From NCBI GenBank assembly GCA_017478485.1, contig JAFVDI010000003.1, positions 248,001 through 312,000 of the forward strand: a stretch of 64,000 nucleotides of DNA, written 5' to 3'. How positions within the stretch are numbered: the stretch's first letter is position 1; every line of letters starts with the position of its first letter. The translations under genes were made by a program, and so were the position numbers. Under the pieces are notes generated by a model, which made no database searches, had not been told where the DNA came from, and was given only the letters and a program-made list of their open reading frames with translations. Below, one piece after another: positions 1-64,000 of this stretch. The DNA is from Clostridiales bacterium. Lineage in GTDB: Bacteria; Bacillota; Clostridia; Saccharofermentanales; Saccharofermentanaceae.

Positions 1-1
1 G

Positions 2-613
2 TTGAACAGTGTTAATCGTTATGATTATTCTGAACCTGATGATCCTGTTCCGGCTGGCGATTTCTTCTGCACGATAACTAACCCTGACATAGACGGCAGG
101 GGAGAAGTTCAAGTTTTGGCTTATAATCCTGATGCTGAGCGCCTCGTTGTCCCCAATACTGTTGATTGGAACGGTCAGACATATAGAGTCACACGTTTAA
201 ATGGAAATATCGTGCTAAATCAAAACACAAGTTTAAAATCATTGGTGATCGGTTCTAATGTTGTTGAAATTGGTAATAATGCATTCGCTAATTGCACTGA
301 GCTCGTATCAGTAACAGGCGGAGCAAAGCTCAAGAAGATCGGAGCAAGAGCTTTTTCTAATTGCCCTAAGCTTAAAGTTTTCAGTATCTCATCTAAGACG
401 CTTTCGAAGATCGGTCCTTATGCATTTTCCGGTGACAAAGCACTTAAGGCATTGCAGGTCAAAAAGACCACAAAGCTCACAAAGTCAGGAGTTAAGAAGT
501 CCCTCAAGGGTTCTTCGGTCAAGACTGTCAAAGTTAAGAAATCCAAGGTAAAGAAGTACAAGAAGATCTTCAAAAAGAAGAACTGCGGAAAAAAAGTTAA
601 GGTCAAGAAATAA
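2..613 (+). CDS. BspA-like LRR surface protein, C-terminal part (cut by window start)
   Basis: This is the C-terminal part of a secreted leucine-rich-repeat protein of the BspA/LRR_5 type; the reading frame is open to the left edge, so the true start and signal peptide lie outside the window. Visible are a beta-rich stretch ending in a YRVTRL-like segment, LRR_5-type repeats (SLVIGSNVVEIGNNAF, LKKIGARAFSNC, LSKIGPYAFSG) and a lysine-rich tail of about 50 residues ending GKKVKVKK. The same tail occurs in the next two genes and in the LRR gene at 58297, so they are paralogues. The family is usually extracellular and binds host or substrate surfaces; the specific ligand is unknown. A strong terminator follows. 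Confidence 0.85.
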   Translation: MNSVNRYDYSEPDDPVPAGDFFCTITNPDIDGRGEVQVLAYNPDAERLVVPNTVDWNGQTYRVTRLNGNIVLNQNTSLKSLVIGSNVVEIGNNAFANCTELVSVTGGAKLKKIGARAFSNCPKLKVFSISSKTLSKIGPYAFSGDKALKALQVKKTTKLTKSGVKKSLKGSSVKTVKVKKSKVKKYKKIFKKKNCGKKVKVKK

Positions 614-625
614 GAATTTTATAAG

Positions 626-658
626 AGGGCTGCTCATGTGAGCGGCCCTTTTTATTTT
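626..658 (+). terminator. Rho-independent terminator after first LRR gene
   Basis: Stem arms AGGGC-T-GCTCA and TGAGC-G-GCCCT with a 2-nt loop (one G.T pair) are followed by TTTTTATTTT. It lies 13 nt after the stop codon. Confidence 0.85.
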
Positions 659-763
659 CGTGAATTACGGGGCAAATCTGTAATATGCGTGTAATTTTCC
701 GCCCGCAGTAGTAAACTATTTTGCGTTGGTGTTTTTTTTATTTATATAAAGTTGGGGGAGATC

Positions 764-2749
764 ATGAAACATCTCAAAGTAACTTCCGCGCTGCTTTCAG
801 CGGCAATGTGCATGTCAATGGTCATGGCGCCGGTTACGGTCATGGCTGACGAGACAACTGCGACCGAGGAAACACAGATCGAAGAGACCGAAAAGCAGGA
901 AGCAAAAGAAACGGAAAAACCCGCTCCGAAAGAGACGGAGAAGCCTTCTGGAAGTGAAACTGAGAAACAGGAGCCTAAAGAGACTCAGAAGGAAGAACCT
1001 GCTGAATCAGAGAAAGAAGAGCCTTCAGAGTCCGAAAAGCAGGAAAGCGAAGAAAAAGAACCTGAAGTTTCAGAAGAACCCAAATTTGAAGATGAGGATT
1101 TTGCTGATGCTGCCAATGCACTTGTTTCAGGCGTGTGCGGCAAAAGCGTCAGGTTTTCGCTGGCTGAAGACGGCACACTGAAGATCTGGGGTAAGGGCGC
1201 CATGTATGAAAAAACAGAATGTCCCTGGAAGAGTTATTCAAGCCATATAAAGAAAGTCATCATCTATAAAGGCGTTACCACGATCTGTCAGGGTGCTTTT
1301 TTTGAATGTAACTATCTGACCAGCGTATCGCTTCCCGGCACATTAAAGAGCATCGGTACAGCTGCATTTTTGGAGTGCTACGGCCTTACAAAGATAGTAA
1401 TCCCGAAGAGTGTTACTTCGATTGGTGAGGCAGCGTTTTTTGATTGTGAAAATCTTGTCAGTGTTAATATCCCTTCAGGTGTAACAAAGATCAGTCCGTC
1501 TCTTTTTTATAACTGCTATAAACTCAAGAAGATAACGATTCCACCCAAAGTAAAGGTTATCGGTGATTCGGCTTTTTACTCCTGCGAAAGTTTAACGAGT
1601 ATAAAGATCCCTGGAAAAGTAACTTCGATCGGAACCGCCGCTTTTTCTTGTTGTGTCAATCTTACCAGTATTGTTATTCTGAACAGCGTAAAGACTATAG
1701 GCGAATACGCTTTTTCTAAAACAGCTCTTACTAAAGTTACGCTTCCTTCCGGAGTGACAAGTATTCCCGGTTATGCTTTTCAGGACTGTAAAAATCTTAA
1801 GAGCATTGTTATTCCCAACGGCGTGAGGTCGATCGGTGTTTATGCTTTTTCAGAATGCAGCGAACTTACCACTGTAACCATTCCTGCAAGTGTCAAAACG
1901 ATCTGTACTTATGCTTTCAATGAATGCAATAAACTTAAGATCGTTAAGATTCCGATCTCGAGCGTAACATCCATTGCGTATAGGGCTTTCTACAAATGCT
2001 CCGGTCTGACAAGTTTTAATATCCCGTTGTCGGTAATACTTATCGACAGCCAGGCTTTTGCTGAGTGTACTAATCTCGGAGATGTATGGATAAGCAAAAC
2101 CATGAGCAAGAAGATAACGGATTCCGTCTTCGAAAATTGCGGTAAGCTTAATCTGCAGATATATCCTTATCTGGCCTATGGTGATGATGTAATTGCAGGA
2201 AATGCCCTTTATATGGTAATGAATCCTCAGATAAACGGAACCGGAACTGTCGAGATGGTCGGTTATATGGATTCGGAAAGAATAGTCATACCGGCATATA
2301 TTACAGTCGACAAAGTTAAATACAGGGTTACGAAGGTGCTGGATGGTCTGTTTAAGGGCAATAAGACCATGAAGACTCTTGTCATCGGAGCAAATCTCGT
2401 AAACATAGCTGACCAAGACTTTGCCGGCTGCATTAACCTTGAATCCGTGACAGGCGGAGCAGGAATTAAGACGATCGGAGCAAGAGCCTTTGCAAACTGC
2501 CCGAAGCTTAAAACTTTCAACATCATATCCAAGAATCTTTCGAAGATAGGCGCTTATGCGTTCGCCAGCGACACAAGCCTTAAGACTCTTCAGATAAAGA
2601 AGACAACCACGCTTACAAAGGCCGGGGTCAAGGGATCACTTTGCGGATCAGCTGTTAAGACTGTAAAGGTCAAGAAAAAGAAGATCAAGAAGTATAAGAA
2701 GTTTTTCAAGAAGTCCAATTGCGGTAAAAAGGTTAAAGTCAAGAAATAA
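764..2749 (+). CDS. BspA-like secreted LRR protein with 12 LRR_5 repeats
   Basis: A 661-residue secreted LRR protein. The ATG at 764 is chosen over the upstream TTG because GGGGGAG lies just before it and the protein then begins with a clear signal peptide (KHLK, a hydrophobic core, then cleavage near VMA-DE). Next comes a Glu/Lys/Pro/Ser-rich acidic linker (about residues 30-105), an entry module (GVCGKSVRFSL, LKIWGKGAM), twelve 22-24-residue repeats of the form AFxxCxxLTxVxIPxxVxxIG, a spacer module (GTGTVEMVGY, YRVTKV), two more repeats, and the basic tail ending GKKVKVKK. No LPxTG motif or transmembrane anchor is visible, so attachment may depend on the basic tail (inference). The next gene starts 20 nt downstream and is probably co-transcribed. 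Confidence 0.88.
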   Translation: MKHLKVTSALLSAAMCMSMVMAPVTVMADETTATEETQIEETEKQEAKETEKPAPKETEKPSGSETEKQEPKETQKEEPAESEKEEPSESEKQESEEKEPEVSEEPKFEDEDFADAANALVSGVCGKSVRFSLAEDGTLKIWGKGAMYEKTECPWKSYSSHIKKVIIYKGVTTICQGAFFECNYLTSVSLPGTLKSIGTAAFLECYGLTKIVIPKSVTSIGEAAFFDCENLVSVNIPSGVTKISPSLFYNCYKLKKITIPPKVKVIGDSAFYSCESLTSIKIPGKVTSIGTAAFSCCVNLTSIVILNSVKTIGEYAFSKTALTKVTLPSGVTSIPGYAFQDCKNLKSIVIPNGVRSIGVYAFSECSELTTVTIPASVKTICTYAFNECNKLKIVKIPISSVTSIAYRAFYKCSGLTSFNIPLSVILIDSQAFAECTNLGDVWISKTMSKKITDSVFENCGKLNLQIYPYLAYGDDVIAGNALYMVMNPQINGTGTVEMVGYMDSERIVIPAYITVDKVKYRVTKVLDGLFKGNKTMKTLVIGANLVNIADQDFAGCINLESVTGGAGIKTIGARAFANCPKLKTFNIISKNLSKIGAYAFASDTSLKTLQIKKTTTLTKAGVKGSLCGSAVKTVKVKKKKIKKYKKFFKKSNCGKKVKVKK

Positions 2750-2768
2750 GGAAAGGGGAAGGATTGAA

Positions 2769-4292
2769 ATGAAAAAGCTTAAAGTAACTTCTGCGATACT
2801 TTCAGTGGCTATGTCCGTGTCTATGGTCATTGCACCGGTTACGGTAATGGCTGATGAGACATCTGTTCCTGAGGAAACACAGATCGAGAGACCCGAAAAG
2901 CAGGAGACGAAAGAGACTGAAAAGCCTTCTATAAAAGAAACTGAGAAGCAGGAGCCTGAGGAATCTCAAAAAGAAGAGCCTGCCGAAACTGATAAGCAGG
3001 AAGCATCAGAAGAGAAGGAGCCTGAGACTGAGGAAACTGAAGTTTCGCAGAAGCCTGTTGCTGAAGCTGAAGATAAGAAAGAGGCTTTAAATGCCATAGC
3101 TTCAGGAAAGTGCGGTAAGAATCTGAAGTGGTCATTAAGTAACGACTATGTATTAACGATCTCCGGTAAAGGTTCCATGTACGGTTATTCCGATAAGTCT
3201 TTGGCGCCCTGGATAGCGGATTATTATCAAAAGATCACGAAGATCGTTGTTTCCAATGGAGTAACTGCGATTGGATCTTACGCTTTCTATTGGTGTGAAA
3301 ACGCGACAAGAGTATCGCTCCCGAGTACATTAAAGATCATAGCAAACCATGCGTTTTACAAATGCGACGGCTTGAAGGAGATTAAGATTCCCGCTAACGT
3401 AAAAACTATAGACAGTCAGGCATTTTCGGAGTGCTCGCAATTGGAAACTCTCACACTGCCTCGTATCGGATTGGAAACTATCGGTGAAAAGGCTTTTGAA
3501 CAATGCCAAAGCCTTACATCTTTTATAGTTCCATTAACCGTTACGAGCATAGGTGATAATGCATTTTATAACTGCAAAAAACTTGCCTACGTCTGGATCG
3601 GCCAATATCAGGATTCGCTTACAAATAGCAATGCTTTTTCATATTGCAGTGATAAGCTGAACAAGGTTGTCCATGATTATTGTACAAAAGGTGAAATCTT
3701 TGACGGCATGGGTTTAACAAGCTATAAAGTGCTTAATCCTGCCTTGGACGGAACAGGAACAGTTGCTTTGGAATCATTTGGTGCTACTGTTGAAACACTT
3801 GTGATCCCCAATGCTGTTACACATTACGGATCCGATTCAGGTGAAAGTGTCAAATACAAAGTTACAAGCATACAGACAGCAGAAAACATGGTGCTTTCCA
3901 TACCGCACATTTTAAAGAAACTCGTAATCGGATCCAATGTTGTTTCGATCGAAGATAAAGCCTTCTCGGGCTGCCGGTGTCTTGAATCCGTAACAGGCGG
4001 CGCAGGACTTAAGTCCATAGGCACAAGAGCTTTTGAAAAGGGCCCGAAGCTTAAAGTGTTCAACATCACATCCAAGAATCTCACAAAGATCGGAGCTTTT
4101 GCGTTTGCTGCTGACACAAGCCTTAAGACCGTTCAGATTAAGAAGACCACAAAGCTTACAAAGTCAGGTGTGAAGAACTCCATGAAGGGATCTTCGGTCA
4201 AGACGGTAAAGGTCAAGAAGTCTAAAGTTAAGAAGTACAAGAAGATCTTCAAAAAGAAGAACTGCGGTAAGAAAGTCAAAGTTAAGAAGTAA
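2769..4292 (+). CDS. BspA-like secreted LRR protein
   Basis: A 507-residue paralogue of the preceding gene with the same plan. It has an N-terminal signal peptide (MKKLKVTSAILSVAMS, cleavage near VMA-DE), an acidic Glu-rich linker with repeated ETEKQEPE-like units (about residues 30-110), a GKCGKNLKWSL entry module, about six LRR_5 repeats (AFYKCDGLKEIKIP, AFYNCKKLAYVWI), a GTGTVALESF spacer module, two further repeats, and the lysine-rich C-terminus ending GKKVKVKK. Its last 120 or so residues are nearly identical to those of the truncated gene at the window start. An AAGGGGAAGG ribosome site precedes the ATG. It closes a three-gene LRR cluster and a terminator follows. Confidence 0.88.
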   Translation: MKKLKVTSAILSVAMSVSMVIAPVTVMADETSVPEETQIERPEKQETKETEKPSIKETEKQEPEESQKEEPAETDKQEASEEKEPETEETEVSQKPVAEAEDKKEALNAIASGKCGKNLKWSLSNDYVLTISGKGSMYGYSDKSLAPWIADYYQKITKIVVSNGVTAIGSYAFYWCENATRVSLPSTLKIIANHAFYKCDGLKEIKIPANVKTIDSQAFSECSQLETLTLPRIGLETIGEKAFEQCQSLTSFIVPLTVTSIGDNAFYNCKKLAYVWIGQYQDSLTNSNAFSYCSDKLNKVVHDYCTKGEIFDGMGLTSYKVLNPALDGTGTVALESFGATVETLVIPNAVTHYGSDSGESVKYKVTSIQTAENMVLSIPHILKKLVIGSNVVSIEDKAFSGCRCLESVTGGAGLKSIGTRAFEKGPKLKVFNITSKNLTKIGAFAFAADTSLKTVQIKKTTKLTKSGVKNSMKGSSVKTVKVKKSKVKKYKKIFKKKNCGKKVKVKK

Positions 4293-4302
4293 TTGAATAT
4301 AG

Positions 4303-4329
4303 CCACCTTCAATATGAAGGTGGTTCTTT
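4303..4329 (+). terminator. Terminator at end of LRR cluster
   Basis: A perfect 9-bp stem, CCACCTTCA and TGAAGGTGG, with an ATA loop is followed by TTCTTT. It lies between the convergent LRR gene and PHP-phosphatase gene. Confidence 0.8.
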
Positions 4330-4334
4330 AGTAC

Positions 4335-5153
4335 TTACAATGGTTCGAAAACGGGTTTATGTGCTTTGAAATATACTGATTCCTTGAATCCTAAGGACTT
4401 CAGAAATTGGACCGCCTCATCGAAGCAGACTCCGAATGTGCCGGGGAAGTGGGAATCTGATCCCAGGCAGATCAGTTTGCCGCCCATTTCCCGGTATCTG
4501 TTGAGTACGGCAGGGTCTGGGAGGTGTCTCTTAAAGCCGCGTTCCTTATGTTTCTGGATAGATTTGGTGTTGATCTCCAGTGCTTTTCCCTTGGTGATAA
4601 GAGCTTCGAACATGCGGTCGAATTCGGCAGGACAGTCTTCGTAGAGTACGAAGTTTTCAAGATTATCTGTATACCTGTTGATGTAGTCATAGTGGGCTGC
4701 TGCGTCAAAGTTGCTGCATTTCTCGCACATCTCGGCCATTATTCCTATGTATTCCCTGTGGAGTTCCTTTTTGGGAAGCTTATAGCATTCGCGGTCGACA
4801 TAGAAATCCTTTCCTCTGAACAGGTGATTGCTGAGCAATACGACGTCGAACGGGTATGAAGCAGCGATCCTTTCGATCTCATCAGCTACATGAGTCTGAT
4901 AGCCGAATTCTATGCCCATGAGGAGGTCAAGTCCTGCTGCGGCTGCTTTTTCGCGCCAGGAAGGGAAGACTCTATTGTATTCTTCGAGGTCAAACATCCA
5001 GTTGAGGCCGTCTTCGGGATAGTCCAATTCGTAGTGCTCCGTGATGCCGATACGGGTAAATCCTTTGGATGAGGCTTCAGATATAAGTTCATCTATAGAC
5101 TGGCCTGCGTCCGGGGAAAAGTGCTTAGTGTGGTTGTGTCCGTCTGTGATCAT
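4335..5153 (-). CDS. PHP-domain phosphatase, histidinol-phosphatase (HisJ/HisK) type
   Basis: A 272-residue cytoplasmic PHP-superfamily metal-dependent phosphoesterase. The metal-binding signature is complete: DGHNHTKHFSPDA at the N-terminus, GITEHYELDYP, GIEFGYQ, LSNHLF, AAHYDYINRY, EINTKS and GSDSHFPGTFG near the C-terminus. Length and motif order match the HisJ-type histidinol-phosphatases that hydrolyse L-histidinol phosphate in histidine synthesis. No other his gene is nearby, so the exact substrate is inferred; a related sugar- or nucleotide-phosphate substrate is possible. An AAGGA ribosome site precedes the ATG. It is divergent from the M18 aminopeptidase gene. Confidence 0.8.
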   Translation of the reverse strand: MITDGHNHTKHFSPDAGQSIDELISEASSKGFTRIGITEHYELDYPEDGLNWMFDLEEYNRVFPSWREKAAAAGLDLLMGIEFGYQTHVADEIERIAASYPFDVVLLSNHLFRGKDFYVDRECYKLPKKELHREYIGIMAEMCEKCSNFDAAAHYDYINRYTDNLENFVLYEDCPAEFDRMFEALITKGKALEINTKSIQKHKERGFKRHLPDPAVLNRYREMGGKLICLGSDSHFPGTFGVCFDEAVQFLKSLGFKESVYFKAHKPVFEPL

Positions 5154-5190
5154 AATTGTCCTTTTAATTACAAGTTTTATTTTTTCTTTA

Positions 5191-5199
5191 TGGTATCAT
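5191..5199 (+). promoter_or_regulatory. Probable extended -10 promoter for M18 aminopeptidase operon
   Basis: TGGTATCAT matches an extended -10 element (TGn plus TATCAT). It lies 27 nt upstream of the ATG in the 72-bp divergent intergenic region. No convincing -35 was found. Confidence 0.4.
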
Positions 5200-5225
5200 A
5201 AGTTCATTAAGAAAGAGGTGATAAT

Positions 5226-6662
5226 ATGTCCAAGAAGAAAGAGACAAAGAAGATCAAAACGAGCGAGCTTTTCGCAGATTTCCCGAACCTTTATGAGACA
5301 GCGTCTGAAGATGACATGACCGCTGCCTTTGAGTTTGCCGAAGAATACAAGGCATTCCTCGATGATTCCAAGACAGAGCGCGAGTTTGCGGCTAATGCCA
5401 TCCAGTCTGCCGAAGAACTGGGTTTTGTGGATATTGCGACAAAAGATACTCTCAAGCCCGGTGACAAGGTTTACCAGAGCATCAAGGGCAAGGGCTTTGC
5501 AGCTGCCGTTATCGGCAAGAAGGGGCCCGCTGAAGGATTCAACATCCTCGGTGCCCATATTGATTCTCCCAGACTTGACCTTAAGCCGAATCCGATATAT
5601 GAGGATAACGATACCGTTTACTTCAAGACACATTACTACGGCGGCATCAAGAAATACCAGTGGACCACGATCCCGCTTGCAGTTCACGGAGTTGTTTTCA
5701 CCAATGACGGCAAAGCTCACCAGATCGTTGTAGGTGAGAAGGAATCCGATCCGGTATTCTATATCACAGACCTTCTCCCTCATCTCGGCAATGAGCAGAT
5801 GGTTAAGAAGGCTTCTGATTTTATTCCCGCAGAAGATCTCAATGTGGTCATCGGCGGAATTCCCTGCACGGATGACAAGAAGACACATGACATCTTCAAA
5901 GCAGGCGTATTAAAGCTCCTTTATGAGCAGTACGGCATTAAGGAGAAGGATTTCGTTTCTGCGGAGATCGAGATCGTTCCCGCAACACATGCAAGAGACG
6001 TCGGTTTTGACCGCGCTTATATCGCCGCATACGGTCACGATGACAAGGTCTGCGCTTATCCCGCGTTGAGAGCTCTTCTTGCGCAGGAGAAGCCCAAGAA
6101 GACTTGCGTATGCCTTCTTACCGATAAGGAAGAGATCGGTTCTTATTCCAATTCCGGTGCAACATCCAACCTTTATGAGAACTTCCTCATGGAAGTGTTT
6201 GCGAAGGCTGAGGGCGGCATCGATAAGTTCAACACACTGAAGTTCCGTAAGGCGCTTGCTGCAACAAAGATGCTTTCCACGGACGTAACAACAGCTTACG
6301 ATCCCAAGTATGCTTCAGTATTCGAGAAGAACAACACAGCATTTATGTCTCACGGCCTTAAGATCGAGAAGTACACGGGTGCAAGAGGCAAGTCAGGATG
6401 CTCTGAAGCAACGGGAGATTTCATCGCTGAGATCACTGACATCTTCGAGAAGAATTCCATCCCGTGGCAGACAGGCGAACTCGGACGCATCGATGCAGGC
6501 GGCGGCGGAACGATCGCAGCCATCATGGCTGAACTCGGCATGGATGTAGTCGATATGGGTGTACCCGTATGGTCTATGCATGCACCGGTTGAAGTTATCT
6601 CAAAGATAGATCTTTACTATCTTTTCCTCGGATATAAAGCATTCATCGAGAACATCGGATAA
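5226..6662 (+). CDS. M18 family aminopeptidase
   Basis: A 478-residue zinc metallopeptidase of family M18 (aspartyl aminopeptidase type), which removes N-terminal amino acids from peptides in the cytoplasm. The expected metal and catalytic motifs appear in order: GAHIDSPRLDLKP, YGHDDKVCAYPALRA, DKEEIGSYSNSGA (catalytic and metal Glu), STDVTTAYDP, and the C-terminal VWSMHAPVEV carrying the last His ligand. Length is normal for clostridial members. The ribosome site AAGAGGTG lies 6 nt before the ATG. The stop codon shares a base with the start of the cardiolipin synthase gene (TAATG), so translation is probably coupled. Confidence 0.92.
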   Translation: MSKKKETKKIKTSELFADFPNLYETASEDDMTAAFEFAEEYKAFLDDSKTEREFAANAIQSAEELGFVDIATKDTLKPGDKVYQSIKGKGFAAAVIGKKGPAEGFNILGAHIDSPRLDLKPNPIYEDNDTVYFKTHYYGGIKKYQWTTIPLAVHGVVFTNDGKAHQIVVGEKESDPVFYITDLLPHLGNEQMVKKASDFIPAEDLNVVIGGIPCTDDKKTHDIFKAGVLKLLYEQYGIKEKDFVSAEIEIVPATHARDVGFDRAYIAAYGHDDKVCAYPALRALLAQEKPKKTCVCLLTDKEEIGSYSNSGATSNLYENFLMEVFAKAEGGIDKFNTLKFRKALAATKMLSTDVTTAYDPKYASVFEKNNTAFMSHGLKIEKYTGARGKSGCSEATGDFIAEITDIFEKNSIPWQTGELGRIDAGGGGTIAAIMAELGMDVVDMGVPVWSMHAPVEVISKIDLYYLFLGYKAFIENIG

Positions 6663-8221
6663 TGGCTAAGAAAAGAACGGTAGAGAACAAGACTGCGATA
6701 AAGAACAGTGTCGGAAGGATTATTGTCTTCGGACTCATGGTGATTGCGCAGATCATTGGCTTTATCGTTCTTTTGATGTATCTCGGCCACAACTATCCGC
6801 CGATCGATATCATAACCAGGGCCGTAGCTCTTATCGTTGCAATAGGTATCAACGGAAGGGACCATAACGGTGTCTTTAAGCTCATATGGGTCATAGTCAT
6901 ACTGATCGTGCCCATCCCGGGACTTCTGTTCTATATGCTCAACAACTTCAGCAGTTCAAAGCATAAGATCAGAAGACGTCTCGAGAAAGTGGACATGATG
7001 GTCTTCAGCCATCTGAACTATAACGACGATATCTTTTCCGAATTCAGGAATGAGGATCCTGCGAGAGCTTCCAATGCAAAGTACCTCAGAGGATATAATT
7101 TCCCGATCTACGAAGGTACTGATATCAGGTACTATCCCGTTGCCTACGATTGTTTTAAGGCTCAGATCGAGGACATAAAGAAAGCTGAGAGATTCGTTTA
7201 TCTTGAATATCACGCGATCGAGACCAAGGAGGCTTTCGAGCCTTTGCATGAAGCATTGAAGGAGAAGGCTGCGGCGGGCGTTGACTGCAGAGTGCTTTAC
7301 GATGACGTCGGTTCATCGGTTTTCATAAACCATAATTTCGTCAGGGTACTGGAGTCTGAAGGCATCAAGTGCAATGCCTTTAATCCCGCATATCCGTTCC
7401 TTTCTTTGTTCATGAACAACCGTGATCACAGAAAGATTACGGTTGTTGACGGCAAGGTAGGATACACGGGCGGTTATAACATCGCAGACGAGTATTTTAA
7501 TTTCGTCAATCCTTACGGCCATTGGAAGGACAACGGAATCAGGATCGAAGGTCCCGCCGTTCAGAGCCTTACTGCGATGTTCGTCGAGATGTGGAATTTT
7601 GCTGATCTGAAGCGTAAGGACTATGACATGATGGCTTTTGAAACCGTTCCTCTGACTCCCGTTGAAGGTGCAAAAGGTTATTGTGTTCCTTATTGTGACA
7701 GCCCTTTGGACAATGAACCGATTGGCGAGAATGTGTATCTGAACATGATCAACAATGCTCAGGATTACTGCTGGATAATGTCGCCTTATCTGGTGTTGTC
7801 TGACGAGATCGCAAGGGCTCTGCAGATCGCTGCGAAGAGAGGAGTTGACGTAAGGGTCATGACTCCTGGTATTCCCGATAAGAAGCTTACATACGGTGTT
7901 ACGAGATCGTATTACCACATGCTTATCAATTCCGGCGTCAGTATCTATGAGTATGCACCGGGATTCAACCATTCGAAGACGTTCATTTGTGATGACAAAT
8001 GCGCTGTCGTAGGAACTATCAACCTTGATTTCAGAAGCCTTTACCATCACTTTGAGAATGCGGTCTATATGTATAAGACCGATTGCATTATGGACATAAA
8101 GAAGGATTTCGAAGATACATTTGCGGTATGCAGGAATGTAACCGATAAATACGCAATAAGACCGAACCTGTTCGTCAGGTTTTATAAATCAATACTCAGG
8201 CTTGTAGCGCCGCTGATGTAA
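6662..8221 (+). CDS. cls: Cardiolipin synthase (phospholipase D family)
   Basis: A 519-residue membrane enzyme that condenses two phosphatidylglycerol molecules to cardiolipin and glycerol. Three hydrophobic segments occupy the first 95 or so residues (IIVFGLMVIAQIIGFIVLL; AVALIVAIGI; WVIVILIVPIPGLLFYML). Two PLD catalytic HKD motifs follow: DHRKITVVDGKVGYTGG and NHSKTFICDDKCAVVGT. The layout (N-terminal membrane anchors, then two PLD domains) is that of bacterial Cls. It starts inside the stop codon of the upstream peptidase. A functional link between the two is not obvious. Confidence 0.92.
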   Translation: MAKKRTVENKTAIKNSVGRIIVFGLMVIAQIIGFIVLLMYLGHNYPPIDIITRAVALIVAIGINGRDHNGVFKLIWVIVILIVPIPGLLFYMLNNFSSSKHKIRRRLEKVDMMVFSHLNYNDDIFSEFRNEDPARASNAKYLRGYNFPIYEGTDIRYYPVAYDCFKAQIEDIKKAERFVYLEYHAIETKEAFEPLHEALKEKAAAGVDCRVLYDDVGSSVFINHNFVRVLESEGIKCNAFNPAYPFLSLFMNNRDHRKITVVDGKVGYTGGYNIADEYFNFVNPYGHWKDNGIRIEGPAVQSLTAMFVEMWNFADLKRKDYDMMAFETVPLTPVEGAKGYCVPYCDSPLDNEPIGENVYLNMINNAQDYCWIMSPYLVLSDEIARALQIAAKRGVDVRVMTPGIPDKKLTYGVTRSYYHMLINSGVSIYEYAPGFNHSKTFICDDKCAVVGTINLDFRSLYHHFENAVYMYKTDCIMDIKKDFEDTFAVCRNVTDKYAIRPNLFVRFYKSILRLVAPLM

Positions 8222-8238
8222 GAGAAGGAGAAAGATAA

Positions 8239-9501
8239 ATGTCAGTCAGATTCTATAACTGCAGGATCCTTTCTATGAAGGACGACAAGATAACTGAAGG
8301 CGAACTTTGGACCGAAAATGACAGGATAAGTTATATCGGTCCGGCAAAAGCGCCGTCAGGTGAGAAATTTGACCGTGAGATCGACTGTAAAGGCAACATT
8401 CTGATGCCGGGACTTAAAAATGCTCACACTCATTCGGCGATGACGTTCTCAAGGTCACTGGCGGATGAATACTGTCTTAACGACTGGCTCCACAAGGCCA
8501 TATTCCCGAGGGAAGCAAAGCTCATTCCTGAGCATGTTTACTGGTTTTCCAAGCTTGCTTATGCGGATTATCTCGCAGGCGGTATTACAGCTTGCTTTGA
8601 TATGTATTTCCACAAGGAAGATAATGCCAGGGCAGCGGTGGAGACAGGCTTCAGGCACGTGTTCTGCGGAGCTGCCAATGATTACGGCGGATTTGAGGAT
8701 CTGGAAAGATTTTATAACGAACTTAATTCCTATGATCCTCTGATCTCATTCATCTATGGCTTCCACGCCGAATACACGACCTGCGAAGACAATCTCAAGT
8801 TCATGTCTGAACTCGCGCACAAGTATAAAGCACCTGTGTTTGCACATATCTCCGAGACGGCTGAAGAAGTTGCGGGATGCAGGGAAAGATACGGCGTTAC
8901 ACCTGCCGTTCTTTTCGAGAAACTCGGCATATACGACTTCGGCGGAGGCGGTTTCCACTGCGTTTGGTTCACTGATGAGGACAGGGAGATATTTAAGAAG
9001 AGAGGCCTCTGGTCTGTCTTTAATGCCTGCTCCAACCTCAAGCTGGCGAGCGGCATCACTCCGGTCCATAAGTTCGTCAAAGACGGTATGAATATCGCTA
9101 TCGGAACTGACGGCGCGGGCTCCAACAACGCGCTTTCGATGTTCCGCGAAATGTATCTCGACTGTGTGCTTTCCAATGTTGAGACAAAGAATGCGGCAGC
9201 TGTCGATCCGTTCACGATCCTTAAGGCAGGCACGAGCGGCGGTGCACTTTGCATGGGGCTTACGGACTGTGATGTCCTTGATGCCGGCAAGAAGGCTGAC
9301 ATCATCATGATCGATATGAATAAGCCTTCAATGCAGCCCGAGAACAATATCGTCAGGAACATTGTATACAGCGGTGACAATTCGGTCGTTAAGATGACAA
9401 TGATCGACGGAAAGATCCTTTATGAGGACGGAAAGTTCAATACTCTGGATCTTGATGAAGTAATCCGCGAATGCAACAAGTTCAGGAAAGATCTGGCCTG
9501 A
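8239..9501 (+). CDS. Amidohydrolase, MTA/SAH deaminase-like
   Basis: A 420-residue metal-dependent amidohydrolase resembling 5-methylthioadenosine/S-adenosylhomocysteine deaminases and related aminohydrolases, which deaminate adenine-containing nucleosides. The metal ligands are present: NAHTHSAM (His63, His65), FHAEYTTCE, FAHISETAEE and GTDGAGSNN. The C-terminal part shows the small beta domain typical of the superfamily (GKKADIIMIDM). The ribosome site AGAAGGAGAA precedes the ATG. It ends 7 nt before the ABC exporter genes. Exact substrate cannot be fixed; atrazine chlorohydrolase-like and guanine-deaminase-like enzymes share these motifs. Confidence 0.82.
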   Translation: MSVRFYNCRILSMKDDKITEGELWTENDRISYIGPAKAPSGEKFDREIDCKGNILMPGLKNAHTHSAMTFSRSLADEYCLNDWLHKAIFPREAKLIPEHVYWFSKLAYADYLAGGITACFDMYFHKEDNARAAVETGFRHVFCGAANDYGGFEDLERFYNELNSYDPLISFIYGFHAEYTTCEDNLKFMSELAHKYKAPVFAHISETAEEVAGCRERYGVTPAVLFEKLGIYDFGGGGFHCVWFTDEDREIFKKRGLWSVFNACSNLKLASGITPVHKFVKDGMNIAIGTDGAGSNNALSMFREMYLDCVLSNVETKNAAAVDPFTILKAGTSGGALCMGLTDCDVLDAGKKADIIMIDMNKPSMQPENNIVRNIVYSGDNSVVKMTMIDGKILYEDGKFNTLDLDEVIRECNKFRKDLA

Positions 9502-9508
9502 TCAGATA

Positions 9509-11230
9509 ATGAAACTGATCTTCGACCATGTAGGCAAATACAGAGCGGCTTCGATCTTTAGCCCTGTGTTTAAGCTGCTCGAAGCATGCTTTGAGCTTAC
9601 CGTTCCGCTGATAGTTGCAGGGGTTATCGACAACGGTATCAAGATGAAAGACATGGACTATGTGTGGTCTCATGTTCCGATACTGGTACTCTTTGCAATC
9701 GTCGGTTTTGTAAGCGCCATCACTGCGCAGTATTTTGCTGCCTACGCTGCATGCGGCATCTCATCTGATATAAGAAAGAGCCTTCACGACAAGATACAGA
9801 CACTCTCTGTAAGCGATTATGAGAAGATCGGATCTTCCGGCATCGTCACGCTCCTTACGTCTGATGTTAACCAGATACAGACAGGCATTAACCTGTTCCT
9901 GAGGCTTCTTTTAAGATCGCCTTTTATCGTTATCGGTGCATGCATCATGGCAGCCGTCGTAAAGCCTTCGATGGCATTGATCTTTGCAGGATGTACTTTG
10001 ATCCTTGCAGTTGTGATCGCGCTCAACATGAAGTTTTCGATCGCTCGTCATAAGGAAGCCAGGGAAGGTCTTGATGATCTTGTTAAAAAGACATCGAACG
10101 GAATCACCGGCGAGCGCGTAATAAGAGGTTTTAACAAAACTGCCGATGATTATTTGAAGTTCGAGGAGAAGAGCAGAAAGCTTAACATCTCGCAGACAAA
10201 GGCAGCGGATTTTGCATCCTGGCTCAACCCGCTTACTTATGCAATGGTCAATCTGGCGATTTGCCTTCTCATCTACAGAGGTTCGGTTAATTTCAACGCA
10301 GGAACGCTTACCGACGGACAGGTGGTGGCTCTTTATAACTACATGTCACAGATCCTGATCGAACTCGTAAAGCTTGCCAATCTCATCGTATCCGTATCAA
10401 GGGCGTATGCATGTGTAAAGAGGGCAGAAGGGCTTATGGAGGTCAGGAGTACAGCCAACAACGGAACGGCTGTTCTTCCTTCGTCAAAGCCTCTTTCGGT
10501 ATCTGTCAGGAATGCTTCTTTTACATATCCCGGCAATAATGAGGAATCGGTAAAGGACTTTTCTGTTGAGATTGAACCCGGTGAGACCATAGGTATCATC
10601 GGAAGCACGGGTTGCGGAAAATCAACGGCTGCTTCGCTTATTTCCGGTATATACGACTGTCAGGAAGGCGAGGTCCTGATCGACGGGATCAACATCAAGG
10701 AAATATCGGCTTCGAGCCTTGCGCGATCAATTGGCATGAGCCTTCAAAAGACAAGGCTTTTCAAGGGTTCTCTCAAAGACAATATCACACTCGGAAGGAA
10801 GTCTTTGACTGACAAAGATATTGATGAAGCCGTAATTTCTTCATGCAGCGATGATGTCGTCGCTTCAAAAGAGGAAGGTTTGGATTATGTTATTTCTGAC
10901 GGCGGTGCAGGACTTTCAGGCGGACAGAAGCAAAGGATCGGGATCGCAAGGGCACTTGCGGGAAAACCGGGACTTCTTATTCTTGATGATTCGACATCCG
11001 CACTTGACTGGGGCACTGAGAAAAGGCTTTTGAATAACATCGGTTCGGCTGAATATAAGCCGACGGTCATCCTCATATCCCAGAAGGTCAGGACATGCAT
11101 GAACTGCGACAGGATCATTCTCATGGACGACGGCAGGATCGAAGCTGTCGCGCCTCATGAAGAGCTTCTGAAGATATCCGAAAACTACAGATACATGAAT
11201 TCTCTTCAGATGAAGGGAGGCGCGAAATGA
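9509..11230 (+). CDS. ABC exporter half-transporter with degenerate ATPase site
   Basis: A 573-residue fused permease-ATPase. Six transmembrane segments fill roughly residues 10-300, followed by the nucleotide-binding domain: Walker A GSTGCGKST, signature LSGGQKQR, Walker B LLILDDSTSALD. The catalytic Glu after Walker B is Asp, and the switch His is Gln (ISQKV), so its own Walker site is predicted to be degenerate. That is the hallmark of one half of TM287/288- or BmrC/D-like heterodimeric exporters. The partner overlaps it by 4 nt (ATGA). No good ribosome site precedes the ATG, so translation may depend on coupling to the upstream gene. Substrate unknown: lipid, peptide or drug. Confidence 0.88.
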   Translation: MKLIFDHVGKYRAASIFSPVFKLLEACFELTVPLIVAGVIDNGIKMKDMDYVWSHVPILVLFAIVGFVSAITAQYFAAYAACGISSDIRKSLHDKIQTLSVSDYEKIGSSGIVTLLTSDVNQIQTGINLFLRLLLRSPFIVIGACIMAAVVKPSMALIFAGCTLILAVVIALNMKFSIARHKEAREGLDDLVKKTSNGITGERVIRGFNKTADDYLKFEEKSRKLNISQTKAADFASWLNPLTYAMVNLAICLLIYRGSVNFNAGTLTDGQVVALYNYMSQILIELVKLANLIVSVSRAYACVKRAEGLMEVRSTANNGTAVLPSSKPLSVSVRNASFTYPGNNEESVKDFSVEIEPGETIGIIGSTGCGKSTAASLISGIYDCQEGEVLIDGINIKEISASSLARSIGMSLQKTRLFKGSLKDNITLGRKSLTDKDIDEAVISSCSDDVVASKEEGLDYVISDGGAGLSGGQKQRIGIARALAGKPGLLILDDSTSALDWGTEKRLLNNIGSAEYKPTVILISQKVRTCMNCDRIILMDDGRIEAVAPHEELLKISENYRYMNSLQMKGGAK

Positions 11231-12948
11231 ATAGAAAGAACTTAACACGCCTTCTTTCGTTTTTGAGCGGTTCAGCTGCATTAGCAGTGCTGTCCGTTGT
11301 CATCGGTTTGTTCTATGGAGCAGCAACTGTCGCCATCCCGTATTTTGCCGGCAGAGCTATAGACAGCCTCGGAGAACCGGGATACCTGATCAAGTGTCTC
11401 ATCAATATGCTGTTCCTTCTTGCCTTTGCGGCCGTTTTGCAGTTCGTCATGATAAAGATGAATAACCGGATCTCTTATAAGATCGGTCTTAACCTTCGTG
11501 ATGCCGCATATGCAAAGATGCACAGGGTAAAGATGTCATATATCGACAGCACTTCTTCAGGCAATCTTCAGAGCCTTATAATCAGTGATGTTGAGACTGT
11601 TTCTGACGGAATCCTGCTGTTCCTTAACCAGTTTGCATCAGGCATCTCAACGATACTCATCACGCTTGTGGTTATGTTCTTTATCAACTGGAAGATATCA
11701 CTTATCGTAGTTGTATTTACTCCTGTATCGATCGCCGTTGCATCATTTATTGCTAAGGGTTCATACAAGTCATTTGCCAAGCAGTCGGAGATAAGAAGTA
11801 AACAGACTTCGTTTTCTGCGGAATCGGTAAACAACTTCCGCGAATGTAAGATATATAACGTATCTGACGTCAGGATAGAAGGTTTTGATCAGATCAACGG
11901 ACAGTATAAAGAGACCGCTACTAAGGCCACGTTCCTGTCTTCGATCAGCAACCCGTCATCGAGATTTGTCAATGCGCTGATCTATGCAGGAGTTGTTCTT
12001 ACCGGATGCTTTGCTGGGATCGGCGGAACGATCACGGTCGGCGCACTCACTTCGCTCCTTGCATATGCAAATCAGTTTATGAAGCCTTTCAATGATCTGT
12101 CGGCAGTCTATACAGAACTGTCTGACAGCTTTGCTTGTCTTAACCGCATTTTCGAGCATCTCGACAGAGAAGAGATACCTCAGGAAAAGGTACCCGAAGA
12201 ACTTCCTGACAAAGACGTTCAGTTTGACATCGAGTTCAGGAACATCAGCTTTTCTTATGTACCGGGAAGGCCTGTGCTGAAGGACATTTCGTTCAAAGTG
12301 GGGAAGGGTGAGTCTTTTGCGATCGCCGGCCCCACCGGGTGCGGAAAGACAACTCTCATCAATCTTCTCATGCGTTACTATGAGCCTGATTCGGGAGACA
12401 TCCTGATAAACGGTAAGTCGATCAGGGATATCCCGAGGTCAGAACTTCGCCACTATATCGGATTCGTAACACAGGATACATGGCTTTCCGATGACACCGT
12501 CATGGAAAACATCAGGTTTTCGGGTCCTCACATCACTGATGAAGAGGTCTACGATGCCTGCAAAAAGAGCGGATGCGATTCTTTTATCAGAAAATTGCCA
12601 AAGCGGTATAATGAGATGATAGATAACTCGAGAGACGATATCTCTGAAGGTCAGAAGCAGCTTCTGACGATAGCGAGGGCAATGGCATCTGATCCTTCGA
12701 TAATGATCCTCGATGAAGCTACGTCATCTGTCGACGTCGTTACAGAAGACCGCATCCAGAAGGCTGTCAGAGAGCTTCTGAACGGCAGGACGAGCATAAT
12801 AATCGCGCACAGGCTTTCGCAGATCACGAACTGTGATAAGATCGTCGTCATAGACGGCGGAAAGGTCTCGGAGATCGGATCTCATGACGAGCTTATCGCG
12901 AACGGCGGATTCTACAGCAAGCTTTATGCTTCGTATATATCCGGATAA
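11227..12948 (+). CDS. ABC exporter half-transporter with consensus ATPase site
   Basis: A 573-residue permease-ATPase, the partner of the preceding gene. Six membrane segments are followed by Walker A GPTGCGKTT, Walker B IMILDEATSSVD with the catalytic Glu, and switch His in IIIAHRLSQ. Its signature motif is ISEGQ instead of LSGGQ. In a heterodimer this altered signature faces the degenerate Walker site of the partner, while the partner's LSGGQ completes the active site here. The two genes are the same length, overlap ATGA and complement each other, so they are very probably one exporter. Substrate cannot be read from the sequence. murD follows 11 nt later. Confidence 0.88.
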   Translation: MNRKNLTRLLSFLSGSAALAVLSVVIGLFYGAATVAIPYFAGRAIDSLGEPGYLIKCLINMLFLLAFAAVLQFVMIKMNNRISYKIGLNLRDAAYAKMHRVKMSYIDSTSSGNLQSLIISDVETVSDGILLFLNQFASGISTILITLVVMFFINWKISLIVVVFTPVSIAVASFIAKGSYKSFAKQSEIRSKQTSFSAESVNNFRECKIYNVSDVRIEGFDQINGQYKETATKATFLSSISNPSSRFVNALIYAGVVLTGCFAGIGGTITVGALTSLLAYANQFMKPFNDLSAVYTELSDSFACLNRIFEHLDREEIPQEKVPEELPDKDVQFDIEFRNISFSYVPGRPVLKDISFKVGKGESFAIAGPTGCGKTTLINLLMRYYEPDSGDILINGKSIRDIPRSELRHYIGFVTQDTWLSDDTVMENIRFSGPHITDEEVYDACKKSGCDSFIRKLPKRYNEMIDNSRDDISEGQKQLLTIARAMASDPSIMILDEATSSVDVVTEDRIQKAVRELLNGRTSIIIAHRLSQITNCDKIVVIDGGKVSEIGSHDELIANGGFYSKLYASYISG

Positions 12949-12959
12949 AAGGAGTAAAA

Positions 12960-14453
12960 ATGAGCAATATAAGATTTGATGATTTTGCTGAATATATCAA
13001 AGGCAAAAAAGCCGCTGTCATCGGAGTCGGCATTTCTAACACTCCGTTGATCAGATGGCTTGTTTCACTTGATTGCAAGGTTACGGCATGCGATAAGAAT
13101 ACTTCCGATGATCCTGTTCTTAAAAAGAACATCGAAGCTTTATCAGACATCGCGGACAAGATCGAATGGTCATTGGGCGAGAGCTATCTTTCACATCTTA
13201 ACGATGATTTCTACGACATAGTTTTCAAAACTCCGAAGATGAGATTTGAGACACCTGAACTTGCCGCTCTTAAGGCTAAGGGATCGATCCTGACGACAGA
13301 GATGGAACTCTTCATGAATCTGTGTCCTGCCAAGATCTTTGCGATCACGGGTTCTGACGGCAAGACGACCACAACGACGCTTACTGCTGAGATCCTGAAG
13401 CAGTCAGGTTACAACGTCTGGGTCGGCGGAAACATCGGCACTCCGCTGCTCGATAAGGTCTCACAGATGCGGTCGGATGACATGGTCGTTCTTGAACTTT
13501 CATCATTCCAGCTTCTTGGCATGAAGACACCGGCTGACGTTGCGATAATCACGAATATCACACCGAATCACCTTGATTTTCATAAGGACTATGATGAGTA
13601 TATCCAGGCTAAAGTCAATGTTTTCAGGAATCAGGGACCTTTCGGAAAAGTCATTCTGAACGCAGGCTGCGATCTTACATATGACATGAAGGACGTGGCA
13701 AGAGGCAGAGTGGATCTTTTCTCAGCTGACAAAGCAAACGTAATGAGGACTGATTCTCCCAATTACCGCAGAGCCTATACCGAGAACGGAAGGCTCATCT
13801 ATGATGATAAGGGCGTTAAGACCGACATCTGCGGCACGGATGAGATCTTCATTCCGGGAGAGCATAACGTTGAGAACTTCCTTGCCGCTACATGCGCTGT
13901 TTTCGATTACGTAAAACCCGAAGACATCGCATATGTCGCAAAGAATTTCAAAGGCGTTCCTCACAGGATCGAGTTCATCAGGGAGCTTGACGGAGTCAGG
14001 TGGTACAATTCTTCGATCGATACTTCTCCGAACCGTTCACTGAACACAATGAAAGCCCTTGCGGCACGCAATGAGAAGGGTGTTCTTATCTGCGGCGGTG
14101 CTGACAAGAAGTGCATCTACGATAACCTTGGCGATGCGATACTTAATGTCTGCGACAGGATCATCATCTACGGCTCGAACTGTGATCTTGTAACGGATAT
14201 CATCGAAAAGGAAGCAAACGGCCGCAAGTATGAGATATACAGGATCCCCGATAAGGAAGGCGATGTTTATGAGTTCCCCGAGACAAGGGAAAATGTCATT
14301 AATGCCTATAAGGAAGCCATTTCAAAGGCAAGGGAATGGGCAAAGCCGGGCGAGATAGTAATCATGTCTTCGATCGGCACATCTTACGATCATTTCAGAC
14401 ATTTCGAGCACAGGGGAGACATGTTCAAGGAACTGGTGAACGGTCTTAAATAA
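12960..14453 (+). CDS. murD: UDP-N-acetylmuramoyl-L-alanine--D-glutamate ligase
   Basis: A 497-residue Mur ligase that adds D-glutamate to UDP-MurNAc-L-Ala in cytoplasmic peptidoglycan precursor synthesis. Seen are an N-terminal Rossmann-like domain (AAVIGVGISNTPLIRWL), the ATP loop ITGSDGKTTTT, the central motif ITNITPNHLDFHKDYDEY, and the C-terminal domain with WYNSSIDTSPNRS and LICGGADKK, typical of MurD. It is longer than E. coli MurD (about 440 residues), with extra sequence mainly in the C-terminal domain. The ribosome site AAAAGGAG lies 5 nt before the ATG. It is separated from the usual mur cluster and follows the ABC exporter, possibly in one transcript. Confidence 0.88.
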   Translation: MSNIRFDDFAEYIKGKKAAVIGVGISNTPLIRWLVSLDCKVTACDKNTSDDPVLKKNIEALSDIADKIEWSLGESYLSHLNDDFYDIVFKTPKMRFETPELAALKAKGSILTTEMELFMNLCPAKIFAITGSDGKTTTTTLTAEILKQSGYNVWVGGNIGTPLLDKVSQMRSDDMVVLELSSFQLLGMKTPADVAIITNITPNHLDFHKDYDEYIQAKVNVFRNQGPFGKVILNAGCDLTYDMKDVARGRVDLFSADKANVMRTDSPNYRRAYTENGRLIYDDKGVKTDICGTDEIFIPGEHNVENFLAATCAVFDYVKPEDIAYVAKNFKGVPHRIEFIRELDGVRWYNSSIDTSPNRSLNTMKALAARNEKGVLICGGADKKCIYDNLGDAILNVCDRIIIYGSNCDLVTDIIEKEANGRKYEIYRIPDKEGDVYEFPETRENVINAYKEAISKAREWAKPGEIVIMSSIGTSYDHFRHFEHRGDMFKELVNGLK

Positions 14454-14505
14454 TCTCTTTTGCAGTGCTTTTGTGCTGCACAATGTTTTGAAATTCCTTG
14501 AAAGG

Positions 14506-14534
14506 TTGACCTTTCTGCTTTGGTTATGTTAAAG
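14506..14534 (+). promoter_or_regulatory. Possible promoter for leuA leader
   Basis: TTGACC at 14506 is a good -35 match. The best -10 at 17-bp spacing is TTAAAG, which is weak (3 of 6). It is placed sensibly just upstream of the T-box leader. Confidence 0.35.
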
Positions 14535-14547
14535 TAACCGAAATTGA

Positions 14548-14823
14548 ATAGATAAATGCGGTGAAGGGGAATAGTACTTCATCAGGCGACTTTACAGAGA
14601 GTCTGCGGGTGGTGCGAGCAGACAGGAAGCCGGTTAAGGAACTCGCTCCGGAGCATTCGGTTGAAAGCTTAAAGCAATTAGACTTGAACGGATCTGTCCC
14701 ACGTTACAGGGACACTGATATCGGATAACATCCCGTATCTTGTGAGTGCACGGCCTATGCCGTGAAATAGAGTGGTACCGCGAACGCCCCTTCGTCTCTA
14801 TATTTGAGACGAGGGGGCTTTTT
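14548..14823 (+). ncRNA. T-box riboswitch (leucine) controlling leuA
   Basis: This is a tRNA-sensing leader. Stem I carries the ACAGAGAG box near 14594 and the 3' specifier strand GGAACTCGCTCCGGAGC, where GAA is followed by CTC (14642-14644), a leucine codon. The conserved T-box AGAGTGGTACCGCG lies at 14769-14782. It is followed by a terminator: GCCCC-TTCGTCTC pairs with GAGACGAG-GGGGC (14786-14818), then TTTTT. In the known mechanism, uncharged tRNA-Leu pairs with the specifier and T-box, forms the antiterminator and allows transcription of leuA. The CTC codon and the downstream gene agree. Confidence 0.93.
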
Positions 14824-14847
14824 GATAGGTACAAGGAGGTGCCGGGC

Positions 14848-16524
14848 ATGAACAATAAGAAATATGAGGCTTATCCCACAGTCCCCATGACTGAGCGTAA
14901 GTGGCCGACCAGAGCAATAACACAGGCTCCGATCTGGTGCTCTGTTGACTTGAGAGACGGAAACCAGGCTCTCGAGGTGCCAATGACACTTGACCAGAAA
15001 GTCGAGTTCTTTACCTTTTTGTGCGAGATCGGATTCAAGGAGATCGAGATCGGTTTTCCTGCAGCTTCTGAAACGGATTATAATTTCTGCCGCCATCTGA
15101 TCGATAACGACCTGATCCCCGACGGCGTTGCGATACAGGTACTGACACAGTCGAGACCTCACATCATCGAAAAGACGATGGAGGCTGTAAAAGGCTGTAA
15201 AAAGGCGATAATCCATCTGTATAACTCAACAAGCGCTCTGCAAAGAGACGTGGTATTCGGATTTGCACCCGAGGACTGCATAGATCTGGCTGAAGTCGGT
15301 GCCAGGCTGATCATGGAATACATTGCAAAGGATAACAGCGGGACTGAATTCATACTGGAATATTCTCCCGAGAGCTTTTCTTCTACTGAGCCTGATTTTG
15401 CCGTGCGCATCTGTGATGCGGTATGCGATATCTGGAAACCGACAAAAGAGCATAAGGCCATAATCAATCTGCCTGAAACCGTTGAATATCAGACGGCCAA
15501 CGTTTTCGCTGATCAGGTCGAGTATTTCTGCACTCATACAAGGTGGAGAGATAATATCATTGTTTCTCTGCATACACATAATGACAGGGGTACTGCCGTT
15601 GCAACGTCCGAGTTCGGACTGATGGCGGGCGCTGACAGGGTGGAAGGTACGCTCTTCGGCAACGGTGAGAGGACCGGAAACGTTGATATCATTACGCTCG
15701 CGATCAACATGCTGATGCTGGGCGTAGATCCTAAACTCGATTTTTCGGACATGAACAATGTTATTGATGTTTATGAGGACTGCACCGGAATGAAGGTCGA
15801 GCCGAGGCACCCATGGGCCGGGAAACTCGTGTTTACAGCATTCTCCGGTTCTCACCAGGATGCCATTAACAAGGGCAGAAAGAAGATGGAGGAACGTAAT
15901 TCGACAGTATGGGCAGTTCCTTATCTGCCTATCGATCCTGCCGATGTCGGACGTCAGTACGAGCCTATCATAAGGATCAATTCGCAGTCGGGAAGAGGCG
16001 GAATTTCCTATGTCATGGAAAAGCATTTCGGCATTCATCTGCCGAGAAGCTTCCAGCGCAGTTTCCTGCCTGTTGTTAAGGCTGCCACCGAGGAGAACGG
16101 TTCCGAGAACGAACTGACTCCCCAGCAGATCTTCGACCTGTTCGACGACAAGTATATCAATGTGTTGGAGCCTTACGGCCTGAAGACATTCTCAGAGACT
16201 CAGGATTCGGAGCAGATATCCACAGTCGAGGCGGTCATTACGGACAACGGAGAGAACGTTATTGTCAAAGGTACCGGTAACGGTCTTCTTGACGCCTTTG
16301 TATCTGCGTTTAAGACATACACCGGCGTTGATTTTGAGATCAAGGACTATTCAGAGCACGCTATGAAGAGCGGTTCTGATTCCGCCGCTATCACATACAT
16401 CGAGATCTTGAGCAAAGTTGACGGCAAAACCTATATCGGAGCAGGCGTTTCAAGCTCTGTAACCAAGTCGTCAGTTAGAGCCGTAGTTTGTGCATACAAC
16501 AGAATGATAAAAGTGATAAGATAA
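14848..16524 (+). CDS. leuA: 2-isopropylmalate synthase (LeuA2 type)
   Basis: A 558-residue enzyme that condenses 2-oxoisovalerate with acetyl-CoA, the first committed step of leucine synthesis. The ATG at 14848 is chosen because AAGGAGGT lies just upstream and earlier in-frame starts fall inside the riboswitch. The catalytic barrel shows WCSVDLRDGNQAL, IGFPAASETDYNFC, SLHTHNDRGTAVA and GNGERTGNVD; the C-terminal part (TVEAVITDNGENV, YTGVDFEIKDYS) is the LeuA dimer/allosteric domain. Length and the N-terminal MTERKWP-type segment match the long LeuA2 class. Transcription is controlled by the leucine T-box. No leuB, leuC or leuD is adjacent. Confidence 0.93.
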   Translation: MNNKKYEAYPTVPMTERKWPTRAITQAPIWCSVDLRDGNQALEVPMTLDQKVEFFTFLCEIGFKEIEIGFPAASETDYNFCRHLIDNDLIPDGVAIQVLTQSRPHIIEKTMEAVKGCKKAIIHLYNSTSALQRDVVFGFAPEDCIDLAEVGARLIMEYIAKDNSGTEFILEYSPESFSSTEPDFAVRICDAVCDIWKPTKEHKAIINLPETVEYQTANVFADQVEYFCTHTRWRDNIIVSLHTHNDRGTAVATSEFGLMAGADRVEGTLFGNGERTGNVDIITLAINMLMLGVDPKLDFSDMNNVIDVYEDCTGMKVEPRHPWAGKLVFTAFSGSHQDAINKGRKKMEERNSTVWAVPYLPIDPADVGRQYEPIIRINSQSGRGGISYVMEKHFGIHLPRSFQRSFLPVVKAATEENGSENELTPQQIFDLFDDKYINVLEPYGLKTFSETQDSEQISTVEAVITDNGENVIVKGTGNGLLDAFVSAFKTYTGVDFEIKDYSEHAMKSGSDSAAITYIEILSKVDGKTYIGAGVSSSVTKSSVRAVVCAYNRMIKVIR

Positions 16525-16557
16525 ACAGACTAATTAAGTTTGGAGTCTTAACATTTT

Positions 16558-17418
16558 ATGTGGGATTATTTTGTAGCTTTTATTTTCGGCGTTGTTGAGG
16601 GAATTACCGAGTGGCTTCCCGTCAGTTCGACCGGTCATATGATCATATTGAACCAATTCCTGAAACTCAATGTTTCACCGGAATTCTATGACCTTTACCT
16701 TGTTGTCATACAGCTTGGAGCGATCCTGGCCGTTATGGTCGTTTTCTGGTGGGATATCTGGCCCTTCGGCGTTAAGCGCAACAGCCATCCGCTGTCGGAT
16801 TCAGGTATCGGACGCTGGATAATGAAGGATAAGTTCATCATGTGGTTCAAGATCGCCGTGGCGTGCATTCCCGCAGCGATCGTTGGAGTTCTTTTCGACG
16901 ACTGGCTCGATGAGCACCTTTATAACTATGTTGTCGTTGCGATAGCACTTATCGTTTTCGGCATTGCTTTCATCGTTGTAGAGCACATCATGAAGGACAA
17001 GGAGTTCAAGATCAAGACTGTTGGCCAGATCAACTGGGGTCATGCTTTAATGATCGGTATCTTCCAGCTTCTCGCAGCGGTATTCCCGGGCGCATCAAGG
17101 TCAGGTTCGACGATCGTAGGTTCCTTAGGCATGGGTATCAAGCGCGAGGCTGCGGCGAAGTTTACGTTCTTCCTTGCGATCCCTGTCATGTTCGGAGCAA
17201 GCCTTCTTAAGATCGTTAAGTTCAAAGGCGATGTACAGGGCAGCGAAATCGTGCTTCTGGTCATCGGAATGGTTACTGCGTTCGTCGTCAGCCTCTTTGT
17301 CATCAAGGGTTTGATGAGTTTCATCAAGAAGCACGGTTTTACATGCTTCGGGTGGTACAGGATAGCACTTGGAGTGCTTGTTCTGATCCTTGGTCTGGCC
17401 GGTGTTATCGGGTTTTAA
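16558..17418 (+). CDS. uppP: Undecaprenyl-diphosphatase
   Basis: A 286-residue integral membrane phosphatase (BacA/UppP) that recycles undecaprenyl pyrophosphate to the monophosphate carrier for cell-wall synthesis; its loss gives bacitracin sensitivity in other species. Both conserved active-site segments are present: GVVEGITEWLPVSSTGHMII near the N-terminus and FPGASRSGSTI around residue 180. About seven or eight hydrophobic helices are predicted along the chain. The likely ribosome site TGGAG sits 12 nt before the ATG, a long spacing. It starts 33 nt after leuA and could be read from the same transcript. Confidence 0.93.
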   Translation: MWDYFVAFIFGVVEGITEWLPVSSTGHMIILNQFLKLNVSPEFYDLYLVVIQLGAILAVMVVFWWDIWPFGVKRNSHPLSDSGIGRWIMKDKFIMWFKIAVACIPAAIVGVLFDDWLDEHLYNYVVVAIALIVFGIAFIVVEHIMKDKEFKIKTVGQINWGHALMIGIFQLLAAVFPGASRSGSTIVGSLGMGIKREAAAKFTFFLAIPVMFGASLLKIVKFKGDVQGSEIVLLVIGMVTAFVVSLFVIKGLMSFIKKHGFTCFGWYRIALGVLVLILGLAGVIGF

Positions 17419-17491
17419 TGTTTAGCAGCATTTTCAGGTGTTTTTTGTCCTGAAAAATCAGCCAATTCTGACAATTATATCGCGCGCGTTA

Positions 17492-17500
17492 TGTTATAAT
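17492..17500 (+). promoter_or_regulatory. Extended -10 promoter for the 17539 gene
   Basis: TGTTATAAT is a perfect extended -10 (TGn TATAAT), 39 nt before the proposed start codon. A CTGACA-like sequence lies upstream but at poor spacing. Confidence 0.55.
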
Positions 17501-17538
17501 TTTTAACTGAAAAATAATGCGTAGAGGTTTTTGTTCTT

Positions 17539-18327
17539 TTGCATACTTACATATTCAACAGCCGTGACGTGGCTGCATATTTCAAATATTTTTCTGTTCC
17601 GAGCTATCTCGAAGTGTCATACATGCAGTATATCTTCAATCTCGGCAACAAGATTTTAGCCGAGCCCCTTACAAGGGATTTCGAGCATTTTAAAAATGAA
17701 GTGTTCCGTGAGCTCTATTTTCTGTGGGCTAACGGATTTGAAGACGAGAGGTCTGACATTTCAGCAATGACTGCAGACGGCCAGCTTGCGCTTATCTGCG
17801 ACCAGGAATGCATCAATCTCGAGTCATATATGAAGCTTATCTGCCTGCATCTGATCTTTTCGGGCAATCTTCCGTATATCAACCTCAATTTCACCGGCAT
17901 GATGTTCCAGCTGGGACTCAAGTGCGATATTGACGTTTACGAGGAGAACGTAAGGAAGATCATGGAATCATTGAGGCTCGTTGCATATGATGCTTTCGGT
18001 CATATGTTTGATCTTGGGCTCGGCGTTCCGGATGAGCTCCTCCGCGTTTCATTGCGCGAGGAATTCAAGGCAAGTCTGGTAAACAGGAACTTCAGGGAGA
18101 GCCTTAAGAACGAGCAGCTCAGCTGGCTTGCAGAGCTCAAGGACAAGTCTCTTAAGGTCTTCGGAAGCATTCCTGCAAGAAGAAGGACGGCAGCCTCTTC
18201 AAAGGTTTCTGATACAAGGCAGAATCCGGGTTCCGTCAGCGGTGCAAAATATTCAGATACGGCGGCTCAGATACCGTCAGGCATAGTCCAGCCGAAGGGT
18301 GCTCCTTCGAAAGGAAACAGGAAATAA
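17539..18327 (+). CDS. Protein of unknown function upstream of giant activase
   Basis: I do not recognise this 262-residue protein. It appears soluble and largely helical (for example RDFEHFKNEVFRELYFLW and ENVRKIMESLRLVAYDAF), with no signal peptide or membrane segment. The last 60 or so residues are low-complexity, rich in Ser, Arg, Lys, Pro and Gly. The start is a TTG at 17539 with AGAGGT upstream; no better start exists near the N-terminus. An extended -10 promoter lies just upstream. It ends 20 nt before the giant activase gene and is probably co-transcribed with it, so a role linked to that protein is possible but unproven. Confidence 0.6.
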   Translation: MHTYIFNSRDVAAYFKYFSVPSYLEVSYMQYIFNLGNKILAEPLTRDFEHFKNEVFRELYFLWANGFEDERSDISAMTADGQLALICDQECINLESYMKLICLHLIFSGNLPYINLNFTGMMFQLGLKCDIDVYEENVRKIMESLRLVAYDAFGHMFDLGLGVPDELLRVSLREEFKASLVNRNFRESLKNEQLSWLAELKDKSLKVFGSIPARRRTAASSKVSDTRQNPGSVSGAKYSDTAAQIPSGIVQPKGAPSKGNRK

Positions 18328-18347
18328 GCGTGAGTGGAGGACAGCAG

Positions 18348-21300
18348 ATGGACAAGTTCTACAGTTTAGGGCTTGATATTGGATCAACGACTATCAAGGT
18401 GGTTCTTCTCGATGGTGAGAAGACTATCCACAGCGAATATAAGAGACATCATTCGGATGTATCCGGTCTTTTGAACGAGCTTTTCGAGGATCTTAACAAG
18501 AAGTTCCCCGGAATAATGGTCGACACCGTAATAACCGGTTCGGGCGGACTTTCTGTTGCAAACTGGCTCGGCCTTAAGTTTACGCAGGAGGTCATGGCAG
18601 AGACCGTGGCCATCAGGAAGTATCACCCTGAGACTGACGTAATCATCGAGCTCGGCGGTGAGGATGCAAAGATCACTTACATGCATCCTGTCTTAGAGCA
18701 GCGTATGAACGGTACCTGTGCAGGCGGTACGGGCGCTTTCATCGACCAGATGGCATCGCTCCTTCAGACAGACGCTGACGGACTCAACAACTTCGCAAAG
18801 GATTACAGATCGCTTTATACCATAGCTTCAAGATGCGGCGTTTTCGCAAAGAGCGATCTCCAGCCGCTGATCAACGAGGGCGCCGCTAAGGAGGACCTCG
18901 CTGCTTCCATCTATCAGTCAGTCGTTAACCAGACTATATCAGGTCTTGCGTGCGGAAGGCCCATCAAGGGCAACGTAGCTTTCCTCGGCGGACCTCTGTT
19001 CTTCAATTCCGAGCTCAGGAACGCGTTTGAAAGAACGCTCGCAGAGAAGGTTGATTCCTTCTGGATGCCTGATGACGCTCAGATCTATGTTGCGCTGGGC
19101 GCAGCGCTTTCAGCTGACGGCAAGAATCCCGTACTTCTTTCCGATCTTCTCGACAAGCTTAAGAACCGTGAGGGTTTCGTTCCCGACATCATCAGGATCG
19201 ATCCCATCTTCAAGAGTGAGGAAGACAAAAAGGCATTTGACGAGCGCCACAAGAAGGACATGATCCCTGTCCTTGATTTCAAGGACCAGAAGGGAGCGCT
19301 CTTCCTCGGACTCGATGCAGGCTCGACCACCACAAAGGCTGTTGTCATCAACACCAAGGGCGAACTCGTTTACACATACTATGCAAGCAACAAGGGCAAC
19401 CCCGTAATGAGTGCGGTTACCATCATGAAGGACATCTATTCGAAGATGCCTTCTGACTGCTATATCGCTTATTCCTGCGTAACGGGATACGGTGAGAACA
19501 TCATCAGGGCGGCGCTCAACATCGATCTCGGCGAGATCGAGACCATGGCTCACTTCCAGTCTGCTAAGTTCTTCTGCCCGGACGTTGATTTCATAATCGA
19601 CATCGGCGGTCAGGATATGAAGTGCATGAAGATCAGGAACGGCGTTATTGATTCCATCATGCTCAATGAGGCATGCTCTTCAGGATGCGGTTCATTCATC
19701 CAGACATTCGCAGAAACTTTAGGACTTACGACACCTGAGTTTGCCGCTGCAGCGCTTTCATCCACAAAGCCTGTCGATCTCGGAACGAGATGTACGGTCT
19801 TCATGAACTCAAAGGTTAAGCAGGCCCAGAAGGAAGGAGCTTCCGTTGGAGACATCTCCGCAGGTCTTTCATATTCCGTAGTCAGAAATGCTCTTTACAA
19901 GGTCATCAAGATCCGTGATACGGAGCAGCTCGGAAAGAACATCGTCGTTCAGGGCGGTACGTTCTTAAATGACGCGATCCTGCGCTGCTTTGAACTCGTT
20001 TCCAAGAGAGATGTCATCAGACCTAACGTGGCAGGACTCATGGGCGCGTTCGGTGCTGCGCTCATCGCACAGAGACGTTGCAAGGACGGTGCCAGATCAA
20101 AGCTTCTAGGAAGAGACGATCTTGATTCATTCACCATGGAGACTGAGAATACCCAGTGCCCGGGCTGCACGAATCACTGCAGACTCACTATTGCGACGTT
20201 CTCCAACGGCAGGAAGTTCGTTTCCGGAAACCGCTGCGAGAGGGGCGAAGACATCGCTCTTGATAAAGAGCCTGCAGATCAGAAGGATAAGATCCCCAAT
20301 CTGTTCGCATACAAGTACAACAGGACGTTTAAATATCAGCCTCTTAAGCTTGAGGACGCTCCCAGAGGCGAGATCGGCATCCCGAGAGTATTGAACCAGT
20401 ACGAGAACTATCCTTTCTGGTTTACCGTGCTTACCAAGCTCGGATTCAGGGTTTTGATCTCTGCAAGGTCATCACATAAGCTCTATGAATCAGGCATGGA
20501 GACTATCCCTTCGGAGTCAGTTTGCTATCCTGCAAAGCTTGCGCACGGCCATATCGAGAACCTTATATCACGCGGCATCAAGACGATCTTCTATCCGGAC
20601 GTTCCGTATGAGAATGTCGAGAACCAGGGATCAAACAACCACTATAACTGCCCGATCGTATGCTCTTACCCTGAGGTAATCCGCAACAATGTTGAGAACC
20701 TCAAGGAGAAGGAGATACGTTATCTCAATCCGTTCATGCCGCTCGATAATCTTGACTGTGTTGCAGAGAAGCTCGTTAAGATCTTCGATTACACTGCAGT
20801 GTCGCTCAAAGAAGCCAAAGCAGCTGTTCAGGCAGGTGCCGAGGAATATTTCAACTTCAAGGAAGACATCCGCAACAAGGGCGCCCAGATACTCAAGGAA
20901 ATGGAAGAGAAGGGCCTTAAGGGTGTTGTCCTTGCGGGCAGACCTTATCACATCGACCCCGAGATCAACCACGGCATCCCCGAGATGATCAATTCACTTG
21001 GTCTCGCAGTGCTTACTGAAGACTCTGTCGCAAGACCCGGAAGACTTAAGCGTCCTATCCGCGTCATCGACCAGTGGATGTATCACACAAGACTCTACGA
21101 GGCTGCAGCTTACGTTATCACAAGGCCTGACCTTGAACTCGTTCAGCTTACGAGCTTCGGATGCGGACTTGACGCAGTCACTTCTGATCAGGTCCAGGAG
21201 ATCCTTGAATCATCAGGCAAGCTCTATACGCTCCTCAAGATCGACGAGGTCAGTAACCTTGGTGCTGCGAGGATCAGAATGAGATCGCTTGTTGTTGCGA

Positions 21301-22814
21301 TGAATGAGCGTGCCGAACTCGAGCAGAGCGGTGCGGCTGTCGAAAAGCTCTATCCGTCTGCAGATGCACAGCCTGATGACGCACCTTACACGATGCGCAG
21401 GGTAGAGTTCACCAAGGAGAACAAGAAAAATCACACCATCCTTGCTCCGCAGATGGCGCCTATCCAGTTTGAGTTCGTTGAGGCTGTTTTCCACAAGCAC
21501 GGATATAAGCTCAAGCTCCTCAAGCAGGCAACGAGGGAAGATATTGAGTGCGGACTCAAGTATGTTAATAACGACGCATGCTTCCCGACGATAATCGTTA
21601 TCGGCCAGATGATCAATGCGATCCTCAAGGGCGACATTGATCCTGACAATACTACACTCGCAATTACTCAGACGGGCGGCGGATGCCGTGCAACAAACTA
21701 CGTTGCTTTCTTAAGAAAAGCCCTGAGAGAAGCAGGATATCCCCAGATCCCCGTCATCACGATCTCTGCACAGAGATTCGAGAAGAACGAAGGATTCGAA
21801 TATACCGCGGGATTCCTTCTTGATGCGGTCAAGGCATTAAGCCTCGGCGACATGCTCACGACTCTGCTCCTTCGCGTCAGACCTTACGAGAAGGTTGAAG
21901 GATCGGCAAATGCGCTGTATTCGTACATTAACAAGATCGGACGCCATATGCTCAATCCAAAGGGCATCAGCGATGACCTTACGGAACGTTACGACAAGAT
22001 AATGCCCAACAGCTATTATTCGAAGTCGCCCGAGCAGAAGAAAAAGATCCGCGACTGCCTTGCCGATATCGGCGTTGACATGGAGAACGTTCCCGTCATC
22101 ACAAAGTACAAGGCATTCATTAAGTATGCAGTTCAGAAGTTTGACCAGCTTCCGCTCCTCGACATTCCTAGAAAGCCGAGGGTAGGACTTGTAGGAGAGA
22201 TCCTCGTAAAGTTCCAGCCTGATGCCAACAATAACGCCATCGACGTTATCGAGGCAGAAGGATGCGAAGGCGTATTGCCCGGCGTACTTGATTTCTTCCT
22301 GTACTGTGCATACAACCCTATCTGGCAGGCTGAGAACCTCGGCAAGAGCAAGAAGACCGCTTATATCATGAAGCAGGGAATCAGGTTCCTTGAGTCTTTG
22401 AGAAAGCCCATCAACCGCGAGTTTAAGGCTACCGGAGGCAAGTTCATGCTCACCGAGAGGATCCAGGAACTTGCAGAGAAATCTTCAAGCGTACTCAGCT
22501 GTGGCAATTCATGTGGTGAGGGATGGTTCCTTACTGCCGAGATGATCGAGCTCATCCAGGACGGCGTTCCGAACATAATATGCGCACAGCCTTTTGCGTG
22601 CCTGCCTAACCATGTAACCGGAAAGGGCATGATCAAGGAGCTCCGCCGCCAGTATCCGAATTCGAACATCATCCCGATCGACTATGACCCGGGTGCTTCA
22701 GAAGCTAACCAGCTCAACAGGATCAAGCTCATGATCAGCACCGCACATACTGTCAGGAACAAGGAGATCGAAGACCAGAAAAGATCCCAGGGCGGATCAC
22801 CCGTGGAGGACTGA
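18348..22814 (+). CDS. Giant 2-hydroxyacyl-CoA dehydratase activase-like protein
   Basis: A 1488-residue fusion of two BadF/BadG/BcrA/BcrD (ASKHA) ATPase modules with C-terminal dehydratase-like domains. Module 1 begins LGLDIGSTTIKVV and has NGTCAGGTGAFIDQ (Cys124) and SRCGVFAKSDLQP (Cys163), the cysteines that in HgdC-type activases hold a [4Fe-4S] cluster at the dimer interface. Module 2 repeats the plan (LGLDAGSTTTKAV, EACSSGCGSF, GTRCTVFMNSKV). Then follow a Cys-rich segment (CPGCTNHCRL) and domains like DUF2229 and the dehydratase subunits (GGGCRATNYV, CGNSCGEGW, AQPFACLPNH). ATG 18348 is preferred over GTG 18330 because GGAGG lies 7 nt before it. ATP-driven electron transfer is inferred; the substrate is unknown. 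Confidence 0.87.
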   Translation: MDKFYSLGLDIGSTTIKVVLLDGEKTIHSEYKRHHSDVSGLLNELFEDLNKKFPGIMVDTVITGSGGLSVANWLGLKFTQEVMAETVAIRKYHPETDVIIELGGEDAKITYMHPVLEQRMNGTCAGGTGAFIDQMASLLQTDADGLNNFAKDYRSLYTIASRCGVFAKSDLQPLINEGAAKEDLAASIYQSVVNQTISGLACGRPIKGNVAFLGGPLFFNSELRNAFERTLAEKVDSFWMPDDAQIYVALGAALSADGKNPVLLSDLLDKLKNREGFVPDIIRIDPIFKSEEDKKAFDERHKKDMIPVLDFKDQKGALFLGLDAGSTTTKAVVINTKGELVYTYYASNKGNPVMSAVTIMKDIYSKMPSDCYIAYSCVTGYGENIIRAALNIDLGEIETMAHFQSAKFFCPDVDFIIDIGGQDMKCMKIRNGVIDSIMLNEACSSGCGSFIQTFAETLGLTTPEFAAAALSSTKPVDLGTRCTVFMNSKVKQAQKEGASVGDISAGLSYSVVRNALYKVIKIRDTEQLGKNIVVQGGTFLNDAILRCFELVSKRDVIRPNVAGLMGAFGAALIAQRRCKDGARSKLLGRDDLDSFTMETENTQCPGCTNHCRLTIATFSNGRKFVSGNRCERGEDIALDKEPADQKDKIPNLFAYKYNRTFKYQPLKLEDAPRGEIGIPRVLNQYENYPFWFTVLTKLGFRVLISARSSHKLYESGMETIPSESVCYPAKLAHGHIENLISRGIKTIFYPDVPYENVENQGSNNHYNCPIVCSYPEVIRNNVENLKEKEIRYLNPFMPLDNLDCVAEKLVKIFDYTAVSLKEAKAAVQAGAEEYFNFKEDIRNKGAQILKEMEEKGLKGVVLAGRPYHIDPEINHGIPEMINSLGLAVLTEDSVARPGRLKRPIRVIDQWMYHTRLYEAAAYVITRPDLELVQLTSFGCGLDAVTSDQVQEILESSGKLYTLLKIDEVSNLGAARIRMRSLVVAMNERAELEQSGAAVEKLYPSADAQPDDAPYTMRRVEFTKENKKNHTILAPQMAPIQFEFVEAVFHKHGYKLKLLKQATREDIECGLKYVNNDACFPTIIVIGQMINAILKGDIDPDNTTLAITQTGGGCRATNYVAFLRKALREAGYPQIPVITISAQRFEKNEGFEYTAGFLLDAVKALSLGDMLTTLLLRVRPYEKVEGSANALYSYINKIGRHMLNPKGISDDLTERYDKIMPNSYYSKSPEQKKKIRDCLADIGVDMENVPVITKYKAFIKYAVQKFDQLPLLDIPRKPRVGLVGEILVKFQPDANNNAIDVIEAEGCEGVLPGVLDFFLYCAYNPIWQAENLGKSKKTAYIMKQGIRFLESLRKPINREFKATGGKFMLTERIQELAEKSSSVLSCGNSCGEGWFLTAEMIELIQDGVPNIICAQPFACLPNHVTGKGMIKELRRQYPNSNIIPIDYDPGASEANQLNRIKLMISTAHTVRNKEIEDQKRSQGGSPVED

Positions 22815-22816
22815 TA

Positions 22817-25516
22817 ATGAGCAGGCTCCTTTTAGTAGACGGTAACTCGATAATCAACCGCGCTTACTATGCGGTAATCGGACGCGCACCGATGACGGCG
22901 CCTGACGGAACGCCTACGGGAGCCGTAAACGGCTTCTTCAACTCCATTCTTGGCGTTATGGGCGAATATAAGCCCGATAACATCTGCGTTCTTTTCGACA
23001 GGAGAGAGCCCACGTTCAGGCATAAGATGAGCGCTGATTACAAGGCAAACCGCAAGGGCATGCCTGACGATCTTGCAGCCCAGATGCCTGTCGTAAAAGA
23101 GATCCTCGATCTCTGGGGCGTATCCAGGATGGAACTTGCGGGTTATGAAGCCGATGACCTTATCGGAACACTCTCTAAGATGGGCGAACAGGCCGGTATG
23201 GATGTTTTCATCTTCAGCGGCGACCATGATGATTTCCAGCTCATCTCAGACAAGGTTTCCGTCGTTATGCCTCAGTCAGGCAAAGACAAAGACCCGAGAG
23301 TGCTTTTCGACCGCGAAAGATTTGAGACAACATATGGTGTTAAGCCTGAGGTCTTCGTTCAGGTAAAAGCCCTGATGGGTGATAACTCGGACAACATCAA
23401 AGGCGTTGAAAAAGTAGGTGAGAAGACTGCATTCAAGCTCATTGCCGATTACGGTTCATGCGACGGCGTAATGGCTAATGCGGACAAGCTTTCTCCTGCT
23501 TTAAGTGCAAGGATCTCCGCTGCGGGCGATCTACTTGCCATGAACATCAAGCTCTGCACGATCGACAGGGAAGCGCCAGTGCCTTTCGGCCTTGATAAGA
23601 CCGGATTCAACGGTGAACCATCCGACAGCCAGGCGCTGTATAACAGGCTCTCCGCGCTGTCACTTAAGATGCTCATCAAAAAGCTCGGACTTGACGGAAT
23701 GCAGAGAAGCGAAGCTGCTGCCCCCGCGCAGGAAATGGATGATGAATCCAAAGCCGTAATGGATAAGCTGAAGGGACTGCTCGATAACGGATTTGAAGTC
23801 GTTATGGGCGGATGTGATCTTCCTGAAGGCGAGCTTGCCGCAGGTATTGATTTTGTAACGGCTTCAAACGGCAAATACGTGCTCCTGCTTGATTTCGACA
23901 ATGCAAAGCTTTACTGCATGACGGAAGACGAGGCTCTGAAGGCCTTTTCAAAGGGAAGCATCATTCCCGCGGCATACGGATATAAGGACAGATCCAAGCA
24001 GATCGATTATCCTTTGCCTGCCGTCAGCTCCGTTTTCGACATTGAGATATGCGGATATGTAATGAACCTCATCGAAGGCAAGTCTGACCTTGAGAGGCTC
24101 TATGAATATACTACCGGATCACTTTATCCCGTAGTCGAGGAGAAGGCCAAAGCCGTTCAGCTTTCGCTGTTTGACGAGCTTTCTTCTTCGGTTAACGTTG
24201 AGGAGGAACTCAAAAAGGAAGGCAAGCGCCTTTGCTGCGTTACTGCTGTCGCAAGGATCCTCCTTCATAAGCTCGAAAAGGAGGAGAAGATAAAGAAACT
24301 CCTCTATGACATTGAATTCCCGCTTGTTATTACGCTGGACAGGATCGAGCGTGCGGGAATGCATGTTTCGCGCGAAAGACTTGATGCGCTCCATGCCGAG
24401 TATACGAACAGGCTTGAAGACATCGAGGCGCGCATCTTTGACATGACCGGAATGCATTTCAACGTCAATTCACCCAAGCAGCTCGGGGACGTTCTCTACG
24501 GCGAGAAGGGCCTTAATCTGCCTCACGGAAAGAAAGGCAAGAATGGCGCTTATTCTACAGGCATCGATGAGCTTAACAGGCTCAGGGAATATCATCCTGT
24601 CATTGAAGAGATAATCAAATACAGAGAGCTTTCAAAGCTCGATTCAACATATGCGGCGGGACTTACGCGCTCCATCAGGAACGACGGCCGCATTCATACA
24701 ACGTTCACTCAGGCCATGACAAACACCGGAAGGCTCTCTTCGACCGAGCCCAACCTTCAGAACATACCGGTAAGGTCTGACGAAGGATCGAGGCTCAGAG
24801 AGGCATTTACGGCCTCTGAAGGATGCGTCCTCGTTGATGCGGACTATTCACAGATCGAACTGCGTCTTCTGGCTGCGCTCTCAAATGACGAGACAATGTG
24901 CTCTGCATTTATAGGCGGTGAGGACATCCACAGAAAGACCGCTTCCAAGGTGTTCGGCGTCAACGAGGATGCCGTTACCCATAAGATGCGTTCTATCGCA
25001 AAGACGGTCAATTTCAGCATCATATACGGTATTTCGGATTACGGCCTTGCAACCGATCTCGGCATCGGATACAAGGAAGCGGGAACCCTCATAAAAGAAT
25101 ATGAGAACCAGTTCCCGGGCATCATGAAATACCTTAACGGCCTTAAGGAAAACGGTGAGAAGAACGGCTATGTCGAGACAATGTTCGGCAGGAAGAGGAT
25201 CTTATCCGAGCTCAAGAGCCAGAACAGGAACGTCAGGAACTTCGGTTTCAGGGCCGCAATGAATACGCCTATCCAGGGCACAGCGGCTGACATAATCAAG
25301 ATCGCCATGAACCGCGTCAGCGAAGCTCTTGCAAATGAACTCCCTGATGCAAAACTCGTCATGCAGGTCCACGACGAACTCATTGTGGAATGCCCTGAAA
25401 AGGATGCCGAAAAGGCATCCGAGATCCTCAAAAGAGAGATGGAAGCGTCAGCGGTACTTTCAGTTCCGCTCGTTGCCGAAGTCGGTACAGGAAAGGACTG
25501 GCTTAGCGCTAAATAA
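22817..25516 (+). CDS. polA: DNA polymerase I
   Basis: An 899-residue family A polymerase used for Okazaki-fragment processing and repair. The N-terminal 5'-3' exonuclease/FEN domain (about residues 1-290) shows LLVDGNSIINRAYYA and AGYEADDLIGTL. The middle 3'-5' exonuclease-like domain lacks the usual DxE proofreading motif and is probably inactive, as in many Firmicutes. The polymerase domain has motif A DADYSQIELRLLAALS, motif B RSIAKTVNFSIIYGIS and motif C MQVHDELIVE. GGAGG precedes the start. It lies 2 nt after the activase gene and shares one base with coaE (TAATG), forming an operon. Confidence 0.94.
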   Translation: MSRLLLVDGNSIINRAYYAVIGRAPMTAPDGTPTGAVNGFFNSILGVMGEYKPDNICVLFDRREPTFRHKMSADYKANRKGMPDDLAAQMPVVKEILDLWGVSRMELAGYEADDLIGTLSKMGEQAGMDVFIFSGDHDDFQLISDKVSVVMPQSGKDKDPRVLFDRERFETTYGVKPEVFVQVKALMGDNSDNIKGVEKVGEKTAFKLIADYGSCDGVMANADKLSPALSARISAAGDLLAMNIKLCTIDREAPVPFGLDKTGFNGEPSDSQALYNRLSALSLKMLIKKLGLDGMQRSEAAAPAQEMDDESKAVMDKLKGLLDNGFEVVMGGCDLPEGELAAGIDFVTASNGKYVLLLDFDNAKLYCMTEDEALKAFSKGSIIPAAYGYKDRSKQIDYPLPAVSSVFDIEICGYVMNLIEGKSDLERLYEYTTGSLYPVVEEKAKAVQLSLFDELSSSVNVEEELKKEGKRLCCVTAVARILLHKLEKEEKIKKLLYDIEFPLVITLDRIERAGMHVSRERLDALHAEYTNRLEDIEARIFDMTGMHFNVNSPKQLGDVLYGEKGLNLPHGKKGKNGAYSTGIDELNRLREYHPVIEEIIKYRELSKLDSTYAAGLTRSIRNDGRIHTTFTQAMTNTGRLSSTEPNLQNIPVRSDEGSRLREAFTASEGCVLVDADYSQIELRLLAALSNDETMCSAFIGGEDIHRKTASKVFGVNEDAVTHKMRSIAKTVNFSIIYGISDYGLATDLGIGYKEAGTLIKEYENQFPGIMKYLNGLKENGEKNGYVETMFGRKRILSELKSQNRNVRNFGFRAAMNTPIQGTAADIIKIAMNRVSEALANELPDAKLVMQVHDELIVECPEKDAEKASEILKREMEASAVLSVPLVAEVGTGKDWLSAK

Positions 25517-26121
25517 TGTTTGTACTTGGAATAACAGGCGGAATCGGAAGCGGAAAGAGCACGGTAAGCGGTATCCTTCGCGATAAGGGTGTCCTGGTGC
25601 TCGATGCCGATGAGATATCCAGAAAAGTAACTGAACCCGGCGGAAAGGCGATCCCTGCGATCGCTGAAGAATTCGGCCCTAAGGCTATCGGTGCAGGCGG
25701 TGTAATGAACCGCAAGGCTGTTTCGCAGATAGTGTTTTCTGACAAGAAAAAGCTTGATGTCCTGAGCTCCATCGTTCACAGATTTGTTTTCGAGGAGATG
25801 GAAGAACAGGTCCAGAAGGAAAAGGAGAAGGGAACCAAATGCGTTGTTCTCGACGTACCGATCCCCGTAACCAGATTCACCGACATGTGCAACCAGATAT
25901 GGGTCGTAACATGCGATAAGGATGTAAGGCTCGCAAGGCTTGCAAAGCGCGGCCTCGATAAGGAAGAGGCAAACAGAAGGATCGATATGCAGATGTCCGA
26001 TGACGAGTACTGTGCTCTCGGTGATTTCTCCATAGACAATTCATGGGATCTTGAAAGCCTGAATGACAAGGTCGAAAGGCTTATCAAAGAGCAGCTCCAT
26101 TCAAGAGGCATCAGGATATGA
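25516..26121 (+). CDS. coaE: Dephospho-CoA kinase
   Basis: A 201-residue P-loop kinase that phosphorylates the 3' hydroxyl of dephospho-CoA, the last step of coenzyme A synthesis. Seen are the Walker A loop GITGGIGSGKST at the N-terminus, VLDADEISR, VLDVPIPVT and the LID-region Arg cluster LARLAKRGLDKEEANRRI. Length is normal. The start overlaps the polA stop (TAATG) with no ribosome site of its own, so translational coupling is likely. polA-coaE linkage is common in Firmicutes. Confidence 0.93.
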   Translation: MFVLGITGGIGSGKSTVSGILRDKGVLVLDADEISRKVTEPGGKAIPAIAEEFGPKAIGAGGVMNRKAVSQIVFSDKKKLDVLSSIVHRFVFEEMEEQVQKEKEKGTKCVVLDVPIPVTRFTDMCNQIWVVTCDKDVRLARLAKRGLDKEEANRRIDMQMSDDEYCALGDFSIDNSWDLESLNDKVERLIKEQLHSRGIRI

Positions 26122-26462
26122 ATACGGCAGCAGTGATCACGGCAGCTTGCTTTACGGCAGTCTCTGTACTGTTTTTCGTTTATCTGCTCTTCACTAAGCA
26201 TCCGGTCTTTTCGGGGAAGTTTCGCAATTACTACAGGGCAGGCTCGGCAGTCTATATCTCGGGAACGGTCCTGCTCCTCATCCTGGCCTTTGCACTGAAA
26301 GGCGTTCCGGTAGCGTTTATTGTCATTTCAGAACTCATGATAATGACAGTCTTCATCGTAACGTATATACTCATAGCAAATCTGTCAAAAGCCTTAGCCG
26401 GCGCAGCAGAGCGCAATGCTCAAAGAACTGAGCAGGAAGAAAAGCCTGATGACAAAGAGTAA
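26118..26462 (+). CDS. Small membrane protein of unknown function
   Basis: A 114-residue protein with three predicted membrane helices (VITAACFTAVSVLFFVYLLF; VYISGTVLLLILAFAL; VAFIVISELMIMTVFIVTYI) and a charged tail (AERNAQRTEQEEKPDDKE). It overlaps coaE by ATGA and the next membrane gene by 14 nt, so all are likely one transcript. I do not recognise a family. Its position beside another small membrane protein suggests they act together, but this is inference. Confidence 0.7.
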   Translation: MNTAAVITAACFTAVSVLFFVYLLFTKHPVFSGKFRNYYRAGSAVYISGTVLLLILAFALKGVPVAFIVISELMIMTVFIVTYILIANLSKALAGAAERNAQRTEQEEKPDDKE

Positions 26463-27006
26463 GACAGTTTCAAGAGTACCCAAATTCATCAGCGGTTTCA
26501 TGACCGCTTTGGCGGGTGTGTTCTTTTTCCTGTTCCCGGAGACGGTATCCGGCGTGCTTGGCATACTCTGGGGCATCGTTCTCGTAGTGGCGGGTATCGC
26601 CGGCGCGGTAGATTATGTACTATGCATCAAGCAGTTCAAAGAAGAGAACTACGGTAATGCCGCAGGTGCCGAGATAGTCCTCGTTTATTCGATTATCATC
26701 ACGGTGCTCGGAATAATCTTCATGATCAGGCCGACCCTCGTAATGCAGCTCCTGTCATTTGTCATCGGTGTGTATTTCCTCATTGACGGTGTCGTAAAGC
26801 TAAGGAACTGCACGCTGGTACCCAGGATCAAAGACATACTGTGGTGTGTCATGCTGATGCTCTCGCTGGCTCTTATAGCCGCGGGCATCGCGCTCCTCGT
26901 AAACCCGTTCGGCGGGACCATTACGGTCATACGGTTCTCTGGTATAGCGTTCATCATAAGCGGCATCGAGAGTATCGCCGAGGAATCCTTTAAAAAGAGC
27001 AAATAA
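26449..27006 (+). CDS. DUF308/HdeD-like membrane protein
   Basis: A 185-residue membrane protein with about six hydrophobic helices in pairs (FMTALAGVFFFLFPETVSGV; LGILWGIVLVVAGIAGAV; VYSIIITVLGIIFMI; LLSFVIGVYFLIDGVVKL; MLMLSLALIAAGIALLVNPF; FSGIAFIISGIES), the repeating pattern of the DUF308/HdeD family. ATG 26449 is preferred over 26416 because AGGAAGA sits 8 nt upstream and the overlap with the preceding gene is then only 14 nt. Function in Gram-positives is unknown. A bidirectional terminator follows. Confidence 0.75.
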   Translation: MTKSKTVSRVPKFISGFMTALAGVFFFLFPETVSGVLGILWGIVLVVAGIAGAVDYVLCIKQFKEENYGNAAGAEIVLVYSIIITVLGIIFMIRPTLVMQLLSFVIGVYFLIDGVVKLRNCTLVPRIKDILWCVMLMLSLALIAAGIALLVNPFGGTITVIRFSGIAFIISGIESIAEESFKKSK

Positions 27007-27008
27007 TA

Positions 27009-27039
27009 AGAGTGCACATTGAAGTGCACTCTTTGTTTT
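27009..27039. terminator. Bidirectional terminator between convergent genes
   Basis: A perfect 9-bp stem AGAGTGCAC/GTGCACTCT with a 6-nt loop is followed by TTTGTTTT on the + strand and TATTATTT on the - strand. It serves the DUF308 operon and ychF. Confidence 0.85.
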
Positions 27040-27054
27040 AGCGTTATGGTCTTG

Positions 27055-28146
27055 TCAGACGTTGAATCTGAAGACTACGACGTCACCGTCATGCATGACG
27101 TATTCCTTGCCTTCGGATCTTACGAGTCCCTTTTCCTTGGCTGCATTATATGAGCCGCATGCCATGAGGTCATCGTATGCAACGACTTCGGCGCGGATGA
27201 ATCCTCTTTCAAAGTCAGAGTGGATCTTGCCTGCGGCCTGGGGAGCCTTTGTTCCGTTCTTGATGGTCCATGCTCGGACTTCCTTGGGGCCTGCTGTAAG
27301 GAATGAGATGAGGCCGAGGAGCTTGTATGAAGCCTGGATCATCTTGTCGAGGCCGGCGCTCTCGATACCGAGATCATCAAGGAATACCTGACGGTCTTCG
27401 GGATCAAGCTGTCCTAATTCTTCCTCGATCTTTGCAGATATGACAACTACGCCGGAACCTTCGTTCTTTGCGATCTCTTCGACTGTATGAACATAGGGAA
27501 TGTCAGGATTCTTGATATCGTCCTCTGCAATGTTTGCGCAGTAGAGGACAGGCTTCATGGAGATGAGCTGGAGATCGGATGTGAATTCAAGCTCGTCTTC
27601 AGTGAACTCGATCGTTCTGGCGCTCTTGCCCTCGGCAAGGACTTCAACGATCTTCTCGTAGCAGTCAAGCTCGGCCTGGAGTTTCTTGTCACCGCCTCTT
27701 AAGAGCTTCTTTGTTCTTTCGACTCTCTTTTCCATGATCTCGAGGTCGGAGAGGATGAGTTCCACGTCGATCGTCTCGATGTCGCGTGCAGGGTCAGCGC
27801 TTCCGTTTACGTGTACGACGTTGGAATCGTCAAAGCAGCGTACTACGTGAACGATGGCATCGCACTCCCTGATATTGGAAAGGAACTTGTTTCCGAGACC
27901 TTCACCCTTGGAGGCTCCTGCTACGAGACCTGCGATGTCAACGAATTCAACAACTGCAGGAGTGTACTTCTCGGGGTTATATATCTCAGCGAGCTTATCA
28001 AGTCTCTCGTCAGGAACGGAAACGACGCCTACGTTCGGCTCGATGGTGCAGAAGGGATAGTTTGCAGCTTCAGCTCCTGCTCTCGTGATGGCATTGAATA
28101 ATGTGCTCTTTCCGACGTTAGGGAGTCCGACGATTCCTAATTTCAT
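27055..28146 (-). CDS. ychF: Redox-regulated ATPase, Obg-like (YchF/EngD)
   Basis: A 363-residue P-loop NTPase of the YchF/OLA1 subfamily, which hydrolyses ATP rather than GTP and associates with ribosomes and stress responses. Seen are Walker [14 protein letters not shown], switch segment [14 protein letters not shown], Walker [21 protein letters not shown], and the C-terminal TGS-like domain ([20 protein letters not shown]). The NKxD motif is absent as expected for YchF ([11 protein letters not shown]). AGAGGT precedes the ATG. It stands alone on the reverse strand with its own promoter and a shared terminator. Confidence 0.95.
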
Positions 28147-28180
28147 AAATAGGTACCTCTTTTAATAATATTACCCGAGC

Positions 28181-28189
28181 ATTATATCA
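28181..28189 (-). promoter_or_regulatory. Extended -10 promoter of ychF
   Basis: On the reverse strand TGATATAAT is a perfect extended -10 (TGn TATAAT), 34 nt before the ychF ATG. Confidence 0.55.
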
Positions 28190-28283
28190 CACTTGTCTTT
28201 GTCGGTTTTTGTCGGTTTTTGTATGGTTTTTCGGGGCCTTTCAGGCTGTATTCTGAACGAAAGTATACAAAGGAGGTCTGCCA

Positions 28284-29807
28284 ATGTCAGGAAAACCGTC
28301 GATCGCAAGGATATATTCGGGTTTTACCAGAGGAACCGAATGTGTCATTTCGGAACTGGAGATATCGGTCACTCCCGGTATCCCGACGTTCTCGGTGATA
28401 GGTCTGTGCGATTCATCAATAAGGGAATCGCACGGAAGGCTCATATCAGCTCTGGGGTCAGCGGGCTTTAAGATGCCCAAGGGCCATGTAACCGTAAACA
28501 TAAGTCCCGCATATATGAAGAAGTCAGGCTCCGGTTTTGATCTTGCCATGGCTTTGGGGATACTGTTTGCATCGGGCCAGATGAAGTATCCGTCAGAGAA
28601 AAGGATATACGCGGAAGGGGAATTGAGTCTCGGCGGGAGCGTAAAGGGCACACCGGGCGCTGCGCTGAGGCTTAATAGAGCCGGAATGGCCGGATTTGAA
28701 TTCGTACTGTTCCCGGAAGATGAACGTGACAGCGCACGCTGCACGGGTTCTGACGGGCAGTGTGTTGAAAGCCTCTCGGATGCCTGTACGGTATTCGGGT
28801 TTACGGGTTACAGGCCCGAACATTTTGAGATGGGAGATGTAGAGGTACCTGCTTCTCAAAGGATAGACATATCGATGCTCAAGGGTCAGGAAAAGACTAA
28901 GAGGGCGTTGATCTTATCTGCCGCAGGATTTCATAACATGCTCCTCCTCGGAAGTCCCGGTTCAGGCAAGACAATGGCTGCAGGAATCCTGGCGGGAATT
29001 CTTCCGCCGATGGATCCCGAAGAGACCGGGGAAGTATATGCGATGTATGAAGCGCTCGAAGGCGCTTCAGCGAAGATAAGCACCGAACGCCCTGTCAGGA
29101 TGATCAGTCCTGACATTACTCCCGGAAAGCTCCTCGGGAATGCGGTAAGCATGACACCCGGTGAGATGGCTCTTTCGGATCACGGGGTTCTTTTCGCTGA
29201 TGAGATAATGCAGTTTCCGTCCCAGGTCCTGGACCTTATGAGAAAGCCGCTGGAGGAACGGGAAGTCAGGCTTTTCCATAACGGATCGGTATGTTCTTAT
29301 CCTGCGAGGATCCTTTTCGTCGGCGCGGGCAATCCCTGCAGATGCGGTCTGTTCTATGAACCCGGTTCCAGATGCAGATGTTCGCCGGGTTCGAGGAGAA
29401 GGTACATGAGCAAACTCTCGGGACCTTTCCTTGAGAGGATAGACATCTTCAGTGAGATGCGTTCGATCGGGAAGAACGACATGGCTCTCATGTACGCGGA
29501 CGGGAGTGATGCACAGAGTCCGGAGATTAAAGAGAAGGTTGCAACATGCTGGGCAATGCAAAGGGAACGCTATGGAGCAAAGACGTTCAACTCCTGTGTG
29601 CCGTCTTCCGATATAGCCGAAACGATGAGGCTTACGAAAGACATTCTGGAATACTGTTCTGAACTGGCATCCAAGGGGCTTTTCTCTGCCAGAGGATATC
29701 AGAAGACATTAAGACTTGCGAGGACCATTGCAGACTATGAAGGACGCCCGGACGTCACCAGGGCAGACGTATCTGAAGCTGCGATGTTCCGCGCACACGA
29801 ATTGTGA
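28284..29807 (+). CDS. comM: Mg-chelatase-like AAA+ protein, ComM/YifB family
   Basis: A 507-residue AAA+ ATPase of the ComM/YifB family. In naturally competent bacteria ComM is a helicase promoting branch migration during integration of donor DNA. The N-terminal Lon-like domain carries GHVTVNISPAYMKKSGSGFD; the AAA+ core has Walker A GSPGSGKTM and Walker B VLFADEIMQF (FADE where LDE is usual), followed by CRCGLFYEPGSRCRC-type cysteines; the C-terminal domain shows ARGYQKTLRLARTIADYEG. AAAGGAGGT precedes the ATG. It heads comM-dprA-topA-trmFO, an order conserved in Firmicutes and consistent with DNA uptake/recombination roles. Confidence 0.9.
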   Translation: MSGKPSIARIYSGFTRGTECVISELEISVTPGIPTFSVIGLCDSSIRESHGRLISALGSAGFKMPKGHVTVNISPAYMKKSGSGFDLAMALGILFASGQMKYPSEKRIYAEGELSLGGSVKGTPGAALRLNRAGMAGFEFVLFPEDERDSARCTGSDGQCVESLSDACTVFGFTGYRPEHFEMGDVEVPASQRIDISMLKGQEKTKRALILSAAGFHNMLLLGSPGSGKTMAAGILAGILPPMDPEETGEVYAMYEALEGASAKISTERPVRMISPDITPGKLLGNAVSMTPGEMALSDHGVLFADEIMQFPSQVLDLMRKPLEEREVRLFHNGSVCSYPARILFVGAGNPCRCGLFYEPGSRCRCSPGSRRRYMSKLSGPFLERIDIFSEMRSIGKNDMALMYADGSDAQSPEIKEKVATCWAMQRERYGAKTFNSCVPSSDIAETMRLTKDILEYCSELASKGLFSARGYQKTLRLARTIADYEGRPDVTRADVSEAAMFRAHEL

Positions 29808-29816
29808 GGTTTAGTT

Positions 29817-31061
29817 ATGGATTATACGGAAAAAGAGATGAGGGATTTCTACTATACGGCGGTAAGGATGAATACGCCTGTGGATTATAAGACCATGCGT
29901 GAGATGAAGGACAGCGGCCTTATAGAGTCACACAGGGATCTGTATGGACTTTCGCACATGCCCGAGAGCCACATAAAAGAATACTGCCTGAGCAATGTCA
30001 GCATGAGAAAGATAACCGAGTGGCTTGACCGGAAAGACAAGGTTGAAAAAGCCTGCGGCATGTATATGAGTACCGCGGCTCAGAATGATATAAAGGTCAT
30101 TTCGGCGCACAGCTTCGATTACCCGGTGAACTTCAGATTGCTCGGAGGTATGCCCGAGGTCATATACTGCAAAGGACGGACTGAGCTCCTTAAGCGCAGC
30201 TCAAAGAACGGGTCAGTCGCCATCGTGGGCTCAAGGGAAGCGGGAAGCTATGCGCTGTGCGCTACGGAAAGCTATTCAAGAGATCTTTCCGATAAAGGCA
30301 TAACCATCGTATCGGGCATGGCACTCGGAGTGGACGGGATGGCTCACAGGGCTGCTCTGGAAGGAAAAGCGAGCACGATAGCAATAGTCGCAGGAGGCCC
30401 CGACAACATCTATCCGTCAGAGAACAGGGAGCTCTATAAGCAGATTGCGTCAAAAGGATTGATCTTATCTGAGATGCCGCCCAGCCAGCAGCCGCTCCGG
30501 CAATACTTTCCTTCAAGGAACAGACTGATCGCGGGAATTTCAGACTGTACGCTTGTAATGGAGGCCGGAGCAAAGTCGGGAACGCTCCATACGGCATCCT
30601 TTGCTGCCGCTCAGGGAAAGGAAGTATTCGTTCTGCCGAACAACATATACTGCGAGAATGCGGTCGGAGGGTTAAGGCTCCTGGAAGACGGCTGCTGCGT
30701 ATTGTATTCGATAGAAAACGTGATCGATTCGGTCTCGCAGGCTATCTTATGCAGGAGGATGGAGTACCCGGATCTTATGGAAGCAGATGAGACGGACTGC
30801 GGACCGTCGGATATGCGTTCCGGGGATAAGGACAGACTTGCCATGCTGAAGATAAAGGCAGACAAAACACCTGAAGAATTAACCGACGATGAATGGAAAG
30901 CTCTGATCGAGGATAAGCTGTCGGTTAAGCCTCTTGATATAGACAGCCTTTCAGGATTTCTCGGACTGCCGTTCTACCGGCTTTCGGAACTCCTGGTCGG
31001 GCTTCAGCTCTCCGGAAAGGTTGTCCTTGAAAACGGAAAATATGCGTTGACATTTATTTAG
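29817..31061 (+). CDS. dprA: DNA-processing protein DprA
   Basis: A 414-residue Rossmann-fold protein that binds incoming single-stranded DNA and loads RecA during transformation. The core has VAIVGSREAGSYA, GITIVSGMALGVDG, IAIVAGGPDNIYPSEN, FPSRNRLIAGISDCTLVMEA and LEDGCCVLYS. An N-terminal helical extension of about 110 residues and a C-terminal winged-helix-like segment (LSGFLGLPFYRLSELLVGL) complete the usual layout. It starts 10 nt after comM. Presence of dprA and comM alone does not prove competence; both are widespread. Confidence 0.92.
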   Translation: MDYTEKEMRDFYYTAVRMNTPVDYKTMREMKDSGLIESHRDLYGLSHMPESHIKEYCLSNVSMRKITEWLDRKDKVEKACGMYMSTAAQNDIKVISAHSFDYPVNFRLLGGMPEVIYCKGRTELLKRSSKNGSVAIVGSREAGSYALCATESYSRDLSDKGITIVSGMALGVDGMAHRAALEGKASTIAIVAGGPDNIYPSENRELYKQIASKGLILSEMPPSQQPLRQYFPSRNRLIAGISDCTLVMEAGAKSGTLHTASFAAAQGKEVFVLPNNIYCENAVGGLRLLEDGCCVLYSIENVIDSVSQAILCRRMEYPDLMEADETDCGPSDMRSGDKDRLAMLKIKADKTPEELTDDEWKALIEDKLSVKPLDIDSLSGFLGLPFYRLSELLVGLQLSGKVVLENGKYALTFI

Positions 31062-31109
31062 GTTTGTATAATGATGAATATCATTTATATAAAATAAAGG
31101 AATGTTGAA

Positions 31110-33272
31110 ATGGCTAAGAAGTTAGTAATCGTTGAGTCTCCTGCAAAATCGAAGACCATCAGCAGATATCTGGGAAGTGATTACCAGATAACGGCATCTC
31201 TGGGACACATCCGTGATCTCCCGTCAAACAATCTGGGCGTAGACGTCAAGAACGGTTTTAAGCCTCTTTACATAACCATGAAGGGAAAGGAGAAGGTGGT
31301 CCGCGACCTCAAGGAACTGTCAGCCGGCTGTGACGAGATACTGCTCGCAACGGACCCTGACCGCGAGGGAGAAGCAATTGCATGGCACCTTGCCAAGGTC
31401 CTTAAGATCGATCCTGATTCAAAGTGCAGGATCACTTTCAATGAGATCACCAAGTCTGCAGTCCAGGAAGCTATCAAGAATCCCAGGGCCATCGACATGA
31501 ACCTTGCCAATGCTCAGCAGGCAAGACGTGTATTGGACAGACTCGTAGGTTATGAATTGAGCCCTCTGCTCTGGCAGAAGGTCAGAAAGGGCCTTTCGGC
31601 AGGACGAGTTCAGTCCGTTGCCACAAAGATCGTAATGGACCGCGATGCTGAGATCGATGCTTTCGTTCCCGAAGAATACTGGCTCATCAAGGCACTTGCC
31701 ACACCAGGCAAGCAGTCCGATAAGTTCCTTCTCGGTTACTACGGGTATTCTGAAGGCGGCAAGGCCGTTAAGGATGAACTAAGGAACGAGGAAGATGCCC
31801 AGCGCGTATTGAAGGACGTCGGAAGCGGTCCGCTGGTAGTTGATTCAGTCAAGAAGGGCAAGAAGGAGAGGAATCCTTATCCTCCGTTTACCACATCAAC
31901 ACTCCAGCAGGAAGCTTCAAAGAGACTCGGCTTCTCATCCAAGAAGACCATGTCCATCGCTCAGCAGCTCTACGAAGGTGTTGAGATCTCAGGCGCAGGT
32001 CAGACGGCTCTCGTATCCTATATCAGAACTGACTCCGTAAGGATCTCAGAAGAGGCCGTTGCGGCAGCCAAGGACCTTATCAAGAAGAGATTCGGCGAAG
32101 AATATTGCTCACGCTACAAGAGAGAATACAAGAACAAGAATTCCGCTCAGGACGCGCACGAGGCTATCAGGCCTACGCATTTCGACATGGATCCTGAGAC
32201 GATCAGGTCATCCCTGACAAACGACCAGTATAAGCTCTATTCGCTTATCTGGGACCGTTTCCTCGCAACTCAGATGTCTTCCGCAAAGCTCGATACTGTT
32301 ACCGTTCAGGCTTCATGCAACGGCAGGATCTTCAGAGCAGCAGGCGAGACCGTTATCTTCAAGGGTTATCTCGTTCTTTATGCTGACATCGCCGAAGATA
32401 CACCCAAGGGTGAAGAGGGCGAGTCAAAGGCAAAGATCCCCGTTCTCGAAGACGGCATGAAGCTTGAAGTCCTCGATTTCAATGCATCACAGAAGTTTAC
32501 GACTCCGCCTCCGCACTATACGGAAGCTACGCTTATCAAGGCGATGGAGGATAACGGAATCGGACGTCCTTCCACATATGCTCCTACGATCACAACGATC
32601 CTCGACAGGAACTACATCGAGAAGAACGGCAGGATGCTCCTTATCACGGACCTTGGTAAGATCGTTACCAATCTCCTTAACGAAAACTTCAAGGAGATCG
32701 TTGACGTATCCTTTACCGCAGACATGGAAGACCGTCTCGATAAGGTCGAAGAAGGCAAGGAACAGTGGGACAAGGTATTAGAGGACTTCTATCCCGAGTT
32801 CGACTCACAGATCAAGAGCGCAAAGGATTCCATCGAGAAGGTTACTTTTGAACCTGAGAAGACCGGTGAGACATGCCCGCTGTGCGGCGGAGAACTGCTC
32901 TTCAAAGAGGGAAGATACGGCAAGTTCATTGCCTGCGAGAATTTCCCCGAGTGCAAGTTTACTAAGAACATCGAAGTAGCTGCAAAGGGTAAGTGCCCTC
33001 AATGCGGTTCAGGCCTGCTCTCACACAGATCCAAGAAGTATAAGGGCAAGGTTTTCTACACATGCGATAAGAAGGGTTCTGATCCCAACTGCGGATTCAT
33101 CTCATGGGATCTCCCGATCGAAGGAAGAGTATGTTCTGAATGCGGTTCTTATATGGTCCTGAAGCACTATGGAAAGAAAGTATATCCCAAGTGTGCAAAT
33201 AAGGACTGCCCTACAAATGCAAAGAGGGGTAAGGGCGGCGGAGGACGCGGCAATGACGGCAACGTTGAGTAA
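31110..33272 (+). CDS. topA: DNA topoisomerase I
   Basis: A 720-residue type IA topoisomerase that relaxes negative supercoils. The TOPRIM domain opens with LVIVESPAKSKTI and has ATDPDREGEAIAWH; the active-site tyrosine is in SYIRTDSVRIS; further core motifs are DAHEAIRPTHF and GIGRPSTYAPTI. The C-terminus carries three four-cysteine zinc ribbons (CPLCGGEL..CENFPEC; CPQCGSGL..CDKKGSDPNC; CSECGSYM..CANKDC) and a Gly-rich basic end. A separate promoter may exist upstream. The end overlaps trmFO by 20 nt. Confidence 0.96.
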   Translation: MAKKLVIVESPAKSKTISRYLGSDYQITASLGHIRDLPSNNLGVDVKNGFKPLYITMKGKEKVVRDLKELSAGCDEILLATDPDREGEAIAWHLAKVLKIDPDSKCRITFNEITKSAVQEAIKNPRAIDMNLANAQQARRVLDRLVGYELSPLLWQKVRKGLSAGRVQSVATKIVMDRDAEIDAFVPEEYWLIKALATPGKQSDKFLLGYYGYSEGGKAVKDELRNEEDAQRVLKDVGSGPLVVDSVKKGKKERNPYPPFTTSTLQQEASKRLGFSSKKTMSIAQQLYEGVEISGAGQTALVSYIRTDSVRISEEAVAAAKDLIKKRFGEEYCSRYKREYKNKNSAQDAHEAIRPTHFDMDPETIRSSLTNDQYKLYSLIWDRFLATQMSSAKLDTVTVQASCNGRIFRAAGETVIFKGYLVLYADIAEDTPKGEEGESKAKIPVLEDGMKLEVLDFNASQKFTTPPPHYTEATLIKAMEDNGIGRPSTYAPTITTILDRNYIEKNGRMLLITDLGKIVTNLLNENFKEIVDVSFTADMEDRLDKVEEGKEQWDKVLEDFYPEFDSQIKSAKDSIEKVTFEPEKTGETCPLCGGELLFKEGRYGKFIACENFPECKFTKNIEVAAKGKCPQCGSGLLSHRSKKYKGKVFYTCDKKGSDPNCGFISWDLPIEGRVCSECGSYMVLKHYGKKVYPKCANKDCPTNAKRGKGGGGRGNDGNVE

Positions 33273-34617
33273 TGCTCCGGCGGTAACCGTCGTAGGAGCA
33301 GGACTCGCCGGCTGTGAAGCTGCCAATTTCCTTGCTTCCATGGGCGTCAAGGTAAGGCTTTGCGAGATGAAGCCTCTTAAGATGACGCCTGCCCATCACA
33401 GTGAGAATTTTGCGGAACTCGTCTGCAGCAATTCTTTGAGAGCTGCATCACCCGAGAATGCGATAGGTCTTTTGAAAGAGGAATTGAGGCGCCTGGGGTC
33501 GCTTATCATGGAAGCGGCAGACAAAGCCCAGGTTCCTGCAGGCGGCGCGCTTGCAGTAGACAGGACTGAGTTTTCCTCATACATTACATCGAAGATCAGG
33601 AACAATCCGCTGATCGAGATCGTTGACGGCGAGATCAACAGGATACCCGATGAGGGGATAGTTATAATTGCCACCGGTCCGCTTACCGCAGGGCCTCTCT
33701 ATGAGGACATCATAAGGGTAACGGGAGATGACGGCATGCATTTCTTTGATGCGGCCGCACCGATCGTTTCAGCTGATTCGATCGACATGAACAAGGCTTT
33801 CAGGGCCTCAAGATACGGCAAGGGCGGAGACGACTACATCAACTGCCCCATGACGAAAGAAGAGTACATTGCTTTCAGGACTGAGCTTGTCACGGCTGAA
33901 CGTGCTGAAGTCAAGGATTTCGATAAAGAGATCGTATTCGAAGGCTGCATGCCTATAGAGACAATGGCTTCCAGAGGCGAGGACACGATGAGGTTCGGAC
34001 CGTTAAAGCCCGTAGGACTCGTTGATCCCAAGACAGGAAGAGAGCCTTATGCGTGCCTTCAGCTCCGTCAGGATGACCGTGAGAGCACCATGTACAATCT
34101 CGTCGGATTCCAGACAAGACTTAAGTTTCCCGAACAGAAGAGAGTCTTCGGCATGATACCCGGACTTGAGAACGCAGAGTATATGAGATACGGCGTAATG
34201 CACCGTAATTCTTATCTGAATTCACCTAAGTGCCTGAGCTCGCATTATTCGCTCAGAGAGCGTCCGCAGGTCTTTTTCGCAGGACAGATAACGGGAGTTG
34301 AGGGTTATATCGAATCAACTGCCTCAGGATTCCTTGCGGGTTACTATGCCGCGCTCATGGCTTTGGGCAAAGAGGAAGTTTTCGAGCCTACTGCGGATAC
34401 TGCGATAGGTTCCATGGCACTCTACGTTTCTGATCCGACCGTCAAACATTTCCAGCCGATGAACGCAAATCACGGAATAATGTCGCCGATAGCAGGCAGA
34501 TTCAAAGGCAAGACCGGAAAGAAAGACAGAAACCGAGCTATAGCCGACAGGGCACTTGAAGAGATAGCGAAGATGAAGGAATATTTGGATTCCGTGCGTT
34601 CCGGGGATAAAGGATAA
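33253..34617 (+). CDS. trmFO: Folate-dependent tRNA (uracil-54-C5)-methyltransferase
   Basis: A 454-residue flavoenzyme (TrmFO, formerly Gid) that makes ribothymidine at tRNA position 54 using methylenetetrahydrofolate. The FAD fold opens with VVGAGLAGCEAANFLA. Family motifs include PAHHSENFAELVCSNS, EGCMPIETMASRGEDT, VGFQTRLKFPEQKRVF and GQITGVEGYIESTASG. ATG 33253 is chosen because GGAGGA lies 7 nt upstream and the FAD motif then sits at residues 10-26; the 33169 start would overlap topA by over 100 nt. topA-trmFO adjacency is conserved in Firmicutes. Confidence 0.94.
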   Translation: MTATLSNAPAVTVVGAGLAGCEAANFLASMGVKVRLCEMKPLKMTPAHHSENFAELVCSNSLRAASPENAIGLLKEELRRLGSLIMEAADKAQVPAGGALAVDRTEFSSYITSKIRNNPLIEIVDGEINRIPDEGIVIIATGPLTAGPLYEDIIRVTGDDGMHFFDAAAPIVSADSIDMNKAFRASRYGKGGDDYINCPMTKEEYIAFRTELVTAERAEVKDFDKEIVFEGCMPIETMASRGEDTMRFGPLKPVGLVDPKTGREPYACLQLRQDDRESTMYNLVGFQTRLKFPEQKRVFGMIPGLENAEYMRYGVMHRNSYLNSPKCLSSHYSLRERPQVFFAGQITGVEGYIESTASGFLAGYYAALMALGKEEVFEPTADTAIGSMALYVSDPTVKHFQPMNANHGIMSPIAGRFKGKTGKKDRNRAIADRALEEIAKMKEYLDSVRSGDKG

Positions 34618-34665
34618 GGAACTCACAGAAGCTTTAGGGAAGAATGCCGGGAAAGGAGACGGAGA

Positions 34666-35564
34666 ATGCCTGATTTTACTCTATTGTCAGATCAGTCAAT
34701 ACTGCTCATCCAGATAGCGGCAGCGCTTTTCGTCGCGGCATTCCTGTCATTCATCTATGTCGCGCTGACGACCATTCAGAGCATCCTTAAGCTTAGAAAA
34801 AACGCAGGGCCTGATACCGATAATCTTCTGGTATGTGACGTTGCGTATTTCCATTGCCGCGGCAACCGCGAAAACCAGGAAGACTCCGTCTATATCTCGC
34901 ATCTTGAGGATGCTAACACGAACGGCGTGATCGCTGCCTGCTCCGACGGAATGGGCGGACTTCTTTACGGAGAGGTTGTTTCCCAGTATGTGGTTGAACG
35001 CTTGAGCGAAGCATATCCGATGAAGTTCGATGATCAGGAAGGGATCTCCGAGACCATAAGAAAGATCTCTGCAGAAGTTTATGAACAGTACCGCCTGGGC
35101 GCGGGCGCAACGCTCGTTATGACACACATCCTGAAGAACAAGATGAACTTCTACAGCGTAGGCGACAGCAACATAATCCTGATAAGGAAGGGCAGGGCAA
35201 CACTCCTGAATCCGAAGCAGAACTATGTGTCGCTCCTTATAAGAAAACTCGCGGAAGGCGGCAATGACACTACCGAGGCATACCGCAACTCAAGAGCAAA
35301 GGCGCTTATCGATTTTGTCGGAAACATCGAGACGAATGTAATTCACACATCCAAACCCATCCAGCTTTATGAAGACGATATAATCGTTGTAAGTACTGAC
35401 GGTGTTACCGATGCGATCTCGCTTCACAGGATGTCCAATATCCTTTTGCCCGATTACGGCGCAAAGCAGCTCGCGAGGATAATGAAGAGCGGAGTTAAGA
35501 ACAAGAAACTGCCTAAGCAGGATAATTTCTCAGCGGTAATCATAAAGATGGACAGGAGCCTTAT

Positions 35565-35568
<4 letters not shown>
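34666..35568 (+). CDS. Membrane-anchored PP2C-type serine/threonine phosphatase
   Basis: A 300-residue protein with one N-terminal membrane helix (about residues 12-36: LLIQIAAALFVAAFLSFIYV) followed by a complete PP2C catalytic domain. Metal-binding motifs are RGNRENQEDSVYI, CSDGMGGLLYGE, GAGATLVMTHI, SVGDSNIILIRKG, STDGVTDAIS and DNFSAVIIKMD. It should dephosphorylate Ser/Thr on proteins at the membrane. The GGAGACGGAG ribosome site precedes the ATG. The next gene overlaps by 4 nt (ATGA) and looks like a degenerate PP2C. No serine/threonine kinase lies beside it in this window. Confidence 0.88.
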
Positions 35569-38251
<2,683 letters not shown>

Positions 38252-38335
38252 GTGTATTGCCTTTATAAAGTGATTTTTTACCGCAAGATTTTAACATAAG
38301 GATATTACTTATGCTAATTATAAAAGCAATAAGAA

Positions 38336-39916
38336 TTATTTCTTGTCTTTCTTTTCCGCTCTGAGGTTGTTGAGCTTGGTGAGCTGGTCGCGCTTCTTTA
38401 CGAGCGGGATCGTAACTTCAAAGCATGCACCGCCGTCGGGTTTGTTGTATGCGTTGACCGTTCCGCCGTGTTCATTTGCGATGGCCTGCGCAAGCGCAAG
38501 ACCGATACCGTGCTTTCCGTCTTTGCCCTTTGTGAAACGCTCGAAAAGATGTTCCAGTACTTCCGGTGAGATGCCCGGGCCGTCGTCTCCGATGGAGAAA
38601 GTTACTTTTCTCCTGAAACTGTCGGGCCTGCAGTCAAAAGTGACGGCTTTATCACAGTATCTCAGGCAGTTCGAGAATATGTTTTCGAGACATCTGATCA
38701 TGTCGTTCTCATTCGCATAGATATAAAGGCTGTCGGCGTTGATCCTGTTGATGATGGCTTTGTCTTCGTGGATAAAGTTGCCTCTGACCCTGTCAATGAT
38801 CGTCTCGCAGAGAACCTTGACGTTGAGGTTCTGTTTCTTTACCTCGTAGTTTCCGCTCTTGCTCATGTCCATCTTTGAAATGGAGAGGAGATTTTCAACG
38901 AGGCCTGAAAGCCTTTCTGTTTCGGCGATGATGACATCGATCGCGTTGTCGCGTGATGACTTGTCCTCGAAAACGCCGAACTTCAAACCTTCGGCATAAC
39001 CCTGGATCGACATGAGAGGCGTGCGGAGCTCGTGTGAAGCATTCTGAAAGAAAGTCTTCTGCTCTACATCGGCTTCTTCAAGCTTGTGCGCCATCCGGTT
39101 CATCCTGTCACCGAGTTCGGAAAGCTCTTTGCTTCGGATATTGCCTGTGATAGGTTCGAAATCGCCCTTAGCGACACGTCCCGCGAAACGCGAGAGCTTT
39201 CTTGTGGATGAGATGAGCGGGTAGGAGAGGATGAAGCTCAGGACACCTGCGATGATCATGGCGAGGAGAGCTGCCTGAACGAGTGCAAGCGTGATCTGCG
39301 ACATGAACGAGTAGTATGAACCGGAATTGACGTATACCAGGAGGTAATAGCCGTTGAGCTCTTTTAACTGGTTGTTTCCGGCGTTGTAAGTGAATCCTAC
39401 TGAACGGTAGTAAACGAGGTTTCCGTTGATGCTTGTGGTCTGTGTCTCGCGCAGATTGCGCTGACCGCCCTCTGAAACGACCTGATAGACGACGTTGGAA
39501 GCGCTGTTTGCATAATTGACGTTGTAGTCGGAAGTAGGCCACATCAGCAGGCACTTGTTAGTCTTGTCGTCATAAGTGTAAAGAGCGATGCTTGCCTGGT
39601 TGGAAAGGTCGGCCGTACGGATCGACTTCATGAGAAAGTCCTTGATGTCTTCCTCGGTCCTTTTGTCCTTTTCGAGTTCGTTCTGGAATGCTATGGTGAA
39701 GTTCTGGGTGGAACTTACGGCAGTTTCAATCCTCGCTTTACATTCCTGGGCGATGTAATTCTTGACGATGGACTGTACGTAGAAATTGATGATCAGGATA
39801 ACGAGCAGGATCGCGACGATCTGCAGCGCATAGAAGTGCATGGCAATAGGGACCCGGAACGACGATTTGCTCCGGACCGGTTTGGTCTTCTTTGCGCTAT
39901 TGCTGCTCTCTGTCAT
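38336..39916 (-). CDS. Sensor histidine kinase
   Basis: A 526-residue membrane histidine kinase. Two membrane helices (about residues 27-47 and 208-234) bracket an extracytoplasmic sensor of about 160 residues. HAMP follows, then a HisKA domain with phosphoacceptor His295 in NASHELRTPL, and a HATPase domain with N box NDMIRCLENIFSNCLRY, G1 GDDGPGIS and G2 HGIGLALAQAI. Its ATG follows the response regulator stop codon directly (TAAATG), so translation is coupled. The layout resembles PhoR/ResE-type kinases; the signal is not identifiable. Confidence 0.92.
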   Translation of the reverse strand: MTESSNSAKKTKPVRSKSSFRVPIAMHFYALQIVAILLVILIINFYVQSIVKNYIAQECKARIETAVSSTQNFTIAFQNELEKDKRTEEDIKDFLMKSIRTADLSNQASIALYTYDDKTNKCLLMWPTSDYNVNYANSASNVVYQVVSEGGQRNLRETQTTSINGNLVYYRSVGFTYNAGNNQLKELNGYYLLVYVNSGSYYSFMSQITLALVQAALLAMIIAGVLSFILSYPLISSTRKLSRFAGRVAKGDFEPITGNIRSKELSELGDRMNRMAHKLEEADVEQKTFFQNASHELRTPLMSIQGYAEGLKFGVFEDKSSRDNAIDVIIAETERLSGLVENLLSISKMDMSKSGNYEVKKQNLNVKVLCETIIDRVRGNFIHEDKAIINRINADSLYIYANENDMIRCLENIFSNCLRYCDKAVTFDCRPDSFRRKVTFSIGDDGPGISPEVLEHLFERFTKGKDGKHGIGLALAQAIANEHGGTVNAYNKPDGGACFEVTIPLVKKRDQLTKLNNLRAEKKDKK

Positions 39917-40651
39917 TTAGTCGTCCGAATCGTCTCCTTCAGCGCCGTCTTCATCAGTTCTCATCACAAGACGGAAACCATATCCCCAGATGGTGGAGAT
40001 CCTGGCTCCTGAATGAGAGATCTTCTTACGAAGTCTCTTAACGGTGTCGTCAGCGACACGCGTCTCGACCTGCGTCTCATAACCCCAGATCTTGTCGAGA
40101 AGCTCTGTTCTTGAAATAGCCCTGTCCCTGTTGGAGATAAGGTATGTGAGAAGAGCGTACTCGTTCGGGGTAAGAGGGAACGGTTCGCCTGCAAGCGTTG
40201 CTTCCTTTGTCTTTCTGTTGATGACTATGTCTGCGAAAGAGATGAGGCCGTCATCAGTCTCCTTTGCGGATGTCTTGCCGGTCAGATCTTCCTGCCTCTT
40301 AAGTACGGATTTAACCTTTGAAACGAGCTTAACCGGTGAGAACGGCTTTGTGAAATAATCGTCGCTGCCGAGATCTAAGCCCTGGATGTAATCAGCATCG
40401 CTGTCCTTTGCGGTTAGCATGATGATCGGGACATTGGATGTCTTCCTGATCTCTTTAAGGATATAGAAACCGTCGTGACCGGGCATCATGACATCGAGGA
40501 TAACGAGGTCACAGGGTGAATTGGAATACTGTTCCAGAAGCGCATCTCCGTTAGGAAAGCCGATGCATCTGAAGTTTTCTCTTTCAAGGAATGATTTCAG
40601 CAGATTTCTGATATTGTCGTCATCATCTGCAATGTAAATGAGTTTGTCCAT
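39917..40651 (-). CDS. OmpR/PhoB-family response regulator
   Basis: A 244-residue DNA-binding response regulator. The receiver domain has acidic pocket DDDDN at residues 9-13, phosphoacceptor Asp53 in LVILDVMMPG, and the KPF motif (FTKPFSP). The C-terminal winged helix includes LTPNEYALLTYL and RVADDTVKRLRKKI, then an acidic tail rich in Asp and Glu. It precedes the kinase in the same operon. The ribosome site GGAG lies rather far (13 nt) from the ATG. Targets are unknown. Confidence 0.93.
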   Translation of the reverse strand: MDKLIYIADDDDNIRNLLKSFLERENFRCIGFPNGDALLEQYSNSPCDLVILDVMMPGHDGFYILKEIRKTSNVPIIMLTAKDSDADYIQGLDLGSDDYFTKPFSPVKLVSKVKSVLKRQEDLTGKTSAKETDDGLISFADIVINRKTKEATLAGEPFPLTPNEYALLTYLISNRDRAISRTELLDKIWGYETQVETRVADDTVKRLRKKISHSGARISTIWGYGFRLVMRTDEDGAEGDDSDD

Positions 40652-40802
40652 GTAAAATCTGTTTCTCCAAAATGTAGATGAAAGTATTTTAACCTAAGAT
40701 GAGGCTTTTAATATATTAATTTGGTGCAAATATGAGGAATTGATTTAAAGCCCGGGTGTTTTGTGATTAAATAGTGATACAAACACTTGAAGGAGAACTA
40801 TC

Positions 40803-41825
40803 ATGCCTACAGTATTAGTTACCGGCGGAAACGGTTATATCGGATCTCACACAGTCATCTCTCTTGTCAATAACGGCTTTGACGTTGTCATCGCGGATAA
40901 TCTTTCAAACAGCAAGATGGAGGTCCAGAACCGCTTAAAGCAGATAACGGGAAGGGAATTCAAGTTCTATAAGATCGACTGCTGTGATGAATCTGCTCTT
41001 GATAAAGTCTTTGATGAGAACAGGATCGACAGCGTCATTCATTTCGCGGGCCTCAAGGCAGTAGGCGAGTCCGTCAGGATGCCTCTCGAATACTATTCGA
41101 ATAACATCGGAAGCATGATCAGCGTTCTCAAGAGCATGGAAAAGCACGGCGTAAAGAACCTTGTCTTCAGTTCATCCGCTACAGTATACGGAATGAGCGA
41201 AGATGTTCCCTTTACAGAAGAGAGTCCTCTGGGTACTTGCACGAACCCTTACGGTTGGACAAAGTGGATGATCGAACAGATCCTGAGAGATTACGCGGTC
41301 GCACATCCCGATATGAGGATCTGCCTGCTCAGATACTTCAATCCCGTCGGAGCTCATGAGAGCGGACTCATCGGTGAGGACCCTAAAGGTATTCCCAATA
41401 ATCTTTTCCCTTATATTTCCAAGGTTGCGGGCGGAACGCTCGAGTGCCTGACTGTTTTCGGCGACGATTACGATACACCTGACGGAACGTGCCTGCGTGA
41501 CTACATCCATGTGTGTGACCTGGCTGACGGCCATGTAAAGGCAATCGAGTATCTGGACAAGACTGATGATGCCGTAAGCGTATTTAACCTCGGTACAGGA
41601 AAAGGCACCTCTGTCAAGGAAGCGGTAGCCGCTTTCGAGAAGGCATGCGGTCATCCTATCAAGCATGTTTTCGGTGACAGAAGGCCCGGTGATATCGCTG
41701 TATGCTACGCTTCAACTGAGAAGGCAGAAAAGGTCCTCGGATTCAAGGCAAAGTACGGTATAGACGAGATGTGCTCGTCCTGCTGGAAGTGGCAGACAAT
41801 GAATCCTGAAGGCCTGAAAGACTGA
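40803..41825 (+). CDS. galE: UDP-glucose 4-epimerase
   Basis: A 340-residue NAD-dependent short-chain dehydrogenase/reductase interconverting UDP-glucose and UDP-galactose, for galactose use or supply of galactose to surface polymers. Seen are TGGNGYIGSHTVISL (NAD loop), VIHFAGLKAVGESV, FSSSATVYG, the catalytic YxxxK in NPYGWTKWMIEQ, RYFNPVGAHESGLIGEDP and NLGTGKGTSVKE. GGAG precedes the ATG. It appears monocistronic. No other Leloir gene is adjacent. Confidence 0.95.
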   Translation: MPTVLVTGGNGYIGSHTVISLVNNGFDVVIADNLSNSKMEVQNRLKQITGREFKFYKIDCCDESALDKVFDENRIDSVIHFAGLKAVGESVRMPLEYYSNNIGSMISVLKSMEKHGVKNLVFSSSATVYGMSEDVPFTEESPLGTCTNPYGWTKWMIEQILRDYAVAHPDMRICLLRYFNPVGAHESGLIGEDPKGIPNNLFPYISKVAGGTLECLTVFGDDYDTPDGTCLRDYIHVCDLADGHVKAIEYLDKTDDAVSVFNLGTGKGTSVKEAVAAFEKACGHPIKHVFGDRRPGDIAVCYASTEKAEKVLGFKAKYGIDEMCSSCWKWQTMNPEGLKD

Positions 41826-41859
41826 CGGATAACATTTTTGACTTTTTTTGATATTCGTA

Positions 41860-41888
41860 TTGACATCTCCAGATTTCAGTCTTATATT
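41860..41888 (+). promoter_or_regulatory. Sigma-A promoter of groESL
   Basis: TTGACA (41860-41865), 17 bp, TATATT (41883-41888): a near-consensus housekeeping promoter directly before the CIRCE operator. Confidence 0.88.
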
Positions 41889-41894
41889 TAGTTG

Positions 41895-41929
41895 TGGTTT
41901 AGCACTCGGGAATTGTGAGTGCTAAACCA
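41895..41929 (+). promoter_or_regulatory. CIRCE operator (HrcA binding site)
   Basis: The exact consensus TTAGCACTC-N9-GAGTGCTAA lies at 41899-41925, and the palindrome extends to TGGTTTAGCACTC/GAGTGCTAAACCA (41895-41929). It covers the transcription start region and indicates HrcA repression of groESL, relieved on heat shock. Confidence 0.97.
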
Positions 41930-41932
41930 TAA

Positions 41933-42244
<312 letters not shown>

Positions 42245-42247
42245 TAG

Positions 42248-43882
<1,635 letters not shown>

Positions 43883-43904
43883 TAACCTGTTTATTGATGC
43901 TGTT

Positions 43905-43933
43905 AAGGGCTGTCTCATTGAGGCAGCCCTTTT
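43905..43933 (+). terminator. Terminator of groESL
   Basis: A stem AAGGGCTG-T-CTC pairs with GAG-G-CAGCCCTT around an ATT loop and is followed by TT. It lies 22 nt after the groEL stop; the T tract is short. Confidence 0.75.
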
Positions 43934-43959
43934 AATGTGATGAGTTTTTTCGCTGAAGG

Positions 43960-44077
43960 GCGCACATTAGCTGTTTGGGTATCTGTTTTGAATAGAATGG
44001 ATACCTAAATGGTTAATCAGAGGCTCCTGAGGCGCATATTAGCTGTTTGGGTATCTGTTTTGAATGGAACAGATACC
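43960..44077. repeat. Pair of 46-bp direct repeats, each a palindrome
   Basis: Copies at 43960-44005 and 44032-44077 share GCGCAYATTAGCTGTTTGGG and nearly all the rest. Each carries GGTATCTGTT pairing with AACAGATACC (copy 2, perfect) or AATGGATACC (copy 1, pairing kept through two G-U pairs). The 327-bp gap 43883-44209 otherwise holds only the groEL terminator and a promoter. Confidence 0.85.
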
Positions 44078-44171
44078 AAAATAGCTACTTTGCCATTATT
44101 CTCCCGATCACCAAGCTGCAAATAGACTTACTATCGATTGAATGCTGTTTAGTTTAATTATCTGCGCCTTG

Positions 44172-44180
44172 TGTTATCAT
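44172..44180 (+). promoter_or_regulatory. Extended -10 promoter for 44210 gene
   Basis: TGTTATCAT (TGn plus TATCAT) lies 30 nt before the ATG; no clear -35 was seen. Confidence 0.45.
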
Positions 44181-44209
44181 AGTATGGAATTTGCAGAGGT
44201 GAAGCTCAT

Positions 44210-44791
44210 ATGATCGAAGACAGTTTTATCGAATCCCACGTAACCCATAACGGCGGCAAGAACATTGCGGCACGCTGGTTTTCCATATTTGCATTGTGCA
44301 TCGTGATAGTTGCGGTCAACTTTTTCGGCCTTGCGGTGTTCGGCGGCCCGGCTCTATATATCACGCTCATGTTCTCTGTTACTCTTATCTTCGGATTTGT
44401 ATTCATGTTCAAAAGATCATACACCGAGTACGATATCGAGATCTCCAACGATAATGTCAATGTCGCCAAGATATTGGGACAGAGCAGCAGGGTGGACCTT
44501 ATGGATTTCTCCATAAAGGACTGCATCTATATCGGTCCCGTAACTGACGACCGGTATAAGTCTGATCTCGAGAAAGCAGATATAAAGCTCGCAGTCACTG
44601 CGGTCAAGAAATATCCTATCGAAGATTCAATTTGGTATCTGCTCTACAAGGAAGAGAACTACACATGCATGCTTATCCTTGACTTCAAGCCTGAAATGTA
44701 CAAGGTCTTCAGAAGATATAACCCGAGAAATGTAGCTTTCTACAGGGCTCCTGTTAAGAAGGAAAATGAAACGGGAGAAGAAAATGTCTGA
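44210..44791 (+). CDS. Membrane protein of unknown function (two TM helices)
   Basis: A 193-residue protein. Two hydrophobic helices lie at about residues 22-44 and 47-68 (WFSIFALCIVIVAVNFFGLA; ALYITLMFSVTLIFGFVFMF). A cytoplasmic, mostly beta domain follows (YDIEISNDNVNVAKILG, DCIYIGPVTDD, YTCMLILDFKPEMYKVF), a little like PH-type membrane-associated domains. I do not recognise a characterised family. AGAGGTGAAG precedes the ATG. Its end overlaps the thioesterase start by 8 nt, so the two are co-translated and may act together at the membrane. Confidence 0.72.
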   Translation: MIEDSFIESHVTHNGGKNIAARWFSIFALCIVIVAVNFFGLAVFGGPALYITLMFSVTLIFGFVFMFKRSYTEYDIEISNDNVNVAKILGQSSRVDLMDFSIKDCIYIGPVTDDRYKSDLEKADIKLAVTAVKKYPIEDSIWYLLYKEENYTCMLILDFKPEMYKVFRRYNPRNVAFYRAPVKKENETGEENV

Positions 44792-45548
44792 TTATCCTCC
44801 TTTTACAGAACTTGAGGTATATTGCAAGGCGACCGAATGCGGGATAGGGGACATGCTCTTTCCGTCGGTTCTCATTGGCGATCTGCAGGAAGCGGCTGAG
44901 CAGGGGTCATATGGCCTGGGTTACGGCACGGATTTCCTCAAGGAGCATAAGATGTGCTGGATCATACTGAGGATGCACATCGAGATAGAACGTCTTCCGA
45001 AATGGCACGAGAAGTTTAAGGTGCGCACATGGTCCACGGGCCTTGAGAAGCTCTACTACAACAGGGAATTTGAAGTCTATGATTCCGAAGGTGTCAGGAT
45101 AGGTAAGGCTACTTCGATCTGGATACTTGCTGACTGGACGACACACAGACCTGTCATCGCCAATAAGCATCCTGAGCTTCCGCCTGCTGTTGTTCAGTCA
45201 GATGTTTATGTTTTCGGCGGTAATTGTCCGAAGATCTCGTTCCCTGAAAAGAGTGACATAGCTGCCGGCTCCGTGAAGCCTGTGATAATAAAATACGCTG
45301 ATTATACCGAGCTCGACCGCAACAGGCATGTAAACAACTCAAGATATACCGCCTGGGCGTATGATGCGCTCTTTAAGTCCGGATATGACGTTTCCGCCAT
45401 CAAGGGGATCTCGATAATGTATAACAGCGAGGTCAAGCAGGGCGAAAAGGTCGAACTCTATATTGCCGACAACGGTGAAAAACTCGCCGTATATGGCTAT
45501 AAAGACGAGAATACAAAGGTTTTCGCCGCCGAACTCAAGCTCGGCTGA
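44784..45548 (+). CDS. Acyl-ACP thioesterase
   Basis: A 254-residue double-hotdog thioesterase of the acyl-ACP thioesterase (FatA/FatB-like) family, which releases fatty acids from acyl carrier protein. Two hotdog halves are visible: AAEQGSYGLGYGTDFLKEH, RMHIEIERLPKWHEKFKVRTW and WILADWTTHRP in the first, and DYTELDRNRHVNNSRYTAW in the second, where the Asn/His-rich NRHVNN segment matches the plant-type active site. ATG 44784 follows CGGGAGAAG; the upstream 44766 start overlaps that site. No fatty-acid synthesis gene lies nearby. Confidence 0.85.
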   Translation: MSDYPPFTELEVYCKATECGIGDMLFPSVLIGDLQEAAEQGSYGLGYGTDFLKEHKMCWIILRMHIEIERLPKWHEKFKVRTWSTGLEKLYYNREFEVYDSEGVRIGKATSIWILADWTTHRPVIANKHPELPPAVVQSDVYVFGGNCPKISFPEKSDIAAGSVKPVIIKYADYTELDRNRHVNNSRYTAWAYDALFKSGYDVSAIKGISIMYNSEVKQGEKVELYIADNGEKLAVYGYKDENTKVFAAELKLG

Positions 45549-45597
45549 ACATAATTCTCCTTAATTTTTTATATTTGGCTTTTTGTTTTGTCTGCTT

Positions 45598-45606
45598 TGT
45601 TATAAA
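45598..45606 (+). promoter_or_regulatory. Extended -10 promoter of the Gld-type transporter operon
   Basis: TGTTATAAA is an extended -10 element (TGn TATAAA), 33 nt before the first ATG of the operon. A -35 at ideal spacing was not found. Confidence 0.5.
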
Positions 45607-45639
45607 ATAATAAATTAGCAAATAAAACGGAGGTCTGCC

Positions 45640-46572
45640 ATGATTGAGATCAAGAATCTTGTAAAGCATTATGGAGACAAGAAAGCGGTCAACGATATCT
45701 CTTTCACAGTAAATGATAACGAGATCTTAGGTTTCTTAGGTCCTAACGGTGCCGGAAAGACTACAACGATGAACATTATCACCGGATATCTTTCCTCCAC
45801 ATCAGGAAGCGTTAAGATCAACGGACACGATATCCTGGAGGAACCGGCACTCGCAAAGAAAGCCATAGGCTATCTGCCGGAGCAGCCGCCGCTATACCTC
45901 GACATGACCGTCGATGAATACCTTAAGTTCATATGTGATCTTAAGCAGGTTCCCGCGAAAGAACGTAAAGAGCATATCAACACGATCATGGACATGGTCG
46001 GTATCTCTGCCGTTAGCGGAAGACTTATCGGAAACCTTTCTAAGGGTTACAAGCAGAGAGTCGGTCTTGCACAGGCTCTGGTCGGTGATCCGCCGATCCT
46101 TATCCTCGATGAGCCTACGGTTGGTCTTGACCCTAACCAGATCATTGGTATCCGTAAGCTGATCAAGCAGCTTTCCAAGAATCACTCGATCATCGTCAGC
46201 TCACATATCCTTTCAGAGATCCAGGAGATTGCTGACAGGGTTGTTATCATCAATCACGGAAAAGTCGCAGCCGTTGATACGATCATGGATCTTTCACAGA
46301 GGCTTTCAGGAACTTCAAAGATCCTGATGTCGTTTAACGGACCTGCAAAGGACGTTTCCGCAAGACTTAAGATGATCCCGGGCATTGCTGATGTCTATAT
46401 CAGGAACGCGGGTAATCCCGGCGAAGTTGAGATCACTTTGGCACCCAAGGCAGGAAACGACGTCAGGGCCAATGCTTTCTTCATGATGGCAAAGTCCGGC
46501 TGGCCGATACTTGAATTCCGTTCGCTCATTCCTTCTCTCGAAGAAGTCTTCCTGAGCATTACAGCGGGTTAA
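45640..46572 (+). CDS. ABC transporter ATP-binding protein, GldA-like
   Basis: A 310-residue ATPase subunit. Walker A is GPNGAGKTTTMNII, Q loop YLPEQPPLYLDMTV, signature LSKGYKQRVGLAQAL, Walker B LILDEPTVGLDPNQ and switch His VSSHILSEIQ. The C-terminal 85 residues form the domain typical of ABC-2 exporters of the GldA/NatA type. AACGGAGGT precedes the ATG. It heads the operon with a GldF-like permease, a GldG-like protein, a DUF4340 protein and a beta-propeller-like protein. In Bacteroidetes the GldAFG set is needed for gliding; in Clostridia the role is not established. Confidence 0.9.
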   Translation: MIEIKNLVKHYGDKKAVNDISFTVNDNEILGFLGPNGAGKTTTMNIITGYLSSTSGSVKINGHDILEEPALAKKAIGYLPEQPPLYLDMTVDEYLKFICDLKQVPAKERKEHINTIMDMVGISAVSGRLIGNLSKGYKQRVGLAQALVGDPPILILDEPTVGLDPNQIIGIRKLIKQLSKNHSIIVSSHILSEIQEIADRVVIINHGKVAAVDTIMDLSQRLSGTSKILMSFNGPAKDVSARLKMIPGIADVYIRNAGNPGEVEITLAPKAGNDVRANAFFMMAKSGWPILEFRSLIPSLEEVFLSITAG

Positions 46573-46581
46573 GGAGTTATT

Positions 46582-47349
46582 ATGCAGGCAATATTTAAGA
46601 GAGAATTCCTTTCATACTTCAGAACTCCGGTAGGATATGTCGCCATGGCGATATTCACTTTCATTTCCGGTTTTATCTTTTACACACAGTTCGCTTCGGG
46701 CTATGTCAGCATCAGTCAGGAGATAATCACGCTCAGGGCTCTTTTCATCGTTATCGTTCCGATAATCACGATGGGCATGTTTGCCGAAGACCGCAGAAGG
46801 GGAACAGAGATTCTTTATTACACGAGCCCGATCGAAATGTTCTCGGTCGTTGCAGGCAAGTTCCTTGCAGCTATGGCTCTGTATTTCGTAATGTTCATCA
46901 ACGTTTTCATTCACATGATCGTTGTATCTGCCTGCGGCGGCGCTGTAGATGCAGGCGTCGTAGGTTCTGTTCTGGTATTTTTCTTCCTCGCGGCACTGTT
47001 CATCTCGATCGGACTGCTCGCATCGGTACTTACTGATAACCAGATCATTTCCGCTATCGTTGCATTCCTTTTTATCCTTGTTGTTCAGCTGCTTTCCGTT
47101 ATCGGAAACTATTGCGGTACGGCAGTCAGCACTGTCATGTCATACATGGGTATCTCATCATCTGCGAGGAATGCAGCAAATCAGGCCGTTTCCGGTTTTA
47201 TCGGATGGTTTGATCCGTTTACGAAGACCGAGGATTTCAGCATCGGACTCTTTTCCGTATCAGCGCTGGTATTCTGCATTTCTTTTGCGATCTTCTTCCT
47301 GTACCTGTCATTCAGGATACTTGAGAAGAAGCGCTGGAGTCAGAAGTAA
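46582..47349 (+). CDS. ABC-2 permease, GldF-like
   Basis: A 255-residue membrane permease with six predicted helices (AIFTFISGFIFYTQF; ALFIVIVPIITMGMFAED; MALYFVMFINVFIHMIVVSA; SVLVFFFLAALFISIGLLAS; AIVAFLFILVVQLLSVIG; SALVFCISFAIFFLYLSF). The segment MGMFAEDRRRGTEILYYTSP is characteristic of ABC-2 permeases next to GldA-type ATPases. TAAGGAG precedes the ATG, and it lies 10 nt after the ATPase gene. With its neighbours it should form a membrane export complex. Confidence 0.88.
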   Translation: MQAIFKREFLSYFRTPVGYVAMAIFTFISGFIFYTQFASGYVSISQEIITLRALFIVIVPIITMGMFAEDRRRGTEILYYTSPIEMFSVVAGKFLAAMALYFVMFINVFIHMIVVSACGGAVDAGVVGSVLVFFFLAALFISIGLLASVLTDNQIISAIVAFLFILVVQLLSVIGNYCGTAVSTVMSYMGISSSARNAANQAVSGFIGWFDPFTKTEDFSIGLFSVSALVFCISFAIFFLYLSFRILEKKRWSQK

Positions 47350-47363
47350 GGAGGGATACGGCA

Positions 47364-48908
47364 ATGAGCACTAATGAAAGAAAACCTGCAAAGAACGTAT
47401 CTAAAGTTTCAAATAACGCTGCGGCAAACAAAAAGAAGCACAGGAACGAGAGAGCTCATCAGCTTAAGATTTTTGCTGTAGGATCCGTTTTGATCCTTCT
47501 GGCTATCGTTCTGCTTGCAAACGTCCTGATCGATAAGGTCTTAGGCAATGCACTGACTTTTGATTTCTCCGTACAGCACAGCAATGCCATTTCGGACACG
47601 TCAGTCAAGTTCCTTGAAAGCCTGCCTCAGGATACAAAGATCCGTATTGTCGGACTTTTTGAAAGACCCCAGTCTTTCTATGAGACCAAATACCAGTACA
47701 TCGTTCCGCTTCTCGATGACTATGCTAAGAAGTCCGGCGGAAAGGTAAGCGTAGAGTATGTTGACGTAACGAAGAACCCCGGTATCATCCAGCAGCTCGA
47801 TCCTACTGATTCATACAGCCTTAAGTCTCTTTCCGGATGGTATGTTGTTTCTTATAACGGAAAAATTGATCTTATCGATCCGGTCAGCTGCTATACCATC
47901 GATACGGACATTCTTAATGAGACAGACAGTTTTGTCGCAACCGGCATCAATACCGAATATACTTTTACCAATTCGATGATGTCACTTGTTAAGGGCTTTA
48001 CAAATAAGGCTTATATCGTTACCGGTCTTAAAGAGAACGGCGCTACCCAGTTTAAGAGGCTCCTCAACGGTATGGGTATTGAAGTACAGGATCTTGCTGC
48101 AGCGACAGGCTTCAAGGTTCCTGAAGACTGCAATCTTCTTGTCCTCAACGGACCGAACTCAGACATTACCGAGGCAATGTATTCCGAGATCAAGGCTTAC
48201 GTTGAAAGAGGCGGCAAGGTCATCATTTCCGTTGATTATTCCGCGGATAACGTCAACGAAGCTTTCCCGAATCTCAACCGTCTCCTTAATGAGATGAACA
48301 TCAACATCGAGCACAGCATGGTATCAGAGAATGATCCTGCTTACCAGCTTAATGCCAAGATCAATGATTCCCAGGGAGACATTGTTGATAAGTATTCGAA
48401 TTTCGCTTCCGAGAAGAAGATGCATATTACTCTCGCAAGGCCTTTGTCACTGATTTCCGCTCAGAATGCCAATTATATAGCCGAGCCGGTCATCGTTTCC
48501 AGCAAGTCCGCAACCAAGAGCGTTGCAGACGAAAACAACATGGCCAAGCAGATCGATTCGACACCCGGAATACTCAATGTTGCCATGCATACGGCATATA
48601 ACGTTGACAACCCCGGCGAGGTCTATGTTTTCGGTACGGTTAACTTTACTTCTGACGATTATTTCGAGCAGTTCACACTTAGCGACAGAAACGCCGATTT
48701 CGTAAAGTCATGCGTAAGAAGCATGCTGCCGACATCTGCCCAGTACAACATCGATATTCCCGTAAAGAAACTCGACGGCAACAGGCTCAACGACAACAAG
48801 GCAACTACAGCTGCCGGAACGACAGTCATGATCGTCTTCATGATCGTTCTTCCCGTTATCCTCAGCTCAATGGCCGTAATCGTTTACAACAAGAGAAAGA
48901 ACCTGTGA
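47364..48908 (+). CDS. GldG-like ABC transporter auxiliary protein
   Basis: A 514-residue protein with a basic cytoplasmic N-terminus (residues 1-35), one membrane helix (about 36-58, FAVGSVLILLAIVLLANVL), a long extracytoplasmic domain, and a C-terminal helix (TTVMIVFMIVLPVILSSMAV) with a short basic end. The domain shows KFLESLPQDTKIRIVGLFE, PLLDDYAKKSGGKVSVEYVD and YVERGGKVIISVDYS, typical of the GldG/ABC_transp_aux (DUF4350-like) fold. GGAGGG precedes the ATG. In the GldAFG system this subunit is the periplasmic-side partner of the permease. Confidence 0.85.
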   Translation: MSTNERKPAKNVSKVSNNAAANKKKHRNERAHQLKIFAVGSVLILLAIVLLANVLIDKVLGNALTFDFSVQHSNAISDTSVKFLESLPQDTKIRIVGLFERPQSFYETKYQYIVPLLDDYAKKSGGKVSVEYVDVTKNPGIIQQLDPTDSYSLKSLSGWYVVSYNGKIDLIDPVSCYTIDTDILNETDSFVATGINTEYTFTNSMMSLVKGFTNKAYIVTGLKENGATQFKRLLNGMGIEVQDLAAATGFKVPEDCNLLVLNGPNSDITEAMYSEIKAYVERGGKVIISVDYSADNVNEAFPNLNRLLNEMNINIEHSMVSENDPAYQLNAKINDSQGDIVDKYSNFASEKKMHITLARPLSLISAQNANYIAEPVIVSSKSATKSVADENNMAKQIDSTPGILNVAMHTAYNVDNPGEVYVFGTVNFTSDDYFEQFTLSDRNADFVKSCVRSMLPTSAQYNIDIPVKKLDGNRLNDNKATTAAGTTVMIVFMIVLPVILSSMAVIVYNKRKNL

Positions 48909-48909
48909 T

Positions 48910-50400
48910 ATGAAGTCTGCAAAGAACCTGCTCATACCTTCGATCGTTATGATAATCCTCGCTATCGGTGTGGGGGTGTTCTTTGTTATCGACAAGAGTA
49001 TCAAGGCACGTACAGTTGAAACGACCTATAATCTGGTCGATCTGCTCTACATTAGTCCTGTTGATATCGCTTCGGTCAGCGTCGCTCACAGGGACGGCAA
49101 GATCAACGTCAAGGTCGACAGGACCATCAAAGCTGACGGATCGGTCTTGTATGTCTATTCAGGAAGTGATAAGGGAAACGAAAAGTATTCCCAGGCGGAC
49201 ATGGAGGCTTTCCTGACAACCATGAATTCTTTTGTTTCATGTGCCTCGATCTCCGAAAATGCAAATCTTTCTGAATACGGTCTTGATAACCCTGCATATA
49301 CGGTAACTATCAGCAAGACTGACGGAACACAGAAGGTGATACTCATCGGCGATAAAGCAACTGACGGTTCCGGCTGCTATGTCTGCGCCGCAGGTTCGAC
49401 TTCAGTTTATCTGGCTGGTGACGATAAGATCTTCATGGCTTCAATGACCGGTAATGATTTTATCGATGACAGGCTTATAGATGTGGAGATCAAGGAGCTT
49501 GAAACTGTTGCTTTCAGCAGAAAGAAGGATTCCATCAGTGTTTCGGGCAGTGCAGTCTATGATGAATCATCTGATATGTGCTCGATCAAGTTCAACAAGC
49601 CGTTTGAGATCAGTTCCAGCGCTTATTTCGACAAGCTTATAAAGAACATATGCGAGCTCTCCGTAGCAGGCTATGAGGATGCAACTAACGGCAACCTTTC
49701 GAAGTTCGGACTTGCGATCCCGCCCCATCAGATCACGCTCGGCTTTAAGGAAGGGAAGACATATACGCTTGATCTTTCCACTGCCATTGACGGTTATTAT
49801 TACGGACGCATTAACGGATCAGGCAAGATCTTCAAAGCAGATGCTTCAAAAATAGAGATCATAGAGTCTCCGCTCCTTTCACTAATAAGTGATTATATTT
49901 TCCACAACCCTTGCGATGAGATCGATTCTGTTGAAGTCTCAGGCATTAAAGGCAAGTTCACCCTGAAAGTTGACGTCAAGAAACAGCAGGCGATATCTGA
50001 CCGCGATTCCAATGTTTTCCTGGACGGCAGAAATGCAAAAGTCACCAACGCTTCAGGCAGGAATTATGCAGCCATGCTCTATGAAACGATCTTCGGCATC
50101 AATATCGGCGGCGTTGAAGAACATGCAAATATACCTGAATCAGCCGTTGCCGACACTTCGATCAAGGTCTATGATCACAACCATTCGGCTGTTGTTTACG
50201 ATTTCTTCAGAAGAAGCGACGAGACTTTCTATGTCGTAAAGAACGGTGAATATACCGGCTTTTATGTATTCAAGAGGGAACTGTATAATGACGGAGGCCA
50301 GGACACATACAATTATGGAATCTGGCCTGCATATGAGATACTTACGAAGGCGATCACCGACGGTATCAACGGAATATATGAGATACCTGACGGAAAGTGA
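48910..50400 (+). CDS. DUF4340-type membrane-anchored protein
   Basis: A 496-residue protein with an N-terminal membrane anchor (about residues 8-30, LLIPSIVMIILAIGVGVFFVI) and a long outer domain made of repeating beta units (YGLDNPAYTVTISKTDG, VILIGDKATDGSGCYV, FGLAIPPHQITLGFKEG), the pattern of DUF4340. It starts 1 nt after the GldG-like stop, with no ribosome site, so it is translated by coupling. DUF4340 genes commonly follow GldG-like genes in Firmicutes. Its biochemical role is unknown; a scaffold or substrate-binding component is plausible. Confidence 0.82.
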   Translation: MKSAKNLLIPSIVMIILAIGVGVFFVIDKSIKARTVETTYNLVDLLYISPVDIASVSVAHRDGKINVKVDRTIKADGSVLYVYSGSDKGNEKYSQADMEAFLTTMNSFVSCASISENANLSEYGLDNPAYTVTISKTDGTQKVILIGDKATDGSGCYVCAAGSTSVYLAGDDKIFMASMTGNDFIDDRLIDVEIKELETVAFSRKKDSISVSGSAVYDESSDMCSIKFNKPFEISSSAYFDKLIKNICELSVAGYEDATNGNLSKFGLAIPPHQITLGFKEGKTYTLDLSTAIDGYYYGRINGSGKIFKADASKIEIIESPLLSLISDYIFHNPCDEIDSVEVSGIKGKFTLKVDVKKQQAISDRDSNVFLDGRNAKVTNASGRNYAAMLYETIFGINIGGVEEHANIPESAVADTSIKVYDHNHSAVVYDFFRRSDETFYVVKNGEYTGFYVFKRELYNDGGQDTYNYGIWPAYEILTKAITDGINGIYEIPDGK

Positions 50401-50411
50401 ATTAACTGATA

Positions 50412-51581
50412 ATGGCAAATAGAAAACCGAGCAAAGACATAAATACGAAAAAAGCTAATAGGAAAAACCCGGGCGCCGGCCTGACGCTGGCCGTTCTGGT
50501 CTTTGCGCTCCTTTTGATCGGAAGCGTTGTCCTGATATTTATGGTTTCAGGCAAGATCGATTCGATGAAGGGTGCCGATTCCCAGATCAAGCTTGCCGCG
50601 CAGGGCGGTTTTAACTGTGAATATTCCGAGGCGCAGAAACTCTATCCTTACGGAGAGGGCGTCATTAAGGTTACGAACGAACGTATTGCATATCTCACGC
50701 TTTCGGGAACTGAGATCTACACGGTCCCCGTTGCATATACGAACCCCCAGTGCTCTGTTTACGGTGATTATGCCGTTGTCTTCGATCTTAACGGATATTC
50801 ATTTACGGTCATGAGCCGTGACAAGGCGCTCTACACGACTCCTACAAAGAATCAGATCAAAGCGCTTACGATGTCTAAGAAAGGTTATGTTGCGCTGATC
50901 ACCGGTAGCGACGAGTCCAACGGCGATGTCGTTCTTTACGATGAGACCGGTAAAGCGCAGTATCAGTGGTCTTCTTACAATTCCGGTTTTCCCGTAAGCT
51001 GCACGTTCGATGCCGATTCCACAAGGCTTGCAGTATCTACCGTAAATACCGGCGGCGCCGTAATCGTTCCTTATATCAGAGTCTTTTCCATCAGCAAGGG
51101 CACGAGCAGCCTCGAAATGGCAGACAGCGCCATGTATACGTTCGAAGGCAACGTTATGTTCATGTCGATGTTCTATGTCGGCGACAAGCTTTTCGCATTT
51201 ACCGGAAACTCCATGTTTGAGGTAATAGACGGCAAGCTTACCCAGCTTAATTTTGATTTTTCCGCCATCGGCTATATCAACCTTGTAGACGAAAAACTCT
51301 TTATCACTTATTCTGACGGCGTCAGCCAGCTCAATAAGCTCGCTATCTTAAGCGGTTCCGATACGCTTGTCTATAACTCCGATATCGGTACAAAGATTAG
51401 TTCCGTTGCGGGTACCGGCAAGCTCTATGCGATCAGCGTAGACAGACGCATCTTCGTTTTCGATTCCACAGGCTCGATCCTCAACGATTTCTCTGTAGAT
51501 GAGGATGTCATCAGAGTCAATTTCATCGCAGGCAACAAGCTCTGCGTAGTTTCCGCAAGCGGCGTCCACACGATCACATAA
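50412..51581 (+). CDS. Membrane-anchored beta-propeller-like protein (resembles DUF5711)
   Basis: A 389-residue protein with a basic N-terminus, one membrane helix (about residues 24-46, LTLAVLVFALLLIGSVVLIF) and an outer domain of repeated beta strands with propeller-like blades (VIKVTNERIAYLTLSGTEIY, KGYVALITGSDESNGDVVLY, NKLCVVSASGVHTIT at the end). The pattern resembles DUF5711, but I cannot confirm the family. It is the last gene of the Gld-type operon and probably joins the GldG and DUF4340 proteins outside the membrane. No strong ribosome site is visible. Confidence 0.72.
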   Translation: MANRKPSKDINTKKANRKNPGAGLTLAVLVFALLLIGSVVLIFMVSGKIDSMKGADSQIKLAAQGGFNCEYSEAQKLYPYGEGVIKVTNERIAYLTLSGTEIYTVPVAYTNPQCSVYGDYAVVFDLNGYSFTVMSRDKALYTTPTKNQIKALTMSKKGYVALITGSDESNGDVVLYDETGKAQYQWSSYNSGFPVSCTFDADSTRLAVSTVNTGGAVIVPYIRVFSISKGTSSLEMADSAMYTFEGNVMFMSMFYVGDKLFAFTGNSMFEVIDGKLTQLNFDFSAIGYINLVDEKLFITYSDGVSQLNKLAILSGSDTLVYNSDIGTKISSVAGTGKLYAISVDRRIFVFDSTGSILNDFSVDEDVIRVNFIAGNKLCVVSASGVHTIT

Positions 51582-51591
51582 GGAGCCTTAT

Positions 51592-52251
51592 ATGGAAACA
51601 GAGGTCAAACTTGCATTCAAGAACAGGGAAAGCCTGTTTTCGGCGGCTTCATCCGAATGGTTTGTTTCACATTGCAAGAATCTTGACAGCAAACCTATGA
51701 CTCTTGAAAACTTCTATCTTGATACTGCAGACCGGTCTTTGGGCTTGCGTGGCGTCAGCCTCAGAAAAAGACATTACACATCTGATGATGATGACTATTA
51801 TGAATTTACAGCCAAATACAAAGGCGAGGTTAAGGGCGGGATCCATAATCATTTTGAATGGAACCTCAAATGCAGTTCCGGAATTTTTGATCTTGATTCT
51901 TTCAAGTGCAAAGCCGAAGGTGATGACAGGGATCTTCTGAATGATGTTTTGAACGGCATCACATGTGATGCCCTCACTGTATTGTGTTCAAATACTTTTG
52001 AAAGAACTTACTACGATTTCAGATATCAAAACAGTTCGATGGAAGCGTGCATCGACTATGGTGAGATCAAGGATTCAAACGGCAGGCCGTGTGATCTCAT
52101 ATGCGAAATAGAGCTTGAACTAAAAAAAGGCACTATTGAAGATCTTGAAGATGCTAAGATCCGTATAGTTGACGGATTTGGCGCAGTACCTTTCGACGAA
52201 ACTAAACTTGCCCGGACACTTAGGGCTTCAAAGTCCGGAGGAAGTGTATGA
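51592..52251 (+). CDS. CYTH-domain triphosphate-processing protein
   Basis: A 219-residue CYTH (triphosphate tunnel) protein. It begins METEVKLAF, so the ExExK signature is residues 2-6. Further acidic/basic tunnel motifs follow: LDTADRSLGLRGVSLRKRHY, YEFTAKYKGEVKGG, ACIDYGEIK and CEIELELKKG near the C-terminus. Family members hydrolyse inorganic triphosphate or thiamine triphosphate, or make cyclic AMP; the activity cannot be chosen from sequence. AAGGAG precedes the ATG. It overlaps the following FAD-protein gene by ATGA. Confidence 0.85.
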   Translation: METEVKLAFKNRESLFSAASSEWFVSHCKNLDSKPMTLENFYLDTADRSLGLRGVSLRKRHYTSDDDDYYEFTAKYKGEVKGGIHNHFEWNLKCSSGIFDLDSFKCKAEGDDRDLLNDVLNGITCDALTVLCSNTFERTYYDFRYQNSSMEACIDYGEIKDSNGRPCDLICEIELELKKGTIEDLEDAKIRIVDGFGAVPFDETKLARTLRASKSGGSV

Positions 52252-53501
52252 GCAGGACTGTTTACGACTGCATTATCATTGGCGGCGGAGCTTCAGGCCT
52301 TTTCGCCGCTTCAATGCTTGTAAAGCTTACATCCGGTAAAGCTAAGATCCTCATCATAGACGGAAACGACAGGTGCGGAAAGAAGCTTGCTCTTACCGGG
52401 AGCGGCAGATGCAATCTTTCAAATAAGAATGCGTTGGCAGATAAGTATTACACGGATGCTCCGGAGCTTCTGGACGGATGTCTCAAGGCATTCGGCAGTG
52501 AAGATGCCGTGAGTTTTTTCGAGAATGAACTTGGAATAGTGACCGTTTGCGATAACGGACTTTACTATCCTTCAACATACAGGGCACAGACTGTGATCGA
52601 TTCTTTCAAGTTCTTCCTGGACGAATCAGGCGTTGAGATGAAGCTCGGTTCTAGATGCACGAAGATCTCTTTGAATAACGGCATCTACGAGGCTGCGCTT
52701 AAGGATGGAAGTGTCTGCAAGGCAAGAAATCTCATCGTTTCTGCCGGCGGATCTGCGTATCCTTCGACAGGTTCGGACGGAACAGTTGGTCTCCTCTTAA
52801 AGGGGCTTGTTGATTCTTCAGACATTGTAGATTTCAGGCCCGCTCTTACGTCACTTACCAGCAAGATGCAGGGAATGAAGGCTTTGGCTGGAATCAGATG
52901 CAAAGGAAAAGTCGATCTTTCTGACGGTTCGAAAACAATAGATTCTTCTGAAGGAGAGATCATTTTCTCCAAGGAAGGCGGCATATCAGGGATCTGCGTT
53001 ATGGATATTTCCGGCGCTGCAGTAAAGCTTTTGGATAAAGGCGTAAAGCCTGTTGTCACGGTAAACCTTACCGGCAGATCCGAAGAAGATGTTATGAAGA
53101 TGATCGAAACGAGGCATAACAGGTTTGCCGGAAGGAATGTATCTTCAGCTCTTTCAGGCATGATGCCTCGCGTTCTCTGCGAATTCGTCTGCAAGACAGC
53201 AGGTATAGATCCCGCAGCTTCCATCGGTGATCTCGGTGATAAGGAAATAAGTGTTTTGGCAAAGTCTCTTTGCGCGATGAAGATCCCTGTTGACGGTTTT
53301 GGCGGCAACGACAAAGCACAGGTTTCTTCAGGCGGTATCAGGCTTTCGGCAATGAATCAGAATATGCAGTACAGAAACAGGAAAGGCCTTTATATCACCG
53401 GTGAGGCTCTAGATGTCGACGGCAGATGCGGCGGCTTTAACCTCCAGTGGGCATGGTCTTCGGCTGCTGCAGCTGCGAAAGGGGTAGCAGCAGATGTTTG
53501 A
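52248..53501 (+). CDS. BaiN/HI0933-like FAD-dependent oxidoreductase
   Basis: A 417-residue flavoprotein of the HI0933/BaiN family. The N-terminal dinucleotide fold is DCIIIGGGASGLFAASML, followed by NDRCGKKLALTGSGRCNLSN, a hallmark of the family. Other motifs are GLYYPSTYRAQTV, LIVSAGGSAYPSTGSDG, and the C-terminal FAD contact GEALDVDGRCGGFNLQWAW. One member (BaiN) reduces bile-acid intermediates, but most are uncharacterised, so the substrate is open. GGAGGAAG precedes the ATG. It overlaps the next flavoprotein gene by 8 nt. Confidence 0.88.
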   Translation: MSRTVYDCIIIGGGASGLFAASMLVKLTSGKAKILIIDGNDRCGKKLALTGSGRCNLSNKNALADKYYTDAPELLDGCLKAFGSEDAVSFFENELGIVTVCDNGLYYPSTYRAQTVIDSFKFFLDESGVEMKLGSRCTKISLNNGIYEAALKDGSVCKARNLIVSAGGSAYPSTGSDGTVGLLLKGLVDSSDIVDFRPALTSLTSKMQGMKALAGIRCKGKVDLSDGSKTIDSSEGEIIFSKEGGISGICVMDISGAAVKLLDKGVKPVVTVNLTGRSEEDVMKMIETRHNRFAGRNVSSALSGMMPRVLCEFVCKTAGIDPAASIGDLGDKEISVLAKSLCAMKIPVDGFGGNDKAQVSSGGIRLSAMNQNMQYRNRKGLYITGEALDVDGRCGGFNLQWAWSSAAAAAKGVAADV

Positions 53502-55131
53502 ACTCGCTTTCGATCCGCGCAAAGGCGGCAAGGCAATGCCTGATTCTGTCAGGATCATTGAAGCCGGACTCAAGTCCAGGGACAGGAAGCTTTCTGCTGC
53601 CTGCAACGCCTGCAGGAACGGCGACCTGAGGCTCATGATCGAAAAGCGTTTCATCGATGCAAGACGAAACAAGCTCAAGATAATCTACAGGTTTGATTTC
53701 GCCGATGATAAGACTTATAGGGAGAAGCAGGATTCAATTATGGATTCAGCGTTCCCTCATAAGGAATATTTCAGCGAACATACAGACGAGAACCCCAGGC
53801 CGGTAGTAGTAGGAGCAGGCCCAGCGGGGCTTTTCGCGGCGCTGATCCTAGCAAGATACGGTCTTAGACCGATAGTTATCGAGCGTGGCCCCGAAATGAA
53901 AAAGCGCATTGCCGACTGTGAGAACTACATGAACGGAAAGGCGCGCTTAAAGCCGGATTCCAATATCCAGTTTGGAGAGGGCGGAGCAGGCACTTTTTCC
54001 GACGGCAAGCTCTATTCCGGAGTCAGTTCGGGACTTAAGTCCTTCGTTAACCTGATGTTTGTCTCACACGGCGCTCCTTCGGACATAATGTATGACGCAC
54101 ATCCGCACGTCGGAACCGACAAGATCAGGGATGTCGTCGTAAACATAAGAAAAGATATTGTATCTTTAGGCGGAGAGTTTCTTTTCGAGACGCTTTTCCA
54201 GGGATATAAGAAAGATAAGAACGGCCTTTCTTATATAACCGTTCAGGATATCAACGGAAGTCGCGAATTCAAGTGTTCGGGCATGATCCTTGCGATCGGA
54301 CATGCTGGAAGGGACACTTTCAAGGCTTTGGAAAGACTCGGGATCGCTATGGAGCCAAAGCCTTTCTCCGTCGGCGTCAGGATAGAGCATTTAAGGCAGG
54401 ACATCGATATCGCCCAATACGGTATAGACACTAACGATACGCCTGACCTCATGGCCGCAAATTATAAGCTGGCCTGCGAGACTAAGACGGGAAGACGCCT
54501 TTATACGTTCTGCATGTGCCCGGGCGGCACCGTCGTGCCCTCGCAGACTGCTGAAGGCACCGTCTGCACCAACGGCATGAGCGTACGCCTTCGCGACGGA
54601 GCGAATTCGAACAGCGCCATCCTTGTTCCTGTCGACAGCAAAGACTATGGTGAAGGCACGCTTGACGGCATGTATTACCAGGAAGAGCTGGAAAAGCTCG
54701 CTTTCAAGGCAGGCGGCGGAGACGGCTTTGCGCCCGCTGCCAGATACGGCGACCTTGCCCAAGGAAAAGTCACCACTGAATTTGGAAAGGTAAAACCTTC
54801 TTACAGGCCCGGTGTAAGGCCTGCAGATCTTAAACAGGTCTTCACGGACAGCATTCTTGAGACCATTGTTGACGGAGTTTCTCAGATGGGCAGGAAGATC
54901 AAGGGTTTTGACTCTCCCGATGCCGTGCTTACGGCCGTTGAGACCAGAAGCTCATCGCCTGTCAGGATCTTAAGAGACCGTGAGACATACCAAAGCATCA
55001 ACGTCCCGGGAATATTCCCGTGCGGAGAGGGCGCAGGCTACGCGGGAGGAATAATGTCATCCGCGATCGACGGCATCAACTGCGCAAACGCGCTTGCCTT
55101 AACTTTGATAAAAGATACTAAACGATTATAA
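53494..55131 (+). CDS. FAD-dependent dehydrogenase, COG2509-like
   Basis: A 545-residue flavoprotein with a small N-terminal domain (about residues 1-95) preceding the FAD fold VVVGAGPAGLFAALILARYG. Further motifs: SNIQFGEGGAGTFSDGKLYS, VGTDKIRDVVVNIRKDI, MILAIGHAGRDTF, TFCMCPGGTVVPS and GIFPCGEGAGYAGGIMSSAI. This layout is the conserved, uncharacterised family often called NAD(P)/FAD-dependent oxidoreductase (COG2509). It is translationally linked to the HI0933-like enzyme upstream; the two may share a redox pathway, though none is defined. Confidence 0.85.
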   Translation: MFELAFDPRKGGKAMPDSVRIIEAGLKSRDRKLSAACNACRNGDLRLMIEKRFIDARRNKLKIIYRFDFADDKTYREKQDSIMDSAFPHKEYFSEHTDENPRPVVVGAGPAGLFAALILARYGLRPIVIERGPEMKKRIADCENYMNGKARLKPDSNIQFGEGGAGTFSDGKLYSGVSSGLKSFVNLMFVSHGAPSDIMYDAHPHVGTDKIRDVVVNIRKDIVSLGGEFLFETLFQGYKKDKNGLSYITVQDINGSREFKCSGMILAIGHAGRDTFKALERLGIAMEPKPFSVGVRIEHLRQDIDIAQYGIDTNDTPDLMAANYKLACETKTGRRLYTFCMCPGGTVVPSQTAEGTVCTNGMSVRLRDGANSNSAILVPVDSKDYGEGTLDGMYYQEELEKLAFKAGGGDGFAPAARYGDLAQGKVTTEFGKVKPSYRPGVRPADLKQVFTDSILETIVDGVSQMGRKIKGFDSPDAVLTAVETRSSSPVRILRDRETYQSINVPGIFPCGEGAGYAGGIMSSAIDGINCANALALTLIKDTKRL

Positions 55132-55166
55132 TTAACTATCGCGAATATAAGTTGGAGGATATATAT

Positions 55167-55451
55167 ATGGAAAATGAAAAGAACACGGCAGTAGTAACCG
55201 TTCTGGGCAAAGACAAGGTAGGCATCATTGCCGGCATCTCCAATCTTCTCCTTGAATACGGCATCAATATCAACGATATCTCTCAGACCATCTTAGATGA
55301 CATCTTCACGATGGTCATGCTTGTTGACTTGAAGGACCTTCAGATCGAGAATTCCGACATTTCCGAAAAGCTTGCAAAGCTTGGCGAGGAACTCGGCGTG
55401 CAGATCACGATCCAGCACACCGGCCTTTTCAATGCGATGCATAAAATCTGA
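55167..55451 (+). CDS. ACT-domain regulator (UPF0237)
   Basis: A 94-residue single ACT-domain protein (TAVVTVLGKDKVGIIAGISN, LLEYGININDISQTILDD). ACT domains bind small effectors, usually amino acids. ATG 55167 is chosen because TTGGAGGA lies 7 nt upstream; the TTG at 55152 overlaps that site. The DUF711 gene starts 19 nt downstream, an association seen in many anaerobes, so a shared function is likely though undefined. Confidence 0.88.
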   Translation: MENEKNTAVVTVLGKDKVGIIAGISNLLLEYGININDISQTILDDIFTMVMLVDLKDLQIENSDISEKLAKLGEELGVQITIQHTGLFNAMHKI

Positions 55452-55470
55452 TCTTTGAAAGCGAATTATT

Positions 55471-56829
55471 ATGATTAACGAATACGAGATTATTGAAACG
55501 ATGCAGATGTTCAACAAAGAGCATCTCGACATCAGGACTATCACGATGGGCATCTCTCTCATGGACTGCGCTGCCGCAACCGTTGAGGAGTCATGCTCCA
55601 GGATCTATGACAAGATCTGCCGCTATGCGGGAAACCTTGTTTCAGTAGGCGAACAGATCAGCAAGAAGTACGGTATCCCTATCATCCACAAGAGGATCTC
55701 CGTTACTCCGATCTCCATCGTTGCTGCAGCATGCGGAGCAAAGGATTACACGCCTTTTGCAAAGACTCTCGACAAAGCCGCAAAGACCTGCGGCGTCAAC
55801 TTCGTCGGCGGCTTTTCGGCTCTTGTACAGAAGGGCTATACGAATTCAGACAAGATCCTTATCAATTCGATTCCTGAGGCTCTTTCAACGACTGAATTCG
55901 TCTGCTCAAGCGTCAATCTCGCTTCAACCAGGACCGGTATCAACATGGATGCCGTCCGCGACATGGGTGTCATTATCAAGAAGACTGCTGAAGCATCTGC
56001 TGACAGAAATGCCATCGGATGCGCAAAGCTCGTAGTTTTCGCAAACGCACCGGAGGACAACCCGTTCATGGCGGGCGCTTTCTTAGGCCCCGGCGAGCCT
56101 GAATGCGTCATCAATGTAGGCATTTCAGGCCCCGGCGTTGTTAAGCACGCTCTTGAAGGCGTAAAGGGAAGAGACTTGGGCGTTGTTGCAGAGACCATCA
56201 AAAAGGCTGCTTTCAAGATCACCAGAGTAGGTGAGTTGGTTGCAAGGGAAGCATCTGAGCGTCTTGGCGTGCCTTTCGGCATCATTGACCTTTCGCTTGC
56301 TCCGACGCCTGCGGTAGGCGACTCCGTTGCAAGGCTCCTCGAGGAATTCGGCCTTGAGACATGCGGAACATGGGGAACAACTGCAGCTCTAGCAATGCTC
56401 AACGATGCGGTCAAGAAGGGCGGCATCATGGCGTCATCTTACGTTGGCGGCCTTTCCGGCGCTTTCATCCCGGTATCCGAGGACGAGGGCATGATCGCTG
56501 CAGCAAGGTGCGGTGAGCTCAAGCTCGAAAAGCTCGAGGCAATGACATGCGTTTGCTCAGTAGGCCTCGACATGATCGCTATTCCCGGTGACACAACGGC
56601 TGAGACAATCTCCGGCATCATCGCAGATGAAATGGCTCTCGGTACATTCAATAACAAGACAACAGCCGTAAGGCTCATTCCGGTACCCGGAAAGGGCGTA
56701 GGCGACAGCGTCGAATTCGGCGGACTCCTTGGCACGGCACCCATCATGCCTGTCAACAGCTCATCCTGTGCAGACTTCATTCACAGAGGCGGAAGGATCC
56801 CCGCGCCGATTCACTCTATGCGCAATTAA
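55471..56829 (+). CDS. PFL-like glycyl-fold protein, DUF711 (UPF0210)
   Basis: A 452-residue protein of the DUF711/UPF0210 family, which has the PFL-like barrel fold but no known reaction. Conserved stretches include [97 protein letters not shown] and [17 protein letters not shown] at the end. Length is typical. It follows the ACT gene as is usual. The ribosome site is weak (GAAAG), so coupling to the ACT gene is possible. Confidence 0.9.
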
Positions 56830-56838
56830 GGTTTATTT

Positions 56839-58149
56839 ATGTGGTACGAAGAATCAGTTTTTTATCAGATCTATCCGCTCGGTTTCTGCGGGGCACCGTT
56901 TGAAAATGACGGCAAGCTGGAGCACAGGATCCTCAAAGTCATCGACTGGATCCCGCACATGAAAAAACTCGGGATCAATGCGATCTACTTTTCGCCGGTG
57001 TTCGAATCCGATACTCACGGCTACAATACCCGTGACTACGGCCTGATCGACACCAGACTCGGTACAAACGACGATTTTAAGAAAGTCGTTGATGCCCTGC
57101 ATAAAGAGGAAATCAAAGTAGTACTTGACGGTGTTTTTAACCATGTCGGCAGGGGGTTCTGGGCTTTTAAGGATGTTCAGGAGAAAAGATGGGACTCCGC
57201 ATACAAGGACTGGTTTCATCTCTCATTTGACGGCAACTCCAATTACAATGACGGCTTCTGGTATGAAGGCTGGGAAGGCAATTACGACCTTGTTAAGCTT
57301 AACCTGAGAAACCCCGCAGTCATCGATCACATCCTTGATAAGGTCAATTACTGGATCGATTTCTTTGACATTGACGGTCTGCGCCTCGATGTTGCTTACT
57401 GTCTCGACAGGGATTTCCTGGGAAGGCTCCGTCAGTTCACTGATTCCAAGAAACAGGATTTCTTCCTTCTGGGTGAAGTCCTTCACGGCGAATACGGCAG
57501 GATGCTGAATGAGATGCACCTTCACTCACTGACGAACTATCAGTGCTACAAGGGCCTTTACTCTGCATTCAATTCCTGCAATATGTTCGAGATCATGCAT
57601 TCGCTGATGCGTTTGTTCGGACCTGAGGATTGGACTGTCGCAAGAGGATCGCACCTGCTTTCGTTTGCAGACAATCACGATGTAACGAGGATCGCATCTA
57701 TCCTGAACGATCCTAATAAGCTCCCGCTGGTCTATACTCTGGTTTTCACCATGCCGGGAATCCCTTGTGTCTATTACGGATCCGAGTGGGGCGCAAAGGC
57801 CAGGAAAGAAGAGGGAGACCCCGCGCTCCGTGCCTGCTTTGATAAGCCTGAATGGAATGAATTGACTGATCACATCGCAAAGCTCGCCGAAGCCAAGAAG
57901 AATTCCAAAGCGCTCAATTACGGCGGTCTCCGTTCAGTCATTCTTACCAACCAGCAGTGCATTTTTGAAAGAAATTGCGGCGATGAGAGGGTAATGGTTG
58001 CCATCAATATGGACTCAAATCCTTATACGGCGCACTTTGATGCCGGCTGCGGCCAGGCAAAAGAGCTCCTTTCCGGCAATGTCCATGATTTCGGCGGAGG
58101 TTCGACTCTGGCGCCTTATTCGTCGGAAATCTGGCTAATGGAGCGATAA
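56839..58149 (+). CDS. GH13 alpha-amylase family glycosidase, intracellular
   Basis: A 436-residue GH13 enzyme acting on alpha-1,4/1,6 glucans or maltodextrins. The four conserved regions are present: DGVFNH (97-102), GLRLDVAYCLD with nucleophile Asp184, LGEVLHGEY with acid/base Glu213, and FADNHD with Asp281. A short C-terminal beta domain follows. There is no signal peptide, so it should act in the cytoplasm on imported oligosaccharides, like cyclomaltodextrinases or maltogenic amylases; the N-terminal CBM34 domain of those enzymes is missing. The ribosome site is weak (TTAAGG). Subfamily is uncertain. Confidence 0.87.
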   Translation: MWYEESVFYQIYPLGFCGAPFENDGKLEHRILKVIDWIPHMKKLGINAIYFSPVFESDTHGYNTRDYGLIDTRLGTNDDFKKVVDALHKEEIKVVLDGVFNHVGRGFWAFKDVQEKRWDSAYKDWFHLSFDGNSNYNDGFWYEGWEGNYDLVKLNLRNPAVIDHILDKVNYWIDFFDIDGLRLDVAYCLDRDFLGRLRQFTDSKKQDFFLLGEVLHGEYGRMLNEMHLHSLTNYQCYKGLYSAFNSCNMFEIMHSLMRLFGPEDWTVARGSHLLSFADNHDVTRIASILNDPNKLPLVYTLVFTMPGIPCVYYGSEWGAKARKEEGDPALRACFDKPEWNELTDHIAKLAEAKKNSKALNYGGLRSVILTNQQCIFERNCGDERVMVAINMDSNPYTAHFDAGCGQAKELLSGNVHDFGGGSTLAPYSSEIWLMER

Positions 58150-58214
58150 TATACAACAAAAGCGCTTCAATATAAATTATTTATATAAAACAAGCAAAAA
58201 AACTTGTGAAAAGG

Positions 58215-58242
58215 TTGACTTGTTATTGCTTTGTGCTAACAT
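58215..58242 (+). promoter_or_regulatory. Promoter of the 58297 LRR gene
   Basis: TTGACT (58215-58220), 16 bp, then TAACAT (58237-58242) with an extended TG at 58234-58235. The leader to the ATG is about 50 nt and ends in TTGGAGGT. Confidence 0.65.
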
Positions 58243-58296
58243 AAAGTTTACGTATGGATGTGTATAAGATAAATTTTATATTTGGAGGTTTAAAAC

Positions 58297-59067
58297 ATGA
58301 AATTTAAGCGTTTGCTTGCTTCTTTCTTCGCAGCAACAATGTGCTTCAGCATGCTTCCTGCAGTAGTTTCTGCTGACGAAGTTGCTCTTGCTAATGATGT
58401 TGCTATCGTAGAGGAAGCTGAACAGCAGTCAATTGTAATGATTGCAAAGGATAGTGGTTCACCTTCTACTTCACCTTCTCCTTCAGGTTCACCTACACAG
58501 GATGAAGGCAAGACTGGTAAACTGTCATGGAAACTTACAACTTCCGGTGTATTGCTTATTTCCGGTAAGGGATCAATGCCTAACTATGGTTATGGTAAGG
58601 CACCTTGGTCAAAGTATGCTTCTGATATTAAGACAGTTAAGATTGCTAGCACAGTTTCTTCAATCGGTAAGTTTGCTTTTGGTAAGTGCACATCTCTTAC
58701 AAGCATTTCAATTCCTTCCGGAATCAAGACAATCGGCTATGGTGCTTTCTATAAGTCCGGCCTCAAGAAGGTTTCCGGTGGTTCCAAGGTTACTTCTATC
58801 GGAAAGAGTGCTTTCTACGGCTGCTCCAAGCTTACTTCCTTCACTATCACATCTAAGTATCTGAAGTCGATCGGAAGCTATGCTTTCAAGGGCACAAAGA
58901 TCAAGACTCTTACAATTAAGAACACCAAGAAGCTCACAAAGAAGGGCGTTAAGAAGTCTCTTAAGAAGTCCAGCATCAAGAAGGTTAACGTTAAGAACAG
59001 CAAGAGATTCCTGTACTCTTACTACTTCGCTAAGTTCAACTCTGGCAAGAAGGTTAAGGTTTATTGA
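58297..59067 (+). CDS. Small secreted BspA-like LRR protein
   Basis: A 256-residue secreted LRR protein, a compact relative of the cluster at the window start. It has a signal peptide (MKFKRLLASFFAATMCFSML, cleavage near VSA-DE), a Ser/Pro/Thr linker with SPS repeats (about residues 50-66), the entry module GKTGKLSWKLTTSGVL and GKGSMPNYGYGKAPW, four LRR_5 repeats (KFAFGKCTSLTSISIPSGIK and others) and the lysine-rich tail ending NSGKKVKVY. It lacks the acidic linker. Codons ending in T are much more frequent than in neighbours (many GGT, GCT, TCT), and TTGGAGGT lies before the ATG, together suggesting high expression. Confidence 0.88.
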   Translation: MKFKRLLASFFAATMCFSMLPAVVSADEVALANDVAIVEEAEQQSIVMIAKDSGSPSTSPSPSGSPTQDEGKTGKLSWKLTTSGVLLISGKGSMPNYGYGKAPWSKYASDIKTVKIASTVSSIGKFAFGKCTSLTSISIPSGIKTIGYGAFYKSGLKKVSGGSKVTSIGKSAFYGCSKLTSFTITSKYLKSIGSYAFKGTKIKTLTIKNTKKLTKKGVKKSLKKSSIKKVNVKNSKRFLYSYYFAKFNSGKKVKVY

Positions 59068-59091
59068 TCTTATTTCTTATTTAGAGATTAT

Positions 59092-59127
59092 AAGGACTGA
59101 TTCCAAAGGAGTCAGTCCTTTTCTTTT
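59092..59127 (+). terminator. Terminator of 58297 LRR gene
   Basis: Stem AAGGACTGA-TTCC pairs with GGAG-TCAGTCCTT (one T.G pair) around an AAA loop and is followed by TTCTTTT. Confidence 0.88.
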
Positions 59128-59146
59128 GCCTGTAAGCAAACATGAA

Positions 59147-59175
59147 AAAACCTGAAGCAGAGGGCTTCAGGTTTT
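59147..59175 (-). terminator. Terminator of argH
   Basis: A perfect 12-bp stem AAAACCTGAAGC/GCTTCAGGTTTT with a 5-nt loop. On the reverse strand it continues as TTTTTTCATG. It lies 23 bp beyond the argH stop. Confidence 0.85.
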
Positions 59176-59198
59176 AGCGTTAGTTAAGTCTTTCTTTC

Positions 59199-60560
59199 TC
59201 AGATGCTGTCCAAATACTTCTTAACGGTCTCGGGAGCGGGTCCTCCGATAAGTGAGCGGCCCTCGACGCATGTCTTGAGCGAGATAGCATCGTAAACATC
59301 TTCTTCAAAAGCGGGTGAGAACTCTTTGAGAGTTTCGAGAGGAAGCTTTTCGAGCGATGTGTTGTTCTCGATGCAGTAATGAACGAGCTTTCCGGAAATG
59401 GCGTGAGTTTCTCTGAAGGGAAGACCTTTCTTTACGAGATAGTCAGCCAGGTCGGTAGCGTTTGTGAATCCTTTGAGAGCAGCTGCTTCCATGTTGTCCT
59501 TGCGGATCGTCATGGTCTTCATCATGCCGGTGAAAGGAGGGAGAACGGCTTTGATCGTCTCGATGCAGTCAAACATTGCTTCCTGAACTTCCTGCATGTC
59601 CTTGTTATATGTGAGGGGCAGACCCTTCATGATGACGAGCAGGGAGATGAGGTCTCCGTAAACCCTTCCGGTCTTGCCTCTTGTAAGCTCGGCAACATCA
59701 GGATTCTTCTTCTGGGGCATCATTGATGAGCCTGTCGAATAAGCGTCATCGAGCTCGTAGAACTTGAATTCCTGTGAAGCATACAGAATGATCTCTTCGC
59801 TCAGTCTTGAAAGGTGCATCATGAGGATTGAACATGCCGAAGCGAATTCGATAGCAAAATCCCTGTCTGCCACGCCGTCCAGAGAGCAAAGGGTAACTCC
59901 GTTCATGCCGAGATCCTCGGCTACGGCTTCGCGGTCAAGGGGATAAGTAGTTCCTGCAAGAGCGCCTGAACCCAGAGGAGAGACGTTTGCACGGTCCTTG
60001 GCAGCATTAAGTCTGTCTGTGTCACGTCTGAACATCTCGATATAAGCTGTCAGATAGTGAGCATATGTAATGGGCTGCGCCCTCTGAAGGTGTGTATAAC
60101 CCGGCATGTATGTCGTAAGGTTGTCTTTTGCGATATCGATCAGAGTATCAACGAGAGTATCGAGGAGCTCAACGATCTCATCAGCTTCATCAACAAGATA
60201 AAGGCGCTGATCGAGGGCAACCTGGTCGTTTCTTGATCTTCCTGTATGAAGACGCTTGCCTGCATCGCCGATGCGGTTTGTAAGCTCTTCTTCAATAAAC
60301 ATATGGATATCTTCAGCGTCAGAATCGAATGTAAGCTTGCCGGACTCAATGTCATCCTTGATCGACAGAAGTCCAGTCTTGATAGCTTCTGCATCTTCGC
60401 TGCTAATGACGCCCTGCTTTGCGAGCATCTGAGAGTGAGCGATAGAACCTTCGATGTCCTGACTGTACATCTTGCAGTCAAACGGGAGAGAAGAGTTGTA
60501 ATCGTTTACTTCCTTATCGGTGGCCTTCTCAAATCTTCCGGCCCACATTTTCTTAGCCAT
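59199..60560 (-). CDS. argH: Argininosuccinate lyase
   Basis: A 453-residue lyase that splits argininosuccinate into arginine and fumarate, the last step of arginine synthesis. Seen are the N-terminal MWAGRFEKATDKEVNDYN, HTGRSRNDQVALDQRLY, MPGYTHLQRAQPITYAHY and the superfamily signature GSSMMPQKKNPDVAEL. Length is normal. AAGGAG precedes the ATG and a perfect extended -10 lies 35 nt upstream. argG is not adjacent. It is transcribed alone, divergently from the small lipoprotein-like gene. Confidence 0.96.
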   Translation of the reverse strand: MAKKMWAGRFEKATDKEVNDYNSSLPFDCKMYSQDIEGSIAHSQMLAKQGVISSEDAEAIKTGLLSIKDDIESGKLTFDSDAEDIHMFIEEELTNRIGDAGKRLHTGRSRNDQVALDQRLYLVDEADEIVELLDTLVDTLIDIAKDNLTTYMPGYTHLQRAQPITYAHYLTAYIEMFRRDTDRLNAAKDRANVSPLGSGALAGTTYPLDREAVAEDLGMNGVTLCSLDGVADRDFAIEFASACSILMMHLSRLSEEIILYASQEFKFYELDDAYSTGSSMMPQKKNPDVAELTRGKTGRVYGDLISLLVIMKGLPLTYNKDMQEVQEAMFDCIETIKAVLPPFTGMMKTMTIRKDNMEAAALKGFTNATDLADYLVKKGLPFRETHAISGKLVHYCIENNTSLEKLPLETLKEFSPAFEEDVYDAISLKTCVEGRSLIGGPAPETVKKYLDSI

Positions 60561-60594
60561 TGTATATTCTCCTTACCCTTAGTAAAACACGCTT

Positions 60595-60603
60595 ATTATA
60601 GCA
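60595..60603 (-). promoter_or_regulatory. Extended -10 promoter of argH
   Basis: On the reverse strand TGCTATAAT is a perfect extended -10 element, 35 nt before the argH ATG. Confidence 0.6.
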
Positions 60604-60610
60604 AAAAATG

Positions 60611-60619
60611 TGCTAATAT
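60611..60619 (+). promoter_or_regulatory. Extended -10 promoter of the 60652 gene
   Basis: TGCTAATAT (TGn plus TAATAT) lies 33 nt before the ATG and back to back with the argH promoter, only 7 bp apart. Confidence 0.5.
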
Positions 60620-60651
60620 GATGCCAACTTAAAGAATATGGGAGGCACGCC

Positions 60652-61113
60652 ATGAAGCGCTTTTCGCTTATCACAACATCACTGATGCTGGTCATTATCA
60701 CCGGCCTTGCATGCGCATGCCATAAACCGTCAGAGCCTACCGTATCCACTTCATCTTCAACTTTTCAGACAACCACTTCATCTGAGGTTACTTCATCAAC
60801 AACGGCGCTGACCGAAACAGTTCCTACAACAGCCTCTGAGACCACCGGCGGTTCTGTTACCGAAACAACACCATCTTATATCGCAACTGAACGCGGAACC
60901 TATGTCGAAGACCGCCATGTCGCAAAGGGCAAGTTCAATTATGTTCTCAAGAACAAGGATTGGAAGTTCGACGGCGAGATGTACTATCACAAATACAAAG
61001 ACGGCACCACTGTTTATTATGACAAGGAAGCCAAATCCTGGTTTGTCATGGATAACAAAGGCCAGGGCTGGTATTACGACTCTGAGATCGATGATTTCGT
61101 CCGCGACGAGTGA
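60652..61113 (+). CDS. Small secreted or lipoprotein-like protein, Ser/Thr-rich linker
   Basis: A 153-residue exported protein. The N-terminus is a signal peptide (KRFSLITTSLMLVIITGLACAC) in which a cysteine follows the hydrophobic core; the sequence GLAC is close to but not a perfect lipobox, so lipid attachment is likely but uncertain. Residues 28-75 are almost all Ser, Thr, Val, Glu and Pro, a typical flexible surface linker. The C-terminal 70 residues are rich in aromatic and charged residues (KDWKFDGEMYYHKYKDG, GQGWYYDSEIDDFVRDE) and suggest a small beta module. GGGAGG precedes the ATG. I do not recognise the family. Confidence 0.75.
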   Translation: MKRFSLITTSLMLVIITGLACACHKPSEPTVSTSSSTFQTTTSSEVTSSTTALTETVPTTASETTGGSVTETTPSYIATERGTYVEDRHVAKGKFNYVLKNKDWKFDGEMYYHKYKDGTTVYYDKEAKSWFVMDNKGQGWYYDSEIDDFVRDE

Positions 61114-61240
61114 TATTTCGGCTTCTTAAGTCTCACCGGTCTCTTTTTTTGCTTTAAAGTCTCATTTTCGGGCCTGTTTTTTTAATTTGCTTCACTTTAC
61201 TCACAATTCTGCTTCATGCGTGTCTAGAATGAAGTGGAGT

Positions 61241-61425
61241 TTACCTATAAATTTGCATGAATCTGAATTTTATAGGTAAGAATTCCAAAAAAATAGCCTG
61301 TTTTAGCTTTGGTTTACCTATAAAAATGCGATTTTCGGATATTTATAGGTAAACCCTGACCGATATACCCGATTTTCAGCCTGATTTTACCTATAAATCT
61401 GGGAAATATAAGAATTTATAGGTAA
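61241..61425. repeat. Exactly periodic array of three palindromes (six TTACCTATAAA half-sites)
   Basis: TTACCTATAAA occurs at 61241, 61314 and 61387, and its reverse complement at 61269, 61342 and 61415. Start-to-start distances are 28, 45, 28, 45, 28, giving three palindromes with a 73-bp period, 17-bp centres and 34-bp spacers. Centres and spacers differ in sequence while the arms are identical; the second palindrome extends to 14 bp per arm (GGTTTACCTATAAA). It fills the 346-bp gap 61114-61459 together with about 125 bp of T-rich sequence in which I see nothing else. Confidence 0.95.
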
Positions 61426-61459
61426 ACCTTAAGATTTGGGCATCATGAGAGGACATAAA

Positions 61460-62266
61460 ATGAAAGATTATCGAGAAGATACATTACAAGAACTGGCAGA
61501 GATAAAGCAAAGGATTGAAAAAGAGATCGCTTTGCTTGAAAACCGGCTTCGTACTTCACCTGAAGGCACTCTTCGGGTGACCAGGAATCACAATGGCAAT
61601 CAATTCTATCGAATGATTGAACTTAATGACACTAAAGGCATATATCTTTCAAGGAGCAATGGTGATCTTATCTCACGTCTGGCTCAAAAGGATTATGAAA
61701 AGAAGCTTATGCCTGTTCTGATAAAACAACATAAGGCTATAGAGAGATTCCTTAAGGATTATGAGCCACAGGCAGCGATTGACGTCTTTGAGAATCTGAA
61801 AGGCCCGAGAAAACAACTCGTGACCCCCGTATACCCGAGTGACGAGGAATTCGTCAGGCAGTGGCTGAGTAAACCATATAAAAAGCTGAACTTCAGGAGC
61901 GACGATCCGGAATACATTACCGAAAACAACGAGCGGGTGAGGTCTAAGTCAGAGATCATAATCGCGAATACGCTCAGGAGCCACAATATCCCGTACCGAT
62001 ATGAGTATCCTGTGTATGAAGACGGAGTGCTGATCGCGGCTCCGGATTTCAATTGCCTGAATGTAAGGACCCGAAAAGAATATTATTGGGAACACCTGGG
62101 CATGATGGATGACGAGTCGTATGTGAACAAGAATATCAGGAAGATAGAGAAATACACGCTCGCGAAGGGTTTTGATGAGTCAAGGCTGATACTGACTTTT
62201 GAGACGGTCAGGCAGCCGTTAAATACCAGGATAATTGAGGAGAAGATCAGAAGATATCTGGTCTGA
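61460..62266 (+). CDS. PD-(D/E)XK-like nuclease-fold protein
   Basis: A 268-residue protein with an N-terminal coiled-coil-like helix (residues 1-32) and a C-terminal domain resembling PD-(D/E)XK nucleases: Glu165 in RSKSEIIIANTL, Pro195-Asp196 in APDFNCL, and Glu211 in YYWEHLGMMDDESYVNK. The final Lys of the classical motif is not in its usual place (EHL), as in several variant families. Arg- and Lys-rich segments could contact DNA. ATG 61460 follows AGAGGA by 6 nt; upstream starts at 61436 and 61445 are disfavoured. It sits alone, 34 bp beyond the palindrome array. A selfish, defence or repair role is possible; none is shown. Confidence 0.72.
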   Translation: MKDYREDTLQELAEIKQRIEKEIALLENRLRTSPEGTLRVTRNHNGNQFYRMIELNDTKGIYLSRSNGDLISRLAQKDYEKKLMPVLIKQHKAIERFLKDYEPQAAIDVFENLKGPRKQLVTPVYPSDEEFVRQWLSKPYKKLNFRSDDPEYITENNERVRSKSEIIIANTLRSHNIPYRYEYPVYEDGVLIAAPDFNCLNVRTRKEYYWEHLGMMDDESYVNKNIRKIEKYTLAKGFDESRLILTFETVRQPLNTRIIEEKIRRYLV

Positions 62267-62294
62267 CAGCTAAAGATGAAGATAACAGAGCAAT

Positions 62295-62318
62295 AAAAAA
62301 GGGACCGCGAACGGTCCC
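62295..62318 (-). terminator. Terminator of zinc-ribbon membrane gene
   Basis: Stem GGGACCG/CGGTCCC with a CGAA loop; on the reverse strand TTTTTTATTG follows. It may weakly serve the + strand nuclease gene as well. Confidence 0.75.
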
Positions 62319-62340
62319 TTCATGGTCGGATTAATTGAAA

Positions 62341-62799
62341 TTACCTGCCGGAAGCAATTGCTGCGATGATTCCGATGAGGTAGATACCGAAGTATACAGT
62401 CATGAAGATGCCCATTGCGAGTCCGCCGATTGAAAGATACTTACCGATCCTGACCTTAACGGGATAAGAACCGTACTGTGTGAGGTACTGCTTAGCCTTG
62501 CTGAGACCCATGGGTCCGAATACGATGCCAAGGAAGCTGAGGAAGAATGTGCAGGAGAATGCTGCAGCAAGGATACCTGTGATCATGCAGCTCTTAGCAG
62601 CTTCGGGATCGCCGGCACCAATAACAGGAGCAGCACCGTAAACGGGCTGAGCCTAAGGCTGAGGTGCATAGCCATACTGGGGCTGAGCAGCTGCAGGTGC
62701 AGGAGCGGGTGCAGGTGCGGGCTGTGCAGCAGGTGTTCCGCAGTTAGGGCAGAAAGCGTTGCCGTCTTCGAACTGGGTTCCGCAATTTGTACAAATCAT
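62341..62799 (-). pseudogene. Zinc-ribbon membrane protein interrupted by in-frame TAG
   Basis: Reading the reverse strand from ATG 62799 (GGAGGAAATAAT upstream) gives a zinc ribbon (Cys3, Cys6, Cys17, Cys20), a Pro/Ala/Gln-rich linker, then codon 49 is TAG at 62653-62655 inside the low-complexity run (APQP-stop-AQPVYG). The frame continues intact to 62341 with two or three hydrophobic helices (FFLSFLGIVFGPMGLSKAKQ; LSIGGLAMGIFMTVYFGIYLIG). The full design, 152 residues, is the common zinc-ribbon plus DUF4190-like protein. A CAG-to-TAG change explains it; a sequencing error, read-through or restart at ATG 62586 cannot be excluded. Confidence 0.85.
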
Positions 62800-62945
62800 A
62801 TTATTTCCTCCGTGTGGCAGAAGAACTGCCTTTTATTTGGTCGTTTTAACTTCGACAAAAACATTTTAGCATTGAAAAAATCAAATGAAAATATAGAATT
62901 ATCTAGTAAAATAATAAAATAGGTTAATTGTGTGTAGAGGTTTTG

Positions 62946-63956
62946 ATGAAGACTGCTGTCCTGCTGCCGGTTTATAATCCTGACGTTAAGTTTCCGGCTA
63001 TTGTCAGAGAACTTAAATCCAGAGGATTTGACATTGTTGTCTGCAATGACGGCAGCGATCCTAAATTTGAGCCGATCTTCGATGAGGTCAAGGACAAGGT
63101 CTACTATATCACTTATAACCATAACAAGGGTAAAGGCTACGCTTTGAAGCGCGGCTTTGAGTTTATCGGCAATAATCTTACGGATGAAGTCGATTATATC
63201 GTTACTGCTGATGCCGACGGACAGCATGCGATCGATGATATCGAGAGAGTTGCAAAGCTTGTCAGAAAAACAGACGGCATCGTGCTCGGCATGAGAGATC
63301 TCTCTGAGAGGATCCCTTTGAAATCCAGGATCGGTAACGACCTTTCCAAGACTGTTTATACCATCATCACGGGTGTTTATCTAAGAGACAACCAGTCGGG
63401 CCTTAGGGGATTTCCGACAAGACTTACTTCCTGGCTCTGCGATATTCCGGGAAACAAGTATGAGTATGAGCTTAATGTCCTTGTTACTGCGCATAAGGAA
63501 GGCATTCCTGTTGCGGGTATCGACATCAAGACGATCTACGAAAACAATAACAAGAATACTCATTTCAAGCCTATCAAGGACACCGTCAGGATCCAGGGAT
63601 CGCTTCTGTCCTACGGCATGATCTCGTCTTTCGTTTATACGCTTTATATTGTTGCGGTTGCGATAATCGCGTGGTTCAACATACCGCATTTCTATATCTG
63701 GACTGCGAGCATGTTCGTGCTGGTTACGGGAATGCATGCCGTTTTGAATGTCTTTTCGGCCGGTATCAGGCACCGCCAGAAGATAAGTGTCATCTACTAC
63801 ATCACCGGCGCGATCAAATACTGCGTTGCGACGCTGATAATGCTCCTGTTTGATTTCCAGGGATGGTTTATCGTCCTTGGAGCATTCTGTGCACTTTTGG
63901 TCGTTGTAGTGTTATCATATCTTTTCGGCAGATCAGGAATAATGGGGAAGGTTTAA
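62946..63956 (+). CDS. Glycosyltransferase family 2, membrane-associated
   Basis: A 336-residue GT-A glycosyltransferase. It begins TAVLLPVYNPD and has VVCNDGSDPKFEPIF, NKGKGYALKRGFEF, VTADADGQHAIDDIERV (the metal-binding DxD) and GMRDLSERIPLKSRIGN with DNQSGLRGFPT, a pattern of polyprenyl-phosphate sugar transferases. The last 115 residues hold four hydrophobic helices (FVYTLYIVAVAIIAWF; IWTASMFVLVTGMHAV; GAIKYCVATLIMLLF; GAFCALLVVVVLSYLF), resembling a GtrA-like domain. ATG 62946 follows TAGAGG by 5 nt; TTG 62928 is less likely. The next gene starts 4 nt later. Confidence 0.87.
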   Translation: MKTAVLLPVYNPDVKFPAIVRELKSRGFDIVVCNDGSDPKFEPIFDEVKDKVYYITYNHNKGKGYALKRGFEFIGNNLTDEVDYIVTADADGQHAIDDIERVAKLVRKTDGIVLGMRDLSERIPLKSRIGNDLSKTVYTIITGVYLRDNQSGLRGFPTRLTSWLCDIPGNKYEYELNVLVTAHKEGIPVAGIDIKTIYENNNKNTHFKPIKDTVRIQGSLLSYGMISSFVYTLYIVAVAIIAWFNIPHFYIWTASMFVLVTGMHAVLNVFSAGIRHRQKISVIYYITGAIKYCVATLIMLLFDFQGWFIVLGAFCALLVVVVLSYLFGRSGIMGKV

Positions 63957-63960
63957 TCAT

Positions 63961-64000
63961 ATGAACAGATGCGATGAAGAGCTGGTAAAGAAGATACTGG
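63961..64000 (+). CDS. Start of a further gene, cut by window end
   Basis: An ATG at 63961 opens MNRCDEELVKKIL and runs off the window. GGGGAAGG lies about 10 nt upstream, at the end of the glycosyltransferase gene, and the frame starts 4 nt after that stop, so it is probably co-transcribed. Nothing about function can be said from 13 codons. Confidence 0.55.
   Translation, partial: MNRCDEELVKKIL

Follow-up and report, generated by a model that had tools for sequence, protein, structure and literature searches.

The palindrome array and adjacent gene in the window

The window, the whole 64,000-nucleotide stretch analyzed here, contains a palindrome array at 61241–61425 that ends 34 bp before the ATG at 61460 of a gene for a nuclease-like protein. 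The half-site TTACCTATAAA occurs six times, exact in every copy, at 61241(+), 61269(−), 61314(+), 61342(−), 61387(+) and 61415(−). The half-site spacings of 28/45/28/45/28 arrange these copies into three palindromes with a strict 73-bp period. The features of the locus are as follows.

61210..61758, no strand: specificity cassette, the array plus ~100 codons, replaced relative to the syntenic locus L072 of genome G052
61241..61279, no strand: palindrome 1, TTACCTATAAA-N17-TTTATAGGTAA, exact match
61280..61313, no strand: 34-bp spacer 1, sequence differs between arrays
61314..61352, no strand: palindrome 2, axis +73 bp from palindrome 1, exact match
61353..61386, no strand: 34-bp spacer 2, sequence differs between arrays
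61387..61425, no strand: palindrome 3, axis +73 bp from palindrome 2, exact match
61460..62266, + strand: putative cognate gene, a 268-aa PD-(D/E)XK/EDxHD-like nuclease with an N-terminal domain (open reading frame, profile and homologue searches)
61460..61774, + strand: N-terminal domain, residues 1–105, proposed site reader (AlphaFold2 models, cassette swaps)
61937..62263, + strand: nuclease domain, residues 160–268 (conservation, model, C-terminal match)

A recount, sequence shuffles and a genome-wide count agree exactly with the six perfect half-sites, 28/45 alternation and 73-bp period described in an earlier, sequence-only reading of this DNA. With up to one mismatch to the half-site allowed, these six are the only matches in the window, and 100 dinucleotide-preserving shuffles gave a mean of 0.54. 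A chance origin of the six half-sites is excluded because the shuffled windows, searched with the same tolerance, gave at most 2 matches versus the 6 observed. The 11-bp arms are identical while the 17-bp centers and 34-bp spacers are not conserved, and the contrast that the sequence-only reading drew between kept arms and spacing and unconserved centers and spacers holds.

The 268-aa protein matches no family in Pfam, NCBIfam or PHROGs. It is nonetheless not the orphan that it was first taken for but a member of a large multicopy family. Of the 85 genomes of the genus, 81 have relatives (mostly 1–10 matches per genome), and a genome collection yields relatives from Saccharofermentans-type rumen bacteria, Lachnospiraceae, Eubacterium and spirochaetes. 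Ruminococcaceae bacterium YAD3003 and Eubacterium uniforme ATCC 35992 are carriers available in culture. The AlphaFold2 model is confident (mean pLDDT 93) and residues 162–268 adopt a nuclease fold in it. Among the nucleases, the catalytic domain of I-Bth0305I (3r3p) ranks highest, with a VIA-align Z of 8.4 and an rmsd of 2.7 over 89 residues, a Z range that unrelated rows also reach. E165, D196, E211 and H212 are invariant in 52 homologues, and residues 152–266 match the C-terminus of the PADLOC candidate PDC-S68 (E 3.7e-23). In the model, residues 1–105 form a helical hairpin into which a small beta element is inserted. Foldseek and VIA-align identified no trusted structural relative of this domain; prefoldin, CHMP4B and the Rad50 hook are helical-hairpin look-alikes. 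The domain may resemble integrase arm-binding domains.

A phage or plasmid origin of the gene was considered and rejected. IMG/VR gave C-terminal-domain relatives alone, the plasmid matches covered the nuclease domain alone, mostly within larger ATPases and helicases, and the phage collection gave one unannotated 4-kb contig. This sole phage-collection match (L152, MT839528.1) is a 4.2-kb unannotated human-gut contig that encodes a 32% homologue and is probably a mislabeled bacterial fragment.

Arrays beside homologues and their helical spacing

The pairing of such a gene with an array occurs in many gut bacteria. Every one of the 33 close homologues whose upstream DNA is readable has an upstream array, 27 of the arrays passing a strict detector and 6 being weaker or identified by eye. 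The detector thresholds were set within the present analysis, and 3 of 136 far-flank control tiles passed; in the window, the detector passes just the 61241–61425 array and a second array at 43966–44089. The genome of the window (G000) encodes a second close homologue, which also has an array as judged by eye. Among distant homologues an array was detected in ~17 of 46, sometimes 3′ of the gene. The tie between array and nuclease-like gene proposed from the window is far stronger than the window itself could reveal.

Half-sites are nearly constant inside one array and differ between genes. Those at other genes include TGACGGATAA, GCATATAAGG, GACGTACTAAAA, TTACTTACTG and ACCTACTAAA, and most consist of a ~7-bp variable core followed by an A-rich inner part.

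The array periods across lineages are 42, 52–53, 63–64, 73–74, 84.5 and 95 bp, which are near whole multiples of 10.5 bp. The Rayleigh statistic for hand-listed spacings is 0.97 with a phase near zero (p ~2e-4 versus uniform spacings). Recomputed with one median per locus, the statistic is 0.79–0.81 (p ~2.5e-4), a set that includes the ordinary CRISPR array of L136 and also L107, whose mean of two in-phase steps falls out of phase. Irregular steps occur in L106 (65) and L123 (55 and 76). This helical quantization, as read from the sequences compared, fits the suggestion that a 73-bp period puts the palindromes on one face of the DNA. The notion that 34 is meaningful as twice 17 finds no support; center and spacer lengths differ in other families, and it is the total period that lies near whole helical turns. 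Palindrome mismatches exhibit no sense-strand G-U preference (83 sense versus 73 antisense). Because the periods follow the helix and there is no G-U strand bias, recognition is probably of duplex DNA rather than RNA.

A 66-bp-period array lies just after a Sphaerochaeta homologue (L136 4790–5949). It is an ordinary CRISPR array, was rejected as a member of the family and is taken as a coincidence. ORFs that resemble cas1, cas2 and csn2 lie beyond it and were named by size and order only.

Exchange of the array together with the start of the gene

Alignment of the window with the syntenic locus in G052 (L072) gives ~83% identity over 2.2 kb on each side and is absent between ~61210 and ~61758. 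The half-site in L072 is TGACGGATAA, and a third half-site occupies the same argH locus in another genome (G024, L073). Among syntenic pairs with a dissimilar half-site consensus, 49 of 54 lack alignment across the array, with alignment resuming 28–447 nt into the gene, whereas all six pairs with near-identical half-sites align across it; syntenic pairs and related loci are not independent, so these counts overstate the evidence. Three of the five exceptions share a half-site that scored low, one is partial and one is real (L083/L093), the alignment spanning the array despite moderately different half-sites. As judged from these alignments, the array and the start of the gene are replaced as one cassette while the flanks and the nuclease domain stay alike. 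The role proposed for the N-terminal domain rests on the syntenic swaps because the Mantel correlation between protein and half-site similarity is weak and does not separate the N-terminal from the C-terminal part.

Dispersed arrays in the window's genome and its relatives

A search of the whole 2.72-Mb genome, run up to its match limit, gives 27 exact half-sites, 26 of them within five arrays that lie on the following contigs.

C19 (window), C26, C30, C34, C37: one array each

Each array has three palindromes of the TTACCTATAAA family in 73-bp steps, with one palindrome one base longer. The four arrays outside the window share its geometry and have unrelated genes as neighbors. Two of the five arrays have a fourth palindrome with the half-site altered to TTACCCATAAG.

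The related genome G091 has 42 palindromes of the TTACCTATAAA family, mostly in threes. Most of its arrays sit inside a dispersed composite of ~330 bp that has GAGACAG-type terminator hairpins on its flanks (L020, L022, L024, L025), with palindrome ends of TGACC/GGTCA outside and GTACC/GGTAC inside. L025 has a single palindrome in the same flanks, as if three had collapsed to one. Another element may have spread the G091 copies, most of which sit in this larger dispersed repeat. Palindromes of the TTACCTATAA type are present in G089.

Palindromes with the half-site TTACTTRCTG occur in exactly 3 of 85 genomes, those whose gene has this half-site, and most of the genomes are metagenome-assembled and incomplete (G052, 85%). 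The three genomes have 33, 24 and 34 copies, versus 4–5 beside the gene. For this one tested family, the genome sequences place dispersed arrays together with the presumed cognate gene. Palindromes of TGACGGATAA are confined to G052, where they adjoin its gene and recur at a single further location, the pta site. The pta site has TTACCTATAAA in the window's genome and TGACGGATAA in G052, next to older-looking ACCTATCAG palindromes. G052 also retains two old TTACCTATAA-type arrays though the gene at the window-syntenic locus has changed. The distant Acetatifactor genome (L141) has 53-bp arrays next to the gene and on a second contig. The sequence-only reading had set genome-wide scatter, variable spacing and a missing link to the gene family against its own proposal; the palindromes are scattered genome-wide, and they keep the same spacing and a clear link to the family.

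The dispersed arrays lie between convergent (19), tandem (7) or divergent (2) genes, counts in which some orthologous sites are entered twice. Their presence varies between related genomes: the C34-site array is present in the window's genome and absent in G052, and a four-palindrome TTACGTACCT array is present in G075 and absent in G015. Empty-site comparison at two presence/absence sites revealed no clean target-site duplication. Sister genomes also differ in unit number (6 and 5, 5 and 4, 4 and 5) and by array decay, and in one case (L008 and L018) sister species share an array unit for unit. A heterotypic array in G075 (L177 3803–4114) combines four TTACGTACCT palindromes with one TTACTTACTG palindrome, and the G015 counterpart (L166) has TTACTTACTG alone. 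At one intergenic site (L202 versus L167), the palindromes of G075 are of the TTACTTACCA type and those of G015 of the TTACTTACTG type.

A second branch of the family

The window's genome encodes two 253-aa paralogues (L067 and L068) that have only the nuclease region in common with the window protein. L067 is on the same contig as the window, outside it, and its array lies 3′ of the gene, with three units at L067 1173–1370, a 72-bp period and the half-site TTTGGGTATCTGTT; the array of L123 is likewise 3′ of its gene. The L068 array is just upstream of the ORF (L068 830–1020), also with a period of 72, and belongs to a third family with a CTATGTTGACGTCC-like half-site. The second array in the window belongs to the L067 family.

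43966..44089, no strand: second array family, two palindromes with a period of 72, after groEL; dispersed copy of the L067 array

Discussion

The closest known arrangement is that of REP/REPIN elements with RAYT (TnpA-REP) transposases (PMC2817692, PMC3116915, PMC8266576). Both have short extragenic palindromes that cluster beside a gene and occur as dispersed copies, here matching the gene-side repeat, and both have several gene-repeat pairs of different sequence with apparent co-evolution. In contrast to REP/RAYT, the arrays described here are phased, only the arms are conserved and there are few copies per genome; the recognition suggested here is of duplex rather than single-stranded DNA, and the array and N-terminal domain appear to be exchanged as a cassette. 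The system would work like REP/RAYT but lies outside that family because the protein is not a Y1/HUH enzyme (the Pfam scan has no Y1 domain and the model is PD-(D/E)XK/EDxHD-like) and the window palindromes have no GTAG or CGTC tag at their feet.

The EDxHD homing endonuclease I-Bth0305I, whose catalytic-domain fold may resemble that of the window protein at the Z score given above, is described in a review as dimerizing on an unusually long target (PMC3943268). Unlike I-Bth0305I, the present system has no intron, intein or interrupted gene, its sites form arrays that recur in the host genome and its N-terminal domain is different. PDC-S68 shares the C-terminal nuclease domain, but its profiles span ~1200 positions whereas the window protein is a nuclease domain joined to a short unrelated N-terminal domain. 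In the type I restriction specificity subunits (HsdS), recombination replaces the recognition domain and keeps the rest of the locus. The exchange described here is similar in both respects, but there is no methyltransferase or translocase and the sites are swapped along with the domain. No earlier description of such a nuclease-array system was found in the open-licence literature, and one may exist elsewhere.

The best explanation overall, to which we assign a probability of about 0.6, combines a cognate array, a phased protein multimer, REP-like dispersed copies and cassette-borne specificity. The array would be the cognate duplex-DNA binding site of the neighboring gene's protein, and the sequences argue strongly for this recognition. 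A dimer would bind each palindrome through the N-terminal domain, with one subunit per half-site reading the ~7-bp variable core and then the A-rich stretch towards the center. Whole-turn spacing would place successive dimers on one face of the helix and favor their joint, cooperative assembly. The gene-linked array probably also controls expression of its gene, and the nuclease domain is predicted to be catalytic. We infer that the dispersed arrays are non-autonomous copies, lying mostly between convergent genes, whose spread and upkeep would need the cognate nuclease. The case for spread by the nuclease is circumstantial because no target duplication or intermediate was seen and most G091 copies lie in the larger composite. 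Specificity would shift when recombination replaces the array and N-terminal domain and leaves the nuclease domain in place.

The sequence-only reading had offered both an autoregulatory operator and a recognition array for the nuclease; the latter is the inference we favor most, and the array may also act as an operator. Arrays that are operators only, with the protein repressing or activating its own gene and the dispersed arrays serving as titration sites or regulon operators, are unlikely. Nearly all close homologues do have the array immediately upstream of the gene, and it moves together with the N-terminal domain, but few dispersed arrays occupy divergent (promoter) positions, the window array revealed no sigma-70-like promoter, the L067 and L123 arrays are 3′ of their genes, and a conserved nuclease active site is superfluous for an operator. 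That active site also counts against chromosome-organizing sites, in which DNA would be insulated, bridged or anchored by a phased multimer on arrays between convergent genes. The helical phasing, the low copy number per genome and the convergent positions suit such sites, but specificity and positions change fast between sister species, and we regard this role as distinctly improbable. Rather improbable is a restriction- or defense-like system in which parasites drive the change of specificity and the nuclease is sequestered, stored or licensed by the arrays of the host. As in restriction systems, specificity is hypervariable at loci that stay fixed, and the C-terminal domain matches the candidate defense protein PDC-S68; against this, the whole protein falls outside defense families, no methyltransferase or other partner gene was seen beside the window gene, and many copies of the site lie in the host's own genome.

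Ordinary dispersed repeats, whether MITE-like or products of slippage, would have no functional tie to the nuclease gene, and the presence/absence and unit-number differences and the composite repeat of G091 are as expected for them. This reading is very improbable: every close homologue has an upstream array, half-sites are gene-specific and switch with the N-terminal domain, and one dispersed family is found in exactly the genomes that have its gene, which already contradicts it. A structured RNA, also raised by the sequence-only reading, or a CRISPR-like array is extremely unlikely. With 39-bp palindromic units and 34 bp of dissimilar sequence between them, the array has a CRISPR-like look, and each palindrome could fold as a hairpin. 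However, only the arms are kept, near-identical repeats are absent as the unit centers vary, and one array corresponds unit for unit in sister species; the G-U strand test is negative, the periods track the DNA helix, and there is no Rfam match near the gathering score. By the look of the ORF list, there are no cas-like genes among the neighbors of the window gene.

For the nuclease-array system itself, we lean slightly towards an undescribed class of element. A stand-alone nuclease with a DNA-reading domain and a helically phased palindrome array would form one exchangeable cassette that is hypervariable at fixed chromosomal loci. Dispersed arrays would come to match the resident allele, with nuclease and sites co-evolving in trans in Clostridia and spirochaetes. 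If true, the REP/RAYT arrangement would exist in a second, independent version, built on an unrelated nuclease and apparently on duplex rather than single-stranded recognition. Many protein-site pairs would be readable from sequence because each gene carries its own array, making the N-terminal specificity code directly learnable. The N-terminal domains might yield a new family of DNA-binding domains, and the cassettes would provide a natural system for the joint change of DNA-binding specificity and genomic sites.
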